Assembly (NCBI GenBank): GCA_944332525.1
Contig: CALVKD010000041.1
Span: 1 to 51,241, forward strand
DNA length: 51,241 bases
Direction of reading: 5' to 3'
From: an uncultured Bacilli bacterium
GTDB lineage: Bacteria > Bacillota_I > Bacilli_A > RFN20 > CAG-449
In this document: in pieces, positions 1 through 51,241 of the stretch
Layout of the letters: the number at the start of each line of letters is the position of its first letter
How positions within the stretch are numbered: the stretch's first letter is position 1
Notes under the pieces: generated by a model
Databases searched by the model: none
Told to the model about the DNA's origin: nothing
The model's input: only the letters and a program-made list of their open reading frames with translations
Program-made: the position numbers and the translations under genes

Positions 1-50
1 GCTTCTTTTTCTTCTGGAGTTCGCATTACATTTTTCTTTTTTGTTCGCAT
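1..50 (-). CDS. N-terminal fragment, probable IS3-family OrfA
   Basis: Only the first 16 codons are in the window (MRTKKKNVMRTPEEKE). The basic start followed by RTPEEKE resembles the beginning of IS3-family OrfA helix-turn-helix proteins. A good AGGAGG ribosome binding site lies at about 58-63 on the minus strand. A second ATG at codon 9 could also serve as start. The fragment is too short for a firm family call; it could be another small DNA-binding protein. Confidence 0.45.
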   Translation of the reverse strand, partial: MRTKKKNVMRTPEEKE

Positions 51-80
51 TATAAAACCTCCTTTTACTAGAATAACAAA

Positions 81-120
81 GAAAAAAGTGGATGGGTGTT
101 TTTTACCCTTGTCCACTTTT
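81..120 (-). terminator. Hairpin between tkt and the IS-like frame
   Basis: On the minus strand AAAAGTGG and GGGT pair with ACCC and CCACTTTT around an A-rich loop, followed by a run of Ts. This is a strong intrinsic terminator. It would end tkt transcripts and also protect the IS-like open frame from read-through. Confidence 0.7.
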
Positions 121-155
121 ATCCTAGCACTCCAACTGCAACCTTTATTTTTTTA

Positions 156-2120
156 CTAGATAATTTCCTTAATTCTTCTAACTAATTCATCGCTGGTAAA
201 ATTAAATTTCTTAATTACATCACCGGCTGGTGCTGAAGCTCCAAAAGTGTCAATGCTCATAACATGTGGAGCAAAGCGGTGCCATCCAAAGGATGAAAGC
301 ATTTCAACTGCGATGCGTTTACCATATTCATTGCCTAATGTTTCTTTAATGTAAGTTGGATCTTGCTTTAAGAATCTTTCTTGGCTCATCATTGAAACGA
401 CGCGGGAATCAATGCCTTCTTTAAGAAGTTTTTCTTGAGCTTCAACTGCTAAGGAAACTTCTGAACCAGAGGCGATAATGGTAATTTGTGCTTCTTTAAC
501 TTCATGAGATACGACATAGCCGCCTTTTTCGCTATCTTTTGAAGAAGTACCAGGTAATACTGGAAGAGCTTGTCTAGTTAAAATAATGCAGCATGGATGA
601 GTTGTTTGTTCAAACATCAAGCGGTAGGCTGTCGCAACTTCATTAGCATCGCATGGGCGGAAAACTTCAACATTTGGAATTGATCTAAGCATTGCTAATT
701 GTTCGATAGGTTGATGTGTTGGTCCATCTTCGCCGACAGCGATTGAATCGTGTGAGAAGAGATAGACAGCTGGTAAGTTGGATAGAGCAGCCATTCTAAT
801 AGCCGGTTTAAGGTAATCAGCGAAAACCAAGAAGCAGCCGACATAAGTTCTTAATCCACCGTGGAGCAACATACCGTTTTGGATCGCTGCCATAGCAAAT
901 TCACGAATACCGAAGTTAATTGATCTGCCTTCGCGGTGTTCTGGGGTGAAATATGTTCCTCCGTTAATCTTAGTATAAACTGAACCAGCGACATCAGCCG
1001 AACCACCAATTAAATTATGAATATTAGCGTGTAATAAATTAATAATAGTTTTTGAAGTATTTCTTGAAGCTTCCTTCATTCCTACTTCGAATTTTGGATT
1101 TTCCTGGTAAAGTTCAGTTGTAACTGAATTATTTAAAGAAGAAGCGATTTTCTTTGCTTCAACAGGATGAGCCATAGCGTATTCATCATAGAGTTTATTC
1201 CATTCTTGATATGCTTTTTCACCTCTTGCAGCAAAGCTATTTTTGAAATCTTCATAAACTTCTGGTAAAACAGTGAAGTCAGGATAATCAAAGCCATATT
1301 TTAACTTTGCGTTATGTCCGTCTTCTTCACCTAATGGAGAACCATGGACTTTACTTGTACCTTGGTTAGCAGAACCAAAGCCGATAACTGTATGGACCAT
1401 GATTAATGTCGGTTTATCAGAAACTTTAGCCTTTGTTATCGCTCTATCGATATCATCAACATCATTGCCGTCTTTAACTTCTATAACATTCCATTCACTT
1501 GCTTCAAAGCGCTTTTTAACGTCTTCAGAGAAAGATAAATCTAATCCGCCATCAAGAGTAACATTATTAGCATCATAGAAGAGGATAAGCTTATTTAACT
1601 TCTGATGTCCAGCAAACGAGATAGCTTCTTGGGAAATACCTTCTTGAAGACAGCCATCACCGCATAAAGCATAAGTATAGTGATCAAAAATATTTTTTGC
1701 TCCCTCATACATAGCTTTTAATGATTGTTCTGCTAAAGCCAAACCAACAGCTTGAGCAATACCTTGACCTAATGGTCCTGCTGAAGCATCAACGCCTGTA
1801 GTAACACCAAATTCTGGATGTCCAGGAGTTCTTGAATCTAATTGACGGAAATGTTTTAAATCATCCATATTCAAATCATAGCCAGCTACATGCAATATTG
1901 CATAGAGAAGCGCTGAGGCATGACCGGCAGAAAGAACAAATCTATCGCGGTTAATCCATTCAGGATGATGTGGATCAGCTTTCAAATGGCGAGTAAAAAG
2001 AGTATAGAGAATTGGTGCAGAACCAAGTGCCATACCTGGGTGACCTGACTTTGCCTTATTTATTTCATCAATACATAAGGCGCGAATGCAAGCAATCGAT
2101 AATTTTGATGATGTCTTCAT
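156..2120 (-). CDS. tkt: Transketolase
   Basis: Transketolase moves two-carbon ketol units between sugar phosphates in the non-oxidative pentose phosphate pathway, using thiamine diphosphate. At 654 residues it has the full family length. The N-terminal cofactor domain shows His27 in SGHPGM, His67 in SAGHAS, GPLGQG near 115 and the GDG...N cofactor motif at 154-185. The central pyrimidine domain has the HDSIAVGEDGPTHQP stretch that is typical of the family. The ATG at 2118-2120 has an AAGGAAG site upstream. No partner pathway gene is adjacent. A structured RNA lies only about 22 bases upstream, so tkt may be expressed by read-through from that RNA promoter. Confidence 0.97.
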   Translation of the reverse strand: MKTSSKLSIACIRALCIDEINKAKSGHPGMALGSAPILYTLFTRHLKADPHHPEWINRDRFVLSAGHASALLYAILHVAGYDLNMDDLKHFRQLDSRTPGHPEFGVTTGVDASAGPLGQGIAQAVGLALAEQSLKAMYEGAKNIFDHYTYALCGDGCLQEGISQEAISFAGHQKLNKLILFYDANNVTLDGGLDLSFSEDVKKRFEASEWNVIEVKDGNDVDDIDRAITKAKVSDKPTLIMVHTVIGFGSANQGTSKVHGSPLGEEDGHNAKLKYGFDYPDFTVLPEVYEDFKNSFAARGEKAYQEWNKLYDEYAMAHPVEAKKIASSLNNSVTTELYQENPKFEVGMKEASRNTSKTIINLLHANIHNLIGGSADVAGSVYTKINGGTYFTPEHREGRSINFGIREFAMAAIQNGMLLHGGLRTYVGCFLVFADYLKPAIRMAALSNLPAVYLFSHDSIAVGEDGPTHQPIEQLAMLRSIPNVEVFRPCDANEVATAYRLMFEQTTHPCCIILTRQALPVLPGTSSKDSEKGGYVVSHEVKEAQITIIASGSEVSLAVEAQEKLLKEGIDSRVVSMMSQERFLKQDPTYIKETLGNEYGKRIAVEMLSSFGWHRFAPHVMSIDTFGASAPAGDVIKKFNFTSDELVRRIKEII

Positions 2121-2141
2121 AATTCTTCCTTTTCAACAAAA

Positions 2142-2310
2142 TAAAAGCCTAATAGACTTGGCTGAATCCCGAAGGACCAGAGTGGAAAGCTTTTCTCTAC
2201 TTTAGGATTCCGAACTTAGATATCTTGATAAGATGAACGGCCTTCAACACCATAGAGATGAAAAAACTCTCCTAAAATTTAATGTGGAATCGCATACGTC
2301 TATTAGACAT
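2142..2310 (-). ncRNA. Structured RNA upstream of tkt, 6S-like
   Basis: A promoter at 2315-2343 would start an RNA of about 165-170 bases on the minus strand. Its ends pair perfectly (CTAATAGAC at 2306-2298 with GTCTATTAG at 2157-2149) and the 3' arm runs into GCTTTTATTTT, a terminator-like tail. Inside, TTTAGGA pairs with TCCTAAA, ATCTT with AAGAT at the tip, and the 3' side holds a small GGTCC-TTCG-GGATT hairpin. A long rod with a closing stem, a central bubble and a 3' side hairpin fits 6S RNA of Firmicutes. The alternative is a cis-acting tkt leader. No conserved primary-sequence motif was recognised, so the 6S name is tentative; the structure itself is well supported. Confidence 0.55.
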
Positions 2311-2314
2311 TTAC

Positions 2315-2343
2315 ATTCTAGCATGAAAATAAAAGCATGGCAA
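2315..2343 (-). promoter_or_regulatory. Sigma-A-type promoter of the structured RNA
   Basis: TTGCCA (2338-2343) and TAGAAT (2315-2320) are separated by 17 bases on the minus strand. The predicted start near 2308-2310 coincides with the first bases of the closing stem of the RNA. Confidence 0.75.
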
Positions 2344-2505
2344 TTTTGTATATATTTTCTTAATGTGCTTTTGTTGCACAGCAAGAGATTATCAAGCAAA
2401 TACAGAAAAGATTGTCAATTTTTAATTAAAATATCTTAAACAATCATTTATTTCATTATATAGATTCTTATAAAAAAATTTTTTAATCAAAAATGCATTT
2501 TCTAC

Positions 2506-2534
2506 TTGATAAAAAGAAACTAAATACTTAGAAT
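2506..2534 (+). promoter_or_regulatory. Promoter of infC-rpmI-rplT
   Basis: TTGATA (2506-2511), a 17-base spacer and TAGAAT (2529-2534) form a good housekeeping promoter. The start would be near 2541, giving a leader of about 140 bases before infC. Confidence 0.75.
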
Positions 2535-2540
2535 AATTAA

Positions 2541-2681
2541 GGTAAATAAATCGTGGAAAGAAGGAGCGCCCGCTTCTCACCAGATCTAGAATATAGATTG
2601 GTAAAGAGCTACCAAAGATAACTTTGAAGTTTTGATGGGCGCAGGATTCTGTGCCCATTTTATTTTACTAGGAGGATCTCA
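2541..2681 (+). promoter_or_regulatory. infC operon leader with terminator/antiterminator (L20-leader type)
   Basis: The leader contains GCGCCC (2566-2571), a hairpin built from ACCA/ATCTA and TAGAT/TGGT (2579-2602), and then GGGCGC (2637-2642). GGGCGC can pair either with the upstream GCGCCC or within the terminator hairpin at 2636-2657, so the two structures exclude each other. In Bacillus, ribosomal protein L20 is known to bind the infC leader and cause premature termination; the same logic is inferred here. The ribosome binding site AGGAGG is at 2670-2675. Confidence 0.7.
2636..2666 (+). terminator. Leader terminator before infC
   Basis: TGGGCGCAG pairs with CTGTGCCCA (one G-U pair) around a GATT loop, followed by TTTTATTTTA. 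It lies 16 bases before the infC start, so it is a regulated attenuator rather than the end of an upstream gene. Confidence 0.75.
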
Positions 2682-3239
2682 ATTATAGAAACGAATAATA
2701 AACAATTACCGCCAAAGAAGAACAAGTTTGGTAACGATTTAGTTGATAACTTAATCCGTTTCCCAAGAGTCTTAGTCGTTGATCAAGACGGTAATCAACT
2801 CGGTGAAATGTCATCGCGTGATGCCCAGATGGAGGCACGTTCACGGAATCTCAACTTACTATGTGTAGCTCCGAACGCTAAAGTTCCGGTCTGCAAAATT
2901 CTCGATTATGGCAAATATCGCTATCAACAGCAAAAGAAAGCTAAAGAAGCGAAAAAGAATCAAACCATTATTGAAGTAAAAGAAATTCAATTATCGCCAG
3001 TCATCGGTGAACACGATCTTCAGACTAAGTTAAAACATGCTGTACGCTTCCTTGAGAATGGAAACAAAATCAAGATTACAATGCGTTTCAAAGGCAGACA
3101 GATTTCTCATATGGATGTCGGTAATCAAGTTATTGAGCGTTTTATCTCATTACTAAGCGATAAAGCTGTAGTGGAAAAAGCACCGATTCTAGACAAGAGA
3201 ACCTTAATCGTCATTTTAGCGTCGAAAGTAAAAAAATAG
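2682..3239 (+). CDS. infC: Translation initiation factor IF-3 (AUU start)
   Basis: IF-3 binds the 30S subunit, keeps it apart from 50S and checks the start codon and initiator tRNA. The first ATG in frame is at 2808, but the frame continues upstream with typical IF-3 N-terminal sequence (NLIRFPRVLVVDQDGNQLGEM) to an ATT at 2682. This ATT sits six bases after AGGAGG and gives a normal length of 185 residues. IF-3 genes are known to use AUU so that the factor limits its own translation; here the start is inferred from frame, spacing and length. The C-terminal domain includes VKEIQLSPVIGEHDLQTKL. It is first in the operon with rpmI (12 bases) and rplT. Confidence 0.93.
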   Translation: MIETNNKQLPPKKNKFGNDLVDNLIRFPRVLVVDQDGNQLGEMSSRDAQMEARSRNLNLLCVAPNAKVPVCKILDYGKYRYQQQKKAKEAKKNQTIIEVKEIQLSPVIGEHDLQTKLKHAVRFLENGNKIKITMRFKGRQISHMDVGNQVIERFISLLSDKAVVEKAPILDKRTLIVILASKVKK

Positions 3240-3251
3240 GAGGACAAAATC

Positions 3252-3446
3252 ATGCCAAAAATGAAATCCAAAAAAGCTTTGACCAAAAGAGTTAAAGTCA
3301 CAGGCAGTGGAAAATTAAAAAGACATTCCGCTTATATTTCCCACTTATCACACAACAAGTCACACAAACAGATTCGCCAATTAAGAAAGGCAAGTCTTGT
3401 CAGCAAATCTGACTACAAGAGAGTCAAGGATTTGATTCAACAATAA
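3252..3446 (+). CDS. rpmI: 50S ribosomal protein L35 (bL35)
   Basis: This 64-residue, strongly basic protein begins [20 protein letters not shown], the standard L35 start. It is a component of the large ribosomal subunit. An AGGAGG-like site precedes it and it lies between infC and rplT, the conserved order in Firmicutes. It is expected to share the L20-controlled leader of the operon. Confidence 0.97.
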
Positions 3447-3460
3447 GGAGGTAATAGAAC

Positions 3461-3817
3461 ATGAGAGTTAAAGGCGGAACTACAACACACGCAAGAAGAA
3501 AAAAAGTCTTAAAGAGAGCTAAAGGTTACTTCGGTTCTAAACATCTTCTCTATAAGACCGCTCATGAGCAAGTAATGCATTCTCTCCACTATGCTTATGT
3601 TTCAAGAAGAACTATTAAGAGAGATTACCGCAAGTTATGGATTGTCAGAATCAATGCTGCCTGCCATCACTATGATATCAGCTATTCAACATTAATTCAT
3701 GGATTAAAACTTGCTAACATCAACGTTAACAGAAAAATGCTTTCCGAAATCGCTATCGCTGATGATAAGGCATTTGCTGAATTAGTCTCTACTGCTAAAA
3801 AAGCTTTAGCTAAGTAA
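3461..3817 (+). CDS. rplT: 50S ribosomal protein L20 (bL20)
   Basis: L20 binds 23S rRNA early in assembly of the large subunit and in Bacillus also represses this operon. The 118-residue protein has the usual length and the [16 protein letters not shown] and Y..RR.RK..R.LWI.RINAA patterns. AAGGAGG precedes the ATG. It is the last gene of the operon and is followed after about 25 bases by a strong terminator. The leader at 2541-2681 is the likely target of its feedback control. Confidence 0.97.
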
Positions 3818-3841
3818 TTAGTAATTAAGCTCAGAAAAATT

Positions 3842-3865
3842 CAAGGCTTCGGCCTTGTTTTTTTT
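3842..3865 (+). terminator. Terminator of infC-rpmI-rplT
   Basis: CAAGGC-TTCG-GCCTTG followed by eight Ts: a compact intrinsic terminator with a UUCG loop, 25 bases after the rplT stop. Confidence 0.95.
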
Positions 3866-3967
3866 CGCCAAAAATATCATAATTTATCACCATCTGTAGC
3901 TTAATTATTCTTAATTTTTTCAAATGAAAATATTACAATAAAAACATAAACTGAATGAGGTGATAAT

Positions 3968-4669
3968 ATGTCTTTTATTGAAATAGAAAACGTATCAAAA
4001 ATATATGGTGAAGGAGCAACTGAAGTAAAGGCTCTTGATAATGTTTCTTTTAAAATAGAAAAAGGTGAAATTGTTGTCATTCTCGGAGCTTCTGGTGCCG
4101 GAAAATCGACTCTTTTAAATATTCTAGGAGGAATGGATAACCTTACGTCTGGGTCCTATAAAATGGACGGGGAAGAAGTCGGTAATTATAATAGCAAGGA
4201 ACTAGAAAACTTTCGAAGAAACAATATTGGATTCGTCTTTCAATTTTATAATTTAATGAATAATTTAACAGCTTTAGAAAACGTTGAAATAGCGGCCTCA
4301 CTTGTCAAAAATCCTCTTTCTAGCATTGATATGTTAGAAAAAGTTGGTTTGGCAAAAAGAAAAAATAATTATCCGGGTGAATTATCAGGAGGCGAACAGC
4401 AAAGAGTCAGTATCGCTAGGGCTCTTGTGAAAAATCCAAAACTGCTTCTCTGCGATGAACCAACAGGTGCATTAGACAGTAAAACTGGAATTTCTATTAT
4501 TAAGCTCCTCTATGAAATTTCTAGAGAAGAAAATACCACTGTCATAATAGTAACCCATAATTCATCTTTAAAAGATATTGCTACGCATTTAATTAGAATT
4601 GCTGATGGAAAAATCATCGAAAATACCTATCAAGAAAAGAAGGAGAACGTCGATGAAATCAAATGGTAA
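3968..4669 (+). CDS. ABC transporter ATP-binding protein (MacB/LolD type)
   Basis: The cytoplasmic ATPase of an FtsX-type ABC system. Walker A is GASGAGKST at 40-48, the signature LSGGEQQR at 139-146, Walker B with the catalytic glutamate LLLCDEPTGALD at 159-170, and the switch histidine is in VTHN near 204. At 233 residues it has the usual length. GAGGTGAT precedes the start. Its last codons overlap the permease gene by 17 bases, so the two are translationally coupled. MacB/LolD-type pairs export peptides or drugs or do mechanical work on lipoproteins or cell-wall enzymes; the substrate here cannot be told. No sensor kinase of the BceS type is adjacent. Confidence 0.92.
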   Translation: MSFIEIENVSKIYGEGATEVKALDNVSFKIEKGEIVVILGASGAGKSTLLNILGGMDNLTSGSYKMDGEEVGNYNSKELENFRRNNIGFVFQFYNLMNNLTALENVEIAASLVKNPLSSIDMLEKVGLAKRKNNYPGELSGGEQQRVSIARALVKNPKLLLCDEPTGALDSKTGISIIKLLYEISREENTTVIIVTHNSSLKDIATHLIRIADGKIIENTYQEKKENVDEIKW

Positions 4670-7079
4670 GAGCAAATCGACTTTTCGTTTGTTAAATAGA
4701 AAAGTTCTCCGCTCGCTTAAAGATAATTATAAGCAATACTTAGCTATTTTAATGATTTCTTTTTTAGCTGTTTGTCTTTTTAATGGTCTAACTTCCAATG
4801 CTGATTTATTAAATAGACGCGTGGAAAATCTTTATGAAAAAGGCAATATCGCAGATTTATTTTTAACGATATCCCCTTATTCTTATCAAGATGATATTAT
4901 TGAAATTAAGAATCTTGATATTGACATTAGCGAGATCAATACGCGCGGCAATATTCAGGCAAACTATCAGCAAAATAGTTTAAATTTATTAATCAATAAC
5001 GATGATAATACCGTTTCTGTTCCTATTGTAATCGACGGTGATGAAAACTTTATGATCACTGATTCTTTTGCTGAAGCTAATAATTTAAAAATCGGTGATG
5101 AAATGTTGCTTGAAATAACCAATCCGCTTTTGCAATCAGAAGAATTTGAAAAATATATTAATTTATTACCACTTGTTTTAAAACCAAATCAAGAAAACGT
5201 CCTAGCTGAACCATTAATTCAAATATCCTTTACCGTTTCAGGTATTATGTATTTTCCTGAAGCAGTTGCATCAAGTCAATTTTCAGATACTTATATCTAT
5301 AGTCAGTTTTCCTATGTATACGATGTTTTAAAAGATTTTATACTTTCGCATTACAATTTGGAATCCTATCTAAACAATGTTACTTCTCAGCAAATATATA
5401 ATCTTCTAGTAAATCAAATTTTAATTAAAACATCTGATATTGAAAGAAGTAAAGATATTATTAATGAATATTACGCTTCTAAAGAAACAAACAATCTTCT
5501 CTTGCTAATTGATTTAGAGAATTTGCCAAGTAACTCGCAGGTAATGCAAGATGTTAACCAATCAAAGAAATTAACCTATGTTTTTCCTACAATTTTCTTT
5601 TTAGTATCAATATTAATTATTTCAACAACTCTTTCACAGTTGATTCTTAAAGAAAGATTGCAGATAGGTGCAATGAAATCTTTAGGAATCAAAAAAAGCT
5701 TAATATATCTCCATTATATGACGTATGGTTTTATCGTTTGTTTGCTTGGAGGTTTAATTGGATTTATCGTTGGTCCATTAACTTTACCAAAAGTCATGGA
5801 GTTAAAATATGCTTTATTATGGGATATGCCTCAGCTTAGCAGCAAGTTATTTTTGCCGTTAAACATTGTTTCAATACTAGTAATCTTAGCAATAGCTCTC
5901 TTAATTTCCTTTATTGTAATTAGAAAAAGCGTTTCTGAAAAGCCGGTTGACCTTTTAAAAAATGTTGCTCCAAAAACGAAAGTAAATCTCTTTAATAATG
6001 CTCGACATTTATCTTTAACAACTAAAATGTCTTTTAGAAATATTTTGGCTAATAAAGCTAAATCTTTAATGATTATCTTAGGAACTCTAGGCTGCACAGC
6101 CCTTTTAGTATGTGGATTTGGTGTAATGGATACATTGAATTATGGAGTAAATCTTGATATTTATGAAAACACCACGATTCCACTAACAGTAGAAATATCA
6201 GTTTCCTATAACAATATCACATCGCAGCTAGAAGAAATTGATGGAGTAAGCGATGTTGAAGGATTAATAGTCTATCCAGTTACCTTAACCAATGATGATA
6301 AGGCCTCTATGACAACAATTAACCTCCTTAATACTGCAAATTCTAAATACATTCACTTTCCTTATAGCGACGGAGTAGCGATTATCTCAACTTTAGCGGA
6401 TGATTTAAACGTTAAAGTCGGAGACGAAATATCTGTTACCTATAACCAGAAAACTTATACCAGAAAAATTGGTTTCATCGTTGAATCAAGTATTTTAAAC
6501 GGAATATATGATCTTAGTGAAAATTATGATTCTTTTATCGCGCCAAACACCTACTATATGTCTTACCAGGAGGATAGACTACCGCAAATTGAAGAAGAAA
6601 TATCATCAATTAGTGATGTCACAAGCGTCATGACATTGCAAGATTTAAAAGATAAAGCTGACAATTTACTTTCATCAATAAAAATGATGACCAATGTCAT
6701 CAAGATTTTTGCTATAGCTCTAGCGGTTGTCGTAATTTATAATCTTATCTCTTTGAATATTTCTGAACGTAGCCGTGATATCGCAACAATGAAAGTTATC
6801 GGATTCCACTTTACAGAAATTCGCTCGATGCTGATAAAAGAAATTATGATATTAACCTTTATTGGAACCTTTATTGGTCTTTTTGTCGGCTATCCGTTAT
6901 GCGTTTTAACTCTCGCCATCAATAAAACCAATCTCATAGCTTTCCTCTATCATATAAATTTCACAACTTACTTGATTTCGTTAGCTATTTCTTTAGTAAG
7001 CGCCTTAATTGTTGAGCTTATTTTAACTATACGAATCAATAAAATTTCTATGGTTTCATCATTAAAATCAGTTGAGTAA
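4653..7079 (+). CDS. FtsX-domain ABC permease
   Basis: Membrane partner of the preceding ATPase. The start chosen is the ATG at 4653, which has AGGAG at 4641-4645, giving 808 residues; an upstream in-frame start at 4599 lies well inside the ATPase gene and lacks a site. One membrane segment lies near residues 28-46, followed by a large extracellular domain, three segments near 310-425, one near 470-492, a second extracellular domain and three more near 685-800. This is the duplicated FtsX layout. The two extracellular domains carry the substrate specificity, which is unknown. The gene ends directly against the convergent gene at 7080, with no space for a terminator between them. Confidence 0.9.
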   Translation: MKSNGKSKSTFRLLNRKVLRSLKDNYKQYLAILMISFLAVCLFNGLTSNADLLNRRVENLYEKGNIADLFLTISPYSYQDDIIEIKNLDIDISEINTRGNIQANYQQNSLNLLINNDDNTVSVPIVIDGDENFMITDSFAEANNLKIGDEMLLEITNPLLQSEEFEKYINLLPLVLKPNQENVLAEPLIQISFTVSGIMYFPEAVASSQFSDTYIYSQFSYVYDVLKDFILSHYNLESYLNNVTSQQIYNLLVNQILIKTSDIERSKDIINEYYASKETNNLLLLIDLENLPSNSQVMQDVNQSKKLTYVFPTIFFLVSILIISTTLSQLILKERLQIGAMKSLGIKKSLIYLHYMTYGFIVCLLGGLIGFIVGPLTLPKVMELKYALLWDMPQLSSKLFLPLNIVSILVILAIALLISFIVIRKSVSEKPVDLLKNVAPKTKVNLFNNARHLSLTTKMSFRNILANKAKSLMIILGTLGCTALLVCGFGVMDTLNYGVNLDIYENTTIPLTVEISVSYNNITSQLEEIDGVSDVEGLIVYPVTLTNDDKASMTTINLLNTANSKYIHFPYSDGVAIISTLADDLNVKVGDEISVTYNQKTYTRKIGFIVESSILNGIYDLSENYDSFIAPNTYYMSYQEDRLPQIEEEISSISDVTSVMTLQDLKDKADNLLSSIKMMTNVIKIFAIALAVVVIYNLISLNISERSRDIATMKVIGFHFTEIRSMLIKEIMILTFIGTFIGLFVGYPLCVLTLAINKTNLIAFLYHINFTTYLISLAISLVSALIVELILTIRINKISMVSSLKSVE

Positions 7080-8348
7080 TCAAATATGTTTCAAGCAATT
7101 TCCAAATTCGGTTAAATATTGTTTATCAAAATGATATACTCCATCTTCTTCAACTAGAAATTTAGAAGATAACAAAGCTGTTTTTAGTTTATCAATATAC
7201 GAAATTAATGATTCTAATTTTAAAATATTTGGCCGAATTTTTGTCCCGCGATAATAAATAAATTTTTCGTATTCCTCTTTAACGCGCAGATAGAGTTTAA
7301 ATTCAATATCCGACTCTTCATCCGTGCTTTCTAATCGCTTCATCATCTCAAAATGATGAATTTTTTTATTATCGATATCCAGAATTTTTTCGCTAGTATT
7401 AAATACTTTCAAAAATGTTTTTTCGGTTTGATAGTCGCTAAGAATGTTACTCAAATACTCTTTTAGCACTTTTTCGCTACTATCGTTAATTTTTAAATTA
7501 TTTAGAAAATTTTCATATGCATTGATAAATTCTTCATCGTTAATAAGCTCATCTGGCAAAGAAAAAAATGTTTTGATTTTATCTAGAGAATGCTCAGAAA
7601 CAAATTTATTCTTAACTCTTGCTTTTTCAATATTATCGCGTAACTGTCTAGAAAGATTTCTTAAAACATTATCAATTTTATCAAAATAAATACCATCATT
7701 TTCCTTATATTTTTGTATTAATGCTGTTCCTTCGCTTTTTAAATAGGAAGAAGGATAACGGCTTAATGATGAATGCTTTTCAACTAAAGTTTCTAAAGTT
7801 ATATCGTCTTGATGCGCTTCATAGTTTTTAAATGAATTCAAATATTTACGCGAATTATCTAAATATTTTTCAATACTGATCTTATCTTTTTGTTTAAGCC
7901 GTTTTTCTAATTCATTAGTAAGCTGAGATTTTAGAAGATTTAGATCTTTGATGTTTTTTATTAAGTCAGAATTTTTCTTCATCATCACCGAGACTAAAGA
8001 AGCCGAGACCTCCTCAATAGTCTGATTGTTGTTTAATCCGGGATTATCTAAAAATTTGCATTCTAAATTCGGTCCAGTATCACTGCTTAAAGTAACAATA
8101 TTATAATGCTTTTTTAAAAAATGATAATCATCATTAGTATTTTTCAAATAAATATAATAATTATTTTTTGTGAATGAATTAAAAACAATCCGCAAATTTT
8201 TTTCCTCATAGCATGAGAAAAAATGCCGATGACCATAATATGTTATCGCGCCATCTAATGCTGGACGGGAATAATAGTATGTTACCTTGTACCGTCTAAC
8301 GATTTTAAAAAGCATTTTGGATGTTCTAAATCCGTAGCAGAGTGTCAT
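7080..8348 (-). CDS. Unknown charged helical protein
   Basis: A 422-residue protein with no domain I can name. The first 110 residues look globular with many aromatics; from about 120 on it is rich in Lys, Glu, Asp, Leu and Asn and is probably mostly helical, with coiled-coil potential at 135-175 and 215-250. No signal peptide or clear membrane segment is seen. The ATG at 8346-8348 lies exactly six bases after a -10-like TAAAAT and has no Shine-Dalgarno sequence, which suggests a leaderless transcript; a later ATG at codon 12 also lacks a site. It is transcribed alone after the thiI terminator and converges head-on with the FtsX permease. It might be lineage specific. Confidence 0.6.
   Translation of the reverse strand: MTLCYGFRTSKMLFKIVRRYKVTYYYSRPALDGAITYYGHRHFFSCYEEKNLRIVFNSFTKNNYYIYLKNTNDDYHFLKKHYNIVTLSSDTGPNLECKFLDNPGLNNNQTIEEVSASLVSVMMKKNSDLIKNIKDLNLLKSQLTNELEKRLKQKDKISIEKYLDNSRKYLNSFKNYEAHQDDITLETLVEKHSSLSRYPSSYLKSEGTALIQKYKENDGIYFDKIDNVLRNLSRQLRDNIEKARVKNKFVSEHSLDKIKTFFSLPDELINDEEFINAYENFLNNLKINDSSEKVLKEYLSNILSDYQTEKTFLKVFNTSEKILDIDNKKIHHFEMMKRLESTDEESDIEFKLYLRVKEEYEKFIYYRGTKIRPNILKLESLISYIDKLKTALLSSKFLVEEDGVYHFDKQYLTEFGNCLKHI
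7339..7367 (+). terminator. Candidate terminator for the FtsX permease, inside the opposing gene
   Basis: TTCATCAT-CTCAAA-ATGATGAA followed by seven Ts on the plus strand. It lies 260 bases after the permease stop, inside codons of about residues 328-336 of the gene on the other strand. The stem is AT-rich, so it is weaker than the other terminators in the window. Confidence 0.5.
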
Positions 8349-8354
8349 ACTGAC

Positions 8355-8382
8355 ATTTTAGCATTAAAAAAAAGAAAGTAAA
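8355..8382 (-). promoter_or_regulatory. Candidate promoter of the 422-residue protein
   Basis: On the minus strand TTTACT (8377-8382), 16 bases, TAAAAT (8355-8360), then six bases and the ATG. It overlaps the T-run and stem of the thiI terminator, so termination and re-initiation share the same bases. Confidence 0.4.
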
Positions 8383-8400
8383 TATTTATTATTTACTTTC
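8366..8400 (-). terminator. Terminator of ezrA-nifZ-thiI
   Basis: An 11-base-pair stem, GAAAGTAAATA and TATTTACTTTC around a five-base loop, followed by eight Ts on the minus strand. Confidence 0.85.
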
Positions 8401-8413
8401 TTCGGTACAACTC

Positions 8414-9592
8414 TTAAAGAAGATCATCTTCATCTTCGTCTGTAATAGTTAAAACTTCAAGATTATTAACGCAGTCATCGATTAATTTTTCAAAGTCAAA
8501 TAACTGTTCATATTCAATTGCTTTTTCTTCATTTGGAGCAGTAGTTGGATTTTTCACTTCAAAAATTGTACAGCAATCTTCATATGGTCGAATTGAAATA
8601 TCGTATGTATCAATTTTTCTAGCTATTTTAATAATGTCAACTTTATCAAATATCGCTAATGGTCGAATAACCGGCAAAGTTGAAACTTTTTCAATAACGC
8701 TAATAGATTTTAATGTTTGCGATGCGACCTGCCCAAGCGATTCTCCATTTGCTATAACTAAGTCTTTGCGTTTTGTAGCGACTCTTGAAGCAATTCTATA
8801 CATCATTCTGCGCATGATCGTAATAGCGTAAGAAATATTTACATGGTGATATATTTCTTCTTGAAGTTTAGTAAACGGAACAATGAACAATTTAATTTCC
8901 TTTTGATAAGCAGTTAATTTTTTTAATAAATCTTTAATTTTAGTGATAACTGCCTCATTAGTATAAGGAGGGGAAGCAAAGTGAATACATTCAATTTTAA
9001 TTCCGCGTTTCATCATTAAATATGCTGCAACCGGAGAGTCAATTCCTCCAGAAAGCATCATTAATGATTTTCCACCGCTTCCTAAAGGATAACCGCCAGC
9101 AGCTAAAGTCTCATCGGTGAATAAATAAATATAATCTTCTCTAACTGTGACATTAATCATCAACTCAGGATTATGGACATCGACTTTATAATCACTATTA
9201 CGAAGAATTTCTCCGGCAATAAGACGATTAATTTCTTCGCTATGAACAGGGAAAGATTTATTAGGACGCTTAGTATGAACTTTAAAAGTTTTTTTGTTTG
9301 CTGCTAAAGCTAATTTTAAAGCTTCTTGCTTCAAAATATCTAAATCAATAGGCAGACGATAAACTTTAGAAAACGAGTAAATTCCTGAAACATCCAATAA
9401 TCTTTTGCTAACATCATCATATTTTTCGCCATTTAAATGAATATAAATATGATCATATTTAATATCATAAGTTAGATTTGAAAATTTCTTTAAAGCATGC
9501 TTAACATTGCAGCCTAACAAATTGATAAAATCGCGTTTATTTTTTCCTTTTGTCGATAATTCTCCATATCGGAGCATTATTAATTCATCCAT
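8414..9592 (-). CDS. thiI: tRNA 4-thiouridine synthase ThiI
   Basis: ThiI adenylates U8 of tRNA and transfers sulfur to it, giving s4U; it can also supply sulfur for the thiamine thiazole. The 392-residue protein has an N-terminal ferredoxin-like and THUMP region (to about 165) and a PP-loop ATPase with SGGIDSP at 181-187. It is the short Firmicutes form without the C-terminal rhodanese domain of E. coli; a conserved-looking cysteine pair lies in YEDCCTIF near 340. The gene lies eight bases after the cysteine desulfurase gene, which in Bacillus is its dedicated sulfur donor. The last residues are very acidic. Confidence 0.95.
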   Translation of the reverse strand: MDELIMLRYGELSTKGKNKRDFINLLGCNVKHALKKFSNLTYDIKYDHIYIHLNGEKYDDVSKRLLDVSGIYSFSKVYRLPIDLDILKQEALKLALAANKKTFKVHTKRPNKSFPVHSEEINRLIAGEILRNSDYKVDVHNPELMINVTVREDYIYLFTDETLAAGGYPLGSGGKSLMMLSGGIDSPVAAYLMMKRGIKIECIHFASPPYTNEAVITKIKDLLKKLTAYQKEIKLFIVPFTKLQEEIYHHVNISYAITIMRRMMYRIASRVATKRKDLVIANGESLGQVASQTLKSISVIEKVSTLPVIRPLAIFDKVDIIKIARKIDTYDISIRPYEDCCTIFEVKNPTTAPNEEKAIEYEQLFDFEKLIDDCVNNLEVLTITDEDEDDLL

Positions 9593-9600
9593 GGTTTTAC

Positions 9601-10719
9601 CTACTTAATTTCTATTAATATTTGTTTTAAAACTTTTAAAAATTCATCAACTTCCGAAAGAGTGTTTTCTCTGTCAAAAGAAATTCTTATCGAATTCTGA
9701 GCAATTTTATCATTTTTTCCATAAGCTTCCAAGACATATGATGACATTTCTTTTTTTGATGAACAAGCTGATTTTGTCGATACATAAATTTCTTTATTAG
9801 ACAAAGATTCAGCAACAACTGAACCTTTCTTTGGAACATAAATAGAAACGATAAATGGTGAATCATCATCACCAGAATTTACTTCTACCCCTTCAATATC
9901 TTTTAATCCAGCAACTAAATGTTTCTTTAAAGAAAGAGCATGCTCATAGTTAGCTTTTTGATTTTCTTTAGCGAGTCTAACAGCTTTAGCTAATGCTATT
10001 TCACGCGGAACATCACTTGTTCCTGAACGCAAATTATCTTGCTGTCCTCCACCCAAAATCTCAGGTTCGATTAAAATATTTTTCTTTTTTAACAATGCTC
10101 CTGACTGCTTAAATGAATGGATTTTATGACCTGAAAAAGATATTAAATCCAAGATGCTATAATCGAAATCAATTTTACCATATGCCTGGGTGACATCACT
10201 ATGGAACTTTACTTTTGGATATTTTTTGATAATTTCTTTAACTTTTTTTAAATCTTGGATTGCACCGGTTTCATTATTCACCAGCATCAATGAAACTAAA
10301 ATAGTATCATCATTGAGCAATTTTTCTAATTCATCTAAATTATAATGTCCATGCTCATCTACATCGAGATAGCTGACAGTAAACCCTTCTTGCTCTAAGT
10401 GGTGAAATACTTCGCGGACCGATGGATGCTCAATTTTTGATGTGATTAAATGTTTTCCATTTTTTTTATAGCGATAGGCGATACCTTTAATCGCTAAATT
10501 ATTAGCTTCCGTCGCGCCGGATGTAAAAATTACATCAAAGTTTTCATCATTAAAACATTTTGCAATCAATTTTCGTGCCTTATTTTCTATTTCTAAAGCT
10601 TTCAATCCCTCATGATGAAGAGAAGAAGGATTAGCAAAATATAATTTCAAAGCATCCTCAAAGCTTTTTAAAACAGACTCATCAACAAGAGTCGTTGCAG
10701 CATTATCAAAATATATCAT
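9601..10719 (-). CDS. nifZ: Cysteine desulfurase (NifZ/IscS type)
   Basis: A PLP enzyme that takes sulfur from cysteine as a persulfide. The PLP lysine is Lys199 in SFSGHKIH, the active-site cysteine is Cys319 in STKSACSS, and the substrate-binding region GATEANN is at 68-74. At 372 residues it is a short class I desulfurase. Its position between ezrA and thiI matches the Bacillus ezrA-nifZ-thiI order, where NifZ feeds ThiI for tRNA thiolation; this role is inferred. The stop of ezrA touches its start codon (one-base overlap), implying coupled translation. It could also serve Fe-S assembly if no other desulfurase exists. Confidence 0.9.
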   Translation of the reverse strand: MIYFDNAATTLVDESVLKSFEDALKLYFANPSSLHHEGLKALEIENKARKLIAKCFNDENFDVIFTSGATEANNLAIKGIAYRYKKNGKHLITSKIEHPSVREVFHHLEQEGFTVSYLDVDEHGHYNLDELEKLLNDDTILVSLMLVNNETGAIQDLKKVKEIIKKYPKVKFHSDVTQAYGKIDFDYSILDLISFSGHKIHSFKQSGALLKKKNILIEPEILGGGQQDNLRSGTSDVPREIALAKAVRLAKENQKANYEHALSLKKHLVAGLKDIEGVEVNSGDDDSPFIVSIYVPKKGSVVAESLSNKEIYVSTKSACSSKKEMSSYVLEAYGKNDKIAQNSIRISFDRENTLSEVDEFLKVLKQILIEIK

Positions 10720-12434
10720 TACTTATTTGCCTCTGGTCTAATCTTTTTTAATATTGAAACAGTTTCATCAGCGGTTCTAGCAAAATCGCCTTCAAAGAAA
10801 GCCTTCTCTGCTGTCATCAAAGCCGTTCTCACGTCATAGAATTTTAAGCGGAACTGATTAGCGTATACAATTGCTTCTTCAGCTTGATTAACTTGCTTTT
10901 CAATATTAGCTAGATGCGCAATTAAGGATTCTTCCTCTTGCTTTAAGAGTTCAACATATTCATTAATTGCACTTACATCAATCGGTGTGATTTTTATTAC
11001 ATTACCAATATTGTCAATTAACTCATAGCAACGGGCAAAATTTCCTTTATAAGCATTGATTAAACTTTTAACGTTAACTTTTCTTAATAGCGACTCATAA
11101 TCTTTTAATTCAAGATAGGCTTTAGAAATATAATTATAAGCATTTTCTGAATCTTCTTTCAAAGAATTAAGATACGCTTGAACAGAAGCGATATGCTCTT
11201 TAATTTTTTCTGTGCATTCTTTCAAATCTAGTAATTTTGCATTTAATAATGAATATGGCTGCTTAGATGAAGCATGGACATACGTATCAAGATTTCTCTT
11301 AATAGTATCAAGTTCATTGATTTCTCTTTGAATACCTTCAAGTGACGATAAGCATTCATCTTTCAAAAGATATGTTGATTTATATTCAGGTACAACTCTT
11401 CTTAGTTTAATAAAGCGGTTTTCAAGTTGATATGATCCATTATAAAGTTCTTCAAATGATGATGTAAAATCTTCTTTTGCCTTAACTTCAAGATCAAAAT
11501 CTTCATTGATTTTAAAAACGCTATCCTTAATTTGATTTAATTCATATTCAGCATTTTTAGTTTGAAATGAGGTTAAACGATTTTGGATATGTTTAAGATT
11601 CTTTTCAAATGTTTCTACCGATGATTGAAACAGTAAATGGTGAAGCGGATAACCTTGACTAGTTAACTCATCATAGCGATTTTTTAATTCCGTTAAATTA
11701 TTTGGAATGACGACGAATGCTAAAGTGGCAAGGCGCGGCAAAACATTTAATGATTTTTCTAATGCATCGATAACCTTTTTTAAATCAGGAAATTTTTCTT
11801 GAGCTTCTTGATAATGTGCACAAGAGAAAAGATTATTTATCTCAATAAAATTTTCTTCTAATTTTTCAAATAAAGAGCTGAGTGATGGTTCAATATATTT
11901 AAGTTCAAACTTCTTTGATTCCGCTAAACCGCGAATATCGCGAAATTTCTTTTGATAAGTTAAAAGCGTCTGGCGGTTTTCATCATCTAAAGACAAAATT
12001 TTACTTAATGATTTTTCTAAATTAGTATAACGTTCTTCTAAAGTTGAAAGTGATTTACGTGCATTTTCAACTTCTTCTTTAATTAATTTATATTTTTTTT
12101 GCTGCAACAAAAGCTTTAAAGAGTCGATATCTTGGCTAACTTTATAATCTTCATTTTTTAAAACATTTTGATAGATTTCGTCATTTTTAGTATAAACTTC
12201 TTGATAATCGCTATTGAGCTGAGCAATTGAATATATTCTTTTCAATTCTTCGCTTATTTCATTTACAAGTAAATCATGGTAGCGGCGATAACGTTTACTA
12301 ACATCATTCACCATTTTTTTAGCGTGTCGACGCGAAGTAAAAATCGCGCAAACAACGATTAACAAAATTAGTACAATCACACCGATAACACCGGCAACAA
12401 TAACAATCGGATTAATAGCAATCAAACTCAACAT
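10719..12434 (-). CDS. ezrA: Septation ring formation regulator EzrA
   Basis: EzrA is a membrane-anchored negative regulator of FtsZ ring assembly and a divisome protein of Bacilli. The start chosen is ATG at 12432-12434, preceded by GGAG with six bases between; a TTG four codons upstream is in frame but lies inside that site. The 571-residue product has one N-terminal membrane segment (about residues 8-32) followed by a basic stop (TSRRHAKK) and then almost entirely helical spectrin-like coiled-coil sequence to the end, matching the family in layout and length. Synteny with nifZ, thiI and rpsD supports the call. Confidence 0.88.
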   Translation of the reverse strand: MLSLIAINPIVIVAGVIGVIVLILLIVVCAIFTSRRHAKKMVNDVSKRYRRYHDLLVNEISEELKRIYSIAQLNSDYQEVYTKNDEIYQNVLKNEDYKVSQDIDSLKLLLQQKKYKLIKEEVENARKSLSTLEERYTNLEKSLSKILSLDDENRQTLLTYQKKFRDIRGLAESKKFELKYIEPSLSSLFEKLEENFIEINNLFSCAHYQEAQEKFPDLKKVIDALEKSLNVLPRLATLAFVVIPNNLTELKNRYDELTSQGYPLHHLLFQSSVETFEKNLKHIQNRLTSFQTKNAEYELNQIKDSVFKINEDFDLEVKAKEDFTSSFEELYNGSYQLENRFIKLRRVVPEYKSTYLLKDECLSSLEGIQREINELDTIKRNLDTYVHASSKQPYSLLNAKLLDLKECTEKIKEHIASVQAYLNSLKEDSENAYNYISKAYLELKDYESLLRKVNVKSLINAYKGNFARCYELIDNIGNVIKITPIDVSAINEYVELLKQEEESLIAHLANIEKQVNQAEEAIVYANQFRLKFYDVRTALMTAEKAFFEGDFARTADETVSILKKIRPEANK

Positions 12435-12572
12435 ATATTTCTCCAAAGTGCAGCAAAGTAAATAATTCTTCTAAAATTATAACTTACAAATAAGAACAAA
12501 TAAATTATTTAAATAATTTATCTTCATTTTATTTTTTTCTTTGATTTTTTTTAAACTAAAGAGACAATTATG

Positions 12573-12602
12573 TTGACAAATTTTATATCAATACGATATT
12601 AT
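12573..12602 (+). promoter_or_regulatory. Promoter of rpsD
   Basis: A perfect TTGACA at 12573-12578, an 18-base spacer and TATTAT at 12597-12602. The predicted start near 12609 gives a leader of about 145 bases. The rest of the 320-base gap between ezrA and rpsD (12435-12572) is very AT-rich and I see no gene in it. Confidence 0.8.
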
Positions 12603-12608
12603 TTTAAA

Positions 12609-12754
12609 GCATGCGAAATAGCAAGTAGATACATCCTGCCAGACGAACGCCAAAAGAAGTAACCTTGCTAGATGGTGAAGGCGTCTCACCCGGGGAATAA
12701 GGGATCTATTCTCTATAGCTAATTCGTTATGAATTATTATAGGAGGAAAAACAC
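12609..12754 (+). promoter_or_regulatory. rpsD leader, probable S4-binding pseudoknot
   Basis: AGCAAG (12620-12625) pairs with CTTGCT (12664-12669), and AACGCC (12646-12651) in its loop can pair with GGCGTC-side bases (12680-12685), which forms an H-type pseudoknot. A further AATTC/GAATT hairpin lies just before the ribosome binding site AGGAGG (12741-12746). In Bacillus, S4 represses its own gene through a structured leader; the same is inferred here. Confidence 0.6.
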
Positions 12755-13366
12755 ATGTCAAGATACACAGGACCTTCCTGGAAAGTGTCACGTCGCCTCG
12801 GTTATTCAGTTCTCGAAACCGGAGTTGAGCTCAAGAAGAGAGCTTATGGACCTGGTCCACACGCAAAAGACAAAAAGAAAAAACCATCTGAATATGGTAA
12901 ACAATTAATCGAGAAACAAAAATTAAGAGAAACATATGGTGTTTCTGAAAGACAGTTCCAACGTCTTTTCAAGATTGCAAAAGCTAAGAAAGGTGCTGTC
13001 ACCGGTGTAGCATTTATGCAATTACTCGAATCAAGATTAGATAACTTAGTTTATCGTCTCGGCTTCGCTAGAACTAGAAGACAAGCTCGTCAATTAGTCA
13101 ACCACTGCCACGTCTTAGTAAACGATAAGAAAGTTAATATTCCTTCATACATCGTTTCAGTCGGCGACACAATCGCTGTTAAAGAAGCAAGCAAGAACTT
13201 AGCAATCGTTAAATCATCTCTTGAATCAGCACCTAAGACCCCAGCTTATGTCGAACTCGACAAAGATAAAGTCTCCGGTAAATATATCCGCCTTCCAGAA
13301 AGAAGCGAATTAACAAGAGAAATCGACGAATCACAAGTTGTTGAATTCTACAACAGAAAGTTATAA
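12755..13366 (+). CDS. rpsD: 30S ribosomal protein S4 (uS4)
   Basis: S4 starts assembly of the small subunit by binding the 5' domain of 16S rRNA. The 203-residue protein has the family length, an N-terminal basic region (RRLG...[21 protein letters not shown]) and the S4 RNA-binding domain with [30 protein letters not shown] at about 95-125. It is monocistronic, with its own strong promoter, a structured leader and its own terminator. Codon choice is more C-ending than in neighbouring genes, as expected for a highly expressed ribosomal protein. Confidence 0.98.
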
Positions 13367-13382
13367 TCTAGCAATTTTAAAA

Positions 13383-13410
13383 ACAGGTCAGTTAGCTGAT
13401 CTGTTTTTTT
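13383..13410 (+). terminator. Terminator of rpsD
   Basis: ACAGGTCAG-TTAG-CTGATCTGT (one G-U pair) followed by seven Ts, 16 bases after the stop. Confidence 0.92.
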
Positions 13411-13431
13411 ATTTATATTTATATTAAGCAA

Positions 13432-13456
13432 CAAAAAAATCACCTTTCGGTGATTC
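13432..13456 (-). terminator. Terminator of rpsU
   Basis: On the minus strand AATCACC-GAAA-GGTGATT followed by Ts, a GNRA-looped hairpin 16 bases after the rpsU stop. It stands beside the rpsD terminator facing the other way. Confidence 0.9.
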
Positions 13457-13471
13457 ACTTTGTTATCGTAA

Positions 13472-13645
13472 TTAATATGATTTACGACGAGCCATTTCTG
13501 ACTTCATCTTGCGACGAAGGCCTGGTTTTAAGTAGAATTCTCTCTTGCGAGCTTCCGCTAAGATACCAGCTTTGTTGACTTGGCGTTTAAATCTGCGAAG
13601 AGCGTCATCGAGTGTTTCATTCTCACGAACGACTGTTTTTGGCAT
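13472..13645 (-). CDS. rpsU: 30S ribosomal protein S21 (bS21)
   Basis: S21 binds near the anti-Shine-Dalgarno end of 16S rRNA and helps initiation. The true start is the ATG at 13643-13645 ([21 protein letters not shown]), preceded by AAGGGGTG; the frame open upstream encodes unlikely hydrophobic sequence. The product is 57 residues with the usual basic tail ([16 protein letters not shown]). It has its own promoter and terminator and converges with rpsD. Confidence 0.97.
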
Positions 13646-13688
13646 TAACTTTTCACCCCTTCTCGGTCTTTGTTTTTCAACAATGATA

Positions 13689-13717
13689 ATTATAAATAAC
13701 CATAAATTACTTTGCAA
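13689..13717 (-). promoter_or_regulatory. Promoter of rpsU
   Basis: TTGCAA (13712-13717), 17 bases and a perfect TATAAT (13689-13694) on the minus strand, about 44 bases before the rpsU start. Confidence 0.85.
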
Positions 13718-13818
13718 CAATAACATTTAGTATTTGGCTATTTATTTAGTTTTTTATCAAAAATTTAAAAAATATCTATTAATTAAGTCCTAAGAAAAAG
13801 TTCTAAAAATCTTTCTTA

Positions 13819-13847
13819 TTTACAAAAGTGCACTTTTATTTCATAAT
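13819..13847 (+). promoter_or_regulatory. Promoter of the DUF1622 gene
   Basis: TTTACA (13819-13824), 17 bases and CATAAT (13842-13847), with the GAAAGG ribosome binding site following at about 13857. Confidence 0.7.
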
Positions 13848-13870
13848 TAGTATAGTTGAAAGGCACATTT

Positions 13871-14272
13871 ATGGAACAAATTATCTTATGGCTCGAAAGC
13901 AACCTCGAGTATTTTGCGCGGATTATTGTTATCATCTTAGAGTTTATCGGAATCCTCGTTATTGTTGTTGGTACAATCAAAGCAATATTCTATGTTTTTG
14001 ATGATACAATTAGAAAAAAACATCATAATGTGAAAATTACATTAGCTCAAGCTCTTTCACTTGGTCTAGAATTCAAGATGGGCGCGGAAATTATTAACAC
14101 GGTTGTTATCCGCGAAGCCAGCGAATTAATCATTCTCGGTGCCATTATTTTATTAAGAGCTATCTTAGCCATCATCATCCATTGGGAAATAAAAACCGAG
14201 AGAAAAGATGAGATGGAAAATATTGAAGTCGGCAAAGTATTAAAAGAGGAAAACAATTCAAGCGAGGAATAA
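13871..14272 (+). CDS. DUF1622 family membrane protein
   Basis: A 133-residue integral membrane protein. The start is the ATG at 13871 with GAAAGG seven bases upstream; an in-frame TTG at 13856 overlaps that site. Three hydrophobic segments are seen, about residues 14-42, 60-85 (amphipathic, with GLEFKMGAEIINTVV) and 88-108, then a charged acidic tail. The pattern (LEFKMGAEI...VIR....L..L..I..IRA.L...I.WE) matches the DUF1622 family, whose function is unknown. It stands alone with its own promoter and a weak terminator overlapping its stop. Confidence 0.75.
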   Translation: MEQIILWLESNLEYFARIIVIILEFIGILVIVVGTIKAIFYVFDDTIRKKHHNVKITLAQALSLGLEFKMGAEIINTVVIREASELIILGAIILLRAILAIIIHWEIKTERKDEMENIEVGKVLKEENNSSEE

Positions 14273-14288
14273 AATTTCTCGCTTTTCT
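14261..14288 (+). terminator. Weak terminator after the DUF1622 gene
   Basis: AGCGAG (14261-14266, still in the coding sequence) pairs with CTCGCT (14278-14283) around an 11-base loop, followed by TTTCTT. The stop codon lies in the loop. Confidence 0.55.
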
Positions 14289-14314
14289 TATATAATATTT
14301 CACCTATTATTTTA

Positions 14315-14326
14315 TATAATAGATAT
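14315..14326 (+). promoter_or_regulatory. -10 box six bases before dnaE
   Basis: TATAAT (14315-14320) is followed by AGATAT and then the dnaE ATG. No Shine-Dalgarno sequence and no good -35 box is seen. The predicted transcription start falls on the A of the ATG. Confidence 0.5.
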
Positions 14327-17300
14327 ATGAATTATTGTCCTTTAAATATTACTACTTGCTATACGTTTTTATCATCAAGTTTAAAAATTGACGATATTTT
14401 TAAAATGGTCAATAAACTTGGCTATCGCTCCTTTGGAGTAAATGATTTTTTGGTGATGCATAGCTATGGTAACATTGCTAGTCTTGATAAAAAATATCAT
14501 CTTAATCCTGTATACGGAGTTAAATTAAACGTTTCATATAATGAATACTCTTTTCCTCTTTCTTGTTATATCCATAATGAAGAAGGATACCGAAATTTAA
14601 TTGCATTAATTTCTCTTAGAAAAGAAACAATTGATAATAATGAATTGAGAGATTATAAAAATGGCTTAATCGCGGTTATCTCTTTCAATGATGAGTTAAA
14701 AAAACTCTTTTATAATGATGAAATAAAATTTGCCAAACTATTAGTGACTATTGAAAGCAATTTTGATGATTTTTATCTAGGAATCGAAACATATTCAGAT
14801 TTCGACCAAGATTTTACTGACAAAATTCGCAAATTTTATAAATCTCATAAATTCAAAGGCGTCTGTTTTAATAAGCACCTCTATCTAAAAAAAGAAGATG
14901 CGATAGCTTTAAAAATCTTAGAAGCAATAAAAACAAATAGTAAATTGTCAGTTAAACAAGGAAAAGGTCCCTATTTCTTTCTAACTTTAAATGTTCTTAA
15001 CAAGCTCTATACCGATGAAGAAATTGAAAATAGTTATAAAATTCAAAAACAGTGCCAAGATTTTACTTTTTTTAAAAAGCGCGGAGAATTAGTTTCTTTT
15101 CCGTATGAAAATAAGAGACAAGAACTCTATAAACACTGTCAAAAAAAATTAATTGAAATAAAAAAAGATTGTGATGAACAATATTTATCTAGATTAAATT
15201 ATGAGTTAGATATCATTGAAAAAATGGGTTATCTAGATTACTTTTTTATCGTTGAAGATTATGTTAAAGAAGCCAAAAGAAGAAATATTATGGTTGGTCC
15301 AGGACGTGGATCTGCGGCAGGTTCATTGATTGCTTATCTTTTAGATATTACCGAAGTTGATCCTTTAAAATATGATTTACTTTTCGAACGCTTTCTCAAC
15401 CCTGAAAGGACATCAATGCCAGATATTGATATCGATTTTGCCGATTACCGTCGAGATGAAGTTTGTCGATATATTCAAAATCGCTATGGCAAAGAAAAAT
15501 TTTGCTATATTATAACTTTTCAAACATATAAAGTTCGCGGAGCCTTACAAGATTTACAAAGGGTATATAATATCGATAGCAGAGATATTAGGAACATCGC
15601 TGATTCTTTAGAAGGAAACGATTCTTTTTCTGAAGCATATCATAATTCTGAAAGTTTCCGATTATTACTAAAAGACGAATATTATAAAGAGCTGATTCAT
15701 TTAGCGAGTAAGCTTGAAGGATTACCGCGTCAATCTTCTCTTCATGCTGCCGGGATAATCATCAACAATACCCCATTGTCGCAATCACTTCCAACCATTG
15801 AAAGCGAAGGTAATTTAGTTAGTCAATTTGAGGCGCCAATTCTTGAAGAGCTAGGATATCTAAAAATGGATATTCTCGGGCTTACCAATTTAACGATAAT
15901 TGAAGATCAACTCAAATACATTAAAGCGAATTATGATCAAGATTTTTCTTTAGAAAAAATACCTTTTTCTGATAAAAATACTTTTTCGATTTTGAATAAC
16001 GGACTAACATGCGGTGTCTTCCAATTAGAATCAACCGGTATTACTAAGGCTCTTAAACTTGTGAAAGTCGATTCATTTGATGATATAACCGCGGTACTAG
16101 CTCTCTACCGTCCTGGTCCAATGGATAATATTCCTTCCTATGCTTTCAATAAGCAGCATCCGGAAAAAATAGCTTACCTCAATGAAGATTTAAAGCAAAT
16201 TCTCAGTCCAACTTTTAATATCATTATCTATCAAGAACAAATCATGTTAATTGCGAGAAAAATCGCCTCTTTCTCTCTTGGAAAAGCTGATTTATTCCGT
16301 CGGGCGATTTCTAAAAAGAACAATGCTTTGCTCTCTTCTTTACGCGAAGAATTTATCAAAGGTGCTATTTCTAATCATTTAACACAAAATGAAGCTGAAA
16401 ATATCTATGATTTAATCTATAAATTTGCTTCATATGGTTTTAATAAGTCACATTCAGTCTCCTACGCTTTTATATCTTATATAATGAGTTATATTAAAGC
16501 TAATTATCCATCTTGTTATTATGCTGGATTGCTAAATCATTTAACATTAAATGATCGAAGAATTGATTCATTAGAAGAAGAATTAAACTATTTTTCGTTA
16601 GAACTAGCTCTACCAGATGTTAGAAAAAGCAAAACATATTTTGTTATTGACGATAAAAAATTAATTATTCCTTTTACCTTAATTAAAGGAATAAATAAAA
16701 ATCAAATAGCAGCTCTGTTAAAAATTCAAGAAGAAGATATTTCTTCATTCCATTTATTTATTAAAGCGAGCGTTAAATATCACTTGAGCGAAGAAAACAT
16801 TGTAACACTTATTAATGCAGGTGCATTAGACTGTTATCAATATAACCGAGTAACCTTAAGAAGGGGTCTATCAAGAATGCTGAATTACTATCAAAATATA
16901 GTTCTTGATGGTTTGATCAGCGAAGAAGAATTGTCTTCTTTCTTACCAAAGATGGAAATTTATCCAGAAGACAAAGAATTAAAATACTCTTTAGAAATTT
17001 CCACATTAAACATTTTGCTTTCCGGATCGATGATGGAACAGTATCAAGATAGATTGCGCGCAAAAAATATTTTACCTTTGAAAAAACAATTAGAAATGAT
17101 TGATAATAATGAAAGGAAAATTGCTGGAATCGTTAAAAATGTCCGCAATTTTAAAACAAAACGCGGCGAAGAGATGGGAGTAGCCTTAATTGAAGATGAC
17201 GATAAATCAATTAATGGAGTTCTTTTCCCTGCCGCTTATAAAAAATTAATCGGTTTAATTAATCATGCTCGCGCGTTTATTTTTACCGGCCGATTTGCAA

Positions 17301-17356
17301 AACGCGATGACAATATAGAGTTTATTATTGAAGATGGAGAAAGTTTAGAGGATTAA
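14327..17356 (+). CDS. dnaE: DNA polymerase III alpha subunit DnaE
   Basis: A C-family replicative polymerase of 1009 residues. Catalytic aspartates are visible in PDIDIDF (Asp366, Asp368) and KMDILGL (Asp515); GPGRGSAAGS (324-333) is the family motif of the palm. The C-terminus has a helix-hairpin-helix region and an OB fold (about 905-1000). The N-terminal PHP domain is degenerate: the usual HxH and DH metal ligands are replaced in NITTCYTF and VNDF. In Firmicutes, DnaE extends primers on the lagging strand beside PolC; PolC is not in this window. It heads the operon dnaE-polA-mutM/coaE and appears to be read from a leaderless transcript. Confidence 0.95.
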   Translation: MNYCPLNITTCYTFLSSSLKIDDIFKMVNKLGYRSFGVNDFLVMHSYGNIASLDKKYHLNPVYGVKLNVSYNEYSFPLSCYIHNEEGYRNLIALISLRKETIDNNELRDYKNGLIAVISFNDELKKLFYNDEIKFAKLLVTIESNFDDFYLGIETYSDFDQDFTDKIRKFYKSHKFKGVCFNKHLYLKKEDAIALKILEAIKTNSKLSVKQGKGPYFFLTLNVLNKLYTDEEIENSYKIQKQCQDFTFFKKRGELVSFPYENKRQELYKHCQKKLIEIKKDCDEQYLSRLNYELDIIEKMGYLDYFFIVEDYVKEAKRRNIMVGPGRGSAAGSLIAYLLDITEVDPLKYDLLFERFLNPERTSMPDIDIDFADYRRDEVCRYIQNRYGKEKFCYIITFQTYKVRGALQDLQRVYNIDSRDIRNIADSLEGNDSFSEAYHNSESFRLLLKDEYYKELIHLASKLEGLPRQSSLHAAGIIINNTPLSQSLPTIESEGNLVSQFEAPILEELGYLKMDILGLTNLTIIEDQLKYIKANYDQDFSLEKIPFSDKNTFSILNNGLTCGVFQLESTGITKALKLVKVDSFDDITAVLALYRPGPMDNIPSYAFNKQHPEKIAYLNEDLKQILSPTFNIIIYQEQIMLIARKIASFSLGKADLFRRAISKKNNALLSSLREEFIKGAISNHLTQNEAENIYDLIYKFASYGFNKSHSVSYAFISYIMSYIKANYPSCYYAGLLNHLTLNDRRIDSLEEELNYFSLELALPDVRKSKTYFVIDDKKLIIPFTLIKGINKNQIAALLKIQEEDISSFHLFIKASVKYHLSEENIVTLINAGALDCYQYNRVTLRRGLSRMLNYYQNIVLDGLISEEELSSFLPKMEIYPEDKELKYSLEISTLNILLSGSMMEQYQDRLRAKNILPLKKQLEMIDNNERKIAGIVKNVRNFKTKRGEEMGVALIEDDDKSINGVLFPAAYKKLIGLINHARAFIFTGRFAKRDDNIEFIIEDGESLED

Positions 17357-17360
17357 CAAA

Positions 17361-19934
17361 ATGAAAAAATTAATAGTTATCGATGGCAATTCATTGCTAT
17401 TCCGGGCTTATTATGCAACCGCCTTTAACGGAGAAATAATGCATACAAAAGATGGTTTTCCAACTAATGCTATCTTCGGTTTCAATAATATGATAATGAA
17501 ACTTGTTTCTTCATTAAAAGAAGGCGATTTGTTTTTCGTCTCCTTTGATACAGGGCATAAAACATTTCGCCATGAAGAAATGGAAACTTATAAAGCTCAA
17601 AGAAAACCAGTTGATGAGGCTTTAATTAAACAGTTTAAACCGGCTAGAGAGTATCTTGATGCATTGAATGCTTTTCATTATGAACTAGATGGTTATGAAG
17701 GCGATGATTTAGCAGGTACCGTGGCTAAAATGGGATCAAAGGAAAATCTCGATGTAGAAATATATACTAGTGATAAGGATTACCTACAATTAATCGATGA
17801 TCATATCGCTATTCAAATGATTCGTAAGGGGTTGAAAGATATCGTTCGTTACGATGCCGCGACATTAAAAGAGACAATGGGACTTGAGCCTGACCAAATT
17901 CGTGATTATAAAGGATTAATGGGTGATCCATCTGACAACATCAAGGGAATTCCTGGCATCGGCGAAAAAACTGCTCTAAAACTGCTTAGTGAGTATCATG
18001 ACTTAGAAAACATTATTGCTAATATGCAAAATAATTCTTCTAAGTTAGCTCAAAAAATTATTGAAAATCAGGAATTAGGACGTTTTTGCAAGAAAATAGC
18101 AACCATTGATATTGATGTAAAATTGCCTTTTTCGTTAAATGATTTAGTCTATAAGGGATATGATTTTAATGCATTATCAACTTTCTATACTAAATATGAA
18201 TTTTTCTCATTGTTAAAAAAGTTAAAGCCTTCTTCTTTGTATAAAGAAAATCCTACTTCCGTAAAGCCAGAAAAAAACTTTATAGAGGTCGAAAGTTTTT
18301 CAGCTATTCCAAGTGATTGTACGGCCTTTTATTTAACTTCTGATGTTACCAACTATCATCACGGAGAAATCCAAGAAATCGTTTTATCAAACGGCAAAGA
18401 AATCTATCACCTGCCTTTTAATAGTAACGACATTGATCTCAAACGTTATTTAGAAGATGTTAATTTGCTAAAATCAACATATGATGTCAAAAGAGCTTAT
18501 TGCTTGCTAAATCGATACGGAATTAAATTAGAGGGAATTGATTTAGACTTTTTACTCGCTTCCTATCTCTTGGACTCCTCATTAGATAATGATATCGTCG
18601 CTTTATCAGCTTTCTATGGCGAAAATATCGCTTCTAATGATGAAAAGGAGAATGAATATTTATTGACAAAAGTTATATATAATCATCGCGACGAAATTTT
18701 TGAAAAGCTTAAAGCCATAAATTGTTTAGATCTTTATAAAACATTAGAGCTACCTTTGAGTAAGGTTCTAGCCAGGATGGAAATTGAAGGTTTCCCATTG
18801 AATAAGGAAGCCTTGTCAATAATTAACGATAAATATCTAGCAATTGAAAAAAGCCTAGAGAAACAAATTTATGATATTGCTGGATATGACTTTAATCTCT
18901 CTTCACCTAAACAAGTTGCCGATTTATTGTTTAATAAATTAGGCTTACCCGGCAATAAAAAGAATTCTACATCGATAGAAGTGCTTAACGCATTAAAAGA
19001 TCATCATCCAATTGTTAAATTGATTATTGATCAAAGAAAATATTCTAAATTAATTTCTACTTATACATCCGCGTTAAGCGATTATATTTTCCCAGATGGA
19101 AAAATTCATACACTCTTTAATCAAGCATTAACCACCACCGGTAGGCTTTCCTCATCTGAACCAAACCTTCAAAATATAACTGTCCGCGATGAAGACGGTA
19201 AATATATCAGAAAAGCCTTCTTCTATGATGAAGATGACCTATATTTACTTAGTTTAGATTATTCACAAATTGAATTAAGACTTCTTGCGGAAATGTCGTC
19301 TTGTCAAACATTAATTGATATTTTTAACCACGGAGGCGATATTCATGCTTCAACAGCGAGAAAAGTCTTTAATATTCCTGATGATCAAGAAGTTCCATCA
19401 GCGTTACGAAGAAAAGCAAAAGCGGTGAATTTTGGTATAGTTTACGGAATTTCTGATTGGGGACTAGCAGAACAAATTGATTGTTCGGTCAGTGAAGCAA
19501 AAGTCATAATTGATTCATTCTATAAAATCTATCCGGAGATAAAAGAATATTTTGATAGAATACTTGAAGAAGCCAAGAAAACCAATTATGTAGTCACAAT
19601 GTTTAACCGACGTCGCTACATCAAAGAACTCGCCTCGGATAATTACCAAACAAGAGAGTTTGGTCGACGCGCAGCAAAAAACGCTCCAATTCAAGGAACT
19701 GCAGCCGATTTAATAAAAATTGCGATGATTAAAATTGATCAAGCTCTTACTGAAAATAAACTTAAATCGCGCTTAGTTCTTCAAATTCACGACGAATTAA
19801 TTTTCAAAGTATATGAAGATGAAAAAGATCAAGTATATTCATTAGCTAAGGAGATTATGGAACATGTCATCAACAGCAAGGTAAAACTTGAAGTCGATGG
19901 AGGAATTGCTAAAACTTGGTATGATACCAAATAG
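17361..19934 (+). CDS. polA: DNA polymerase I
   Basis: PolA fills repair gaps and removes RNA primers. The 857-residue protein has an N-terminal 5'-3' exonuclease (1-290; acidic sites in VIDGN, DGYEGDDLAG, TSDKDYLQL), a central 3'-5' exonuclease-like domain (about 300-470) and the polymerase domain with motif A SLDYSQIELR (near 633), motif B RRKAKAVNFGIVYG (near 685) and motif C QIHDELIF (near 808). The central domain lacks the DxE metal ligands (FYLTSDVTN where the motif should be), so proofreading is probably lost, as in Bacillus PolA. It starts four bases after dnaE, and mutM/coaE follows 11 bases later. Confidence 0.96.
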   Translation: MKKLIVIDGNSLLFRAYYATAFNGEIMHTKDGFPTNAIFGFNNMIMKLVSSLKEGDLFFVSFDTGHKTFRHEEMETYKAQRKPVDEALIKQFKPAREYLDALNAFHYELDGYEGDDLAGTVAKMGSKENLDVEIYTSDKDYLQLIDDHIAIQMIRKGLKDIVRYDAATLKETMGLEPDQIRDYKGLMGDPSDNIKGIPGIGEKTALKLLSEYHDLENIIANMQNNSSKLAQKIIENQELGRFCKKIATIDIDVKLPFSLNDLVYKGYDFNALSTFYTKYEFFSLLKKLKPSSLYKENPTSVKPEKNFIEVESFSAIPSDCTAFYLTSDVTNYHHGEIQEIVLSNGKEIYHLPFNSNDIDLKRYLEDVNLLKSTYDVKRAYCLLNRYGIKLEGIDLDFLLASYLLDSSLDNDIVALSAFYGENIASNDEKENEYLLTKVIYNHRDEIFEKLKAINCLDLYKTLELPLSKVLARMEIEGFPLNKEALSIINDKYLAIEKSLEKQIYDIAGYDFNLSSPKQVADLLFNKLGLPGNKKNSTSIEVLNALKDHHPIVKLIIDQRKYSKLISTYTSALSDYIFPDGKIHTLFNQALTTTGRLSSSEPNLQNITVRDEDGKYIRKAFFYDEDDLYLLSLDYSQIELRLLAEMSSCQTLIDIFNHGGDIHASTARKVFNIPDDQEVPSALRRKAKAVNFGIVYGISDWGLAEQIDCSVSEAKVIIDSFYKIYPEIKEYFDRILEEAKKTNYVVTMFNRRRYIKELASDNYQTREFGRRAAKNAPIQGTAADLIKIAMIKIDQALTENKLKSRLVLQIHDELIFKVYEDEKDQVYSLAKEIMEHVINSKVKLEVDGGIAKTWYDTK

Positions 19935-19945
19935 GAGAAATTACT

Positions 19946-21352
19946 ATGCCAGAATTACCAGAAGTTGAAACTGTGAAAAAAGCTTTATTAAGACATCTCA
20001 AGGGCCGCGAAATCATTTCATGTGATATTCTTTATCCGAAGATGATTAAATCGCCTCTTGAAGAGTTTTCAACATTTTTTAATCATAAAATAATTCAAGA
20101 TATTGAAAGAAAGGGAAAATTTCTTATTTTTATCTTTTCAGATCATGTATTAATATCCCATTTAAGGATGGAAGGAAAATATCTTTACTTTAAAGACAGT
20201 GAACCGAATACTTTGCATGCCAAAGTTGTATTTCATTTAGATAATAATGAAAAAGTCATCTATGATGATGTCAGATGCTTTGGAATAATGGAATTACATA
20301 CATTAGAAGAATATCGCAATAACGAAATACCATGTTTGAAAAAACTTGGACCTGAACCATTTGTCACCGATGAAGATTATCTCTATAAAAAATTTCAAAG
20401 CCGTGACAAAGAAATAAAATCAGTTTTATTAGATCAAGAAATTATGACCGGTTTAGGCAACATCTATGTCGATGAAACTTTATTCAAATCTAAAATTAAT
20501 CCATTTAGAATGGCCTCATCCATTACAAAAGAAGAAACAAGAGATATTATTCAAAATTCTAGAATTATTCTTACTAACGCAATTGAAAAAGGTGGTTCAA
20601 CTGTTTCTAGCTATCACCCTGAAAATGGTGTCGATGGAAAGTTTCAAAACGAATTATTTGTTTACGGTCGTTCTTCTGAGCCTTGCAAAATCTGTCAAAC
20701 AACAATTTTAAAGAAACACTTAGGCGGTCGTGGAACTTCTTATTGTCCAAACTGCCAACACGTTGCTAAGATTATCGGAATATACGGAAAAATCGCTTCA
20801 GGAAAAACTACTGTTTTAAATTATTTAAAAGGTCAAGGTTATAAAGTTTTTTCATGCGATGAATATATTTCTGCCCTTTATAGTTCATCCTTGCCTTTCA
20901 AAAAATTCTTAATAGATACTTTTCATGAAGAAGTTATTAATGATAATGGTAGTATATCTAAAACATATATCAAAGAGATGATAAATCAAAATGAAGAACT
21001 AAAAAAAACTCTGGAAAATTATCTCTATCCAGAAGTAAAGAAAGCTCTTCATGCCTTTGTAAAACAAAATATTAATGAAAAGCTAATTTTCGCGGAAATT
21101 CCCCTTCTTTACGAAGCTCATTTTGAAAAGGAAGTAGACTACGTTCTAGGCATTGATGCCTCATTGATGACCCAAATGAGAAATTTAAATCTTCGCGGGA
21201 GCAAGGATGTAGCCGCAGATATAAAATTAAATCAAACTAATAAATTTGATGAAAATGCTAGCAAGGTAAATTATTTAGTCGCCAACAATGATTCACTTAG
21301 CTATTTATACGCGCAAATCGACAAAGCATTATTATATTTTTCTAAAATCTAA
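19946..21352 (+). CDS. mutM-coaE: Fused formamidopyrimidine-DNA glycosylase / dephospho-CoA kinase
   Basis: One frame of 468 residues encodes two enzymes. Residues 1-272 are MutM (Fpg), which removes 8-oxoguanine and nicks DNA: catalytic Pro2-Glu3 in MPELPEVETV, a lysine in RKGKF (55-59) and a C4 zinc finger with Cys247, Cys250, Cys267 and Cys270. Residues 274-468 are CoaE, which phosphorylates dephospho-CoA in the last step of CoA synthesis: P-loop GKIASGKT at 281-288 and the FSCDEY motif after it. CoaE begins two or three residues after the zinc finger with no linker. mutM and coaE are adjacent separate genes in many Firmicutes, so loss of a stop probably fused them. Strong AGGAG precedes the start. 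Confidence 0.93.
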   Translation: MPELPEVETVKKALLRHLKGREIISCDILYPKMIKSPLEEFSTFFNHKIIQDIERKGKFLIFIFSDHVLISHLRMEGKYLYFKDSEPNTLHAKVVFHLDNNEKVIYDDVRCFGIMELHTLEEYRNNEIPCLKKLGPEPFVTDEDYLYKKFQSRDKEIKSVLLDQEIMTGLGNIYVDETLFKSKINPFRMASSITKEETRDIIQNSRIILTNAIEKGGSTVSSYHPENGVDGKFQNELFVYGRSSEPCKICQTTILKKHLGGRGTSYCPNCQHVAKIIGIYGKIASGKTTVLNYLKGQGYKVFSCDEYISALYSSSLPFKKFLIDTFHEEVINDNGSISKTYIKEMINQNEELKKTLENYLYPEVKKALHAFVKQNINEKLIFAEIPLLYEAHFEKEVDYVLGIDASLMTQMRNLNLRGSKDVAADIKLNQTNKFDENASKVNYLVANNDSLSYLYAQIDKALLYFSKI

Positions 21353-21653
21353 GTCCAATAATAACGCTGCGCCTAACTATTAATTCTCTCTGTTTAGAAA
21401 ATAAAAGATTTATATCTAGTGATAATTCATAATCAAAGATTTCTCCGATTCGCTGTGGATTACCATAATATATAAATTTGTATTTTTTATCATTGATAAA
21501 AGAAAATAATTTCTCACCATATCCATCATCCATTAAAATAGAAGAAATTATCTGGCACTGTGATGCCAGATAATTTTTTTCTGAATTAATTTGAATTAAA
21601 TCACTGCAAAGAAGAATTCCGATTAGTCCAAGAAAGATTAATATTTTTTTCAT
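21342..21653 (-). CDS. Small secreted or anchored protein, last gene of the Tad-like operon
   Basis: A 103-residue protein with one N-terminal hydrophobic segment (MKKILIFLGLIGILLCSDLI), which could be a signal peptide or a pilin-like anchor. The rest has no motif I recognise. It starts directly at the stop of the TadB-like gene and overlaps the 3' end of mutM-coaE by 11 bases. Codons of about residues 27-36 also form the terminator of the opposing operon. Its size and position after a GspF/TadB-like gene suggest a minor pseudopilin or assembly factor, but this is inference. Confidence 0.6.
   Translation of the reverse strand: MKKILIFLGLIGILLCSDLIQINSEKNYLASQCQIISSILMDDGYGEKLFSFINDKKYKFIYYGNPQRIGEIFDYELSLDINLLFSKQRELIVRRSVIIGLRF
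21547..21580 (+). terminator. Terminator of dnaE-polA-mutM/coaE, inside the opposing gene
   Basis: A perfect 11-base-pair stem, ATTATCTGGCA and TGCCAGATAAT around CTGTGA, followed by six more Ts on the plus strand. It lies about 195 bases beyond the mutM-coaE stop, within codons of the 103-residue gene on the other strand. Confidence 0.88.
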
Positions 21654-22739
21654 TTAACCAAGTAAAACCTCCATATATTCTCTTAACAAAATAATCACCT
21701 CAAAAGCTAAAATTAAAGTTAAACAAATTCTAAAAACGCTTGTTATTTCTTTATAATTTTCGCTTATATGTTTTAGTCTCCCTAATAATTCATTAACCGT
21801 TTGATTGTCACTATTTCGAAAATCATTTTTAATGACTAATCGATAAATTAACAGCATACCCTCCTCAAAGTAAGGATACGGGTATTTTTTTATAATTTTG
21901 AGAGTTGGTTGCAAATCCAAATTTTGATATGACGTTTTAAGATTTTCAAACTCATTTATTCCAGCTTTCGTCAAAATATTATTTGCCAGCAAAAACGCAT
22001 TGTATGGTGTTTCTGTCTGCACATAGAATAAAAAGGAAGACAAAAATCTTTTAAAGAGTATTTTTTTAAACAAGTATTTATTATCATTTAACAATAAAAT
22101 TGAAGCTATAAAAACAATTAATGTCATCGCTACCTTTTCAAAGCAGAAAATAATTATAAAAATATGTTTCGTCAATAATAAAGTATATATGTCACTGAAT
22201 AATATAATTATAAAAACAAAAAACAAGGTATTGGCAATTGCTGATTTGATCAAATCGACATATGTATTTATTTTTTGCTGATTCTCGCTTTCTGAAGCAT
22301 ATATATTGCTAATAGTAAGTAATATTTTGAATGAAGAAATAATATCTTTACGATAATTGTCTAAATACAGAAGCTTCTTCATCAAGGTAAATGGAAGATA
22401 AGAAAAATAAGCATCCAATCTGTTAAGTCGGACATCATCACTAGAAAGCTGTTCTATTTCACTAAACATTTTTTTATCTAAATGCTGATAAGCTTCGCAG
22501 AGAGATTCATGAATTCTTTTTCCAGATAATAGTGAGAAATAAACAAACAATATAAATTGATTGCTCTGCATCTCTTTGGAAATTTTTTTATCTTTTTTTT
22601 CGATAATAAGATAGATTATCAGATAACCAATAAACGACAAAATCATTAGCCCGTAACGGATAGCTTCAGGAAAAATAAGAAAAGTGACTACCCCATCAAT
22701 TAGAATTAAAAAGATCAAATAATATTTACATTTCTTCAT
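21654..22739 (-). CDS. TadB/GspF-like membrane protein
   Basis: A 361-residue polytopic membrane protein. The start chosen is ATG at 22737-22739, 14 bases inside the end of the upstream gene; in-frame TTG and ATG codons further upstream overlap it more. Two membrane segments near 5-45, a cytoplasmic helical region (about 50-150), two segments near 165-215, a second helical region (220-330) and a last segment near 335-355. The two helical regions look like a repeat, the layout of type II secretion F / TadB-TadC proteins that form the inner-membrane platform of pilus machines. No secretion ATPase or prepilin peptidase is nearby. The assignment rests on topology and is moderate. Confidence 0.5.
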   Translation of the reverse strand: MKKCKYYLIFLILIDGVVTFLIFPEAIRYGLMILSFIGYLIIYLIIEKKDKKISKEMQSNQFILFVYFSLLSGKRIHESLCEAYQHLDKKMFSEIEQLSSDDVRLNRLDAYFSYLPFTLMKKLLYLDNYRKDIISSFKILLTISNIYASESENQQKINTYVDLIKSAIANTLFFVFIIILFSDIYTLLLTKHIFIIIFCFEKVAMTLIVFIASILLLNDNKYLFKKILFKRFLSSFLFYVQTETPYNAFLLANNILTKAGINEFENLKTSYQNLDLQPTLKIIKKYPYPYFEEGMLLIYRLVIKNDFRNSDNQTVNELLGRLKHISENYKEITSVFRICLTLILAFEVIILLREYMEVLLG

Positions 22740-23073
22740 AATATAACCGGTATTTAATGTTCCTTTCATAAAAATACGAAATGACAATAACTTTTAAATG
22801 TACTTCATTGCAATAAGACACACTTTCAACTCCATTGAGATAATAATTAATATATGTAACAATTTCTTTATAATAGAATTGATTGTCTAGATTATTTTTG
22901 ATTAATTTATGCAATCTGCTTTCAAAAAGATTTCTATTTAAGAACATTTCATTTTCCTTTTGATATAAACTTGATTCATATGCCTCTTTGGAACATTCGT
23001 AAACTAACGATTGCACATCATCTACTTTTAAAGGAACAATCAAAATCATCAAAAAAATTAAAAGATATTTCAT
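22726..23073 (-). CDS. Small secreted protein of the Tad-like operon
   Basis: A 115-residue protein with a hydrophobic N-terminus (MKYLLIFLMILIVPLKVDD) that looks like a signal peptide or single anchor, then a helical, Asn/Tyr/Glu-rich body with two cysteines (Cys27 and a second near 88). No known domain is recognised. Its ATG overlaps the stop of the 292-residue gene (ATGA) and its own end overlaps the TadB-like gene, so translation is coupled along the operon. A pseudopilin-like role is possible but unproven. Confidence 0.55.
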   Translation of the reverse strand: MKYLLIFLMILIVPLKVDDVQSLVYECSKEAYESSLYQKENEMFLNRNLFESRLHKLIKNNLDNQFYYKEIVTYINYYLNGVESVSYCNEVHLKVIVISYFYERNIKYRLYYEEM

Positions 23074-23948
23074 AAAATCGTCACCTTTTTTTGGTAAATT
23101 ATTTCATCAAACCAAGCAGTTATTTCTGTTTTCAGCAAGCTATGCGTAAATTCAAAAGAGACATTAATTTGGAACGAGCAATTATTGTTCATTAAGACTA
23201 TTTTTGCATCTATAAAAGTCTCTTCATAGTTATTTGGAAAATATAAATTTCGCGAACTAACTATATTTTCATAATTATCTGTACACATTTGCATTGTTCC
23301 AATTTTATAATAAAACTCTTCTTTAAATTGCAATAGAAGTCTGTTATCCAACTGAATAGCTTGCAATGGAAATTCATAACCAAATCTAAGATAATCATAA
23401 CCGATTAACTGAAAAATTTCTTTTTCTGAATAAACAAAGAAATATCCATATAAATTTAAATTATCTACGCCTTCTAAGTAAACGATGTCGAGTGTTGACA
23501 AATCTATAAACTTATCAACACTAAAACTATCATTTATGACGTGAATAGCCTGAAGTTTATTATTTTCAATAATATCAATATTTTTTCCAATTAGATAATA
23601 ATCGAGATAGATAGTATTGTTGTATTGATCTAGACTTAAATGATTAATGTCTTTAAGTAATGACATCTGATAAACCATCTTTTCTTTTGTAATTATTTTT
23701 ATGATTATTTCCCCTCCATTTTGTTTTAAATCATTATCATTAAATGTTAAATAGTATCCAGATTCAGAGATAACAGCAGTTTGTTCAGTTTCAGAAAATG
23801 TTATCAAAACTTCGTATTGTTGCTTAGAGAATAATCCTATCTCTGCTGTGTCATTTTTAACAGATAATTTAGCTTGAAATGGAGAATTATAATCGCTTGC
23901 TACCGAAAAAGATGAAAGCAATATAATTGGAATTATTAACTGTTTCAT
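23070..23948 (-). CDS. Secreted protein of unknown function
   Basis: A 292-residue protein with a signal peptide (MKQLIIPIILLSSFSVASDY, cleavage probably near residue 17-19) and then mainly beta-strand-like sequence rich in Tyr, Asn, Ile and Leu, consistent with an extracellular beta-sandwich. No lipobox, LPXTG or membrane anchor at the end. Its start overlaps the stop of the MG284/MPN403-like gene by one base and its stop overlaps the next start. Within the operon it is the largest exported part and could be the surface-exposed or structural subunit. Confidence 0.55.
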   Translation of the reverse strand: MKQLIIPIILLSSFSVASDYNSPFQAKLSVKNDTAEIGLFSKQQYEVLITFSETEQTAVISESGYYLTFNDNDLKQNGGEIIIKIITKEKMVYQMSLLKDINHLSLDQYNNTIYLDYYLIGKNIDIIENNKLQAIHVINDSFSVDKFIDLSTLDIVYLEGVDNLNLYGYFFVYSEKEIFQLIGYDYLRFGYEFPLQAIQLDNRLLLQFKEEFYYKIGTMQMCTDNYENIVSSRNLYFPNNYEETFIDAKIVLMNNNCSFQINVSFEFTHSLLKTEITAWFDEIIYQKKVTIL

Positions 23949-24310
23949 TACATCAGCCGGTAGAAGTTTTTAATCGCTTTATTACGTAATCTATAATAAG
24001 TTGAGCGATTATATTTTTGCATCCACCAAAACTTATCTTCTGGAAAAAAGAATTCTTTCCAAATAATTTCCATCTCTTTTTTATTAAGAGATGCCAAGAC
24101 AAAATTTATTCGGCATAGCTCTCTTTCATCATCAGTTAAGCTTTCTCCCGATGAGAGTTTCCAGAATGTTTTGTAGTCACAACTGGGATCGAAGAGCATA
24201 CCATCCTTGCAATTAGTACCTGCTTTGATTTGCTGGCAGATTAATAACTTATAACGTTGTACTAATAAAATTATCGCGGCTTCCTCTTTTTTTGTATTTT
24301 TTTTGGTCAT
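23948..24310 (-). CDS. MG284/MPN403-like protein with C-terminal helix-turn-helix
   Basis: A 120-residue protein. The ATG at 24308-24310 has a perfect AGGAGG upstream; the frame continues further up but lacks a site. The end, WMQKYNRSTYYRLRNKAIKNFYRLM, resembles the last helices of sigma-like or ArpU-like DNA-binding proteins and of the MG284/MPN403 family known from Mollicutes. A CxxG-CDY region in the middle contains four cysteines. It heads the five-gene operon of secreted and membrane proteins, so it may regulate it. Function is not known for the family. Confidence 0.55.
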   Translation of the reverse strand: MTKKNTKKEEAAIILLVQRYKLLICQQIKAGTNCKDGMLFDPSCDYKTFWKLSSGESLTDDERELCRINFVLASLNKKEMEIIWKEFFFPEDKFWWMQKYNRSTYYRLRNKAIKNFYRLM

Positions 24311-24502
24311 ATTTTTACCTCCTGTTGAATTTATTTTAACCAAATACCCATACATCCACGTTACTTTTGGACTTTTATTTTTTTATCCCAATTAAGTATC
24401 AAAAAATTTCATTTTAATCTCCTATCCTTATCTATTTTACATGAATTATTCAATCTTCCATTAAAGACTTTTAGTTTTATTTATTTAATTTAAAAATAAT
24501 CA

Positions 24503-24514
24503 TATAATCATCTT
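24503..24514 (+). promoter_or_regulatory. -10 box six bases before the lipoprotein start
   Basis: TATAAT (24503-24508), then CATCTT and the ATG. A weak TTTATT lies 17 bases upstream at 24480-24485. No Shine-Dalgarno sequence; a leaderless transcript is predicted. Confidence 0.55.
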
Positions 24515-25216
24515 ATGAGTAAGAAGAAATATTTATTTTTATTATCGGCTATATTATTGATTTCGTGCCAAAATAACTCTTGGAATAAGAGTTATCTATC
24601 CTCATCGGCACAATCGGTCGTTCCTATCACAAATCAAAATTTAAGCAAATATTGTTCGATGAATTTATCTTTTATACTTTATGTCGGAAATAATTCTTGC
24701 TCAACCTGCAGTATATATAAACGTAATCTTAATAATTTAATCAAAGAAGAGAATATCCTTGTTTTTCATCTAAATTATTCTGAAAGCGACAATAACTATC
24801 TTTCTATTGAAGACAACCTTTTATTTCCTAAAATAGAAGCAGATGAAGCACCTTGTTTATTCTTTATTTTAAATGGAAACATCAATGAATATTACCCATA
24901 TGATGATAGTTATTTAAACATTAGCAATCTCAGTAACATTATATTTTCTGAAAGAAATTTTGAAAATTATCTTTTAAATGATTTTAACGAAGATGGATCT
25001 TTTATTTCAAAAAAATTATCATTACAAAAAAATAAATATTATTATTTTGACAACTATTCTTCACCTTTATTAAGCCAAGAAGTCAATTCCTATTTGGAAA
25101 CACATAATCTAGCAATAAATTATTACTTTTATCATGAAAAAAGTGAGATTTCTGAAAATCTCACTTTACCATGTTTAATTTATTATGGTGAAACAATTGA
25201 ATATTTAGTAATTTGA
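24515..25216 (+). CDS. Thioredoxin-like lipoprotein
   Basis: A 233-residue lipoprotein. The signal peptide MSKKKYLFLLSAILLISC ends in a lipobox (LISC, Cys18). A thioredoxin-like segment follows, with ILYVGNNSCSTCSIYKRNL carrying a CSTC motif near residues 62-65, the position of CxxC in thioredoxin-fold proteins. A cis-proline-like site may be EADEAPCLFF near 110. It may reduce or isomerise disulfides outside the cell or bind bacteriocin-type substrates, but the oxidoreductase role is inferred only from the motif. It is transcribed alone, converges with the HAD gene with a 12-base overlap, and carries the terminator of that gene in its own codons. Confidence 0.65.
   Translation: MSKKKYLFLLSAILLISCQNNSWNKSYLSSSAQSVVPITNQNLSKYCSMNLSFILYVGNNSCSTCSIYKRNLNNLIKEENILVFHLNYSESDNNYLSIEDNLLFPKIEADEAPCLFFILNGNINEYYPYDDSYLNISNLSNIIFSERNFENYLLNDFNEDGSFISKKLSLQKNKYYYFDNYSSPLLSQEVNSYLETHNLAINYYFYHEKSEISENLTLPCLIYYGETIEYLVI
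25137..25166 (-). terminator. Terminator of the HAD gene, inside the opposing lipoprotein gene
   Basis: On the minus strand AAGTGAGATTT-TCAG-AAATCTCACTT, a perfect 11-base-pair stem, followed by four more Ts. It lies about 40 bases past the HAD stop and inside codons of about residues 208-217 of the plus-strand lipoprotein. Confidence 0.87.
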
Positions 25217-26002
25217 CCAAGCTACTAAATCAATTTTTGCTTTCACCAAACGATCGAGTTTCGAATTTTCTCGATAATCAGCGGTTACCGATGCTTCAAC
25301 GCGGCGGTCACCAACTAATTCATCAGCAACTTCACTTTTTCCTGATTTATAGACGGCTATGGATAATCCACTTCTTTCCTTAATTAATGTCATGCAAGGA
25401 ATATCAGTAATGCCATCTCCAATATATATCATATTAGAAAACTCAACATGTTTTTCACCAATTTTTTTGTTAATGGTCTCATCATCAAGGATATCAAGAG
25501 TTCCTTTACTGATACGGAATAAGTATTGCGTTTTTGAAGTATAATTAATAATCATATTTGGCCAAACAGCAATGCCGTTTTCATCATACACATAACTACA
25601 AGCAAAAATCTTTTTAAATTTGTCAGCAATTTTTGTTCCTTTTAAAATTTCTCTATTACCAGAAGAAATAATATAATGTTCAATTGCTACTCCGCGGCTT
25701 TTACCATATTCATTAATTCTGTCAAACCAGGAAAGAACACCTTCGTAATATTCAATGCTCTGACCCAAAGAATTAAGGTATTCTTCAGTTAACGGAATAT
25801 TTTTCTTTTTGCATTGATCCATCATCATGAATAGATACGCCAATGTTCTTTCGCAATGATGCTCCTTTGAAAACTGTCCCGTTTTTTCCCAGAATTCCGC
25901 ATTACTCATACCAAGGTTTTCTATAAATTTAAAATTTTGCATGTCCTTGGTAGCTAATGTCTTATCAAAATCATAGATAATTGCAAGTACTTTTTCTTTC
26001 AT
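25205..26002 (-). CDS. HAD-family phosphatase
   Basis: A 265-residue cytosolic hydrolase of the haloacid dehalogenase superfamily. Motif I is YDFDKTLA (nucleophile Asp10, Asp12), motif II is the serine of IISSGN near 115, and motif IV is IGDGITDIP near 197. A helical cap insert lies between motifs I and II. The layout recalls phosphoserine phosphatase-like HADs, but no substrate can be given. GGTGAAAATAA precedes the start. It is monocistronic and ends inside the lipoprotein gene facing it. Confidence 0.82.
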   Translation of the reverse strand: MKEKVLAIIYDFDKTLATKDMQNFKFIENLGMSNAEFWEKTGQFSKEHHCERTLAYLFMMMDQCKKKNIPLTEEYLNSLGQSIEYYEGVLSWFDRINEYGKSRGVAIEHYIISSGNREILKGTKIADKFKKIFACSYVYDENGIAVWPNMIINYTSKTQYLFRISKGTLDILDDETINKKIGEKHVEFSNMIYIGDGITDIPCMTLIKERSGLSIAVYKSGKSEVADELVGDRRVEASVTADYRENSKLDRLVKAKIDLVAWSNY

Positions 26003-26060
26003 TTATTTTCACCACAGATATTTTACTAATTTTTTTTAAAATTGTCACTTCAAAATTTTT

Positions 26061-26825
26061 CTAGTTAATTTTAATTTGATAATTTAGCTTCTTTTTAACG
26101 ATTTTAACAGCTATTTCAACGATAAAAACTAAAATAACGACCTCAATAAGTAATGCAAATAGATGTGAAAAATCCAAATTTTGTTTATACAAATAGACAA
26201 TATTTCCTAATGAATTATTGCTTTGACAAATGTATTCACCCATTATCATCACTTTAATACCTAACCCAAAAGTTTGAAGACACGTCATTAAAATATATGG
26301 CATAATTAATGGCAAATAGATAATAAAATATTTTTTTATAAATGAGACGTTTTCTGTTTTTAAAGTCATTAAATAGATTGTATCTATTTCATCTAAAGCT
26401 GCAATAAATCCTTCTATCATCACAGGCAAAACCATCAATAACGTGATTAAATATGGAGCTTTATCCGCGCCTAAACTGATCCAAAGGTACACCGAAACAA
26501 TTGCTAATGGTGTTGCCTTTAATAATAAAAGTAATGGTTTAAAAATTAAAAAGATATCTTTTTTTAGCAAATAGATGAAGGATATAAAAAGGGAAATAGC
26601 TAAAGAAATGCCTAAGACAATTATAACTCTAAGTAGAGTCATGCCTAAACTTAAATAAATTTCTTTACTAGTTAAAAGTTCACCTAAAGAAATAAAAATA
26701 GAATTCCATGAAGGATAGATTAATTGGTTATCTTTAACAAGTGAAACTATTAAATAAAAAACAAATATTAAAACAATTCCGCTGGCAAAAAAACTGATTT
26801 TAGATAGAGTAGTAGAAGTTTTCAT
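26061..26825 (-). CDS. ABC transporter permease (SsuC/TauC/ThiX type)
   Basis: A 254-residue permease of the binding-protein-dependent family. About six membrane segments are visible (near 8-28, 60-88, 92-118, 125-143, 170-195, 222-243), with the EAA-like loop around LMTLKTENVSFIKKYFIIYLPLIMP interacting with an ATPase. It overlaps the binding-protein gene by 26 bases and is the last gene of the operon. No ATPase gene follows; it must be supplied from elsewhere. Sulfonate, taurine, nitrate or thiamine-precursor uptake are typical of this type, but the substrate cannot be told here. Confidence 0.82.
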   Translation of the reverse strand: MKTSTTLSKISFFASGIVLIFVFYLIVSLVKDNQLIYPSWNSIFISLGELLTSKEIYLSLGMTLLRVIIVLGISLAISLFISFIYLLKKDIFLIFKPLLLLLKATPLAIVSVYLWISLGADKAPYLITLLMVLPVMIEGFIAALDEIDTIYLMTLKTENVSFIKKYFIIYLPLIMPYILMTCLQTFGLGIKVMIMGEYICQSNNSLGNIVYLYKQNLDFSHLFALLIEVVILVFIVEIAVKIVKKKLNYQIKIN

Positions 26826-27744
26826 CTGGTAATTTATTTCCGTATTGAGCGCTCAACGATAACTCACTCATTTTATTAAAATATAATTCGATTGCTTCTT
26901 TATCGTTGTCACTAATTTGATAATGGCAATTCGGAATTGCTTCTTTTAGAATATCTTCTCCTAAAGCTTTAAATGTTTGGTACATCGAAACAGCATTTTT
27001 TGCCGTTTGCTCAGGATTTTCATTTGCAGCAACTACAGAATCTGTTAAAGCCTCTAAAATTGAATCTATTTTTCCTTTTAATGACTCTTTAAAGAATATT
27101 GAAGCTTGAGGATATGAGTTTTGAGAAAATGTCTCAGACCAAACATCTTGTAAGTCAATTGTATATAAATTTTGTGACGACATTAATTTTGTTAATGAAG
27201 GTTGAGCTGAAATAATATATTCGGTTTCATTGCTAACTAATAAAGAATTGGCAGTTCCAACATCATCTGTATATGTTAAATCAATATCAAGATTTTTAGC
27301 TTTGATTAATGATTGTATAACAATGTCAGGAGTACTATTTTTACCAAACAAGGTAAGATTCTTTCCGTTTAAATCCTCAAGTGAATGTATTTCTTGTTTA
27401 CTAGCTACATACAAGTTTCCCCAAACAATTGTTTGATAATGTAAATACTTTTCTCCGTTATTGCTATTATACATTTTCGCGCCTAAATTAGTTGGAGCGA
27501 CGATAATATCATAAGAACCGGAAGTAAATGCCGCAACTAATGGATCTGAGCCAGCTTTTATATCAAAAGTACTACCTTCTGAAACATGCTCAGCATAATA
27601 ATTTGCTAAAGCCAAAGCAGGTGTTCCATCAGGTGCGATAATTGATACATCATCAAATGAAATAGAAGTATTGCTTGTCGAAGTAGTTCCTCCGCAGGAG
27701 ATAAGCATTAATCCTCCTAAAACTATTAATAATAATTTTTTCAT
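26800..27744 (-). CDS. ABC transporter substrate-binding lipoprotein (NMT1/TauA type)
   Basis: A 314-residue lipoprotein. The signal peptide ends in the lipobox LISC (Cys17), followed by a Ser/Thr linker. The start of the mature domain, IIAPDGTPALALANYYAEH, and VAAFTSGSYDIIVAPTNLGAKMY fit the NMT1/TauA-like class II binding proteins, which are used for sulfonates, nitrate, thiamine precursors and related small molecules. GGAGG precedes the ATG. The promoter has an extended -10 box and a Crp/Fnr-type palindrome centred 41.5 bases upstream of the predicted start, so activation by the divergent regulator is likely. Confidence 0.85.
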   Translation of the reverse strand: MKKLLLIVLGGLMLISCGGTTSTSNTSISFDDVSIIAPDGTPALALANYYAEHVSEGSTFDIKAGSDPLVAAFTSGSYDIIVAPTNLGAKMYNSNNGEKYLHYQTIVWGNLYVASKQEIHSLEDLNGKNLTLFGKNSTPDIVIQSLIKAKNLDIDLTYTDDVGTANSLLVSNETEYIISAQPSLTKLMSSQNLYTIDLQDVWSETFSQNSYPQASIFFKESLKGKIDSILEALTDSVVAANENPEQTAKNAVSMYQTFKALGEDILKEAIPNCHYQISDNDKEAIELYFNKMSELSLSAQYGNKLPDENFYYSI

Positions 27745-27763
27745 AATTAATCCTCCACGTGAG

Positions 27764-27772
27764 ATTATAGCA
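27764..27772 (-). promoter_or_regulatory. Extended -10 promoter of the uptake operon
   Basis: TGCTATAAT on the minus strand (TATAAT at 27764-27769 with TG one base upstream). No good -35 box is present, as expected for a promoter that depends on an activator. The start is predicted near 27757. Confidence 0.65.
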
Positions 27773-27790
27773 AATTATATTTTAAAAGCA

Positions 27791-27806
27791 TGTAACATTT
27801 GTTACA
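27791..27806. promoter_or_regulatory. Crp/Fnr-type operator in the divergent promoter region
   Basis: TGTAACATTTGTTACA is a perfect palindrome with six-base arms and a four-base spacer. Its centre is 41.5 bases upstream of the predicted start of the uptake operon, the class II activator position, and it ends eight bases before the ATG of the Crp/Fnr-like gene. Confidence 0.7.
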
Positions 27807-27814
27807 CTATTAAT

Positions 27815-28393
27815 ATGAATATTTTAGATTTATTAAATGAACAGGAAAGAAAATTCTTAGCTTATCATCAAATCAAAAAAGGTGATGTATTTTTAAAAGA
27901 AGGTGATAATCCCCATAATGTCTATTTTGTCATATCAGGTATAGTAAAAATCTCTTCGTTTTCCTCGCATGGCGATGAAGAATTAATTAATATTCTTCAA
28001 CAAGGTGATATCTTTGCTAATGCATTAGCTTTTTCAGGAACACATTTATATGGAGATGTTATTGCTATGGATAACGCAATCGTAGCATCCATAGATGAAT
28101 CATCTATTATCGAAATATTTTCGACTAATCAAGCATTTCTTAAAGCATATTTAAACATTCTAAGCGAGAAGACCATCTCCTTGCAAATGCGAGTTAAATT
28201 ATTATCTAAGAGAACAATTGAGGAAAAATTAATTTTTTATTTGGAAACACACAATAGAAAATTAAAGAAAAATATTTCCACACTTTCAATGATTTTATTA
28301 TGTCCGCGACCATCACTATCTAGATCTGTCAGCAAATTAAAAAGAGAAGGAATTCTTATTGAGAAAAACCATTATATTTATTTAATTAAGTGA
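27815..28393 (+). CDS. Crp/Fnr-family transcription regulator
   Basis: A 192-residue regulator, with the ATG at 27815 chosen because the upstream frame runs through the operator and the divergent gene. Residues 1-115 form the cupin-like sensor domain (KKGDVFLKEGDNPHNVYFVISGIVKI, LINILQQGDIFA) and the C-terminus is a winged helix-turn-helix with LCPRPSLSRSVSKLKREGIL, the recognition region. The cyclic-nucleotide contact residues are not conserved and no cysteine cluster for an Fe-S centre is seen, so the signal is unknown. The palindrome just upstream suggests control of itself and of the divergent ABC uptake operon. No Shine-Dalgarno sequence is seen before the start. Confidence 0.88.
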   Translation: MNILDLLNEQERKFLAYHQIKKGDVFLKEGDNPHNVYFVISGIVKISSFSSHGDEELINILQQGDIFANALAFSGTHLYGDVIAMDNAIVASIDESSIIEIFSTNQAFLKAYLNILSEKTISLQMRVKLLSKRTIEEKLIFYLETHNRKLKKNISTLSMILLCPRPSLSRSVSKLKREGILIEKNHYIYLIK

Positions 28394-28473
28394 TTGGCAA
28401 ATAATTTTTTATTATATTACTAATTTTTAATCATACTTTTTATTTCTACCCTATATGAATAATGAGTAGAGAA

Positions 28474-28500
28474 AATAAAAAAACTTCGGTTAACCCGAAG
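28474..28500 (-). terminator. Terminator of tRNA-Thr
   Basis: CTTCGG-GTTAA-CCGAAG followed by TTTTTTTATTTT on the minus strand. On the plus strand it is followed by a shorter T-run and may also stop the regulator transcript. Confidence 0.85.
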
Positions 28501-28512
28501 CAGAATTTTTTA

Positions 28513-28588
28513 TGGTGCCGACTGCAGGATTCGAACCTGTGACCTACTCATTACGAATGAGTTGCTCTACCAGCTGAGCTAAGTCGGC
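28513..28588 (-). tRNA. tRNA-Thr (anticodon CGT)
   Basis: A 76-base cloverleaf including an encoded CCA. The acceptor arm is GCCGACT/AGTCGGC, the D arm GCTC/GAGC, the anticodon stem ACTCA/TGAGT with loop TTCGTAA, so the anticodon is CGT and reads ACG. The T loop is TTCGAAT. The first T-stem pair is an A-C mismatch; all other stems are intact. Confidence 0.96.
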
Positions 28589-28598
28589 AACTAAAAAC

Positions 28599-28627
28599 AT
28601 TATAGATTTTTTTATTACTCTAGTCAA
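28599..28627 (-). promoter_or_regulatory. Promoter of tRNA-Thr
   Basis: TTGACT (28622-28627), 17 bases and TATAAT (28599-28604) on the minus strand, starting about seven bases before the mature 5' end. Confidence 0.85.
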
Positions 28628-28662
28628 AGAAAAAAAGATTTTTAAAGACATAGGAGGAATAT

Positions 28663-29553
28663 ATGAAAAAGAAAAAAATCTTAGTAAGTTCAATTATAAT
28701 TTTTACATCTCTTACAATGGTTACTGGAGGAATCGCTTTGAGTATCAACAATGATACTTTTTCTAATGTTGAGACAGAAATAATTAATAATGGAATAAAA
28801 TTATATTTATTAAGTGAGTCCGAAAATTTAGAAGGAGAAACAGTAAAAACTTTTTCCTACACTATTACCCCAGAAGATGCAACTAACCAAGACATTAAAA
28901 TTGCTGTTCAATATAAAGGAGGAGGCAACTGCGAAGATAAAGTAACTGCCACGATTGATATAGAAAAGAAATTAGTGACGGTTACTTGCCTAGAAGCTTT
29001 TGATAAAGAAATTGAAATAATTTTAACGTCTATTGATAATCCGGCCATTTCAGGAAAAGTTCTAGTTAATTATTTAAAGAAGATAAATGATGTTGCTCTA
29101 GAATTAGAAATTTGGGATGCAGATAATAATTTATTAATTACTCCAGAATATTCTATTTTTTCCAAAGATCAAGAATATACTTTTTCGATAGCTATCGAAT
29201 CAATTTATTGTAATGATTATAATTTTTCCTATTCTTTTCCTGAACAAACAGAAGCAATGATGGAAATTTTTAAATCGCATATTGAAAATGACTTAGGATT
29301 ACCTACAGAAGAGGACTTTATCTCAGTAGCTAATGGCAATAATAAATATATTAACGCGCTTATCGAAAATAATCACTGGTCCTACTATAATTTAGACGTT
29401 GATTACTCAATAACTGTAATGCCCGGCGGAAAAGTTTTTGAAAAAAGTGATATTCTCTGTCCTTATGTTTCAGATGATGAGATGTATGATTTCTCACCAT
29501 ATAAAATCGCTGTCACATCAATCAATCCCGATTTAGGAAATATTGATTTTTAA
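28663..29553 (+). CDS. Exported or membrane-anchored protein of unknown function
   Basis: A 296-residue protein with AGGAGG before the start. The N-terminus MKKKKILVSSIIIFTSLTMVTGGIAL is a signal peptide or single anchor. Residues about 45-140 look like a bacterial Ig-like (Big) domain (YTITPEDATNQDIKIAVQY... KLVTVTC... NPAISGKVLVNY), the kind found in surface proteins. The C-terminal half is acidic and of unknown fold, with several cysteines. Its stop overlaps the start of a 46-residue membrane protein. A surface role is likely; nothing more specific can be said. Confidence 0.6.
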   Translation: MKKKKILVSSIIIFTSLTMVTGGIALSINNDTFSNVETEIINNGIKLYLLSESENLEGETVKTFSYTITPEDATNQDIKIAVQYKGGGNCEDKVTATIDIEKKLVTVTCLEAFDKEIEIILTSIDNPAISGKVLVNYLKKINDVALELEIWDADNNLLITPEYSIFSKDQEYTFSIAIESIYCNDYNFSYSFPEQTEAMMEIFKSHIENDLGLPTEEDFISVANGNNKYINALIENNHWSYYNLDVDYSITVMPGGKVFEKSDILCPYVSDDEMYDFSPYKIAVTSINPDLGNIDF

Positions 29554-29693
29554 TGGATACAAAGAAAAAGATAATTACTGCAGCAATTGCAATAATATTG
29601 TTGGGTATGTTCATCGGCCTTTACTTCTATTTATATCTCCGCGATGAAGAAATATTTTATCATCTAATCATTCCATCGGAAATTATTTTTTAA
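29553..29693 (+). CDS. Small membrane protein, 46 residues
   Basis: An ATG at 29553 shares the A of the preceding TAA stop (TAATG), so it is translationally coupled to the secreted protein gene. It encodes MDTKKK, a hydrophobic segment (residues 7-28, IITAAIAIILLGMFIGLYFY) and a short charged tail, the layout of a single-pass small protein. No domain is known. The coupling and clean topology argue that it is real despite its size. Confidence 0.55.
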   Translation: MDTKKKIITAAIAIILLGMFIGLYFYLYLRDEEIFYHLIIPSEIIF

Positions 29694-29711
29694 ATCTATT
29701 ATGGATAAATA

Positions 29712-29720
29712 TGTTATAAT
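29712..29720 (+). promoter_or_regulatory. Extended -10 box six bases before rarA
   Basis: TGTTATAAT (TATAAT at 29715-29720), then TTTTAT and the rarA ATG. There is no Shine-Dalgarno sequence, so the transcript is predicted to be leaderless. Confidence 0.6.
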
Positions 29721-29726
29721 TTTTAT

Positions 29727-30983
29727 ATGAAAAGTCCATTAGCTGCAGCATATCGTCCAACTAATTTTGATGAAGTTGTCGGTCAAACTCATTTAATCGG
29801 AAAAAATGGTGTTATTAGAAAAATGATTAATAATAACACCCTTTCCAATATGATTTTATATGGTCCATCAGGAACAGGAAAAACGACTATAGCTTCAATT
29901 ATTGCTTCTTTAACAAACAAAAAGCTATATAAACTTAACGCTACTAACGCATCGACTAAAGACATTAAAGACATAATTAACGATTTGTCTAGCAGTCAAA
30001 ATAAAATTTTACTTTACCTAGATGAAATTCAATATTTTTCCAAAAAGCAGCAACAATCTTTGCTTGAAGTTATTGAAAATGGCGATATAACATTAATTGC
30101 TTCAACTACTGAAAATCCATATTTTTATATTTATAACGCCATTCTTTCACGTTCGACTATTTTTGAATTTCATCCACTTAGCAATAAAGACATTGAAAAA
30201 GCTCTAAATCGCGTTATCAAACAAATTGAAAATGATGATAATTGCCATATTGAAATAGATAATGAATGTATTGCCTATCTCTCATCTTCGGCAGGAGGAG
30301 ATGCGAGAAAAGCTTTAAATGCTCTTGAAGTGGCATTGAATTCATCTTCGTTCTATGATCAAACCTATCATATTTCGATTGATATTTTAAAATCGTTATC
30401 ATTATCGCCAATACATTATGATAAAGATGGTGATGACCATTATGACTTACTATCCGCTTTTCAAAAATCAATCCGCGGATCAGATGCCGATGCTGGAATT
30501 TTTTATCTAGCAAAATTACTTGCTAGCAAAGATTTGATCTCCCCTTGCCGAAGGTTATTAGTCATCGCTAGTGAAGATATTGGTTTAGCCAATCCACAAG
30601 CAGCAGTCATTGTTAAAAATTTAGTAGATTCGGCATTCCAGCTCGGTTTACCAGAAGCGAGAATTCCACTTGCTGAAGCAGTTATTTTTCTTTGCCTATG
30701 CCCAAAATCAAACTCAGCTATCACAGCAATTGATCAAGCTATGGATGATATTAGCAAAGGCCGCGGAAAAGAAATACCTGCCTATTTAAAAGACGGCCAT
30801 TATCAGGGGGCCGTCAAATTAAATCATGCTCAAGGATATATCTATCCTCATACTTTTCCACATCACTATGTCCAGCAACAATATCTTCCTGATGATTTAA
30901 AAGAAAGAGTTTATTATTTACCTGGAGAAAATAAGATAGAACTATCTTATAAAGAATATTGGGATAAGATCAAAAAGAATTAA
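29727..30983 (+). CDS. rarA: Replication-associated recombination protein A (RarA/MgsA)
   Basis: An AAA+ ATPase related to clamp loaders that acts at stalled replication forks. The 418-residue protein begins with SPLAAAYRPTNFDEVVGQTHLIG, has Walker A GPSGTGKT (46-53), Walker B YLDEIQYF near 92-99, the sensor segment LIASTTENPYF and an arginine finger region SRSTIFEF. The C-terminal part (SASEDIGLANPQA-like SEDIGLANPQA and the MgsA tetramerisation region ending in YLPGENKIELSYKEYW) fits the family. It overlaps the stop of the minus-strand gene that follows and contains the terminator of that gene. Confidence 0.95.
   Translation: MKSPLAAAYRPTNFDEVVGQTHLIGKNGVIRKMINNNTLSNMILYGPSGTGKTTIASIIASLTNKKLYKLNATNASTKDIKDIINDLSSSQNKILLYLDEIQYFSKKQQQSLLEVIENGDITLIASTTENPYFYIYNAILSRSTIFEFHPLSNKDIEKALNRVIKQIENDDNCHIEIDNECIAYLSSSAGGDARKALNALEVALNSSSFYDQTYHISIDILKSLSLSPIHYDKDGDDHYDLLSAFQKSIRGSDADAGIFYLAKLLASKDLISPCRRLLVIASEDIGLANPQAAVIVKNLVDSAFQLGLPEARIPLAEAVIFLCLCPKSNSAITAIDQAMDDISKGRGKEIPAYLKDGHYQGAVKLNHAQGYIYPHTFPHHYVQQQYLPDDLKERVYYLPGENKIELSYKEYWDKIKKN
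30788..30815 (-). terminator. Candidate terminator of the 126-residue gene, inside rarA
   Basis: On the minus strand GACGGCC and GGCCGTC pair around a ten-base loop, followed by TTTTAAAT. It lies about 165 bases past the stop of the minus-strand gene, in rarA codons 354-363. The stem is GC-rich but the T-run is short. Confidence 0.55.
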
Positions 30984-31360
30984 TCTTCTTCACGATTTTT
31001 TAATTCTTTAATTAGGAATAATAACGAGCCATTTTTAAGGCAAGAAATTAATAATCCCTCGACGAAGCGATCTTGCTTAATGATATTAGAAATCAAAGCT
31101 TCAACAACGATTGTTGGAGCTTTTTTAACGTCTTCATCTTTTAAAGTTTTGATATTTCTATCACCATAATAATCTTTTAAAATTTTATTATAATCTTGGT
31201 GAATGACGCCTTCATTATAAAGATCTTCGCGTAAAGTAATTATCTCCTGATCAAAAGTTAGAAGCGGAGTTGATTCTTTAGAAATAAAATTATACCCATC
31301 GTCAGTATTTTCTAATTTTTCTAAATAAGGAATGTACTCATATATTTTTTTGTATTTCAT
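30980..31360 (-). CDS. Unknown 126-residue protein, possibly DUF6508-like
   Basis: A soluble acidic protein preceded by a GGGGG ribosome binding site. The start KIYEYIPYLEKLEN and the later ALISNIIKQDRFVEGLLISCLKNGSLLFLIKEL recall the DUF6508 family of unknown function, but this is from memory and unverified. It is monocistronic, converges with rarA with a three-base overlap, and its codons 79-88 also form the rarA terminator. Confidence 0.6.
   Translation of the reverse strand: MKYKKIYEYIPYLEKLENTDDGYNFISKESTPLLTFDQEIITLREDLYNEGVIHQDYNKILKDYYGDRNIKTLKDEDVKKAPTIVVEALISNIIKQDRFVEGLLISCLKNGSLLFLIKELKNREED
31095..31126 (+). terminator. Terminator of rarA, inside the opposing gene
   Basis: AAAGCTTCAACAA and TTGTTGGAGCTTT (one G-T pair) around a CGA loop, with a run of six Ts. 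It is 112 bases past the rarA stop. Confidence 0.85.
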
Positions 31361-31513
31361 TATAATCCCCCTTTATGATAAGTCCATAAAAGTATTATAA
31401 CTAAGTATCTTGCTTTTGCATATACCAACCACAAGATATTCCCTCATTATGACGCAATTTTGTCACTTTTCTTCGAGTTTTTTACGATTATCGAATAAAA
31501 ATTGAAGTAAATA

Positions 31514-31542
31514 TCAAAAAAGGTCTCTGCAATGCAGAGACC
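31514..31542 (-). terminator. Terminator of the 1100-residue protein gene
   Basis: GGTCTCTGC-ATT-GCAGAGACC followed by six Ts on the minus strand, 14 bases past the stop. The remaining gap 31361-31513 holds a TATAAT-like -10 for the 126-residue gene and nothing else I can identify. Confidence 0.93.
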
Positions 31543-31555
31543 AAGATAGGATATG

Positions 31556-34500
31556 TTACTTTGTGAGAACTACAGTGCCACCTAACACAAGTACCATTAC
31601 TGCTGCAGCATCAGAGATTTCATCACATTCAACATAAAGCTTTTTATCGAGATCACCATGAACATCAACTGCTAAAGTTGTTGTATCTAAGCTAACTGCG
31701 TTAATTTCTTTTAATGTTTCTAAGGTAATCTTTTTTACTCCTTCAAGAGTATCGAGATAAACTAATGATTTCATCTCTTCAGTGATTGCATGTTCTTTTT
31801 CTTTAACCGGGATTAAAGAAACAATTGCTGGGACGCTTTCACCTAACTCACCAACGAGAGCAAAATCTGCGTGGTTAGTCATTTTATCACTAAGATTTAA
31901 TTTTTCAAAAATTTCTTTACCGGAAGGTGTAAGATCCTTTTCATAATCGGTATGAACAAAGGATGGAGTTAATCCTAATCCGCGACCTTCACAGACAATT
32001 CTAACTAATTCTAAGCTTCTCTTAAAAGCAAGATCTGATTTAATTTTTACTGTGAATGGAACATCTTTATATGCAGCTTTATCCGCTAAAGAGAATTGAT
32101 GGTAGCGATCAAGTGGTAAAGTAGGATCATTAGGATCAAGAGCTAAGTGTAATCTTAATGTTTTTCCAGAAACAGAAATTTTTGCAACTAATCCAGATTT
32201 TCTAAATGCTTCGTTTTTGAAGACTAATCTAGATGAGCATCCATAACTCAATAAAGCATTTTTAATTTCAGAATAGTAATGTTTACTCTTTTCAGAAATA
32301 AAGAATAATTTACTAGCAAATGGTGTCCGACGAATTTTTAAGGAATTATCAGCATTTTCAGCTGCCGGAGTAATTTCGGTTACTTCTCCCTCTTCTCTAT
32401 CTTCTTCATCATCGTCATCTTCACCATCATCGATTTCATCTTCTGAAAAATCTTCTTCAGATGTTGTGAATAATGGACGATTATCATCTTCGACTTCAAA
32501 TTCTTTTGGAGTATAGAACATAACTTTACCATGTGTTGCTAAGATTGCGACTGCAACAGGTAAATCGATATCATCACAGATAACTGTAATTGGCTCTGTT
32601 ACTGCCTCATGCATTTTGACAAAAATGCGTTGAACATCAAGAGCAATATTGTTTACTTCTTTTAAAGTTTCCGTTGAAATAACTTTTCCAGGAACATACT
32701 TTAATGCTGTTTCGACATAGACATTAACTTCTTCACCATCATTATGATTTAATCCGTCTTCAACCTTTTTAACTGGAATAAGAGAACAAATCTTATTGAC
32801 TGATGGTAATCCATCTTTGCCGAATTTTTCACTATAGGTTTCATCAGCTCGAGAAACCATCAAATCGGTAATACCAAGTTTTTCGAATATTGCATCACCA
32901 TCGACATCAAGTGTTGGAACATAATCGAATGCCTCAAAGTTTCTCTTGAAACGGAAACGGCGAACCTCTCCGCAAAGAATGTCGATTAACTCTAACGCCC
33001 GTTTGCAAGCTAATCCAGATTTAACTTTCATTGTAAACGGAACATCTTTATAAGCCTTTCTTTCAGCCAATGAGAATTGATGATAACGATCTTCCTCAAA
33101 TCTTGCATCCGTTGGATCAAGAGCTAAATGGATTCTTAATGTTTTACCAGCAACACTGAGTTTTGCTAATAATCCACGTTTTCTAAATGTCTCATTTTTA
33201 CTTGTTAATCGAGAAGTTGCTCCATATTGTAATAAAGCATTCTTGATTTCAGAATAGAATCCTTTAGTTTTATCAGAAGTAAATTTGAGTTTATTGATAA
33301 AGGTTCTCTTAATGATAGGTCTAGTTTCAATAGTTGTCGGAACAACTGCTGTTTCCTTAACCTCTGCGACAACTGTTTCTGTAGGAGTTTCTACTTTCTC
33401 TTCGACAATTGTTTCTTCAACCTTCTCAACTGTTTCTGTTACAGGTTCAGCAACTGGTTCTTCTTCGGTTGCTTCAAGAACAGGTTCTTCACTTTCAATA
33501 GATTTTTCTTCTTCAGGAGTAATTTCTTCAAGTTCTTCTTCTGTAGTTTCAACATAAGGAATATCTTCAGCGAGAAGTGCTTGATTGAAATATTTAGCTC
33601 TTAAGAAGAGAATAATTACCCAAATAACAAACAAAGCGAGATATCCAATTAAAGTATAAGTACGGAATTGAATAGCCACATCAAATGAGAGGAAAACACC
33701 AGCATATGCAAGTGAAACGATGGCAAAATCGATTACATTGATTTTTCTGCAAGCCATCTTTTTAGTAAATAACCCGATAAAGAACATTACTAATAGAACC
33801 AAAGCAACCAATAGAGTACTTAAATATGCGAGTATATTAAGACGTGTTGCATTGAATGCTCTAAATCCAGAATAATCAACATAGATTAATCCAGCAGCTA
33901 AAACTAAGCCAACAGCAGCTAATGGAGTAAGAGAGAATTTATTAAAGACTTGTCCGAAGTAAACAGCAAATAAACCCTTCTTATCATTAATTTCACCTTT
34001 TTCAACGATTAATGCCCTAAATGCAGTTAAGAACATTACGGCATAAGTCAAAGTGAAATAGACGCCGAGGAAATGATTATTAATAGCTTTTACGCCATTT
34101 AAGTATACCTGTAATCCGAAATATAAGCCAACTCCAATCATCATATACATTGCAAAAGCAAGTAAGATATCAAGGAAATTAACTTTACGCATTTTCTTAA
34201 AAATACATAAAATTAAGAAAATTACAGCCAAAGCCAAAGCAATAAGGCCAAATACTAAAAGTTTTCTACCAGTAGAAATAGTAGCAAAAGCCGGAATAAT
34301 ATCACCGATAAAACCAAATACATCAGTGTAAATGATAATTAAAGCGAGAATAATACCGACAATTAATCCAGATAAAATAAAGACTACTGGATTGAAATGT
34401 GAATATAATGATGCAAAATAATTTTTAACATCACCTTTTTCGTCATTAACTTCTCTAACTTCTGCCATACGAATAATTAAGAAAATTAATCCGACAGCCA

Positions 34501-34858
34501 ATAAAGCAAGATAGACGAAACTATTAGTTTTGAATTCTTTATCGTAGCCAAGAGTAAAGCCGAATAAGGTAGCACAGGCGGCAATAAAGAATGTCAGTAG
34601 AAAATCCCCTTTAGTTGTATACTTTTTAAAGAGGAATGGAATAACAGCAGCTATCGATAAAACCAAAATGGCAAGATATACGACAGTTAAACCCGTTCTT
34701 GCGGCTTCGACATATTGTCCTGGTAAGAGACTACCAAGAATATTTGTCCGGAAAAGATAAAAAATACCAATTCCGAAAATGCAACCGACAACAAGGGCTA
34801 GTATTCCATCGAGTTTTTTAAAAAAATCTCTGCAAAAACTAGTTTTATTGCGTTCCAT
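31556..34858 (-). CDS. Large polytopic membrane protein with duplicated cytosolic module
   Basis: The 1100-residue protein has an N-terminal membrane half (1-415) with about twelve segments arranged as three similar four-helix blocks. Then come an acidic Glu/Thr/Val linker (about 420-510), a cytosolic module (about 519-770), a very acidic linker (790-840) and a second copy of the module (846-1100). Each module starts with a block recognisable by YSEIKNALL, LAKLSVAGKTLR and DRYHQFSLA, and ends with a block around TLKEVNNIALD that faintly resembles ribosomal L15/L18e folds. I recall similar modules in clostridial proteins of unknown function. The gene has its own promoter and terminator and a GGGG-type ribosome binding site. 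No function is assigned. Confidence 0.7.
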   Translation of the reverse strand: MERNKTSFCRDFFKKLDGILALVVGCIFGIGIFYLFRTNILGSLLPGQYVEAARTGLTVVYLAILVLSIAAVIPFLFKKYTTKGDFLLTFFIAACATLFGFTLGYDKEFKTNSFVYLALLAVGLIFLIIRMAEVREVNDEKGDVKNYFASLYSHFNPVVFILSGLIVGIILALIIIYTDVFGFIGDIIPAFATISTGRKLLVFGLIALALAVIFLILCIFKKMRKVNFLDILLAFAMYMMIGVGLYFGLQVYLNGVKAINNHFLGVYFTLTYAVMFLTAFRALIVEKGEINDKKGLFAVYFGQVFNKFSLTPLAAVGLVLAAGLIYVDYSGFRAFNATRLNILAYLSTLLVALVLLVMFFIGLFTKKMACRKINVIDFAIVSLAYAGVFLSFDVAIQFRTYTLIGYLALFVIWVIILFLRAKYFNQALLAEDIPYVETTEEELEEITPEEEKSIESEEPVLEATEEEPVAEPVTETVEKVEETIVEEKVETPTETVVAEVKETAVVPTTIETRPIIKRTFINKLKFTSDKTKGFYSEIKNALLQYGATSRLTSKNETFRKRGLLAKLSVAGKTLRIHLALDPTDARFEEDRYHQFSLAERKAYKDVPFTMKVKSGLACKRALELIDILCGEVRRFRFKRNFEAFDYVPTLDVDGDAIFEKLGITDLMVSRADETYSEKFGKDGLPSVNKICSLIPVKKVEDGLNHNDGEEVNVYVETALKYVPGKVISTETLKEVNNIALDVQRIFVKMHEAVTEPITVICDDIDLPVAVAILATHGKVMFYTPKEFEVEDDNRPLFTTSEEDFSEDEIDDGEDDDDEEDREEGEVTEITPAAENADNSLKIRRTPFASKLFFISEKSKHYYSEIKNALLSYGCSSRLVFKNEAFRKSGLVAKISVSGKTLRLHLALDPNDPTLPLDRYHQFSLADKAAYKDVPFTVKIKSDLAFKRSLELVRIVCEGRGLGLTPSFVHTDYEKDLTPSGKEIFEKLNLSDKMTNHADFALVGELGESVPAIVSLIPVKEKEHAITEEMKSLVYLDTLEGVKKITLETLKEINAVSLDTTTLAVDVHGDLDKKLYVECDEISDAAAVMVLVLGGTVVLTK

Positions 34859-34889
34859 AAGTTGAAACCCCTTTCTTATTATTAAAAAT

Positions 34890-34919
34890 ATTTTAATATT
34901 TTAAGGGGACAAATATCAA
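34890..34919 (-). promoter_or_regulatory. Candidate promoter of the 1100-residue protein gene
   Basis: TTGATA (34914-34919), 18 bases and TAAAAT (34890-34895) on the minus strand, just after the terminator of the upstream operon. Confidence 0.55.
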
Positions 34920-34927
34920 TATTTTTG

Positions 34928-34972
34928 AAAAAATGACGCGAAACGTATGCAGTTTTTCAACATTTCGCGTCA
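34928..34972 (-). terminator. Terminator of the ABC exporter/TrhP operon
   Basis: TGACGCGAAA and TTTCGCGTCA pair perfectly around a 19-base loop, followed by TTTTTTC on the minus strand. It lies about 105 bases past the trhP2 stop. A T-run also follows on the plus strand, so it can work both ways. The stretch 34973-35076 holds no gene. Confidence 0.8.
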
Positions 34973-35076
34973 CTTTTTTACAAATCGATAAAAATAGAAT
35001 GAATTAATTTACAACATTAGAAAAATTACCGTTTTAAATTGGTCAAAAAGACACACTATTGAATAATAATATTTTT

Positions 35077-36267
35077 TTATTCAATTTCTTCTAAAAGGTA
35101 ATACTTTTTCAACTTTCTACCGCTATTAAAATATACAACATTTTCAGTTTTATTAGCGATTTCTAACATTCCTTGATCATCGCTCAATCCATTTATGTCT
35201 ATAATAAAATCCTCTTGGTCATAACAAATTACCTTAATTTTTTGACCATTTCGAATATCGTTTTTTCTAATAATAGTAGCTTTTTGAGTAATTTCATCAT
35301 AATCATCCACATAACCTAAATACCTTTGCTTTACATTATGAGGTTTAACATGGATTAAATCATTAGGAGTAATTTCACCTTGTTTAAGATATCCTTCAGT
35401 CAATGGGCGGTTTTCCATATCATTCAATTCCTTTTCTTTTATATTAAGCATTTCTTCAGTTAAAGTATGATTATAATATGAATCTATTATCGATTTATAA
35501 ATCTTCGCACATTTAGCTAAATAATAGGCTGATTTCATTCTTCCTTCAATTTTTAAAGAAGAAACACTTGCTTCAATCAAATCCGGAACTTTTTTTATTC
35601 CGCATAAATCTTTGCTGCCAATAGGAAATGAATCCGGAGATACTAACTGGTTATCTTGATAGAGGTGATACTCCCAGCGGCAAGAATGCGCGCATCCTCC
35701 TCTATTTGCATCACGTGATACCATATAATTACTTAAAGAGCAACGGCCTGAAATTGAAGAGCAAAGCCCTCCGTGGATGAAAACTTCAATTTCTGTAATT
35801 TTGCTTCCAGCTAATACGTTTATTTCTGGTAATGTACATTCCCTAGCTAAAACAACCCTTGTCGCACCTAATGATTTATAAAACATCAACGTTTCTTGGT
35901 TCATCGCTGACACTTGAGTTGAAACATGGGCTTCCAAATTTAAATTAAGTTTTTTTATTAAGCTAATTATATAAAGAGAAGAAACAATCAAGGCATCGAC
36001 ATGAATTTTATCTAATGCTTTAAGATATTCTTCAATTTGTTCTAAATCGCGATAATGCGGGACAATATTTACTGTAACATAGACCTTTTTATTTAAAGCA
36101 TGTGCAAATTTTACGCCTTCTTCAATATCTTTTAAAGTGAAATTGCTTGCTTTCGCGCGTAAAGAAAAATGCTTACCGCCAATAAATACGGCATCACCGC
36201 CATAAAGTAAAGCAATCTTTAATCTTGTCAAATCACCAGCCGGCATCAATAATTCAATCTTGTCCAT
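35077..36267 (-). CDS. trhP2: U32-family protein, TrhP2-like tRNA hydroxylation protein
   Basis: A 396-residue member of the U32 family. The family signature is visible as LLMPAGDLTRLKIALLYGGDAVFIGG at the start and EVFIHGGLCSSISGRCSLSNY, with further cysteines in NRGGCAHSCRWEY and KDLCG that fit an Fe-S site. Once called collagenase-like peptidases, such proteins (E. coli TrhP/YegQ, B. subtilis TrhP1 and TrhP2) are needed to hydroxylate wobble uridine 34 in tRNA, using prephenate. Its start lies 14 bases inside the end of the TrhP1-like gene, the same pairing as in Bacillus. It closes a four-gene operon that starts with an ABC exporter. Confidence 0.85.
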   Translation of the reverse strand: MDKIELLMPAGDLTRLKIALLYGGDAVFIGGKHFSLRAKASNFTLKDIEEGVKFAHALNKKVYVTVNIVPHYRDLEQIEEYLKALDKIHVDALIVSSLYIISLIKKLNLNLEAHVSTQVSAMNQETLMFYKSLGATRVVLARECTLPEINVLAGSKITEIEVFIHGGLCSSISGRCSLSNYMVSRDANRGGCAHSCRWEYHLYQDNQLVSPDSFPIGSKDLCGIKKVPDLIEASVSSLKIEGRMKSAYYLAKCAKIYKSIIDSYYNHTLTEEMLNIKEKELNDMENRPLTEGYLKQGEITPNDLIHVKPHNVKQRYLGYVDDYDEITQKATIIRKNDIRNGQKIKVICYDQEDFIIDINGLSDDQGMLEIANKTENVVYFNSGRKLKKYYLLEEIE

Positions 36268-37102
36268 ACACTATCTCCTGGTTAAGTAAATAAGAAGAAA
36301 AGTTTTCTTTTTGAACACTTTCTCCATTTAAGGCTTTCCTAACTAATTCAACCATCGGCATATTTTCATCGATAAACGAACTATCAATAAAGAAATATTC
36401 AATTCCTCTCTCTAAAAAATCTTTCAACGCCTGAAAAGGGAAGAAAATCTTATCAGAAAAAATATAAAACAAATAATTATCTTCGTGAATTTTAAAATAT
36501 TGATCGCGCGAACTTTCTTTTAACGTTAATTCTTTTTGACCATTCAATTTTATATCTCGATGTTCATCCAAGAAAAGAGAAAGCATTTTTCTCTTCGACA
36601 TATATAGCTGAGGATATCCAAAACACATCATACCTATCTGGCAGTCTTTTCTATTTTCTAAAATATTGAGATAACCATTATATTCGCAATCTTTAGAAAT
36701 AATAAATTTATTTAATCCAAGCTGTTTTAACGTTTCTATTTCATACGAATTAAGTAATAAAGTAGGCGAATAATAAATCATCTTTTCAAGTGCATTATAT
36801 TCTTTTGCTTTTATAAAATAATAAAAGTCACTAAAAAGGAAATGATAGTTTTGTTTAATTAGCAAAGGAAAATACAAATTAGCAGCAATTTTATCCTTCT
36901 CTTCTAACGGGCGATCAATTAACAAATAAATTTCCTTATTATATTTATTTTTAACTTTATCTAAAACTTCGTATTGCAAAGCTATATCATCTCTTGTTGA
37001 AAGATATTTAACGGCGATTACGATTACATCACATGCATCAAGATTAGGATTTCTGATTTTACTTCTCAAATCATCTTCTTTAAATAAATATAAAATTTTC
37101 AT
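36254..37102 (-). CDS. trhP1: U32-family protein, TrhP1-like
   Basis: A 282-residue, more diverged U32-type protein. ILENRKDCQIGMMCFGYPQLYMSKR near residues 150-175 corresponds to the short-U32 region of B. subtilis YrrN (TrhP1), and the rest is TIM-barrel-like. Alone it would be hard to name; its place directly before, and overlapping, the TrhP2-like gene makes a TrhP1 role in tRNA uridine-34 hydroxylation likely. It follows the ABC exporter gene by one base. The family signature is weaker than in TrhP2, so it may be an accessory rather than catalytic subunit. Confidence 0.7.
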   Translation of the reverse strand: MKILYLFKEDDLRSKIRNPNLDACDVIVIAVKYLSTRDDIALQYEVLDKVKNKYNKEIYLLIDRPLEEKDKIAANLYFPLLIKQNYHFLFSDFYYFIKAKEYNALEKMIYYSPTLLLNSYEIETLKQLGLNKFIISKDCEYNGYLNILENRKDCQIGMMCFGYPQLYMSKRKMLSLFLDEHRDIKLNGQKELTLKESSRDQYFKIHEDNYLFYIFSDKIFFPFQALKDFLERGIEYFFIDSSFIDENMPMVELVRKALNGESVQKENFSSYLLNQEIVYGQD

Positions 37103-37103
37103 A

Positions 37104-38987
37104 CTACTCTAATTCAAACGCTCCAGTATAAAGTTGATAATAAATACCTTTTTTCTCAATAAGCTCAGCATGGCTGCCTCTTTCAATAATCTTACCATGA
37201 TCTAAAACCATGATGGCATCAGAATTTCTCACGGTCGACAAGCGATGTGCAATAACAAAAACAGTTCTTCCCTTCATTAGCTCGTCCATACCCTCTTGAA
37301 CTAATGATTCTGTCCACGTATCAATTGACGATGTCGCCTCATCAAGGATTAAGACCGGAGGGTTACAAATAGCTACTCTGGCAATAGCTAACAGCTGTCT
37401 TTGACCTTGTGATAAGTTACCGCCATCACCGGTAATATAAGTATCGTAACCATTTTCTAAGAGGTTGATAAATTGATCAGCCTTAGCTAATTTCGCGGCT
37501 TGATAAACCTCTTCATCCGTCGCATCTTCTTTTCCGTACTTAATATTGTCTTTAATTGTTCCTGAGAAAAGGTGGGTATCCTGTAAAACGATACCTAAAC
37601 TGCGACGTAAATCTTCTTTCTTAATTTTTTTAATATCGATGCCGTCATAAGTAATCGTACCTTTTTGAATATCATAAAAGCGATTAATTAAATTGGTTAT
37701 TGTTGTTTTTCCAGCTCCTGTTGCACCGACAAAAGCAATTTTCTGACCGGGTTTTGCATATAAAGAAATATCGTGAAGAATTGTTTTATCTTCATCATAA
37801 CCAAATGTGACGTCGTAAAAGCGAACATCGCCGCATAATTTAATCAAGCGAGCACTCTTATCACTTTCGATATGCTTCCAAGCCCAGTGATGTGTGACTT
37901 CTTTAACCTCAATTAATTTTCCGTCTTCTTCTCTGACATTTACTAAAGTAACATCTCCTTGATCGGTTTCACTTTTTTCATCAAGTAACGCAAAAATTCT
38001 TTGAGCACCAGCTAAAGCCATAAAGATAAAGTTAATCTGATTAGAGACTTGTCCGATCGGTTGAGTAAACTGTTTATTATAAAGTAAGAAGGTTGCAAAA
38101 GCTCCAGCGGTAAATCCGCCAAATCCGCTAAAAGCTAAAATTGATCCGACAACTGCGGTAACTGCAAAATTAACATATCCTAAATTATGAATAATCGGCA
38201 TCAAGGAAATAGCATATTTATTAGCCCGATAGTTGCTCTCGCGCATATGATTATTCAATTCATCAAAACCATCTTTAACTTCTTGTTCGTGATTAAAGAC
38301 TTTAATAACTTTCTGTCCTTCAATCATCTCTTCGATATAACCATTAATTTTTGATAAAACGATTTGGTTATCCATAAAATACGTCGATGAGCGCTTTCCA
38401 ATAATTTTAATAGCAATCAGCATTAAGAAAACTGAGCAGACAGTCACTATTGTCAAAATCCACGATGTTGTTACCATCATCACAAACACAGAGACAATGG
38501 TAATAAATGAAGATGTAATCTGCGGAATAGACTGCGAAATCATCTGCCTCAAAGAATCGGTATCGTTAGTATAAGTCGACATAACTTCACCAATCGTCCG
38601 TGAATCAAAATAACGGATTGGCAACGTTTCCATATGATAAAACATTTCATCACGTAAAATTTTCAAAGTATCTTGAGTAATAAATACCATAATAAAAGCA
38701 TACGCATATGTTGAAGCAATTGAGACTAAGAATAATCCGCTCATCTCAAGTAAAATTACAATTAATGGAGTCATGTTCTCAGGATTTGCTAACAAATTCG
38801 GAACGACATTATCAATAAGTGATTTCAAAAGTGACATCGCAGAAACTTGAGTTACAGCAGAAACAATCAATAAAATGATTACCAAAATAATCTTATAAGT
38901 GTTAATCTTATAAACATATTTCATCAAACGTGAAAGGATTTTAAAAGGATGATCAATTTTGACACGATAATTAACATGACGCGGCAT
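37104..38987 (-). CDS. ABC exporter half-transporter with consensus ATPase site
   Basis: A 627-residue type IV ABC exporter: six membrane helices (about 30-330), then an ATPase with Walker A GATGAGKTT (near 420), signature LSQGQRQ and Walker B LILDEATSSID with the catalytic glutamate (near 548). An extra segment of about 45 residues sits between the two halves, as in the heterodimeric BmrC/D and LmrC/D type. It starts one base after the 598-residue partner, whose ATPase site is degenerate, so the two form a heterodimer with one active site. Drug, lipid or peptide export is typical. Confidence 0.9.
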   Translation of the reverse strand: MPRHVNYRVKIDHPFKILSRLMKYVYKINTYKIILVIILLIVSAVTQVSAMSLLKSLIDNVVPNLLANPENMTPLIVILLEMSGLFLVSIASTYAYAFIMVFITQDTLKILRDEMFYHMETLPIRYFDSRTIGEVMSTYTNDTDSLRQMISQSIPQITSSFITIVSVFVMMVTTSWILTIVTVCSVFLMLIAIKIIGKRSSTYFMDNQIVLSKINGYIEEMIEGQKVIKVFNHEQEVKDGFDELNNHMRESNYRANKYAISLMPIIHNLGYVNFAVTAVVGSILAFSGFGGFTAGAFATFLLYNKQFTQPIGQVSNQINFIFMALAGAQRIFALLDEKSETDQGDVTLVNVREEDGKLIEVKEVTHHWAWKHIESDKSARLIKLCGDVRFYDVTFGYDEDKTILHDISLYAKPGQKIAFVGATGAGKTTITNLINRFYDIQKGTITYDGIDIKKIKKEDLRRSLGIVLQDTHLFSGTIKDNIKYGKEDATDEEVYQAAKLAKADQFINLLENGYDTYITGDGGNLSQGQRQLLAIARVAICNPPVLILDEATSSIDTWTESLVQEGMDELMKGRTVFVIAHRLSTVRNSDAIMVLDHGKIIERGSHAELIEKKGIYYQLYTGAFELE

Positions 38988-38988
38988 A

Positions 38989-40785
38989 TTATCTTCCTCC
39001 TTTCGTTTGGGCTTGATAAATCTTATTATAAATTTCGTTTTCTTTTAAGAGCTGCTGATGCGTTCCAATATTTTCAATATCACCATTATTCATAAAAATG
39101 ATGATATCACTATCTTCAATAGAAGTAATTCTTTGAGAAATAATGAATTTTGTTGTTTCTGGAATTTCTTCGCGGAAAGCTTTTCTAATCAAAGCATCCG
39201 TTTTTGTATCAACTGCCGAAGTAGAGTCGTCAAGAATAAGAATTTTTGGCTTTTTTAATAAAGCTCTCGCAATGCAAAGGCGCTGTTTTTGTCCGCCAGA
39301 AACGTTATTTCCTCCTTGTTCAATATGCGTATCATAAGCTTCTGGAAATTTACTGACGAATTCATCAGCCTGAGCTAATTTGCAAACTCTAATTAATTCT
39401 TCATCAGTCGCATCTTTATTGCCCCAACGCAAATTATCTTTAATTGAACCGGTAAACAAAACATTCTTTTGTAAAACCATCGATACTTGATCGCGTAAGG
39501 TTTTTAAATCGTATTCTTTAACGTTGATTCCTCCAACAAGAACTTCTCCTCTAGTTGGATCATATAGACGCGGAATTAATGACATGACTGTTGATTTACC
39601 AGAACCAGTACCTCCAAAAACACCAACCGTCATACCCGATTCTATTTTGAAAGAAATGTTTTTCAAAGCAAGTTTCTCATCATCATTTACATACGAAAAA
39701 TCGACATTTCTAAATTCAACCGAGCCATCTTTTACCTCATAAATAGGATTAGCCGGATTTTGAATCGTTGGGACCTCATTTAAAGCTTCAACAATTCTAT
39801 CAGTCGAGGCCTTAGCCATAACAAGCATCATAAAGACCATAGAAACCATCATTAATGCTGAAAGAATTTGAATTGCATAAGTAATAAATAAATATAAAGT
39901 TGAACCTTCCCCGTAATGATCGCGGACAATCATCATTGTTCCTAAATAGGAAACAACCATAACGCATGCATAAATAATAAACTGAATTACTGGAGAGTTT
40001 AAGGCAATAATCTTTTCGGCAGCCTTTGAATTCATCGCGACTTCATCGCTAGCTTTAGCAAATTTTTTATCTTCTTTTGGTTCCGTGGTATAGGCTTTAA
40101 CTGTTCTAATTCCAGTGATATTTTCTTGGACGACAAGATTTAATGCATCATATTTTTTAAACATTTTCTTAAAATACGGATTAGCTCTTGTAATGATAAT
40201 TGCAAGTAAAATAACTAAAATAGGTGAAGCAACCACGAAAATCCAAGCTAATTCACTATTGGCTAAGAAAGCCATAACTAAGGAAAAGATAAAAATTAAA
40301 GGGGCTCTAAAGGAAATTCTTGTAGTCATTTGAAAGGACTGCTGACAGTTTGTAATATCAGTTGTCAAACGGGTTATAAGTGAGGAAGTTGAATACTTAT
40401 CAATATTTTCAAAAGAATATTCTTGGATATGATAATACAAATCTTTACGAACATTCTTAGCAAAGCCAGACGATGCATTAGTTGCTAAAATTCCGGAAAC
40501 AACACCGGAAACAAGTGAAATAATAGCTAATAAGAGCATTATTACTCCATAAACATAAACATATACGTTATGGACATTAGGAAATACACCCTCAAAGTAA
40601 GTAACTATCTTGTTCATAACTGACGAAACAATAGATGAAGCCTCGTCTCCACCAGCTCTATCGATAACATCTGCCATAAACAATGGTAACATCGCTTCAA
40701 TCAACGCCTCTATTGCCACAAAAAAAGGAGTCAGCAATGCCTGAGCACGATAACCCTTTGAATGTTTGATATAGAGTTTAAACAT
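38989..40785 (-). CDS. ABC exporter half-transporter with degenerate ATPase site
   Basis: A 598-residue type IV ABC exporter half, with six membrane helices (about 15-325), Walker A GGTGSGKST (391-399), signature VSGGQ (495-499) and Walker B ILILDD (515-520). The catalytic glutamate after Walker B is aspartate (Asp520), the mark of the non-catalytic partner in heterodimeric exporters. It is first in the operon, preceded by GGAAGGGG. Two TrhP-like genes follow the partner without a gap, so exporter and tRNA modification genes share one transcript. Confidence 0.9.
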   Translation of the reverse strand: MFKLYIKHSKGYRAQALLTPFFVAIEALIEAMLPLFMADVIDRAGGDEASSIVSSVMNKIVTYFEGVFPNVHNVYVYVYGVIMLLLAIISLVSGVVSGILATNASSGFAKNVRKDLYYHIQEYSFENIDKYSTSSLITRLTTDITNCQQSFQMTTRISFRAPLIFIFSLVMAFLANSELAWIFVVASPILVILLAIIITRANPYFKKMFKKYDALNLVVQENITGIRTVKAYTTEPKEDKKFAKASDEVAMNSKAAEKIIALNSPVIQFIIYACVMVVSYLGTMMIVRDHYGEGSTLYLFITYAIQILSALMMVSMVFMMLVMAKASTDRIVEALNEVPTIQNPANPIYEVKDGSVEFRNVDFSYVNDDEKLALKNISFKIESGMTVGVFGGTGSGKSTVMSLIPRLYDPTRGEVLVGGINVKEYDLKTLRDQVSMVLQKNVLFTGSIKDNLRWGNKDATDEELIRVCKLAQADEFVSKFPEAYDTHIEQGGNNVSGGQKQRLCIARALLKKPKILILDDSTSAVDTKTDALIRKAFREEIPETTKFIISQRITSIEDSDIIIFMNNGDIENIGTHQQLLKENEIYNKIYQAQTKGGR

Positions 40786-40840
40786 ACGAAAACCCCTTCC
40801 TCTCTAAAATAAATATTTTCAGTAATATATTTATACTAAA

Positions 40841-40867
40841 TAAAAAGCCAGTCTCATTCAAGACTGG
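40841..40867 (-). terminator. Terminator of the 220-residue membrane protein gene
   Basis: CCAGTCT-TGAATG-AGACTGG followed by CTTTTTATTT on the minus strand, 25 bases past the stop. Confidence 0.9.
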
Positions 40868-40892
40868 ACTTATAATTCAATTTAATAAGTGA

Positions 40893-41555
40893 TTATTTTT
40901 TATTAGTTTTTTTAGCTGAAGATTTTTCTTCCTTATTTTCGCTGACGTGTGCCTTTTTTTGTGGCTTAGCATAGATGCCATAGCCAATTGCTAATAAACC
41001 AACAACAATTAATAAGCAGACAAAAATCCAAAGTAAAGTTAAGTCAGTAATAAATGGTGCGACCATCATCCACATACCGACGCTGACAAAGGCCAAGGCG
41101 ACTACTAACCACCAAATTGGATAATATGATTTACTATCTCTTTGATGAAAATAAGCACGGAAAATCTCAACGCATCCTCTAATCCAAATAGCTAAACCTG
41201 CTGTTGCGCATGCTCCGTTTACTGGAACAATTCTTAGTTGAGGAATCCATTGTCCGAGGATTAAATATAAATCGACTAATAAAAGTAAGACAAATTCAAT
41301 AATAGTTAATACTTTCAACGTTGAGCCAGATGTTCTTAGCATTTTTTTAAGAAGCCATCCAAACAGATAAAGTGAGAGGAACAACGCGATAATTAAATTG
41401 ATAGCTTGAGTTCCCCAAGATTTCCAGACAGCCCAATCAATACCATTCCAAACAGGCATTAAAAATATCGATAAGATTATAAATAAAGCACCGACAACAA
41501 TGAAAGCCCAGAAAAATTTATTATTTTTCTTTAAAGTAGGTAATTTAATTGCCAT
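40893..41555 (-). CDS. Polytopic membrane protein of unknown function
   Basis: A 220-residue protein with six predicted membrane segments (near 14-34, 50-68, 82-102, 112-130, 146-166, 172-192) and a Lys/Glu/Ser-rich cytosolic tail ending KTNKK. No named domain is recognised. AAAGGAG precedes the start. It is monocistronic with a clear promoter and terminator, so it is a real gene, possibly lineage specific. Confidence 0.65.
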   Translation of the reverse strand: MAIKLPTLKKNNKFFWAFIVVGALFIILSIFLMPVWNGIDWAVWKSWGTQAINLIIALFLSLYLFGWLLKKMLRTSGSTLKVLTIIEFVLLLLVDLYLILGQWIPQLRIVPVNGACATAGLAIWIRGCVEIFRAYFHQRDSKSYYPIWWLVVALAFVSVGMWMMVAPFITDLTLLWIFVCLLIVVGLLAIGYGIYAKPQKKAHVSENKEEKSSAKKTNKK

Positions 41556-41580
41556 AATAAAACTCCTTTACTACTTAAAC

Positions 41581-41609
41581 ATTATAGTTTATAAGAAGTA
41601 AATTGTTAA
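41581..41609 (-). promoter_or_regulatory. Promoter of the 220-residue membrane protein gene
   Basis: TTAACA (41604-41609), 17 bases and TATAAT (41581-41586) on the minus strand. Confidence 0.82.
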
Positions 41610-41641
41610 AACTTTTAAGTGATTATTCAAAAGTAAATAAA

Positions 41642-41673
41642 TTAAAAAAGTCTGACGATTATCGCCAGACTTA
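41642..41673 (-). terminator. Terminator of the OB-fold lipoprotein gene
   Basis: AAGTCTGGCG and CGTCAGACTT pair with one mismatch around ATAAT, followed by a T-run on the minus strand, 18 bases after the stop. Confidence 0.85.
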
Positions 41674-41690
41674 AATAAAATCAATAGTAA

Positions 41691-43556
41691 TTATTTTGTA
41701 ATGAATGTTAATTTACTAATCATTACTCTCTTAGTAGCTGCAAAAGCAATACTATTTGTACCTTCAGTTAAATTGAATGTATATGTTTTGCAACCTGCTA
41801 TATAATCTTCAGCAGTTGTTTCAGGAATACTTTCAATATTTTGGGCTTCAGCATCTCCAACAGTTAAAGTTGGATTATCTTTTCTCCAACCAGCACCATA
41901 AACTTGAACTGCAGTAACATTTGTTCCTTCAGGGAAATTAAAGGTTAATGTACCATTTTCACTTGAAGAAGAGAACTTTAAAATTCCATCACCTTTAAGA
42001 TTACGTTCGATACCAAAATATACTGTATTGTAATCACTTAAACTTGTTAAATCTGTATCAGTATCAGATTGAGCATTTAATTGAGTTAAATAATCATTGA
42101 CATTTGATTCAGATACTTTTGTAGATTCGCCAGTAAACTTAGCAAAATCATATTCAGCAACAATAGTTCCATCTACTGGTGTATCAGGTTCTTCAGGAGT
42201 AGGTTCTGGTGTAGCTGTTGATTCTGTAATCTTAGTTACTAAGAAGTTAATTCTGCCGCTTCTCGTACCAACTGCATATCCTTCTAAGTCAACAACTTTA
42301 TTATTCATATCGGCAATTCCAAATGAATCTGCAGGATATTGGAATGCACCTATAACATCTGAACCAGAGACATCAAAATTCAAATATGTACTATATTCAC
42401 CTTCTTCAACAAGAATTGTTGCAGCAGTGAATTTTACATAGCGAACACCATCAGGATCTTTAACATAAGCATCTGCAGCTGCACCATCCAAACTTTCTAA
42501 TGTTGGTGCAGTTAATGAAGGAGCTGCTTCTTCTAAAACAGTAACTTCGCCTTCACCATCAGATTGAATCTGCATAACAGTTTGATAACCGCTAATATCA
42601 CCATCAACTGAGACATAATCGCCAACTTCTGGAATATTAGCTGTTGTCTTATTAGCGTAAACATAGACCATAGCCTCATTATCTTGCATAACGAATCCAC
42701 GTTCATTTGTTGCTAATACAACACCCTTGACATCTTCAGCTAAGTTGCCATCTTCTGCAGTTAAAACATCTGAAATAGTATTATAAGTAGGAATTTGTGG
42801 TTCTGCAGTGACCTCTAAAGCAGTAACAAGGAAATTTACCCATCCTGCAGTATTAGCACCGAATGTGTATCCTTCAAGTGTAACAGTTGCTCCGTTTAAT
42901 TCACTGAATTTAAACGAATCATCTGGGAATGAAACTGAGAGCCCTTTTGCATCTCCAGTTAATCCATCCAAAACAATATTTGTATATTTTCCATCAATTT
43001 TAACAGTTGCATCAGCTACAGAAATATAATGGACACCCTCTGGTTTAGCATAGTGTTCACTAATCTTTGCAGCATCCCAAGTTTCTTTTGTAGGAGCAGT
43101 AAGGGTAGGTGCAGTTTCATCTAAAACAGTAACTGACCCTTTTGTAACATCAAGCTCATTAACTTTGTAATAATCACTTGCTGACCCAGTAACGGAAACA
43201 TAATCTCCGACTTTAGCAGTTAAATCAAATCCATAAACATAGATTAATCCTGTGCTGTCTTGACCAATGAAACCATTTTTGTGCTTAGCAACAACAACCA
43301 TCTTTAAATCTGTAACAGCTGTACCATCTTTTGCAGCTAAAGCTTCAGCAACAGTCTTTGGTCCACTTACAGCAGGTGTAGTTGTTGAAGGGGTAGATGG
43401 GGTGACGCTAGTCGAAGGTGTGCTTGGTGCAGATGGTGACGAAACAGATGGTTCACCAGATGATGTTGAAGGTGTTACGCTAGACGAAGTACCTCCACAA
43501 GCGACCATGACACCAGCTAAAGCGACAAGGCCTAAAGTAAATAAAACTTTTTTCAT
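41691..43556 (-). CDS. Large lipoprotein with tandem OB-fold-like repeats
   Basis: A 621-residue surface lipoprotein. The signal peptide ends in VMVAC (Cys20), followed by a Ser/Thr/Pro spacer (24-65) suited to crossing the cell wall. Two OB-fold-like repeats follow (about 66-255 and 258-450), each with a TVAEAL/ISDVL start, a GFIGQDSTGLIYVY or GFVMQDNEAMVYVY strand and VGDYVSV. Such repeats occur in secreted nucleases and surface proteins. A proline-glutamate spacer (near 455-470) leads to a C-terminal beta-sandwich (about 475-621) that may bind a ligand. No catalytic motif is seen. Strong promoter and terminator flank the gene, so it is probably well expressed. Confidence 0.72.
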   Translation of the reverse strand: MKKVLFTLGLVALAGVMVACGGTSSSVTPSTSSGEPSVSSPSAPSTPSTSVTPSTPSTTTPAVSGPKTVAEALAAKDGTAVTDLKMVVVAKHKNGFIGQDSTGLIYVYGFDLTAKVGDYVSVTGSASDYYKVNELDVTKGSVTVLDETAPTLTAPTKETWDAAKISEHYAKPEGVHYISVADATVKIDGKYTNIVLDGLTGDAKGLSVSFPDDSFKFSELNGATVTLEGYTFGANTAGWVNFLVTALEVTAEPQIPTYNTISDVLTAEDGNLAEDVKGVVLATNERGFVMQDNEAMVYVYANKTTANIPEVGDYVSVDGDISGYQTVMQIQSDGEGEVTVLEEAAPSLTAPTLESLDGAAADAYVKDPDGVRYVKFTAATILVEEGEYSTYLNFDVSGSDVIGAFQYPADSFGIADMNNKVVDLEGYAVGTRSGRINFLVTKITESTATPEPTPEEPDTPVDGTIVAEYDFAKFTGESTKVSESNVNDYLTQLNAQSDTDTDLTSLSDYNTVYFGIERNLKGDGILKFSSSSENGTLTFNFPEGTNVTAVQVYGAGWRKDNPTLTVGDAEAQNIESIPETTAEDYIAGCKTYTFNLTEGTNSIAFAATKRVMISKLTFITK

Positions 43557-43586
43557 GTAAAATCTCCTTTATTTATTTACACCACT

Positions 43587-43615
43587 ATTTTAAAGGCAAT
43601 GAAAAAAAGTTTCAA
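43587..43615 (-). promoter_or_regulatory. Promoter of the OB-fold lipoprotein gene
   Basis: TTGAAA (43610-43615), 17 bases and TAAAAT (43587-43592) on the minus strand; the ribosome binding site AAAGGAG follows. Confidence 0.78.
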
Positions 43616-43623
43616 CCTATTAT

Positions 43624-43676
43624 GAAAAAAATCCCTGGCTAATATTCATTTTTTCTTGAAAATTGCCGAGGATTTC
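43624..43676 (-). terminator. Candidate terminator of the NUDIX gene
   Basis: AAATCC and GGC pair with GCC and GGATTT around a long loop, followed by Ts on the minus strand. The long loop makes it a moderate candidate. Confidence 0.55.
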
Positions 43677-43727
43677 TTAACAAATTATCAGTAAATTGTA
43701 AATATAAAATATTATGAAATTATTTGA

Positions 43728-44165
43728 TTATATCGTTACAGATTGCTGATCGGATAAAACAATTAATTCGCTCAAATCATCATCCGTAAATAATTTTAAC
43801 GTCGCCATAAAATGTTCGCTTAAATCATCTCTTTGCTCAATTTCGTCAAGTGTATACCAATTGACTTCGCCTTCTTCTGATGATTTGAGTTCACCTTCAA
43901 ATTTGTTAGTCTTAACTAAAATGGATAAATACTTATTATCCCCACTATAATATTCTTTTATTCCAGCTAATCTTAAATTACTAATATTTAAATTAGTTTC
44001 TTCTTTGACTTCTCTAATAGCTGTCATAAAAATAGAATCATCGTCTTCGACATGTCCGCTTAAGAAAGATAATCCGCTCGTCTTTTTATTGATACGGTTT
44101 TGAAGCAAGATTTTATCACCATCATAAATCATAACCAAAACTGTAACACAAACTCTTTTCCGCAT
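43728..44165 (-). CDS. NUDIX hydrolase
   Basis: A 145-residue enzyme that should split a nucleoside diphosphate linked to another group, as MutT-like proteins do. The Nudix box runs from GHVEDDD to REVKEETNL (about residues 37-59); the first conserved glutamate is aspartate and the glycine near the end is asparagine, while the catalytic REVKEE is intact. AGGAGGGG precedes the start. It is monocistronic, with a promoter whose spacer contains a palindrome. The substrate cannot be told; 8-oxo-dGTP or another oxidised nucleotide is possible. Confidence 0.87.
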   Translation of the reverse strand: MRKRVCVTVLVMIYDGDKILLQNRINKKTSGLSFLSGHVEDDDSIFMTAIREVKEETNLNISNLRLAGIKEYYSGDNKYLSILVKTNKFEGELKSSEEGEVNWYTLDEIEQRDDLSEHFMATLKLFTDDDLSELIVLSDQQSVTI

Positions 44166-44224
44166 ACTTATCCCCTCCTAACAAACATTAATAACCACAT
44201 TTAGTGATATAAAAACTTTGAAAT

Positions 44225-44253
44225 ATTTTACTAAAATAGCGTCTATTTTTCAA
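44225..44253 (-). promoter_or_regulatory. Promoter of the NUDIX gene with palindrome in the spacer
   Basis: TTGAAA (44248-44253), 17 bases and TAAAAT (44225-44230) on the minus strand. The inverted repeat AAAATAG-CGT-CTATTTT (44233-44249) fills the spacer, a place where a repressor would block RNA polymerase. Confidence 0.7.
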
Positions 44254-44272
44254 GGTAAGGAGAGAAAAGGGA

Positions 44273-45841
44273 TTAACATTCGATTTGTAATAAAAGAGTT
44301 TTGCCTTTTTTACTTAAAATGATAAAGAGAGCAATAATTCCAGCAATAAGTAAGACTAGAGTTATTGAGAATGCTGCTATTACATTGATAAATAATCCGA
44401 GGATAAAATAAATTGCCGTCAAAATAATGGCTGCAATCATCGATGAAAAAGAAAAAATCATTGCAGATGGAGAATTTTTTATTTCGTTATAAGTTGACCA
44501 ATTTAATTTTGGAAATTTCAAATTAATTAATAATCCAAAGACACCAGCTAATAGAATATAGAGCTGTGGAATAACAATGATGCTAATCGCAGATAAAACG
44601 TCAAACTTAAATAACACTATTGAAATTACTCCACTAGCTATACCAAATATGAATCCGGGTAATTGATTAATTATCAGTTTCATTCCAAAATAATCAAAAG
44701 ATTTAATCGGTAATGATTTGACAATCCATAAGCGATTATTCTCTAAAGTAATTGAGAAGCAGGTATAGTTTGATAATGCGCACATCATCCCAATTAGTCC
44801 AGGAAGAATTAATGTCATAATTTGATTAAACAATATTAATTCTTCAGAATTTATTTCCATTGATTTACTAGAAAAATAAATAGATATTGGTATGATTATC
44901 GCTATAATATTTCCGACGAGAAAAGCGATAATCAACATCGGGTTATCAAGAATAGCAAATAAATCTTTTTTTATTAATGAAAGATAAGATTTTTGAGCCT
45001 TAATATCTGATGACTTAAATAATCTTTTCTTCTCTTGAACAAATAATGCCTGATATAGTTTGTCATAAAATAAAACATATAAAGCGATTAATAGTCCGCT
45101 GGAAACTAAAGCTAATGCAACTAATATTAATAAATAAATAAATTGATGATTTATCATAGCCGCATAAGCCCATTGCAAAAACGGGAAAATATAGTAAAGA
45201 TATGAGAAAGTCGATACCATCTGCGTTCCATTTGTATCGTAGGAAATAATGAATACAATTGCTATATATGCGGTAAAAATAGCTATGTAGAGAATTGTAG
45301 TAATAATTTTCATCGCCGTAAAGCGATTAAGCATTAAAGTTATAATAAATCCAAGAACAATAGATAGTAAAACCATTATTAACGGAACGGTTAACATACA
45401 AACGATACCTGAGAAAATATAAGTTGGATCTATCATTCCATAAAAAACGATAGATGGAACCATGACTAATAAAGAAAAAATCATTTCTTCAAGATAAAAC
45501 GTTGTCAGTTTTACTAAAACTATCGTACTTTTCTTTAAAGGCAAAGGTGTAAGAAAAGCATGGTCTTTAAGGGAAAACAAGACGCTATTAGCCCGGAAAA
45601 GCGCGCTAATAAATGTTAAAGAACAGGCTATGCCAAGAACAGCAACTGGGTATTCTTCGGCAATGTTATTTCTTTTATAAGCATCTAAAACACCATAATT
45701 GACAAAAACGGATACCAAAAGCATTAAGACTAAAAAGAAAATAATTGCGCCAAGTCCGCTATTAATTTTTCTTCTTTTACGATTTTGAAAAGAAAACTTT
45801 TCAGTAATAAATATTTTTAATAAAGATAGATAATTATGCAT
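44273..45841 (-). CDS. ABC exporter permease
   Basis: A 522-residue integral membrane protein with about twelve hydrophobic segments (from near 33 to 515). The segments and the charged loop near 260-285 resemble the large ABC-2-like permeases of Firmicutes. Its start overlaps the ATPase stop by eight bases, so the two are translationally coupled. The final residues (GKTLLLQIEC) end in a cysteine. The substrate is unknown; such pairs often export lipids, peptides or antibiotics. Confidence 0.82.
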   Translation of the reverse strand: MHNYLSLLKIFITEKFSFQNRKRRKINSGLGAIIFFLVLMLLVSVFVNYGVLDAYKRNNIAEEYPVAVLGIACSLTFISALFRANSVLFSLKDHAFLTPLPLKKSTIVLVKLTTFYLEEMIFSLLVMVPSIVFYGMIDPTYIFSGIVCMLTVPLIMVLLSIVLGFIITLMLNRFTAMKIITTILYIAIFTAYIAIVFIISYDTNGTQMVSTFSYLYYIFPFLQWAYAAMINHQFIYLLILVALALVSSGLLIALYVLFYDKLYQALFVQEKKRLFKSSDIKAQKSYLSLIKKDLFAILDNPMLIIAFLVGNIIAIIIPISIYFSSKSMEINSEELILFNQIMTLILPGLIGMMCALSNYTCFSITLENNRLWIVKSLPIKSFDYFGMKLIINQLPGFIFGIASGVISIVLFKFDVLSAISIIVIPQLYILLAGVFGLLINLKFPKLNWSTYNEIKNSPSAMIFSFSSMIAAIILTAIYFILGLFINVIAAFSITLVLLIAGIIALFIILSKKGKTLLLQIEC

Positions 45842-46547
45842 GTTCGGTTAACTCCAAAAAGAAAGATTCGAGTGATTCATTATTTGTAATATCCTGAATT
45901 TTACTATTAAATACAATTTCGCCTTTTTTAATTATTGCCACATGTGAACAAAGTTTTTCAACCACTTCCAAAACATGACTAGAAAAGAAAATGATATTTC
46001 CCTTAGAAACATAATCCTTCATTAATTCTTTTACTATATACGATGCTTTTGGATCTAACCCGACAAATGGTTCATCTAAAATAAGCAATTTCGGATTATG
46101 CATAAAAGCAGCAACTAATGATAATTTTTGCTTCATACCATGTGAATATGTTTTAATTTTATTTCCCAAATCATTTTTTATCTCAAATTTACTTGCTAAA
46201 GAATCAATTTTTTGAGTTCTCTCATCTTTTGAAATATTAAAAATATCCGCTATAAAATTAAGATAACTTATTCCTGTAAGATTTTCATATAAATCTGGAT
46301 TATCCGGAATATAGGCAATTTTTTTCTTAAACTCAACATCATCTTTTTTTAAAGTTAAGCCATCAAGCGATATTTCTCCTTCGTCAAAAAGATGAAGTCC
46401 AACAATTGATTTTATCAACGTTGATTTTCCTGCTCCATTTGGTCCAATAAATCCAAAAATTTCTCCATCTTGGATTTCCAAAGTGATATTTTTATTAGCA
46501 AACGCTCCACCTTTATAACGTTTGCTGACATTTTTTATTTCTAGCAT
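45834..46547 (-). CDS. ABC exporter ATP-binding protein
   Basis: A 237-residue ATPase. The ATG at 46545-46547 is chosen because it starts the normal domain (MLEIKNVSKRYKGG) and follows a GAGG site; the frame is open for 35 more codons upstream without similarity. Walker A is GPNGAGKST, the signature is YSHGMKQKL, Walker B is LLILDEPFVGLD and the switch histidine is in SSHVLE. It pairs with the following permease gene in an ABC-2-type exporter. The upstream region has a 17-base inverted repeat. Confidence 0.92.
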   Translation of the reverse strand: MLEIKNVSKRYKGGAFANKNITLEIQDGEIFGFIGPNGAGKSTLIKSIVGLHLFDEGEISLDGLTLKKDDVEFKKKIAYIPDNPDLYENLTGISYLNFIADIFNISKDERTQKIDSLASKFEIKNDLGNKIKTYSHGMKQKLSLVAAFMHNPKLLILDEPFVGLDPKASYIVKELMKDYVSKGNIIFFSSHVLEVVEKLCSHVAIIKKGEIVFNSKIQDITNNESLESFFLELTEHA

Positions 46548-46595
46548 AAATTTAACCTCTGACCATAATTTATCATGGCAATTAGTAACCTTGCA

Positions 46596-46612
46596 AGAAA
46601 CTAATAGTTTCT
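46596..46612. promoter_or_regulatory. Inverted repeat upstream of the ABC exporter operon
   Basis: AGAAACTAATAGTTTCT has seven-base arms and a three-base spacer, about 50 bases upstream of the ATPase start and beside a TTGCAA that could be a -35 box. It could bind a repressor; no regulator gene is adjacent. Confidence 0.35.
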
Positions 46613-46757
46613 CAGTAACACATAAATATTTATCATAATATTTTGAATTCATATTTTGTTTTATTCAAATTTATTAGTATCATAAATTTATTAGCAAATA
46701 GCTTTTACTTGTTGAAAATATTAAATTCTTATCATTTGTTTATATCTTTTCAATATT

Positions 46758-46775
46758 TAATTAACTTGTTAATTA
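46758..46775. promoter_or_regulatory. Inverted repeat upstream of the activase gene
   Basis: TAATTAACTTGTTAATTA is a perfect 18-base palindrome in the 300-base gap before the activase gene. A TATAAT box at about 46829-46834 lies downstream. The rest of the gap 46548-46848 is AT-rich with no gene. Confidence 0.35.
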
Positions 46776-46848
46776 TTACTTATTAAATAAGTCAATTTTT
46801 GATTACGATTTTTAATAAAGTCTTCTATAATATTACAAGGGTAAAAAC

Positions 46849-49782
46849 ATGGAAAACTTATTTAGTATTGGTATTGACGTGGGATCAACCACTGTAAAAA
46901 TTGTAATTCTCAATCAAGAGAATGTTGTTATTTATAAAAATTATGTTCGTCACTTCTCAGAAGTTAAAAACACTTTATTATTTGAATTAAAAGAAATTAT
47001 CAAGCAAATTGGTGATATTAAAGTAAAAGTAGCTATTACCGGCTCAGCCGGATTAGGCTTAGCTCAAAAAAGCAATATTGATTTTGTCCAAGAAGTCCAT
47101 TCTGCTTTTTTATCAGTTAAAAAATACTATCCTGATACCGATTGCGTAATTGAACTCGGAGGAGAAGATGCTAAAATTATTTTCTTAACTAATGGTGTTG
47201 AAGAGAGAATGAATGGTTCTTGTGCAGGTGGTACGGGAGCTTTTATCGATCAAATGGCAACTTTATTAGGTGTTTCTGTCGATGAACTCGATAAATTATC
47301 GTTAAAAGCTGAAAAAATTTATCCAATTGCTTCACGCTGCGGAGTTTTTGCAAAAAGCGATATTCAACCTTTAATCAACCAAGGCGCTAGAAAAGAAGAT
47401 ATTGCCGCTTCTATTTTCCATTCAGTTGTCGACCAAACAGTCTCAGGATTAGCTCAAGGAAGAAAAATTGAAGGAAAAGTGCTTTTCTTAGGTGGACCTC
47501 TCTCATTTATTCAAGGATTAAGAAGTGCCTTCACTTCTACTTTGCACCTTGATGAAGAACATGCAATCTTCCCGCCTCTCGGCCCTGTTTTTATGGCGTT
47601 AGGTGCCGCTTTATATTCGCAAACAACTAATAAAACATATTCTCTTAAAGAGCTTATTTCTTTAATTGAAAATACCGATATGTCGGGAAACTTCGTCGTT
47701 ACCGAATCATTATTTAACTCGCTTGAAGAGTATCAATCATTCCAAAAGCGTCACCAGAGAAGCGATGCTAAATACCGCGATATCTCAACCTATGAAGGCG
47801 ATGCTTATTTGGGTATTGATTCAGGTTCAACCACGACTAAACTCGTTTTATTAAGCAAAGATTATGAAATATTATATTCTCACTATGTTTCGAGTAAGGG
47901 CCGTCCTTTAGATATCGTCGTTGAACAATTAAAAACTATCTATGATAAAATAGGGACTCGTAATATTAAAATCGTTTCATCTGCAGTAACTGGATATGGT
48001 GAAGAATTAATTAAAGCCGGACTGGGAATTGCAAACGGAATAGTCGAAACAGTCGCGCATTTTAAAGCTGCTAGCTATTTCTGCCCTGATGTCGATTTCA
48101 TTATCGATATTGGAGGTCAAGATATTAAGTGCTTTAAAATCAAAAACCATGCTATAGATTCAATCATACTTAACGAAGCCTGCTCTTCAGGATGTGGATC
48201 GTTTATTCAATCATTTGCAGAAGCTCTCGGATACGATATCGCAACTTTTGCAAAAATGGGCTTATTTGCATTACATCCAGTTGATCTCGGTTCACGCTGC
48301 ACTGTCTTTATGAATTCACAAGTAAAGCAAGCACAAAAAGATGGAGCGAGCATCGATGATATTTCTGCAGGCTTATCGCAATCAATTATTAAAAATGCTA
48401 TCTATAAAGTTATTCGTGTAAAGAAAGTTGAAGAACTTGGCAAGAAGATTGTTGTTCAAGGCGGAACTTTCCTTAACGATGCTGTTTTAAGAAGTTTTGA
48501 AAGAGAACTCGGAATTGATGTTATCCGTCCGCAAATATCTGAATTGATGGGTGCCTTTGGAGCAGCTATTTATGCTAGCAAACATCTTCCTGATCATTCA
48601 GAATTATTAACTAGAGATCAACTTGATCACTTTGCTTACAAATCAATTAATTCTATCTGTAAAGCCTGCACCGCGCACTGCCAATTAAATATTATTAATT
48701 TTAACGGAGGACACCGTTATATTTCCGGTAACCGCTGCGATAAAGTCTCTACTAATGTAGCAAAAAGCTCATTACCTTCACTTTACGATTATAAATTTGA
48801 TAAACTTCTCGCTTATCAAAATAAATATGGCGAAAAGGAATCCAAAGCTCTTGTTGGCTTACCATTAGGTTTAAATTTCTATGATCAAATCCCTTTCTTC
48901 ACTACTTTGTTTAATGAGTTAGGTTTTAGAGTTATCTTCTCTGATGTCACTTCAAGAAAAACTTATTATAAAGGTCAGCACACCATTGCTTCGGATACTG
49001 CCTGTTATCCAGCTAAATTAATGCATGGTCACATTAAAGATTTATTAGAAAAGAACGTTTCGTTTATCTTCTATCCATGTCAAACATATAATTACGATGA
49101 AAAGGAATCAGATAACCATTATAACTGCCCAATCGTCGCTTATTATCCTGAGACACTAAAAGCTAATATGGAAGAATTAAATAGCGATAACTTTATTTCT
49201 CCGTATCTCGATTTAAATAATCCTGAACAAGTTGCTGATGCTTTAAAGAAGTCACTAAAGAAATATCACTTAAAGAAAAAAGATATAGTCTCAGCATTAA
49301 AGAAAGCTTATGAAGAAGAAAATGCTTATCATAAAGATATATATGAAAAGGGTCAAGAATACATAGCTTTAGCGAGAAAAGAACATGCTAAAATTATTGT
49401 TTTGGCTGGCCGTCCTTATCATATCGATCCAGAAATTAATCATGGAATCGCTCATTATATCTCTTCTTTAGGATTATTGGTCTTAAGCGAGGACGCTTTA
49501 TCTTATCAAGAGCATTCACCTAAACTGTATATTCTCAATCAATGGACCTATCATAGCCGTTTATTTAAGGCTGCTCGTTATATTCTTGATCAAAAAGATA
49601 TGCAGATGATTCAACTTGTTTCATTTGGCTGCGGAATTGATGCGATTACAACTGATGAATTACGTTATCTACTCGAATCAAACGGAAAATTATATACTCA
49701 ATTAAAGATTGACGAGATTAATAATCTTGGAGCCTTAAAAATCAGGATTAGAAGCCTTCTCGCAGCAATGGAGGAAAAATAA
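46849..49782 (+). CDS. Double BadF/HgdC-type activase with DUF2229 region
   Basis: A 977-residue protein of the 2-hydroxyacyl-CoA dehydratase activator superfamily. Two actin-like ATPase domains lie in tandem (about 5-265 and 313-570), each with a DxGSTT nucleotide motif (IDVGSTTVK and IDSGSTTTK) and both cysteines that in the homodimeric activator bind a shared 4Fe-4S cluster (Cys125 and Cys164; near Cys445 and Cys484). Fusion would let one chain form the cluster site. The C-terminal part (600-977) starts with CKACTAHC and is DUF2229-like. The role is probably ATP-driven electron transfer in anaerobic metabolism. The next gene overlaps its stop (TAATG). Confidence 0.87.
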   Translation: MENLFSIGIDVGSTTVKIVILNQENVVIYKNYVRHFSEVKNTLLFELKEIIKQIGDIKVKVAITGSAGLGLAQKSNIDFVQEVHSAFLSVKKYYPDTDCVIELGGEDAKIIFLTNGVEERMNGSCAGGTGAFIDQMATLLGVSVDELDKLSLKAEKIYPIASRCGVFAKSDIQPLINQGARKEDIAASIFHSVVDQTVSGLAQGRKIEGKVLFLGGPLSFIQGLRSAFTSTLHLDEEHAIFPPLGPVFMALGAALYSQTTNKTYSLKELISLIENTDMSGNFVVTESLFNSLEEYQSFQKRHQRSDAKYRDISTYEGDAYLGIDSGSTTTKLVLLSKDYEILYSHYVSSKGRPLDIVVEQLKTIYDKIGTRNIKIVSSAVTGYGEELIKAGLGIANGIVETVAHFKAASYFCPDVDFIIDIGGQDIKCFKIKNHAIDSIILNEACSSGCGSFIQSFAEALGYDIATFAKMGLFALHPVDLGSRCTVFMNSQVKQAQKDGASIDDISAGLSQSIIKNAIYKVIRVKKVEELGKKIVVQGGTFLNDAVLRSFERELGIDVIRPQISELMGAFGAAIYASKHLPDHSELLTRDQLDHFAYKSINSICKACTAHCQLNIINFNGGHRYISGNRCDKVSTNVAKSSLPSLYDYKFDKLLAYQNKYGEKESKALVGLPLGLNFYDQIPFFTTLFNELGFRVIFSDVTSRKTYYKGQHTIASDTACYPAKLMHGHIKDLLEKNVSFIFYPCQTYNYDEKESDNHYNCPIVAYYPETLKANMEELNSDNFISPYLDLNNPEQVADALKKSLKKYHLKKKDIVSALKKAYEEENAYHKDIYEKGQEYIALARKEHAKIIVLAGRPYHIDPEINHGIAHYISSLGLLVLSEDALSYQEHSPKLYILNQWTYHSRLFKAARYILDQKDMQMIQLVSFGCGIDAITTDELRYLLESNGKLYTQLKIDEINNLGALKIRIRSLLAAMEEK

Positions 49783-51020
49783 TGGAAGAAAAACACTATA
49801 AAACCTTCACAAAAGAGATGAAAGCGACACATACTATCCTTTTCCCGGATATGTTGCCGATTCATTTTGAATTATTTAAAAGAATATTTGAACTTGAGGG
49901 ATATAAAGTTGAATGCCTTCACAATTCTTCACGCGCGGTTGTCGATGAGGGATTAATGCATGTTCATAACGATGCCTGCTATCCAGCATTATTAGTTGTC
50001 GGTCAATTTATCGACGCTTTAAAAAGCGGCAAATACGATGTTAATAAAGTTGCCCTTTTAATGTCGCAAACCGGAGGAGGATGCCGGGCTAGCAATTATA
50101 TTAATTTAATTAGAAAAGCCTTAGAAGAAGAGTATCCGCAAATCCCGGTTATCTCATTAAATTTCTCTGGGCTAGAAAAAGACCCTAATTCTGGATTTGT
50201 TTTAAAAGTCCGCGATTATCTACGACTTATTTATTGTTCTTATTACGGCGATTTATTAATGTCGATTTATAATCAGGTTTTACCTTATGAATTAGAAAAA
50301 GGCGAAAGCAAAAAGGTCTTTGATGATTTATCAGCTAAAATAAAATCATTTATCGGTAAAAAGAAACTTTATCATCTAAAAAAGATTACCTTAATGATTA
50401 TCAAAGAATTCAAGAAAGTTAAAGTTAGTAATGAAAAGAAGGTTAAAGTCGGTATTGTCGGAGAAATTTATGTTAAATATTCTCCATTAGCTAATAACCA
50501 TCTTGAAGATTTTCTTCATAAAGAAAACTGCGAAGTTGTTATACCTGCTTTAATGGATTTCATCATGTATTCAGCCGATGCGACAATTTGGAACCATAAG
50601 ACTTACAAAAACAAAAATAAATTAGCGTCTATTTATAAAATCGGTTATAAAATCATGTATCATTTCCAAAAGAAAATAAACCATATTATTACCAAAAATT
50701 CTCATTTTGAACCATTCCATGACTTTGAAAAATTAAAAGCTCTAGCCAATAAATTAATTTCAGAAGGTGTTGTTATGGGAGAAGGTTGGTTGATTCCTGC
50801 AGAAATGGCCATGTTAATCGAAAGCGGAACTAATAATATTGTTACGGCTCAGCCATTTGGCTGCCTTCCAAATCATATTGTCAGTAAAGGCATGCAAAGA
50901 ACGATTAAAAAATATTATCCAGATGCTAATATCGTCGCGATTGACTATGACCCAGGTGCAACGCAAGTCAATCAAGAAAACCGCATAAAATTAATGCTTT
51001 CTAATTCTCGTTTAAAATAA
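49782..51020 (+). CDS. 2-hydroxyacyl-CoA dehydratase-like protein (C-terminal part of activase-related system)
   Basis: A 412-residue protein with the HgdB-like layout. Conserved cysteines stand in HNDACYPALLVV, TGGGCRASNY and QPFGCLPNHI, candidates for 4Fe-4S ligation. In many Firmicutes this region is the C-terminal third of one protein of about 1400 residues with the double activase; here it is a separate gene joined by a TAATG overlap. The two products therefore very likely act as one complex. The substrate is unknown. An insertion sequence begins 14 bases after the stop. Confidence 0.82.
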   Translation: MEEKHYKTFTKEMKATHTILFPDMLPIHFELFKRIFELEGYKVECLHNSSRAVVDEGLMHVHNDACYPALLVVGQFIDALKSGKYDVNKVALLMSQTGGGCRASNYINLIRKALEEEYPQIPVISLNFSGLEKDPNSGFVLKVRDYLRLIYCSYYGDLLMSIYNQVLPYELEKGESKKVFDDLSAKIKSFIGKKKLYHLKKITLMIIKEFKKVKVSNEKKVKVGIVGEIYVKYSPLANNHLEDFLHKENCEVVIPALMDFIMYSADATIWNHKTYKNKNKLASIYKIGYKIMYHFQKKINHIITKNSHFEPFHDFEKLKALANKLISEGVVMGEGWLIPAEMAMLIESGTNNIVTAQPFGCLPNHIVSKGMQRTIKKYYPDANIVAIDYDPGATQVNQENRIKLMLSNSRLK

Positions 51021-51041
51021 AAGTTCTAGTTTCGTGTAATT

Positions 51042-51091
51042 AACCCCAAAAGTTGGACCGAGTAACATCGGAAAAGCTGAAGGGGTTTTTT
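51042..51091 (+). terminator. Terminator-like hairpin inside the IS end
   Basis: AACCCC (51042-51047) pairs with GGGGTT (51082-51087) and CCGA with TCGG inside it, followed by a T-run just before orfA. It would stop transcription entering from outside and so limit transposition. Confidence 0.65.
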
Positions 51092-51093
51092 AT

Positions 51094-51241
51094 ATGAAAC
51101 TAAGTTTAAAAGATAAAAAAGAAATAATTAGATTATATTGTGAAGAGGGATTAGGATTAAAAACAATAGCAAAAAAGTTTAATGTTGGTTATTGTACAAT
51201 AGAAAGAATAGTTGACCGTTATAAACTACATGGGTTAAAAT
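51094..51241 (+). CDS. IS3-family transposase OrfA, N-terminal part
   Basis: The first 49 codons are present (from MKLSLKDKKEIIRLY). GLGLKTIAKKFNVGYCTIERIV is a helix-turn-helix that binds the IS ends, as in OrfA of IS3/IS150 elements. The frame is cut by the window end. The catalytic DDE domain would be in OrfB outside the window. No good ribosome binding site is seen before the ATG, which follows the T-run of the hairpin by three bases. Confidence 0.82.
   Translation, partial: MKLSLKDKKEIIRLYCEEGLGLKTIAKKFNVGYCTIERIVDRYKLHGLK

Follow-up and report, generated by a model that had tools for sequence, protein, structure and literature searches.

The window analysed here is a stretch of 51,241 nucleotides from an uncultured gut-dwelling Bacilli bacterium (contig CALVKD010000041.1), in which five open reading frames were confirmed on the minus strand:

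23948..24310, minus strand: gene A, MG284/MPN403-like protein of ~120 aa (NF045770)
23070..23948, minus strand: gene B, exported beta-rich protein of 292 aa (N-terminal hydrophobic segment, match to ancestral B, beta domain)
22726..23073, minus strand: gene C, small protein of 115 aa with one N-terminal transmembrane (TM) segment (match to ancestral C, DUF5411 comparison)
21654..22739, minus strand: gene D, platform-type membrane protein of ~361 aa, a putative TadB-TadC fusion (half-by-half profile matches)
21342..21653, minus strand: gene E, small protein of 103 aa with one N-terminal TM segment (match to ancestral E)

Genes A and B overlap by 1 nt, B and C by 4 nt and C and D by ~14 nt; D abuts E, and the 3' end of E overlaps the convergent mutM-coaE fusion gene by 11 nt. 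For gene A the start at 24310 is preferred over the mechanical ORF start at 24355, since AGGAGG lies just 5' of this ATG, and D is counted from the ATG at 22739, the mechanical ORF beginning at a TTG (22787). Both the tightly overlapping five-gene operon and the start of gene A agree with the original prediction for this locus. Hydrophobic N-terminal segments are found in B, C and E, and D has two large loops between its hydrophobic segments (~125 residues each by hydropathy). Searches of B to E against Pfam and NCBIfam returned sub-threshold noise only and no family. Other features of the region include a terminator-like hairpin of 14 pairs, with a T-rich tail, that lies within gene E (21545-21576, minus strand), the mutM-coaE gene itself (19946-21352, plus strand; one ORF in which a MutM-type glycosylase is fused to a CoaE-type kinase, conserved in the family), and a divergent lipoprotein-like gene with a thioredoxin-type CSTC motif (24515-25216, plus strand), relatives of which occur close to gene A in further genera of the window's family (f1).

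Conservation of the operon in its family

Genes A to E are working genes under purifying selection. The nearest record, retrieved by a search with a narrow gene A alignment, is an uncultured Bacilli MAG (CALVJL010000001.1), and dN/dS between the window and the nearest genome was 0 for A, 0.16 for B, 0.12 for C, 0.18 for D and 0.24 for E; within genus g2 all five genes gave 0.12-0.33. With a polA dN/dS of 0.03, the operon genes evolve faster than polA. An MG284-like gene passed the cut-off in 16 of the 18 f1 genomes, in single copy each, and the five-gene order is kept in all four f1 genera read. D identity within f1 is 14-29% beyond the nearest pair, and the gene order persists though the proteins drop below 20% identity. 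The surroundings of the cassette differ in genus g2. The order kept in four genera, together with the low dN/dS, argues that the operon is not a chance arrangement, and a gene order kept in relatives was one of the two things on which the original prediction had been staked. In three genomes (G010, G013, and G014), B to E are cleanly gone and A is retained beside mutM-coaE with a gap of 13-15 bp or an overlap of 18 bp, a spacing that rules out a contig-end artefact. As B to E are absent together while A stays, gene A is separable and B to E act as a unit.

Counterparts in TadA-bearing operons of sister families

Gene A was used as an anchor across the order and class, and 80 further loci were read. 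In families f2, f4, f6, and f8 the order is A - B - C - TadA/CpaF ATPase - TadB - TadC - E - F, with an exported B of ~330 aa, a C of ~130 aa with one TM segment, a P-loop ATPase of ~350 aa, membrane proteins of ~235 and ~222 aa, an E of ~113 aa and an F of ~60 aa. F is a pilin-like or Flp-like protein with one TM segment (consensus MSEIKGQLLGILLVL). The ATPase of this operon matches T2SSE (82.5 bits), and its alignment with CpaF spans profile positions 9-317. Compared with canonical Tad loci of other families, the two membrane proteins gave 98.0% for TadB and 99.3% for TadC. Loci with TadA, TadB, TadC and an Flp-like protein (L041, L056, and similar loci of f2/f4/f6/f8) occur in ~100 genomes. 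In family f17, one canonical locus encodes DUF5411 (176.9 bits) together with an RcpC/CpaB match that stays below the cut-off, and a prepilin peptidase is present in 22 of the 23 f17 genomes with such a canonical Tad locus.

Profiles of the window family were aligned with f4-type profiles using hhalign, and each position matched its counterpart: A-A 99.7%, B-B 96-98%, C-C 82-90% and E-E 98.4-98.6%, with whole D matching both TadB (80-88%) and TadC (78-89%). Off-diagonal values were close to zero, and with reversed profiles D did not exceed 13%. The N-terminal half of D matched TadB at 76-87% (87 vs. 43 for TadC in a global comparison), and the C-terminal half matched TadC at 77-80% vs. 22-50% for TadB. 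A control drew on seven membrane families of these loci: only two scored against D (64-87), which their position and length mark as TadB and TadC from loci outside training, and none of the remaining five exceeded 0.4. Aligned directly with canonical TadB/TadC profiles D reached at most 6%, so that the link passes through the intermediate f4 proteins. Given these half-by-half preferences and the controls, D is best read, on its sequence, as a fused TadB-TadC platform protein. The HMM-HMM comparison proposed at the outset thus upholds the Tad link and the TadB-like character first ascribed to the membrane protein. The duplicated cytosolic helical domains foreseen for it also recur, both in the two loops and in the AlphaFold model, where a pattern of long helix, four short helices and long helix appears twice (mean pLDDT 68). 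Foldseek with this model, whose confidence is modest, found nothing significant in the PDB or a viral library, and a PDB sequence search with the D, B and A profiles gave no match.

The smaller partners are related to canonical Tad loci to differing degrees. Residues ~135-272 of B are modelled as a beta domain (pLDDT mostly 78-94) with the transglutaminase C-terminal region, complement C3 and Ig domains as Foldseek neighbours in the PDB, none of them significant. B proteins of the order share the hydrophobic N-terminal segment, which is weak in a few, and the description of B as a secreted beta-rich protein holds. No counterpart of B was detected in canonical Tad loci, including in an hhalign comparison with their 240-aa exported protein. 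The pooled C profile matched DUF5411-bearing proteins of canonical Tad loci at 73%, and C is likely related to DUF5411. E gave 2-8% against the canonical small proteins. In size and topology C and E resemble TadE/TadF-type minor pilins, and it is in this sense that E may be termed pseudopilin-like.

The f4-type ATPase is present in 105 of the 146 genomes of the order and in none from f1, f3 or f5. PF00437 (T2SSE) had no match over the cut-off in the window's own genome, so that no orphan TadA-type ATPase emerged there, and among the 18 f1 genomes it was over the cut-off only in the contaminated G015 and as one 28-bit partial match in G008; searching f1 with the A1 (ATPase) profile gave noise and G015 only. 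The G015 matches, which represent two distinct canonical ATPases, were rejected; contamination of this genome stands at 5%. Candidates of ~740 aa in f1 that resemble PriA, and one of 675 aa in the window's own genome with its match in ABC-type sequence, were set aside by eye. Of the 105 ATPase genomes 102 encode F, against 0 of the 41 without the ATPase, as judged with a profile trained on f4 that a very diverged F elsewhere could escape. This profile found no match in f1, and in the window there is no room for F after E because E overlaps the next gene. Joint loss of the ATPase and F is strongly supported. A search for an A24 prepilin peptidase (PF01478) found no match in the window's own genome, and only 6 of the 146 genomes of the order have one over the cut-off; even the ATPase-bearing form therefore works, if at all, without a prepilin peptidase. 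The absences that had been noted within the window thus extend to the whole genome for the secretion ATPase and the peptidase, and to the F-profile search of f1 for a recognisable major pilin. In several f4 genomes (G061, G062, G133, G142, and others of genera g22 and g29) the ATPase matches contain in-frame stops within the aligned part, sometimes TGA, which may reflect decay, a changed code or a C-terminus that ends earlier.

In a PolA tree (single gene, midpoint-rooted), f1 and f5 group together (99/99) and adjoin f4, while f3 falls in a separate clade with the ATPase-bearing f8 and f2. From this placement at least two independent ATPase losses would follow, with the platform, C, E and B retained, a case which is good but not final. 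The platform has also shrunk: TadB and TadC together measure 459 aa in f4 (median) and 412-454 aa in f5, and D measures 267-377 aa in f1 and 295, 142, and 114 aa in three f3 genomes. The cytosolic loops span 132-142 residues in f4 vs. 28-36 in the two shortest f3 platforms, and this shrinkage fits what the loss of a docking partner would leave.

Known filament systems and the possible role of the remnant

A pilin, a peptidase, an ATPase and a platform are described as the core of every type IV filament system (PMC10191384), and the generic model in PMC6668835 comprises an ATPase, a platform and a major pilin. The operon supplies the platform protein in the form of D, as the half-by-half profile matches and their controls indicate. 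The extension ATPase is missing (PF00437 in the own genome, A1 profile in f1), as are the prepilin peptidase (PF01478 in the own genome) and an F-type major pilin (profile search of f1, and the window), a pilin of another type being possible. As three of the four core features are lacking, the operon is not a type IV filament system by this definition; it is a derivative of one. Of the Tad proteins, TadB and TadC are represented by the single fused protein D, which would be a re-fusion, since TadB and TadC are thought to stem from fission of a two-domain platform (PMC10191384). The operon resembles Tad (type IVc) systems in its platform homologous to TadB and TadC, in two small one-TM proteins at pseudopilin-like positions and in the presence of TadA in the same operon of sister families, but it differs in having no ATPase, Flp-like pilin or prepilin peptidase and in the fusion itself. 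The closest described operon is CpaF - PilC/GspF - DUF5411, predicted in Roseburia, Ruminococcus, and Eubacterium (PMC9523054). There, as in canonical Bacilli loci, a DUF5411-type protein lies by CpaF and platform genes, and C looks DUF5411-related; however, that operon keeps its ATPase and the window operon has none. GspF/ComGB of type II secretion and ComG systems resemble D in being one platform protein with two cytosolic domains, although the halves of D match sister TadB and TadC and the window genome has no ComGA-type ATPase or peptidase. A competence set (ComGA/ComGB/ComGC and ComC peptidase) was judged lacking on the absence of ATPase and peptidase, and the earlier suggestion of a competence-like device finds no support.

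We consider it probable that what survives in this operon is the base of a Tad-type (type IVc) filament machine, now a fixed, motorless surface complex. Of the parts of this reading, Tad ancestry is very likely, and we would give the static function even odds. The comparisons show or strongly support an ancestral operon that ran A, B, C, TadA/CpaF ATPase, TadB, TadC, E and finally a short Flp-like F, as well as the joint loss of ATPase and F, the merging of TadB and TadC into D, and the retention of B, C, D and E under selection. D may serve as a membrane hub holding the single-TM proteins C and E, which in turn may present the exported, beta-sandwich-like B on the outer face. Lacking a motor, pilin and peptidase, such a complex would be unable to extend or retract, and a base that has kept its small subunits and an exported domain but has neither motor nor main subunit is consistent with a fixed surface complex, its most likely role being attachment or envelope contact. 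In type IV filaments it is the minor pilins that prime assembly, and the complex could be likened to a pilus tip and its primer minus the pilus. No known filament-building mechanism is possible because the motor, the pilin-like subunit and the peptidase are missing genome-wide. The reduced pilus of the original prediction thus stands as a Tad-derived remnant and falls as a filament builder. Retention of the base by f1, along with the same loss occurring independently in a second lineage, suggests that the base has a function in its own right.

The fast evolution of these genes (D identity of 14-29% within f1) and the clean loss of B to E in G010, G013, and G014 would also suit a decaying relic, with leftover Tad genes functionless and on their way out. 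This is unlikely, however, as all genes are open, B to E are under purifying selection (dN/dS 0.12-0.33), and the genes are kept in all four f1 genera read and, independently, in f3. Still less likely is a functional filament or secretion machine whose motor and pilin are borrowed and encoded elsewhere. Different type IV filament systems can have components in common, prepilin peptidases for instance (PMC6668835), but the own genome has neither a T2SSE match over the cut-off nor an A24 peptidase, f1 offers only the contaminated G015 and the 28-bit partial match in G008, and the platform cytosolic domains are gone in two f3 genomes. A new membrane complex, another early suggestion, would be one unrelated to Tad that resembles it in topology by chance, and B to E indeed belong to no Pfam or NCBIfam family and D and B have no significant structure match. 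It is highly improbable all the same, given that five consecutive positions match an operon with a bona fide TadA while off-diagonal comparisons are close to zero.

Under the preferred reading of a retained Tad base, the lineages form a series of successive absences, beginning with the peptidase, continuing with the motor and pilin-like subunit jointly and ending with the presumed motor-docking domains, while in two independent lineages selection still maintains the platform, small subunits and exported protein. This series makes the role of the base alone testable. The ~100 genomes with the ATPase-bearing form, nearly all of which have no prepilin peptidase, raise a second question.

Gene A and the mycoplasma-type slot

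Gene A matches NCBIfam NF045770 (MPN403_MG284_C) at 67.4 bits (cut-off 37.3), making it a clear member of the MG284/MPN403 family, and may carry a DNA-binding helix near its C-terminus. A literature search on MG284-286 or MPN403 found nothing relevant. Its family and its place at the head of the operon were correctly called, but it is not an inherent part, as it stays after B to E are lost. In f2/f4/f6/f8, A and an ACP gene flank the Tad module in 24 of 30 loci (mostly ~4.4 kb). In genomes where TGA is a sense codon, two uncharacterised genes and then ACP come after the A homologue in 8 of 11 loci (~1.6-1.8 kb; L099, L101-L103, L105, L106, L111, and L112), and A and ACP are immediate neighbours in G025 and two f20 genomes. 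The second gene of this mycoplasma-type pair (C position) has one TM segment and the first (B position) has no export signal. By hhalign the B-position gene did not match B, and the C-position gene reached 10-15% against C (reversed control 0.4%); with the one match nil and the other weak, homology is not claimed. The idea that this pair, at the position of MG285-MG286, is what remains of B and C after loss of the motor, platform, E and F is a tentative one that we hold to be somewhat improbable. If true, motorless Tad-derived surface complexes would extend into minimal bacteria. The MG284/MPN403 family has no Tad tie in other Bacilli families. The MG284-like gene lies just 5' of a ptsI-like gene in f25 (L085, L088, L110, and L116) and just 5' of the ACP gene in f20 (L094 and L095), with no adjoining Tad genes in either case, which points to a role of its own.
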